Origin: Eubacterium sp.
GTDB lineage: Bacteria; Bacillota_A; Clostridia; Lachnospirales; Lachnospiraceae
DNA: 12,804 bases
Direction of reading: 5' to 3'
Assembly (NCBI GenBank): GCA_024687845.1
Contig: JAILEL010000293.1
Span: 1-12,804, forward strand
This document shows positions 1 through 12,804 of the stretch, piece by piece. The stretch's first letter is position 1, and each line of letters opens with the position of its first letter. Below the pieces are notes generated by a model. The model searched no databases. It was not told the origin of the DNA and saw only the letters and a program-made list of their open reading frames with translations. The position numbers were made by a program, and so were the translations under genes.

Positions 1-190
1 TATTATGAAGGATCTTATCAAGCTCATGGATCCTAAATATATTGAGGTATGGGGCAAATTTACTCCAAGAGGAGGAATCTCAATAGATCCTTATGCGAAC
101 TACGGAAAACCGGGAACTAAATGGGAGGAGATGGCGTTTAAGCGTCTCTCTGAGCATGATATGTATCCTGAGAAGGTAGATAATCGCTAA
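1..190 (+). CDS. queF: NADPH-dependent 7-cyano-7-deazaguanine reductase QueF, C-terminal part (5' truncated by window)
   Basis: This is the last roughly 62 codons of QueF, the cytosolic enzyme that reduces the nitrile preQ0 to the amine preQ1 with NADPH in queuosine biosynthesis. The visible tail matches the family from memory: a [20 protein letters not shown] segment, then [20 protein letters not shown], ending in a YPEKVDNR terminus close to that of the Bacillus subtilis type (unimodular) enzyme. The reading frame is open to the window edge. The ATG at base 5 lies inside the protein, because the family has about 100 residues before this point. The catalytic Cys and Asp would lie upstream and cannot be checked. 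The next gene begins 63 bases later with no clear terminator between them, so read-through into folC is possible. Confidence 0.93.
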
Positions 191-253
191 AGTTAAGAGG
201 ATAAAAGAAAAAATAAATAGAAATAGAGAAAGAATAAGTTTCGACTAAGAAAA

Positions 254-1642
254 ATGGCAGAAGATAAGAAAAACGTTTCAGACAATTTATATGAGAGTGC
301 AGTGGAATATGTGGAAAATATAACCCGCTTTGCACCTAAGACAAAACTTGAAAACACAAGGGTTTTATTAGAAGCACTTGGAAATCCTGATAAAAAAGCA
401 AAGGTAGTTCATGTTGCAGGAACTAACGGTAAAGGTTCCGTCTCAAAAATGATTTCTCTCATGCTGGAGGAAGCAGGATTTAAAACTGGTCTTTTTATCT
501 CACCGCATCTGATAAGGATGAATGAGAGAATATCAGTTAATGGTGTTGATATAAACGATAAGGATTTTGTTAAAGCTTTCAATAAAGTGATGTCAACAAC
601 TAAAAACCTTCTTAGTAGTAAAACTATTGAAGAAAACGGATTCCAACATCCTGCATATTTTGAATTTCTTTTTGCTATGGCGGCAACATATTTTGCAGAG
701 CAGGAATGTGATTTTGTGGTATATGAGACTGGACTCGGTGGACGCCTTGATGCTACAAATGTTTCGGCTCCGGAGGTTTCTGTTATAACCTCAATAGGAC
801 TGGATCATATGCAGTATCTGGGTGATACTGTAGAGAAGATAGCAGCTGAAAAGGCTGGAATAATAAAGAGTGGAATTCCTGTAGTTTTTAATACTGGCAG
901 TGATGTGGCTGATACGGTAATAATAGACAAATGTAACGAACTGAAATGTCAATCTGTTGATGTCAGACGGATAAAAAAATCAGATATATTGTCAAATGAT
1001 TTTATTTTAAAAAATTGTCAAAAATATAGTGTAAGTATTCAGGAAATAATAGACGAAGGCTTCATTGAATCTGTACTCCCTGCACGTTCACCTCTTTATC
1101 AGATAGATAACGCTACGACTGCAAGCCTTACATTTATTAGTTTAGGGCTTGATTTATCAGATATTAAAGGTATAATAGGTCGTGCACTGCGTCGATTCAG
1201 ATGGGATGGTAGAATGCAGTTTCTTTCTGATAACATAGTAATTGATGGTGCTCATAATGAAAATGCAGCCATGAAGGCTGTTGAATCGGTAAAAGAAATA
1301 TGCAGACGGGATAATTTCAACAAGGTCAGCATTCTTTTTGCGGTTTCAAGTGATAAGGATTATGATTCTATTATACGTATACTTACAGAAGGTCTCGATA
1401 TAGAAGATGTTTATGTCTCGGAGATTAATTCAGACAGAAAATGTGATATTAGTGAAGTAATGAAGATATTTCAGAAGTATCTTCCTAAGGAAAAGCATTT
1501 TGATGTTTATGGGACAAAGAATCTGAAAGAGGCATTTAAGCTTGCCAAGGGAGAACTTTTGAGTGATAATCTGCTGCTTATTATAGGTTCCTTATATATG
1601 GTAGGAGATATACTTGGAATGGTTTATAGTGAGAGTAAATAG
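254..1642 (+). CDS. folC: Folylpolyglutamate synthase / dihydrofolate synthase FolC
   Basis: A 462-residue ATP-dependent Mur-ligase-family enzyme that joins L-glutamate to dihydropteroate and/or to folates, making the polyglutamylated cytosolic cofactors. The P-loop GTNGKGS is at residues 56-62, followed by the folate-binding SPHLIRMNERI region (83-93). ETGLGGRLDATN (158-169) and GLDHMQYLGDT (182-191) follow. EKAGIIKSG (199-207) carries the lysine that is carbamylated in family members, and the C-terminal-domain motif DGAHN is at 331-335. Length is slightly above the usual 420-440, because about 15 hydrophilic residues precede the usual N-terminus. The ATG at 254 is the only ATG before the P-loop, and an in-frame stop lies just upstream (224-226). 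Its Shine-Dalgarno sequence is poor. Whether it is bifunctional (DHFS plus FPGS) cannot be read from sequence alone. It is probably a housekeeping neighbour of the signalling locus rather than part of it. Confidence 0.95.
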   Translation: MAEDKKNVSDNLYESAVEYVENITRFAPKTKLENTRVLLEALGNPDKKAKVVHVAGTNGKGSVSKMISLMLEEAGFKTGLFISPHLIRMNERISVNGVDINDKDFVKAFNKVMSTTKNLLSSKTIEENGFQHPAYFEFLFAMAATYFAEQECDFVVYETGLGGRLDATNVSAPEVSVITSIGLDHMQYLGDTVEKIAAEKAGIIKSGIPVVFNTGSDVADTVIIDKCNELKCQSVDVRRIKKSDILSNDFILKNCQKYSVSIQEIIDEGFIESVLPARSPLYQIDNATTASLTFISLGLDLSDIKGIIGRALRRFRWDGRMQFLSDNIVIDGAHNENAAMKAVESVKEICRRDNFNKVSILFAVSSDKDYDSIIRILTEGLDIEDVYVSEINSDRKCDISEVMKIFQKYLPKEKHFDVYGTKNLKEAFKLAKGELLSDNLLLIIGSLYMVGDILGMVYSESK

Positions 1643-1682
1643 AGGATTAAGATTATCCTTAAGAAAAAATGGAGATATATAA

Positions 1683-1838
1683 ATGATTGATTTTGATGAA
1701 GAGATTAAGAGATTTTCACCGAGCCTTGAGGTTAGCCAGGCAGATGAGGATATTTATAAAAATGATCTGAAGGATATAACCGATATAGTACTTCAGATGA
1801 CAGAGGATTTGAGAGGAAAGTTTACAAATGGCAGGTAG
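1683..1838 (+). CDS. Small acidic protein, 51 residues, unknown function
   Basis: A short open frame from ATG 1683 to TAG 1836-1838 with a good ribosome binding site: GGAG at 1671-1674, 8 bases before the start. The product begins MIDFDEEIKRFSPSLEVSQA and ends LRGKFTNGR. It is acidic, predicted mainly helical, and has no membrane segment, cysteine or recognisable domain. It starts 40 bases after folC and overlaps the first 11 bases of the next gene in another frame, so the two are likely translationally coupled. The coupling, the ribosome binding site and the lack of any other gene in this gap support it as real. I do not recognise the family. It could be a small partner of the TPR membrane protein that follows. 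Confidence 0.7.
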   Translation: MIDFDEEIKRFSPSLEVSQADEDIYKNDLKDITDIVLQMTEDLRGKFTNGR

Positions 1839-3087
1839 AAGAAGCTGTATCTATTGCGGAGAGACAGTAAGTGTTAATGGATATTGCAGATCCTGTGGAC
1901 TTGGCCAGTCCTTTCTCTGGAAGGCTGGAAATACATCCCTCTATTACTATAATATTGCTCTGGATAAAGCGGGTGTAAGGGATCTTAGTGGTGCTATCGA
2001 ATCACTTAAAATGTCACTTCGCTACAATAAATCGAATACTGATGCCAGAAATCTTCTGGGACTTATTTACTATGAAATGGGAGAGACTGTTTCGGCTCTT
2101 TCTGCATGGGTTATTAGTGTGAATTATAAGCCGAAGGATAATATTGCAGTCAGATACCTGAAGGAACTTCGTGATGATCCTGAGACGCTTAATAAAGCAA
2201 ATGAAGCAGCGAGGTTATTTAATAAAGGTTTGGAACTGGCTACAAGTCATGATTTTGATCTTGCAGTTATCCAGCTTAGAAAATGTATAACCATAAACCC
2301 TAATTTTGTAAAGGCATATCTGCTGCTCAGCCTGATTTCAAATGCTCAGAACAGAACTGGTGTTGCTAAAAAGTATATCACCAGAGTTATCGCAATAGAC
2401 AGAGGCAATCCTGATGCTTTGGACTTCTTAAGAGAAATGGGAGAATCAGATGCTGATATCAACCGACTTGCTGAAGAGGGAATGAATACTGATAATGATC
2501 TTTTTGATTATTATGGTATGGAACAATCCAAGGGCAGACGTCCTGCGAGAAAAATAGTTCCTGCAGAACGTGAGAAGGCCAGAAGCCTGAGACTTAAGAG
2601 ATATAAAGAACAGAGTCTATCAAGACTTTCCAATATATACATGATAGTAGGCATTCTTATAGGACTTGCTGTGTTTTATTTTCTGATGGCTCCGGCAATT
2701 AAAAGTGATTATGATGAGAAACTCAGAGAAAGTGAGACGAGCTTTAACCAGTCTATATCTGCCAAAAACAGTGAGATAGATAATCTTAAACAGGAACTTG
2801 AAAGTGTTTCCAGCAAGAATAATGATTATGAATCTAAGCAGAGTACAATGCAGAAAACTATTGATAATCTCAATGCTGAGGTTGAAACACTTAAGAGAAC
2901 TGTGGAAAGCGGTGGGCTAAATGCTGCAGCAGAGCAGCAGGAAAGTGATAAGATAAAAACTTCTTCAACAGGTGTTACTCTGGATCCAAATGCAGAAGAA
3001 ACAGTCAACTCAGCAGCTGACAGAAATAATGCAAATGTTATAGGAATCAGTGGTCCATCTATTGAAGATATTATTTCGAATGAGTGA
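1828..3087 (+). CDS. Zinc-ribbon, TPR, single-TM, coiled-coil membrane protein
   Basis: A 419-residue protein that appears to scaffold across the membrane. The N-terminus has a short zinc ribbon with CxxC pairs at C7/C10 and C20/C23. Residues about 37-200 are helical repeats of TPR type, with units such as AIESLKMSLRYNKSNTDARN and AVIQLRKCITINPNFVKAYL. A basic stretch (K258, R266) precedes one hydrophobic helix at about 268-289. A heptad-like coiled coil (about 295-360) and a low-complexity Ser/Asn/Ala-rich tail follow. By the positive-inside rule, the zinc ribbon and TPRs face the cytoplasm and the coiled coil faces outward. There is no signal peptide. Ribosome binding site AGAGGAAAG is at 1812-1820. 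The start lies inside the end of the upstream small gene. The TPRs suggest protein binding, perhaps of kinase-locus partners, but the actual role is unknown. Confidence 0.87.
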   Translation: MAGRRSCIYCGETVSVNGYCRSCGLGQSFLWKAGNTSLYYYNIALDKAGVRDLSGAIESLKMSLRYNKSNTDARNLLGLIYYEMGETVSALSAWVISVNYKPKDNIAVRYLKELRDDPETLNKANEAARLFNKGLELATSHDFDLAVIQLRKCITINPNFVKAYLLLSLISNAQNRTGVAKKYITRVIAIDRGNPDALDFLREMGESDADINRLAEEGMNTDNDLFDYYGMEQSKGRRPARKIVPAEREKARSLRLKRYKEQSLSRLSNIYMIVGILIGLAVFYFLMAPAIKSDYDEKLRESETSFNQSISAKNSEIDNLKQELESVSSKNNDYESKQSTMQKTIDNLNAEVETLKRTVESGGLNAAAEQQESDKIKTSSTGVTLDPNAEETVNSAADRNNANVIGISGPSIEDIISNE

Positions 3088-3097
3088 TTAGAGTTCA

Positions 3098-4240
3098 ATG
3101 TCTTTTAAATTCTATTTTAAACAAAAGATAAAACAGTTTATCCAGAATATTTATCTGCCGGCTGTATATAAAAAAGCATCTAAAGTCGTGAAGCCAGATA
3201 AGAAAAAGGTGATATTTGCAGATATGCATAGTGATGGTCTTCCATTTAGTATGCAGGCTATGTATAGTACGCTTGTACAAAAAGGGTATAAGCCACTTAT
3301 TTACACAGCTAATATCGGGAAAATGTCCTGGTTTTCTTCAATAAGATTCATGAGACGCTTTATGAAGGAATATGCAGGTGCAGGGTATGTTTTTATATGC
3401 AGTTATTTTCTTCCGGTTTCGTCCTGTAAGAAGAATCCGGATACCAAGGTTATCCAGCTCTGGCATTCAGGTGGCCTCATGAAGAAAATGGGGTATGATA
3501 CTAAGGAGGATATACCGGAATACTATAAGGGAAATGTAACTGCAAATTATGATCTTGTTACTGTGAGTTCAACTGTTTGCGAAAGAGTATGGGAGAGAGC
3601 TCTCAGACTTCCAAAAGGAATAACACATGCTACTGGACTTTCAAGAACAGATATGTATTTTGATAAGCAGTGGAATTTGAAACAAACTGAAAAGTTTTAT
3701 AAACTGTACCCGGAGGCAAAAGGAAAAAAAGTAGTACTTTATGCTCCATCATTTTCGGGAAATGCAGCTATGCCACAGTGCTTTGGAATTGAGACTGGTA
3801 TATATAAAATGATGCAAAAGTTCAGTGATGATTACTTTTTCATTGTGCGTTTACATCCACTACTTAGAAAAAAGTATCCTAAGTTTTGGACTAAGAAGGA
3901 TGCCGCACTTCCGACAGAATGTCTCCTTCCCGTGACAAATATTCTGATTACTGACTATTCCTCAGTTCTGTTTGATTATTGCATATATAAGAAACCATTT
4001 GTCCTGTATTGCCCTGACATTGAAGAATATAAGAGCGACAGAGGACTTTATGTGAATATAGAGGATTTTCCAGCACCTCTGGCAAAAAGCATAGATGAGT
4101 TGGAAGATGTAATGCGTAACAGATTATTTTTCGAATATGACGAAGAAGACTATGAAGGCTTCTGTGAGAAATACATGGGTATGTGTGACGGAAAGAGTTC
4201 AGACAGAATACTAAATATAATACAGGCCGGCAGATTGTAA
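3098..4240 (+). CDS. CDP-glycerol glycerophosphotransferase family protein (TagB/TagF-like)
   Basis: A 380-residue enzyme of the family that moves glycerol-phosphate or ribitol-phosphate from a CDP donor onto teichoic-acid-like polymers at the inner membrane face. Family hallmarks in order are VIQLWHSGGLMKKMGYD (118-134, likely catalytic H123), SRTDMYFD (182-189), KKVVLYAPSF (210-219), IVRLHP (249-254, second conserved H253), ILITDYSSVLFDY (282-294) and PDIEEYKSDRGLY (306-318). The length fits a bare catalytic domain without the N-terminal extensions of large TagF proteins. The basic N-terminus (KFYFKQKIKQF) could be a membrane-surface anchor, and there is no TM segment. It starts 10 bases after the TPR gene, so it is co-transcribed with it. 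The donor and acceptor cannot be read from sequence. No other teichoic acid genes are visible, which makes it unusual here. Confidence 0.9.
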   Translation: MSFKFYFKQKIKQFIQNIYLPAVYKKASKVVKPDKKKVIFADMHSDGLPFSMQAMYSTLVQKGYKPLIYTANIGKMSWFSSIRFMRRFMKEYAGAGYVFICSYFLPVSSCKKNPDTKVIQLWHSGGLMKKMGYDTKEDIPEYYKGNVTANYDLVTVSSTVCERVWERALRLPKGITHATGLSRTDMYFDKQWNLKQTEKFYKLYPEAKGKKVVLYAPSFSGNAAMPQCFGIETGIYKMMQKFSDDYFFIVRLHPLLRKKYPKFWTKKDAALPTECLLPVTNILITDYSSVLFDYCIYKKPFVLYCPDIEEYKSDRGLYVNIEDFPAPLAKSIDELEDVMRNRLFFEYDEEDYEGFCEKYMGMCDGKSSDRILNIIQAGRL

Positions 4241-4270
4241 AAATATATAATTGATAGTTGGGACAAGGGT

Positions 4271-5248
4271 ATGCAAAGAAGATGCTTGAAATGCATGAAA
4301 ATCTTTAATATTCCAAGTGGATATGAAGGAGAGCCTTTTTGCTGCCCTTTTTGTGGTACAGTGGAAAATCCATATCAGGTGATTCCATATGCACTTATTA
4401 AGGGAACAGTTCTGCAGAACCGCTATCTGATAGGTGATGTAATTGGTTTTGGAGGCTTCGGAATTACATATATTGCATTTGATTATATAAATAATAAAGC
4501 AGTTGCAATTAAGGAATATTATCCAAGAGGTGTAGCTGGAAGAATCTCAGGTAATAAGGTTTCAAGACTTTCTACAGATGGAGGAGTTTTGTTCGAGGAA
4601 GGCAGGGTCAGGTTTATCCAGGAAGCAAAAAATCTTGTCAGATTCAATTATCTACCAGGAATTGTTTCTATATTTGATTTTTTTGAAACTAACAATACCG
4701 CATATATCGTTATGGAGCTTTTGGATGGATATAATGTTAAGCAGATTATTCAGAAAAAAGGTACTCCAAAGATAGAGTTTATATATCGGATGGCTGAGGA
4801 TATATGTAGCGTATTAGGTGTAATTCATGCAGGCGGAATAATACATAGGGACATAAGTGCAGATAATATATTTATCTGCCGGACCGGTGAATTCAAGCTG
4901 ATAGATTTTGGCGCTGCAAGACAGAGCTTTATGCTGAATCTGAAAAGTTCCGAACTGATTCTGAAGAAGGGCTATGCACCTGTAGAACAATATAATGTTA
5001 AAGGAAATATAGGTCCCTGGACGGATATTTATGCACTGGCAGTGACAATGTATATTATCCTGACTGGACGTTCGATTCCAGAGGCAATCTCCAGATCTCC
5101 GGGCGGAAATGACATAATTCCACCAGGAAGCTTCAATCCTCGAATACCTAAACATCTAAATGATGCAATCATGAAAGCACTTAGCTTTTATCCACAGAAC
5201 AGATATCAGAATGCTATAGAATTCAGAGAAGAGATTATGAGAAGATAG
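4271..5248 (+). CDS. Soluble Ser/Thr protein kinase with N-terminal zinc ribbon
   Basis: A 325-residue eukaryotic-like kinase, expected to phosphorylate Ser/Thr of neighbouring proteins and so create FHA ligands. An N-terminal zinc ribbon has C5/C8 and C25/C28. The kinase domain starts near residue 47. The Gly-rich loop GFGGFG is at 59-64, ATP-binding K81 is in VAIKEYYP, and the helix-C Glu is probably E118. The catalytic loop HRDISADN is 192-199 (D194, N199), the DFG is D212, and the activation/APE-like segment KKGYAPVEQY lies at 232-241, followed by GPWTDIYALAVT. The catalytic loop has Ser196 where most kinases have Lys. Unlike PknB-type kinases it has no TM helix or PASTA repeats and ends with the kinase fold. 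The start at 4271 keeps the first CxxC; AAGGG at 4265-4269 lies close to it. The response regulator follows after 5 bases. Confidence 0.93.
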   Translation: MQRRCLKCMKIFNIPSGYEGEPFCCPFCGTVENPYQVIPYALIKGTVLQNRYLIGDVIGFGGFGITYIAFDYINNKAVAIKEYYPRGVAGRISGNKVSRLSTDGGVLFEEGRVRFIQEAKNLVRFNYLPGIVSIFDFFETNNTAYIVMELLDGYNVKQIIQKKGTPKIEFIYRMAEDICSVLGVIHAGGIIHRDISADNIFICRTGEFKLIDFGAARQSFMLNLKSSELILKKGYAPVEQYNVKGNIGPWTDIYALAVTMYIILTGRSIPEAISRSPGGNDIIPPGSFNPRIPKHLNDAIMKALSFYPQNRYQNAIEFREEIMRR

Positions 5249-5253
5249 ATAAA

Positions 5254-5973
5254 ATGAAAATAGGATTTTGTGCGGACAATAAAGAACAGATTGAATATTA
5301 TATCGATATTATCAATCAGCAGAAGCTGACTCTCAGAGGCGATATCATTAAAGTATATACACCAGAACAGCTTTTGTTTGATGTTGAGGAAAACTTTTTT
5401 GATTCAGATATTCTTGTTACGGATATCTATTATGAGGGTGTCAGCTATAATGGAATAGAAGTGGTAAGAAAAATAAATGAGTCTTATCCTCTATGTCAGG
5501 TTATCTATAGCTCTAAATTTGTTGAGTACATAGACTACACCTTTGAAACAGAATATGTGTATTTTATTCAGAGGAAAAATCTTCATAAGCTGCTTGGAAA
5601 GGCACTTCAGAAGGCAAGGGAAAAATATCAGTTGGCGAGCCATGTTGATATATTCGAATTCTATTCCAATGGAATAAAAAGATATGTAAAAATAAGTGAT
5701 ATTTATTACATAGAACGAAATGACAGAAGGGTGAATATATATACTCCGACTGAAATATATCAGACAAGTCTGTCAATTAAACAGATATGTGATAAATTAG
5801 AGGGCTCCAATATTGTAAGAATAAGCGGAAGCACGGCGGTTAATGTTGAACATATACAGTCCTACAATATGCTGTATCTTAACCTTGAAAACAGCAACAG
5901 AAGACTAGAGATATCTCCCCGCTACAATGAAAAAACAAATGAGATATATGAAAATTATTGGAAAAACAAATAA
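5254..5973 (+). CDS. LytTR-family response regulator
   Basis: A 239-residue two-domain transcription regulator. Residues 1-125 are a receiver-like domain. The likely phospho-acceptor is D57 in ILVTDIYYEGVSYNGIEVV, the Ser/Thr switch is in VIYSS (S86/S87), and the expected Lys lies in FIQRKN (K108). The N-terminal acidic pocket reads C-A-D-N (D8) rather than the usual D-D/E-D pair, and the usual K-P is absent, so phosphorylation may be altered. Residues about 130-235 form a LytTR DNA-binding domain (YYIERNDRRVNIYT, then VRISGSTAVNVEHIQS). LytTR proteins bind short imperfect direct repeats upstream of targets. No histidine kinase gene is in the window; its neighbour is the Ser/Thr kinase, 5 bases upstream. 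It is the last gene of the left operon and is followed at once by a hairpin terminator. Confidence 0.9.
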   Translation: MKIGFCADNKEQIEYYIDIINQQKLTLRGDIIKVYTPEQLLFDVEENFFDSDILVTDIYYEGVSYNGIEVVRKINESYPLCQVIYSSKFVEYIDYTFETEYVYFIQRKNLHKLLGKALQKAREKYQLASHVDIFEFYSNGIKRYVKISDIYYIERNDRRVNIYTPTEIYQTSLSIKQICDKLEGSNIVRISGSTAVNVEHIQSYNMLYLNLENSNRRLEISPRYNEKTNEIYENYWKNK

Positions 5974-5974
5974 A

Positions 5975-5991
5975 CCCGCCGTTTCGGCGGG
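5975..5991. terminator. Bidirectional hairpin terminator between convergent genes
   Basis: A perfect 7-bp GC stem, CCCGCCG (5975-5981) with CGGCGGG (5985-5991), has a TTT loop and starts one base after the response-regulator stop codon. Read on the - strand it is followed by TTTATTTGTTTTT, a good U-tract, so it fits best as the intrinsic terminator of the ABC exporter gene. On the + strand the tail is CTTACTGG, so termination of the left operon there would be weaker. Confidence 0.85.
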
Positions 5992-6009
5992 CTTACTGGT
6001 GAGAGAATA

Positions 6010-8445
6010 TTAACTTCTCTCATCTTTTTTTATGTTTGTTACAAGAACAAGTCTTGCCATTACTGTAAATATAAGTACGAATGCAAGCATGATTCCCCAA
6101 ACCATAAGCAGATGCTCATTTGACGTAGCATAATGAACTGCATCTGTTGCTTTATGGGCTACATCCATTTTTATAAATGCACTATGATCAAAATCAAGTC
6201 CCATCTGTTCGTTTTCGAGTGGTGGACCAATTCCTATAAATGCGTCTTTCATCTTCTCGGCAGACCTTAGCTTAAGATTACCAAGATCAACCGTAGCTCC
6301 ATATCCTTCCATAGACCAACGACATACTACAAAGTAGGATACTATACTGATTGCTCCTTCGAGTTCAAATAGAAGTCCCGAGAAAAGAATCTGTGGCATA
6401 AGTAATATAGGAGCTACTGTCATGGCACGATCTGCATTTGTAAAAAGTGCTGAAACGAAGATTCCCATAGCAGCTGCTGACATTGAGGAAAGAATTGTAG
6501 TTATAGCAAATTCTAAAAACGCAGGAAGAAGTACGTTTGTGGAACACATCGCCTTCAGATATCCATCATCAAACTGACTGGCATCATATACTAATGCTAT
6601 TTTAATCTTTAGCACTATAACCAGAGCTCCAATAATTATGAGTCCCTGTATTATACAGAGAAGACTTAGGACAAAAATCTTAGATAATATATAACTTCCT
6701 AGATTAAGCCCTGTCATATATTCTCGTTTTAGAATGACTCGTTCCTTACATATTTCCTGTATGGCGCTTAGGATTCCGACCCAGAATGCACAACAGGATA
6801 ATGCGAATAAGATATTATTGGTAGTTTCATATATATTAAACAGATCTTCGTCAGCTACAAGGCTTATCAGTACAGCTAGAAGCGGCGCCTGTAGGAGAAG
6901 CAGGAGCATTCTCTGTTTATCGTTAAGAAGCAGATGTATGTATCTGCCAGTAAGTACTCCGAATTGTCTGAAATATCCTTTTTTTGTACTAGTTGATATT
7001 GCAGTACGACCCACTGTGTTATCAATACCAGCATCCCTGTCAGTACGATATTGATTGAATCTGTCTCTCCAAAAATCAGGATTTTCAGTTATCATTTCAT
7101 AGACGTTTACAATATCGTCAGTTCCGAAGAACTTGAGTGCCTCCTGATAGCTGCCTGCAAAACAGAGTTTACCGCCCATTCCCATAAATACAATTTTGTC
7201 ATATTCTGGAAGCGCAAGAGTACTATGAGTAACTAAGATAACAGTTTTTCCAGATGCTGTCATACCCTTGAGGGTTCGAACCAGATTTCTCTCTGTTCCA
7301 GGATCAAGTCCTGATGTTGGCTCGTCTAAGAAGAAGAGGTTAGGGTCTGTAAGAAGCTCAACGGCGATTGAGGCACGTTTTTTCTGTCCTCCAGAAAGAC
7401 TTCTTACCATAGCATCTTTTCTATGAGAAAGCTCGACAGTATCGATTACCTTGAGAACTATCTGATCAATCTCTTCAGCACTGACATCCTTTGGAAGTCG
7501 TAGACGTGCACTGTATTTAAGCATGTCATAAACAGTCAGATTATCATAAACGATATCCTGCTGAGGGACATAACCGATTATATTTTTAAGAGCAGCATAG
7601 TTAGCGTACAGATCAACATCATTTACAAGAACCACGCCACCTGTAGGAGGTGTATAACCACTTATACAGTTCATGATTGATGTTTTTCCGGCTCCAGAAC
7701 CACCGATTATTGCAACAAGCTCACCAGGATTGATATTGAGACAGACATCATTACAGATAGTAAGATTATTCTTTCCAACCTGCTTTACTACATGCTGAGC
7801 CTCGACACTGATACCAGAACGTGCAACATTATAAACAATCTCACCGCCGGTATAAACTAATTTGCTGTTCGTGATGAGAATGATATCTTTTTCGCGGAGC
7901 TGTTTTCTTCCATGAACACGCTCTCCGTTTACAAGAACGCCATTGGTGCTTCCATTATCATGAATGAAATAATTTCCGCCGGATTCCTGGATGATTGCAT
8001 GCTGATGGGAAACACTGATATGATCCAGAACTATATCATTTCTTGGATCACGTCCAATGCTGATAGACTGCTTTCCTTTAAGAGGAATAGAATTCCATAC
8101 TACGTTCTGTTGTTTTATAGAACATACAAAAAGAACTCCATATTCCTGATTGTTATTGCCCATGATTCTTATGTAGGTTCCGTCACGAAGCGCAGTGGAA
8201 ACAATCTTTTTGCCGTGATAAAAGAGTCCGTTGGTACTATCGGGAAGATTTTCAATCTTCACGTGACCATTTTCCATATAAATGCATCCGTGATGACGTG
8301 ATGCAAATTTGGACTGAAGGATAATATCATTATCCTCTGCTCTTCCGAAGGTGATGACCTCTTTATTGAAAGCTGCGAGTCGAACTTCATAAGGCTTTAT
8401 CTCACCATCAGAGATATACAAATACATATTTGCTGGAAAAGCCAT
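6010..8445 (-). CDS. ABC-2 type exporter with two N-terminal FHA domains (ATPase and permease fused)
   Basis: An 811-residue half-transporter in which phosphothreonine-reading domains precede the motor. FHA1 (about 30-105) has GR 34-35, SRHH 49-52 and DSTNG 69-73. FHA2 (about 125-200) has GR 131-132, SVSHQH 144-149 and GSTNG 165-169. The ABC ATPase (about 215-440) has Walker A GGSGAGKTS 248-256, Q-loop YVPQQ 292-296, signature LSGGQ 350-354, Walker B FFLDEP 371-376 and H-loop H407. The membrane domain (about 510-805) has hydrophobic helices near 513-530, 546-562, 585-612, 641-668, 675-695 and 779-803, with a probable extracytoplasmic segment around 712-770. This order (FHA, ATPase, ABC-2 membrane) matches mycobacterial Rv1747-like and ABCG-type exporters, usually acting as dimers. 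Substrate is unknown. Start ATG 8445-8443 has AAGGACAAGG just upstream. It is transcribed alone, convergent with the kinase operon and divergent from the PP2C operon. Confidence 0.94.
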   Translation of the reverse strand: MAFPANMYLYISDGEIKPYEVRLAAFNKEVITFGRAEDNDIILQSKFASRHHGCIYMENGHVKIENLPDSTNGLFYHGKKIVSTALRDGTYIRIMGNNNQEYGVLFVCSIKQQNVVWNSIPLKGKQSISIGRDPRNDIVLDHISVSHQHAIIQESGGNYFIHDNGSTNGVLVNGERVHGRKQLREKDIILITNSKLVYTGGEIVYNVARSGISVEAQHVVKQVGKNNLTICNDVCLNINPGELVAIIGGSGAGKTSIMNCISGYTPPTGGVVLVNDVDLYANYAALKNIIGYVPQQDIVYDNLTVYDMLKYSARLRLPKDVSAEEIDQIVLKVIDTVELSHRKDAMVRSLSGGQKKRASIAVELLTDPNLFFLDEPTSGLDPGTERNLVRTLKGMTASGKTVILVTHSTLALPEYDKIVFMGMGGKLCFAGSYQEALKFFGTDDIVNVYEMITENPDFWRDRFNQYRTDRDAGIDNTVGRTAISTSTKKGYFRQFGVLTGRYIHLLLNDKQRMLLLLLQAPLLAVLISLVADEDLFNIYETTNNILFALSCCAFWVGILSAIQEICKERVILKREYMTGLNLGSYILSKIFVLSLLCIIQGLIIIGALVIVLKIKIALVYDASQFDDGYLKAMCSTNVLLPAFLEFAITTILSSMSAAAMGIFVSALFTNADRAMTVAPILLMPQILFSGLLFELEGAISIVSYFVVCRWSMEGYGATVDLGNLKLRSAEKMKDAFIGIGPPLENEQMGLDFDHSAFIKMDVAHKATDAVHYATSNEHLLMVWGIMLAFVLIFTVMARLVLVTNIKKDERS

Positions 8446-8490
8446 AATACCTTGTCCTTTTTTTTAGATTTGGAATTGCTGGGTAAAAGG

Positions 8491-8506
8491 TTGCCTTTAG
8501 TGGCAA
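8491..8506 (-). other. Small hairpin in the leader of the FHA-ABC gene
   Basis: TTGCC (8491-8495) pairs with GGCAA (8502-8506) around a 6-base loop. It would lie in the untranslated leader of the - strand exporter gene if that gene starts at the candidate promoter at 8525-8554. The stem is only 5 bp, so it may be chance. I recognise no riboswitch. Confidence 0.25.
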
Positions 8507-8524
8507 AACAACAATCCAAACAAA

Positions 8525-8554
8525 ATAATACAACAAAATGTCCTTTTTGTTCAA
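8525..8554 (-). promoter_or_regulatory. Candidate promoter for the FHA-ABC exporter gene
   Basis: On the - strand a -35-like TTGAAC (8554 to 8549) and a -10-like TATTAT (8530 to 8525) are 18 bp apart. Transcription would start near 8518 and give a leader of about 70 bases before the ATG. The -10 matches the sigma-A consensus at 5 of 6 positions and the -35 at 4 of 6. The surrounding DNA is very AT-rich, so chance matches are common. Confidence 0.4.
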
Positions 8555-8669
8555 GTGTTTTTATCAGTTAAAGAGTGTGATTCAAATGAAAAAATCAATA
8601 ATAGATTATAATGTTTTTATTCTTGAGTAGATATAAAATATACAATGTGAAGAGATTGTAAAAAATGAA

Positions 8670-8707
8670 AATATTATTGCATAATTCATAAATTATGCAA
8701 TAATATT
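8670..8707. repeat. Perfect 17-bp inverted repeat (operator-like)
   Basis: AATATTATTGCATAATT (8670-8686) is the exact reverse complement of 8691-8707, separated by CATA. It sits in the divergent intergenic region, immediately upstream of the candidate PP2C promoter. The core AATTATGCAA occurs a third time at 8712-8721, overlapping the likely -35. This suggests a dimeric DNA-binding protein site. A terminator role on the + strand is unlikely because no T-tract follows; on the - strand a T-rich stretch does follow, but no gene enters from that side. Confidence 0.75.
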
Positions 8708-8711
8708 CGTG

Positions 8712-8721
8712 AATTATGCAA
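8712..8721 (+). repeat. Third copy of the operator core AATTATGCAA
   Basis: The 10-base core of the adjacent inverted repeat recurs here in the same orientation as the copy at 8691-8700. The start-to-start distance is 21 bp, close to two turns of the DNA helix, so proteins bound at both would lie on the same face. This copy overlaps the region expected for the -35 element of the PP2C operon promoter. Confidence 0.65.
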
Positions 8722-8745
8722 ACAAAAGATGATTATATCTATAAT
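8717..8745 (+). promoter_or_regulatory. Candidate promoter for the PP2C-FHA-VWA operon
   Basis: A perfect -10 hexamer TATAAT lies at 8740-8745. At 17-bp spacing the -35 position (8717-8722) reads TGCAAA, a poor match, as expected for a promoter that depends on an activator or is overlapped by an operator. The start would be near 8752, leaving a leader of about 80 bases. The repeat core at 8712-8721 overlaps this -35. Confidence 0.55.
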
Positions 8746-8787
8746 ATGATAAAATTGTAGCAGTTTTGTTCTAATGTCTGAAGGTGA

Positions 8788-8807
8788 TCGTTTAAGAAGG
8801 TAAACGA
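8788..8807 (+). other. Leader hairpin upstream of the PP2C gene
   Basis: TCGTTTA (8788-8794) pairs perfectly with TAAACGA (8801-8807) around the 6-base loop AGAAGG. It lies in the predicted 5' leader, 15 bases before the real Shine-Dalgarno sequence (8822-8827). It may affect mRNA stability or ribosome loading. No known riboswitch family is recognisable. Confidence 0.35.
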
Positions 8808-8821
8808 CCCAATATATGAGT

Positions 8822-8827
8822 GGAGGG
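8822..8827 (+). promoter_or_regulatory. Ribosome binding site for the PP2C gene (GTG start)
   Basis: GGAGGG is placed 7 bases before the GTG at 8835-8837. It decides this non-ATG start, which also puts the conserved N-terminal PP2C motif at the usual distance from the protein's beginning. Confidence 0.85.
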
Positions 8828-8834
8828 CTATTAA

Positions 8835-9557
8835 GTGATAACGTATAAAAAATATTCCAATGTAGGAAACAGAGAAGTAAACGAAGATAGTATTGGTGAT
8901 TTAGGAACAGAATATGGACACATGTTCGTACTGGCAGATGGACTGGGGGGACATGGCCATGGCGAAAATGCATCGGCCATAGCAGTTGAAACTGCACTTG
9001 AGCTTTTATCAAAGGGTCAGGTAATGGATATTTTGGACAACAGCTTTGCTCTTGCTCAGCAGAAAGTGCTTATGGAGCAGAATGAGAATCCAGCTCTTGC
9101 CGACATGAAGACTACCATGGTTGCTTTGCTTTTTGTGAATAATTCAGCTAGATGGGGACATATAGGTGACAGTCGTTTATATCATTTCAGAAATGGTAAA
9201 CTGAATTCGCGTACATTAGATCATAGCGTGCCTCAGATGCTGGTTAATATTGGGGAAATAACAGAAGATGAGATTAGAGGACATGAAGATCGAAACAGGC
9301 TTCTTAGAGTTATCGGCAGTCCTTGGGAGTCCAAGTCTTATGATATTGCTGATCCAATCGAACTTAAGAAAAAAGATGCTTTTCTTCTCTGTTCTGATGG
9401 GTTTTGGGAGTTGATTGATGAAAAGGCAATGCAAAAATTCCTGAAAAAAGCATCCACTGTAACAGAATGGATGGAACTCATGATTGAAGAGGTTAATAGG
9501 AACGGTGTTGGAACGAATATGGATAACAATTCGGCAATTGCAATCTGGGTTGATTAG
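8835..9557 (+). CDS. PP2C-family (PPM) Ser/Thr protein phosphatase
   Basis: A 240-residue soluble, metal-dependent phosphatase predicted to remove phosphate from Ser/Thr, opposing the kinase at 4271-5248. Motifs in order are GNREVNED (11-18), LADGLGGHG (33-41, metal-binding D35), KTTMVALLF (92-100), WGHIGDSRLY (107-116), DHSVPQML (129-136) followed by the GEITEDEI segment, RLLRVIG (155-161), LLCSDGFWEL (184-193, metal-binding D188) and DNNSAIAI (230-237, D230). All key acidic residues are present and the length is typical of PppA/Stp-like bacterial enzymes, with no membrane segment or extra domain. The GTG start has a strong ribosome binding site. It is the first gene of the right-hand operon, behind the operator-like repeats, and 106 bases separate it from the next start. 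Confidence 0.95.
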   Translation: MITYKKYSNVGNREVNEDSIGDLGTEYGHMFVLADGLGGHGHGENASAIAVETALELLSKGQVMDILDNSFALAQQKVLMEQNENPALADMKTTMVALLFVNNSARWGHIGDSRLYHFRNGKLNSRTLDHSVPQMLVNIGEITEDEIRGHEDRNRLLRVIGSPWESKSYDIADPIELKKKDAFLLCSDGFWELIDEKAMQKFLKKASTVTEWMELMIEEVNRNGVGTNMDNNSAIAIWVD

Positions 9558-9562
9558 ATATC

Positions 9563-9603
9563 GGGGGATTACAAAATAAAGACCCCCTAACATTGAATGG
9601 GGT
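9563..9603 (+). other. Competing G/C-run hairpins in the PP2C-FHA gap
   Basis: GGGGG (9563-9567), CCCCC (9583-9587) and GGGGT (9599-9603) allow two mutually exclusive stems: 9563-9567 with 9583-9587, or ACCCC 9582-9586 with 9599-9603. A run of six T lies later, at 9639-9644, but not directly after a stem, so this is not a clear terminator. It could modulate the mRNA between the phosphatase and FHA genes. Confidence 0.3.
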
Positions 9604-9651
9604 AATTAAGGTAAAATAATAACTGAAAATAATTAGGGTTTTTTGAGAATC

Positions 9652-9659
9652 GAGGGGAG
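9652..9659 (+). promoter_or_regulatory. Ribosome binding site fixing the FHA gene start at 9664
   Basis: GAGGGGAG ends four bases before the ATG at 9664. It supports that start over an in-frame TTG at 9643, which would place the ribosome binding site inside the coding sequence. Confidence 0.85.
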
Positions 9660-9663
9660 TAGT

Positions 9664-10323
9664 ATGGCTGTAGTAAGATGTGATAAGGGGCTTCATTTCT
9701 ATGACAATGACAAATTCAGTTATTGTCCTCACTGCAATAAGGGTAATTCATCAAACAATGCATGGACTGATATGGGCGGAGATGATATAAATAGTCAGGT
9801 TACGCAGTCTGTGAAGGAGATTGATCCTAATGTAATAGAAACGGTTGGGGTTATAAATGAGATAAATATACAGGCTCCTCCGATATCTCCATTGATTTTT
9901 GATGAAAAAATACGTGTTGATGATATTGATGATGACGTTACGCAGGCATATTATTCAGCATCCAAAGGGAATGATTTTATAACCGGCTGGCTTGTATGTG
10001 TCAGTGGCCCGGAAAAAGGCAGAGATTATCGTATCTTCCATGGTGTGAATAAGATGGGGCGTGGTGATAACCTGGATATTGTAGTAAAGGGCGATAAAGA
10101 AATATCTCGAGACAAAGTATGTTCTGTTGTCTATGACGACAGGTCTAACAAGTTCTATATTATACCATATACAAATGGAATGGTTTATCTGAATGATACT
10201 CACATTTTAGAAGCAACTGAGATGGTTACAGGGGATACTATTTCTATGGGAAATAGTCAGTTTGAATTCATTGCGTTTTGCAAGGGAGAAAGGAAATGGA
10301 ATCAGACTCAGAAGGAAATGTAG
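9664..10323 (+). CDS. Zinc-binding FHA-domain adaptor protein
   Basis: A 219-residue cytosolic protein that probably reads or carries phosphothreonine for the locus. The N-terminus has a compact metal-site pattern, C6, H11, C21 and C24 (VRCDKGLHFYDNDKFSYCPHC region). An acidic, probably disordered linker (about 30-105) holds two V-T-Q motifs, at T47 and T93; the second sits in the acidic DIDDDVTQAYY. The FHA domain (about 108-205) has GR at 132-133, SR at 148-149 and TNG at 170-172, but K151 stands where the conserved His of SRxH is expected. A threonine in an acidic segment just before a FHA domain recalls GarA/OdhI, where phosphorylation there makes the protein bind its own FHA. It has no TM or signal peptide. 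The next gene begins within about 25 bases of its stop or slightly before it. Confidence 0.85.
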   Translation: MAVVRCDKGLHFYDNDKFSYCPHCNKGNSSNNAWTDMGGDDINSQVTQSVKEIDPNVIETVGVINEINIQAPPISPLIFDEKIRVDDIDDDVTQAYYSASKGNDFITGWLVCVSGPEKGRDYRIFHGVNKMGRGDNLDIVVKGDKEISRDKVCSVVYDDRSNKFYIIPYTNGMVYLNDTHILEATEMVTGDTISMGNSQFEFIAFCKGERKWNQTQKEM

Positions 10324-10333
10324 ATCGTCTTAG

Positions 10334-10339
10334 AAAGGG
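10334..10339 (+). promoter_or_regulatory. Ribosome binding site for the VWA-FHA receptor gene
   Basis: AAAGGG lies 7 bases before the ATG at 10347. A second site, GGGAG at 10284-10288, precedes another in-frame ATG at 10296, so the true start is not settled. The 10347 start gives a conventional signal peptide. Confidence 0.55.
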
Positions 10340-10346
10340 TTACTTT

Positions 10347-12305
10347 ATGGATAGATTCATGATTACAAAAACACACAGAACAATAATTGCAGTCATAAGT
10401 GCTATGATTATTTTTGTGCTGGTATTTGGAAATGGATACTCTACGTATGCGGAAGCAGGAATACTAAAAGCTGAAGATGCTACTGCTCAGGACGCAACCT
10501 TAAGTGAAAGTACATCATCAGTTAATCTGACAAATGAGGTAGATGAAATATTCCGCATAGAGCAGGTAAGGTCTGTTGCACCGTATATACGTGCTTTCTT
10601 TTATCCTGATGATAATCTCTATAGTGATTCTGTTTTGAGAGCTGTACTTGATGATAAGAGATATATTGCAACTGAATGTGATTCATTTGCAAATAAAGGT
10701 TTCGGAATTGATTACTATTTTCTTATAGATAATTCAAAATCGGTAGATGCTGAAGAATTTGAGGCAGTCAAGGAACAGATAGCCAGTATGCCATCCATGA
10801 TGAATGATAAGGATAGCATTTCAATCTATGTGGTCGGTGACTTCGCAGAAAAAAAGGCTGAGAAGCTTGGTAAAAGTAATGAGGCTCAGCTAAGAGGCGT
10901 TCTTGATGAAATAGAGAGAGATGGGATGCATACAAATCTCTATAATGCTATAAAGGATGCAGCAACTGATATAGCAAGTCAGGATACTGATAATGTTTTT
11001 GAAGAGTCTGAGGATCTGGAAGGGGCTCTTGGTCTTGGGAAAAATCGTAGTGTTATTGTTGCAGTTACAGATGGTGTTAATGATTCTGAAAATGGATATG
11101 GCAAGGATGAAACCATATCTAAACTGAACGATAACTGCATTCCACTTTATCTTATCCAGCAGAAAATGCAGGGCGAGAGTGGAAGTGAAAGCAGATCCGA
11201 CATTCAGCAGGTTGTAAGACAGACTGGTGGTGAATTCCTGCTTACTGCTGATCATCCAAGTGACAGTATAGTTGGAGCTCTGGTAAAAAGACTTAGTTCC
11301 TGTATGGTTGCTACATTTGAAATAGACAGCAATAAGGTAGATACATCACCGAGAAGATTTAACATTGAATATGGTCCGGCAGATGGCTCGTCAGAATTCA
11401 GATGCTTTAATACAAAGGACATAATTATAAGCAAGCATATGAAGGATAGCTCAGCTCCTGAGGTTAAATCGATAAAGTTTACAGGTGAGCATTCGATTGA
11501 AGTTACATTTTCAGAACCGGTATCAGGTGAGGCGAATAATGTAAGTTTATATGAAGTGAGTGATGAGAGAAATAAAACCTACAAGCCTACAGGTGCCGAT
11601 TATTCAGTTGATGGAAGAGACAAAATAGTATTATCGTTTTCTGATACATTTTATAACGGAAAACATGAAATAAAGATTGCTTCTGGAATAACTGATAATT
11701 CAGAAGAGGCAAATAAACTTGGAGAAGTTAAAAAAGAAGTTAAAGCTGAAAATTTTGAAGATTATGTAGAAGAAAAGGAAAGCTTCTTTATAAAGTACTG
11801 GTGGGTTATTATTCTGGCATTTATCATTATCGTAATAATAATTCTCATTATCATATTCAGTGTTATAAAGAAGAGAAAAGGAATAGTTGTAAATGATGGT
11901 AAGGTAGTTCTGGCTGATCAGATGGAAGAAAAGGTCCATGTGAAGATAGTAAAGAATCAGACAACGCTTCAGCAACCAGGCCAGCCTGTACAGCCGATAC
12001 CAAAACGAGGTATGCCGATAACTCTTAATCTTCGTTCAGGTAACCAGCCTGTTAAGAGTATTCAGGCTCATATAGATGGTAGTGTTATTGTTGGAAGAGC
12101 AAATATTTGTGATGTAATAATAGACGATGTAACAATGTCAAGACAGCATTTTGCAATAGAAAATGATGGTGGAACGCTTTACATTATGGATCTTGATACA
12201 AAGAACGGAACCTTTGTAAATGGTGTGAAACTTACAGGACGAAGAAGGCTTGAACAAAATGACAGAATTAATGCCGGTTCGCTGGACATAATAATCAGGT
12301 GGTAG
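10347..12305 (+). CDS. VWA / Ig-like / single-TM / FHA membrane receptor
   Basis: A 652-residue membrane protein from the ATG at 10347; a start at 10296 would add 17 residues and overlap the upstream gene by 28 bases. A signal peptide (about 1-37) ends in YSTYAEA. The von Willebrand A domain (about 120-320) has a complete metal-ion site: DNSKS (D128, S130, S132), T196 and D242 in VTDG. Residues about 368-452 form an Ig/SbsA-like beta domain (VTFSEPVSG, IVLSFSD, IASGITD). One TM helix spans about 485-507 and is followed by a basic KKRK stop-transfer. The cytosolic tail ends in a complete FHA domain (about 557-652) with GR 583-584, SRQH 598-601 and KNGT 619-622. The VWA domain would bind ligand or protein outside, while FHA binds phosphothreonine inside. 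It is co-transcribed with the FHA adaptor and lies 4 bases from the next gene. Confidence 0.9.
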   Translation: MDRFMITKTHRTIIAVISAMIIFVLVFGNGYSTYAEAGILKAEDATAQDATLSESTSSVNLTNEVDEIFRIEQVRSVAPYIRAFFYPDDNLYSDSVLRAVLDDKRYIATECDSFANKGFGIDYYFLIDNSKSVDAEEFEAVKEQIASMPSMMNDKDSISIYVVGDFAEKKAEKLGKSNEAQLRGVLDEIERDGMHTNLYNAIKDAATDIASQDTDNVFEESEDLEGALGLGKNRSVIVAVTDGVNDSENGYGKDETISKLNDNCIPLYLIQQKMQGESGSESRSDIQQVVRQTGGEFLLTADHPSDSIVGALVKRLSSCMVATFEIDSNKVDTSPRRFNIEYGPADGSSEFRCFNTKDIIISKHMKDSSAPEVKSIKFTGEHSIEVTFSEPVSGEANNVSLYEVSDERNKTYKPTGADYSVDGRDKIVLSFSDTFYNGKHEIKIASGITDNSEEANKLGEVKKEVKAENFEDYVEEKESFFIKYWWVIILAFIIIVIIILIIIFSVIKKRKGIVVNDGKVVLADQMEEKVHVKIVKNQTTLQQPGQPVQPIPKRGMPITLNLRSGNQPVKSIQAHIDGSVIVGRANICDVIIDDVTMSRQHFAIENDGGTLYIMDLDTKNGTFVNGVKLTGRRRLEQNDRINAGSLDIIIRW

Positions 12306-12309
12306 AAGA

Positions 12310-12804
12310 ATGAAGAACATGAAGAAAATAACAATCTGTTTCATAATTGTAACACTTGTTATTACTATGCAATGTTTTGGAATAATGGCCAAAGGCAGGG
12401 ACGATATTGCTGGGAATGAAATAGGAAGTGTTGGGGTAAAAGAACCGGGGGAAGAGGATTCAGATCCTATAATTGAACCAACTACAGCGGCACCTTCAGA
12501 GGAACCAACCACTGAAACACCAACGACAGAGGCACCAACAACAGAGGCACCAACAACAGAGTCGCCTACCACTGAGAAGAAAACGACAGAGGCTCCGACG
12601 ACAGAAGCACCAACAACGGAGGCACCAACAACGGAAGCGCCAACGGAGGCACCAACGACAGAGGCACCAAAAAACGAAACAACATCTGATAGTGTTAATG
12701 AAACGGAAGCTCCTACACAGGCAACAACTGAAGCTGCAACAGAGGCTACTACCGCAGTAAAAACAGGAAACGTTCAGCAACAGACTACAGAATATAAACC
12801 AGAA
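12310..12804 (+). CDS. Secreted protein with PTTEA-repeat stalk (3' truncated by window)
   Basis: An open frame from ATG 12310 to the window end (165 codons, no stop). The N-terminus, MKNMKKITIC then FIIVTLVITMQCFGIMAKG, is a signal peptide or N-terminal anchor. It is followed by an acidic stretch (GEEDSDP) and then Thr/Pro/Glu/Ala repeats of PTTEA type from residue 66 to 120, with degenerate Thr-rich sequence after that. Such repeats form extended, often O-glycosylated stalks on surface proteins and are potential Thr-phosphorylation targets only if cytosolic, which this one should not be. It begins 4 bases after the receptor stop codon with a weak ribosome binding site, so it is probably coupled to it. 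The functional domain, perhaps an anchor or enzyme, lies beyond the window. I do not recognise the family. Confidence 0.75.
   Translation, partial: MKNMKKITICFIIVTLVITMQCFGIMAKGRDDIAGNEIGSVGVKEPGEEDSDPIIEPTTAAPSEEPTTETPTTEAPTTEAPTTESPTTEKKTTEAPTTEAPTTEAPTTEAPTEAPTTEAPKNETTSDSVNETEAPTQATTEAATEATTAVKTGNVQQQTTEYKPE
12505..12669 (+). repeat. 15-bp coding minisatellite (PTTEA)
   Basis: About eleven units of CCA-ACN-ACN-GAR-GCN encode PTTEA and near variants. One unit is shortened by a codon (PTEA, residues 111-114) and another has Lys for Pro (KTTEA, residues 91-95). Wobble bases differ among units, which suggests age or selection on the protein, but several neighbours are identical over 12 or more bases and could slip during replication in whole-codon steps. 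Confidence 0.85.

Follow-up and report, generated by a model that had tools for sequence, protein, structure and literature searches.

A Ser/Thr kinase, PP2C, FHA and VWA gene locus in Eubacterium sp. compared with known phosphothreonine systems

Described systems closest to the locus

TerY-P triads bring together genes for a VWA protein, a PP2C phosphatase and a kinase, the TerY-type VWA protein being cytosolic. The transporter gene Rv1747 of Mycobacterium tuberculosis forms a two-gene operon with pknF. According to the accessible part of one report, phosphorylation of Rv1747 by PknF leads to condensates, and PstP reverses this (PMC9312465). The T7SSe of Bacillota (TseC, TseD, TseF, TseJ), a variant of type VII secretion, include a Ser/Thr protein kinase (STPK), a PPM phosphatase and FHA proteins, as stated in the portion available of PMC11217815. 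In Sulfolobus, the zinc-finger FHA protein ArnA and the VWA protein ArnB are under Ser/Thr kinase control (PMC6509490, excerpt), and PpkA, belonging to the PpkA/PppA/Fha set of type VI secretion (T6SS), has a C-terminal VWA domain (PMC1262709, excerpt). Lastly, OdhI and GarA are small proteins in which an acidic, threonine-bearing part is followed by an FHA domain.

Gene content of the locus and comparison with these systems

The window, i.e. the whole stretch of 12,804 nucleotides analysed here, harbors a gene island whose host is a gut bacterium, probably of the rumen. Domains of the window proteins were assigned through Pfam and NCBIfam profile scans. The region 4271-12804 contains genes for an STPK, a LytTR protein, an exporter of FHA-FHA-ABC type (minus strand), a PP2C phosphatase, a zinc-ribbon FHA protein (ZnFHA), a VWA-TM-FHA protein and an ORF cut at the window end. 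The features are the following:

254-4240, plus strand: backbone outside the system, with folC, a zinc-ribbon TPR protein and a CDP-glycerol glycerophosphotransferase (profiles and relatives)
4271-5248, plus strand: STPK (Pkinase, 2.7e-27)
5254-5973, plus strand: LytTR DNA-binding protein (Pfam)
5969-6024, both strands: terminator-like stem-loops where the LytTR and exporter genes converge (consensus match only)
6010-8445, minus strand: FHA-FHA-ABC exporter, a single polypeptide of 811 aa (FHA 4.5e-33 over two stretches, ABC_tran 1.7e-29)
6046-6978, minus strand: exporter ABC-2 type transmembrane domain, about aa 490-800 (profile match)
7126-7803, minus strand: exporter ABC nucleotide-binding domain, about aa 215-440 (profile match)
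7846-8088, minus strand: exporter FHA domain 2, about aa 120-200 (GR, SHQH, STNG present)
8131-8418, minus strand: exporter FHA domain 1, about aa 10-105 (GR, SRHH, STNG present)
8670-8707, no strand: perfect 17-nt inverted repeat with a 4-nt gap, between the divergent exporter and PP2C genes (from the sequence)
8835-9557, plus strand: PP2C-type Ser/Thr phosphatase (PP2C_2, 8.2e-14)
9664-10323, plus strand: ZnFHA adaptor, with N-terminal zinc ribbon, low-confidence linker and divergent FHA fold (predicted model)
9940-9942, plus strand: candidate phospho-acceptor Thr93 in the acidic motif DDDVTQAY, upstream of the ZnFHA FHA domain (proposed)
10296-12305, plus strand: VWA-FHA protein, with N-terminal hydrophobic helix, VWA, Big_5, TM and FHA (FHA 4.8e-19, VWA 1.9e-7)
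12012-12302, plus strand: C-terminal FHA domain of the VWA protein, with GR, SRQH, KNG (profile, alignment and model)
12310-12804, plus strand: Thr/Pro-rich ORF with a hydrophobic N-terminus, cut by the window end (ORF list)

The sequence-only reading of this DNA had placed a kinase, a PP2C, an exporter and a VWA protein side by side; all four are borne out by profile matches (Pkinase, PP2C_2, FHA/ABC_tran and FHA/VWA, respectively), but the exporter gene lies on the opposite strand, and the LytTR gene was missing from that list. Its count of four FHA domains in three proteins stands as far as folds are concerned; the kinase and three of the four domains retain their key motifs, with intact phosphothreonine residues in these three, whereas the fourth, that of ZnFHA, has no PF00498 call and a degenerate SRxH motif.

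The STPK possesses HRD and DFG motifs and, by eye, an N-terminal zinc ribbon, with no hydrophobic TM stretch; its best PDB sequence match is PpkA (1.1e-43; PknB, 5e-30), and it shares 49% identity with the last STPK of two related loci, L002 and L003. The LytTR protein, whose receiver part received no Pfam call, matches at 57% the LytTR gene adjoining the locus in L002. The phosphatase matches the Stp1-like family NF033484 at 8.9e-51, below the family cut-off, and its copies in L001-L003 at 60-65%. The inverted repeat is a possible operator. L002 and L003, unlike L001, show by eye related ATTGCA/TGCAAT half-sites 5' of the PP2C gene. Rfam and tRNA scans of the window retrieved no matches, and a promoter scan of it yielded 36 candidates against a shuffle mean of 40.5, i.e. 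no excess.

The alignment revealed the phosphothreonine-binding residues in both exporter FHA domains, the second of which matches the Rv1747 FHA chain 6cah at 5.1e-9. Their GR motifs, at residues 33 and 130, lie 97 residues apart, roughly one domain length, and thus leave no room for a long linker. The exporter is 63-64% identical to the copies of L001-L003, which sit in the same cluster; compared with these, it occupies a different place on the opposite strand.

Concerning ZnFHA, the sole FHA-type profile match was PF16697 (1.2e-3, below cut-off), and the predicted model adopts an FHA fold, with OdhI and GarA among the top PDB matches (8p5x, 4qcj and 7rj3 at ranks 1, 3 and 4). Since the canonical SRxH is lost (SRDKV), the domain may fail to bind phosphothreonine. 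Two patterns for an acidic-Thr motif ahead of the FHA domain, both defined after inspection of the sequences, were each found in 21 of 31 ZnFHA proteins, against means of 0.9 and 0.2 in shuffles; the window protein fits only one of them. A similar stretch, DDSEDVT, was noticed by eye between TM and FHA in the membrane FHA proteins of L002 and L003.

The VWA domain carries a MIDAS DxSxS at aa 145 and is predicted to lie outside the cell, with the FHA tail in the cytosol: hydrophobic stretches are found at aa 25 and aa 495-532, and the model has helices at 26-44 and 502-525. A VWA-FHA protein 99% identical to it, P0121, was also found. As to the ORF at 12310, L002 and L003 have at the same position a hydrophobic N-terminus, a Thr-rich stretch, a TM segment and an FHA domain, and L001 a similar protein plus a VWA-like part; this shared position and kind of start suggest that the ORF is probably the beginning of a membrane FHA protein. 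The secreted stalk protein proposed from the sequence alone is weakly founded, since the ORF is cut. A protein search with the ORF retrieved 15 matches at E <= 1e-10, several of them extensin- or mucin-type in composition, the widest being P0154 (172 aa; 80% coverage, 36%).

In comparison with Rv1747, the exporter likewise joins two N-terminal FHA domains, a nucleotide-binding and a transmembrane domain in one chain, with a Ser/Thr kinase nearby. However, it lacks the disordered, phosphorylated FHA1-FHA2 linker; VWA-FHA, ZnFHA, PP2C and LytTR genes are additional; the kinase has its best PDB match in PpkA, carries a zinc ribbon and lacks a TM stretch, and its gene lies on the opposite strand to the exporter, with the LytTR gene between them. 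The T7SSe share the kinase, phosphatase and FHA proteins, but no match to a TsxC/EssC ATPase or WXG100 turned up in the window, and the available portion of PMC11217815 names neither VWA-FHA nor FHA-ABC as a T7SSe component. ZnFHA resembles OdhI and GarA in size, domain order and, by its model, fold; it differs in the added zinc ribbon and the degenerate SRxH, and the window contains no ODH gene. The pairing of ZnFHA with VWA-FHA recalls ArnA/ArnB, and a fold search with the VWA-FHA model had the ArnAB complex 8s05 among its matches, whereas neither a membrane receptor with its own FHA domain nor an FHA exporter is described for the archaeal system in the excerpt of PMC6509490. The kinase-PP2C-FHA logic and the PpkA match are shared with T6SS, from which the window differs in encoding kinase and VWA as separate proteins; none of the window ORFs scanned passed the cut-off of a T6SS family, and the FHA domain of the VWA protein matched TIGR03354 (TagH) at 3e-7, far below cut-off. 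Similarly, VWA, PP2C and kinase genes lie together as in TerY-P triads, but the window VWA protein has a TM helix, a predicted extracellular VWA domain and a cytosolic FHA; no ter genes were called in the window, and no literature was found on TerY combined with FHA, vWA and PP2C. The earlier view of a distinct circuit, with no characterised system known of this exact composition, must be narrowed: the exporter is laid out like Rv1747, kinase/PP2C/FHA control is found again in T7SSe, and the zinc-ribbon FHA protein is similar to OdhI/GarA and to ArnA. Among the titles and abstract openings searched (subscription journals largely outside scope), no VWA-FHA/FHA-ABC locus of Clostridia was described.

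PADLOC hits of the kinase (PD-T4-6 and mad6), the ABC ATPase (mad3 and mad8) and the PP2C (PDC-M21C), considered gene by gene, seem to reflect general domains, and an anti-phage role was discarded on these grounds.

Linkage of the genes in relatives

The locus fills a variable slot behind folC, the TPR gene and the glycerophosphotransferase gene. Both the glycerophosphotransferase and the TPR protein were discarded as outputs, as in L073-L077 the same three genes are followed by a membrane protein of 189-190 aa, without kinase or FHA genes. Hence, the transferase, as a backbone gene, lends no support to the earlier idea of decoration of a surface component. In L074-L077 ispF (named by eye) comes after these genes, and in L006 the slot harbors a VWA, a ZnFHA-like and two STPK genes.

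Counted up to 8 kb from the VWA-FHA gene, 22 loci harbor STPK in 19 cases, PP2C in 18, ZnFHA in 17 and FHA2-ABC in 5; spurious ORFs masked the first ZnFHA of L001 and genes of L042 in this count. L045, whose VWA gene is truncated, fell below the class cut-offs while remaining in n, 21 of the 22 VWA loci being evaluated; the same holds for the exporter-anchored locus L053, whose first FHA is truncated. When every ORF of the whole stretches was scored, the figures were 19, 21 and 18 for STPK, PP2C and ZnFHA, respectively. In 15 of the 22, ZnFHA is the gene immediately preceding VWA-FHA. These loci were drawn from 25, leaving out L004 (a 3.4 kb contig) and L005 and L006 (VWA without FHA); L035 and L061 belong to a single genome, G248, and VWA-part matches in G010 and G114 stand outside the counts. 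The 299-genome searches scored up to 4 or 3 candidates per genome, and the counts are lower bounds. Twelve control loci, with 172,221 bases in total, contain none of these gene types (STPK, PP2C, ZnFHA, FHA2-ABC). This recurrence, together with the absence from the controls, disfavours a chance set of neighbours, and the genes probably represent, as judged from sequence, a little-studied bacterial signalling system. Moreover, 12 of 17 FHA places of genome G001, 9 of 15 of G002 and 10 of 18 of G003 fall inside the locus.

Among 15 loci anchored on the exporter (window included), 11 have an STPK within 8 kb and five a VWA-FHA gene (the window, L001-L003 and L034). VWA-FHA is missing from the ten others, L050-L059, although L051 shows a weak VWA-like stretch (score 19) that is not joined to an FHA domain. 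G131, one of the genomes of these ten loci, has both the exporter and a VWA-FHA gene, on different contigs. Conservation of the neighbourhood, the check that the sequence-only reading had proposed, thus holds for most parts (STPK, PP2C and ZnFHA around VWA) and less for the exporter; its single linked system survives as a kinase/PP2C/multi-FHA/VWA linkage in many Lachnospiraceae-type genomes, from which the exporter is separable.

Proposed mechanism and alternative scenarios

With roughly even confidence, we read the locus as a phosphothreonine scaffold at the envelope, which would couple the surface VWA protein to an Rv1747/PknF-like exporter by means of an OdhI/GarA-like adaptor. The kinase would phosphorylate threonines of ZnFHA (candidate Thr93) and perhaps of further proteins. 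Exporter and VWA protein would bind these marks through their FHA domains, gathering or gating the exporter beside the surface VWA protein, and the PP2C would undo the assembly. ZnFHA might act as a switch in the OdhI/GarA manner, and the LytTR protein might set expression. As the exporter has no phosphorylated inter-FHA linker, its ligand would have to lie on a different protein or elsewhere in the exporter itself. The reading is weakened by the few VWA loci with an exporter (5 of 22) and by the lack of ZnFHA at VWA-FHA loci close to WXG100 genes (L047-L049, L061).

The separability of the exporter also fits two independent modules sharing an island, one Rv1747-like (kinase and FHA-ABC) and the other made up of VWA-FHA, ZnFHA and PP2C, each having a kinase and a signal to itself: the exporter is absent from 17 of 22 VWA loci, its window copy is divergent, and eight of the ten loci without VWA-FHA (all except L051 and L058) have an STPK match of some score. 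We consider this scenario rather unlikely, however, given that in L001, L002, L003 and L034 the exporter shares strand and gene run with VWA-FHA, STPK-FHA, PP2C and ZnFHA.

A role as an accessory of a T7SSe-like type VII secretion system, with VWA-FHA, kinase and PP2C serving an EssC-type ATPase from another part of the genome, seems improbable. It would agree with the T7SSe components listed above and with VWA-FHA genes at most about 11 kb from WXG100 genes in five genomes (G020, G141, G083, G150 and G248), in two of which (G020 and G248) an EssC-size FtsK protein is encoded on the same contig. However, the window shows no T7SS gene, and the nearest genomes (G001, G002, G003 and G047, which are MAGs and maybe incomplete) have neither a WXG100 match nor an EssC-size protein of strong PF01580 score, G001 lacking any FtsK match. 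Still more improbable is that the FHA domains are fixed docking folds independent of phosphorylation, like the EssC FHA with the EssB pseudokinase (PMC11217815, available portion); the degenerate ZnFHA domain points in this direction, against which stand the binding residues kept in the exporter and VWA FHA domains and the adjoining active-looking kinase and PP2C.

Beyond the scaffold proposed above, a more tentative proposal is that of a portable Lachnospiraceae envelope cassette with the core order PP2C - ZnFHA - VWA-TM-FHA - STPK-FHA - PP2C - ZnFHA, where VWA might read an outside signal and phosphothreonine-FHA contacts might plug into interchangeable outputs. If true, gut Clostridia would use a single phosphothreonine code to connect a VWA protein outside the cell with both an exporter and surface proteases, and Rv1747-type transporters would be linked with kinase-controlled type VII systems; furthermore, with 9 to 12 FHA places per 13-19 kb locus, these loci would offer a natural test bed for FHA specificity among neighbours.

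Gene content of the window and its variable slot

Ten main ORFs were called in the window, and the scan for RNA families and tRNA genes found none:

ORF 1: folC-like, with Mur ligase domains
ORF 2: TPR protein, with a zinc ribbon recognised by eye
ORF 3: CDP-glycerol glycerophosphotransferase (GPT)
4271-5248, +: Ser/Thr kinase (STPK)
next after the STPK: LytTR protein
6010-8445, - (divergent): FHA-FHA-ABC exporter, between LytTR and PP2C
8835-9557, +: PP2C phosphatase
9664-10323, +: zinc-ribbon FHA-like adaptor (ZnFHA)
10296-12305, +: VWA-Big_5-TM-FHA membrane protein (VWA-FHA)
12310 to the window end, running past it: Thr/Pro-rich ORF

Between the divergent exporter and PP2C genes lies a perfect 17-nt inverted repeat with a 4-nt gap (8670-8707), a possible operator; a near-copy of one arm follows at 8705-8721.

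The TPR protein was matched in 59 of the 61 genomes of the genus-level set (G001-G006 included), 15 of these matches covering the C-terminal half only. Twelve backbone regions were fetched, and their 172,221 bases gave no hit of the kinase, PP2C, or FHA classes used. Five of them (L073-L077) show folC-TPR-GPT, a gap, and then a membrane protein of 189-190 aa, followed in L074-L077 by ispF (by eye); L078 and L081 resemble this arrangement, a spurious ORF masks the stretch after GPT in L079, L083 and L084 have TPR without an adjoining GPT, and L080 and L082 end too early to show the slot. In the related locus L006, VWA, ZnFHA-like, and two STPK genes separate GPT from the 189 aa protein. Since the backbone lacks kinase and FHA genes in the twelve regions and is filled differently in L006, the window locus occupies a variable slot after folC/TPR-GPT (window 4240-4271; L006 9773-9947), where some genomes carry kinase/FHA/VWA genes and others do not. 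The surface decoration put forward by the sequence-only reading gains no support from GPT, which belongs to the backbone beside the slot and is therefore no evidence for a teichoic acid role.

The product of L006:12024-14489 has a kinase-like domain and then a long part resembling, by eye, an extracellular solute-binding protein; it is possibly a nutrient-sensing kinase.

Linkage and distribution of the core and the exporter

The comparison covered 22 loci centred on a VWA gene, namely the window, L001-L003, L007, L034-L049, and L061; L004, L005, and L006 were excluded. Within 8 kb of the VWA gene (L045 not evaluated), STPK was found in 19/22, PP2C in 18/22, ZnFHA in 17/22, other FHA proteins in 15/22, LytTR in 6/22, and the exporter in 5/22; when all ORFs of the whole stretches were scored, STPK, PP2C, and ZnFHA reached 19, 21, and 18 of the 22 loci, respectively. 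ZnFHA lies directly upstream of VWA-FHA in 15 loci, the two genes overlapping in all but one. The neighbourhood is thus conserved in most of these loci, with the twelve backbone regions devoid of these genes.

Among 15 exporter-anchored loci, STPK occurs in 11, and VWA-FHA, ZnFHA, and PP2C each exceed the cut-offs in five (the window, L001-L003, and L034), with weak PP2C matches in L050 and L052; moreover, genome G131 carries the exporter and VWA-FHA on separate contigs. These linkage counts and the placement in G131 indicate that exporter and VWA cassette are separable modules meeting in the window's group. Of the single circuit originally read from the window, the VWA/ZnFHA/PP2C/STPK core likely is one system, while membership of the exporter is less sure.

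Searching genome contigs with the VWA-FHA alignment yielded seven loci. Each lies in a MAG labelled Lachnospiraceae, Eubacterium, or Ruminococcus, and two come from the rumen or abomasum of water buffalo. Most window genes are present in L001-L003 (identity 49-65%), LytTR being whole in L002 only; these loci add an STPK-FHA, a second PP2C, more ZnFHA and FHA-TM proteins, and an FHA-TM-trypsin-like protease, and L031 has an FHA-subtilase. FHA-fused proteases (trypsin-like or subtilase) lie in the same locus type at L002:11616-13415, L031:9008-12097, and L041:4807-6291. In G001, G002, and G003, respectively, 12/17, 9/15, and 10/18 of the genome-wide FHA places and 2/4, 2/4, and 2/5 of the PP2C_2 places fall inside the locus. 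The locus is real and conserved, and no artefact.

In the family of G001, 199 of 299 genomes matched the VWA-FHA alignment (E <= 0.001), and among the matches listed most span the FHA part only. VWA and FHA share one ORF in 15 of the 16 loci fetched from this search, L045 being cut before the FHA. VWA-FHA is present in at least 16/299 genomes, G001 included, and the exporter (E <= 1e-100) in at least 12/299, both being lower bounds with at most four and three candidates, respectively, scored per genome. At L038:1-7192, five consecutive Ser/Thr kinase genes adjoin a VWA-FHA/ZnFHA/PP2C set.

FHA domains and a candidate phosphosite in the adaptor

Of the four FHA domains first counted in three proteins, three are called by Pfam (two in the exporter, one in VWA-FHA); the fourth, in ZnFHA, is divergent, its SRxH motif aligning as SRDKV. 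Its predicted structure has an FHA fold with high confidence at about residues 105-205, with OdhI and GarA among the top PDB matches. The last ORF, initially taken for a secreted stalk protein, is cut by the window end, and the genes at its position in L002 and L003 encode membrane FHA proteins (hydrophobic N-terminus, Thr-rich stretch, TM helix, FHA); the next gene in L001 is similar to them, with a weak VWA match.

We collected 32 ZnFHA-type proteins, 30 with the zinc-ribbon pattern. Two acidic-Thr-hydrophobic patterns, set after inspecting the sequences, each occur before the FHA in 21 of the 31 proteins with the landmark (shuffle means 0.9 and 0.2). The window ZnFHA matches one of them (DDDVTQAY, Thr93), and the L002 and L003 membrane FHA proteins have a similar DDSEDVT between TM and FHA (by eye). 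In OdhI, phosphorylation occurs at Thr14/Thr15, after which the protein's own FHA binds the phosphorylated N-terminal part (PMC2784874). By analogy, we infer an OdhI-like phospho-acceptor in ZnFHA, with Thr93 as the candidate; the FHA domains of the exporter and the VWA protein could bind the phosphorylated site, the degenerate FHA of the window ZnFHA less surely.

Possible mechanism and relation to known systems

The window exporter shares the layout of Rv1747, whose gene is in an operon with pknF (PMC3908365); phosphorylation by PknF makes the Rv1747 FHA region condense more readily, an effect reversed by PstP (PMC9312465), and the substrate of Rv1747 is uncertain, PIMs having been proposed (PMC5549992). 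The GR motifs of the two exporter FHA domains are just 97 residues apart, so their ligand likely lies elsewhere. Given a VWA protein with a predicted cytosolic FHA and an adaptor bearing a candidate phosphosite, the set is most simply read as a phosphothreonine scaffold that would couple the surface VWA protein to the exporter.

PpkA is the best PDB match of the window kinase; full-length PpkA contains a VWA domain (PMC1262709), whereas kinase and VWA are two separate proteins in the window. The zinc-finger FHA and VWA pair recalls ArnA/ArnB (PMC6509490), and the ArnAB complex is among the matches of the VWA-FHA model, whose whole-chain alignments have high rmsd and can therefore be trusted for single domains only.

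WXG100 was found in 9 of the 21 genomes carrying VWA genes, near VWA-FHA in G020, G141, G083, G150, and G248; G020 and G248 also have an EssC-size FHA-bearing protein on the same contig as VWA-FHA. No WXG100 match was obtained in G001-G003, G006, G007, and G047, but these are MAGs and may be incomplete (G001 lacking even an FtsK match). L060 and L061 have VWA-FHA on a contig that also carries WXG100 genes and a protein of EssC size with an FHA domain. Kinases, phosphatases, and FHA proteins occur in new T7SS variants (Garrett, Higginson and Palmer, PMC11217815). In the available text of that source, the sole VWA component described is TscE of T7SSc, which is cytosolic, and VWA-FHA is not among the T7SSe components. 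Giant proteins of 2380 aa (L043:9648-16790) and 1648 aa (L044:6927-11873) adjoin VWA-FHA; with hydrophobic helices at both termini, they are similar in layout to TsdI/TseI of T7SSd/e.

What is new, as predicted from sequence, is a variant of kinase-PP2C-FHA control of export.
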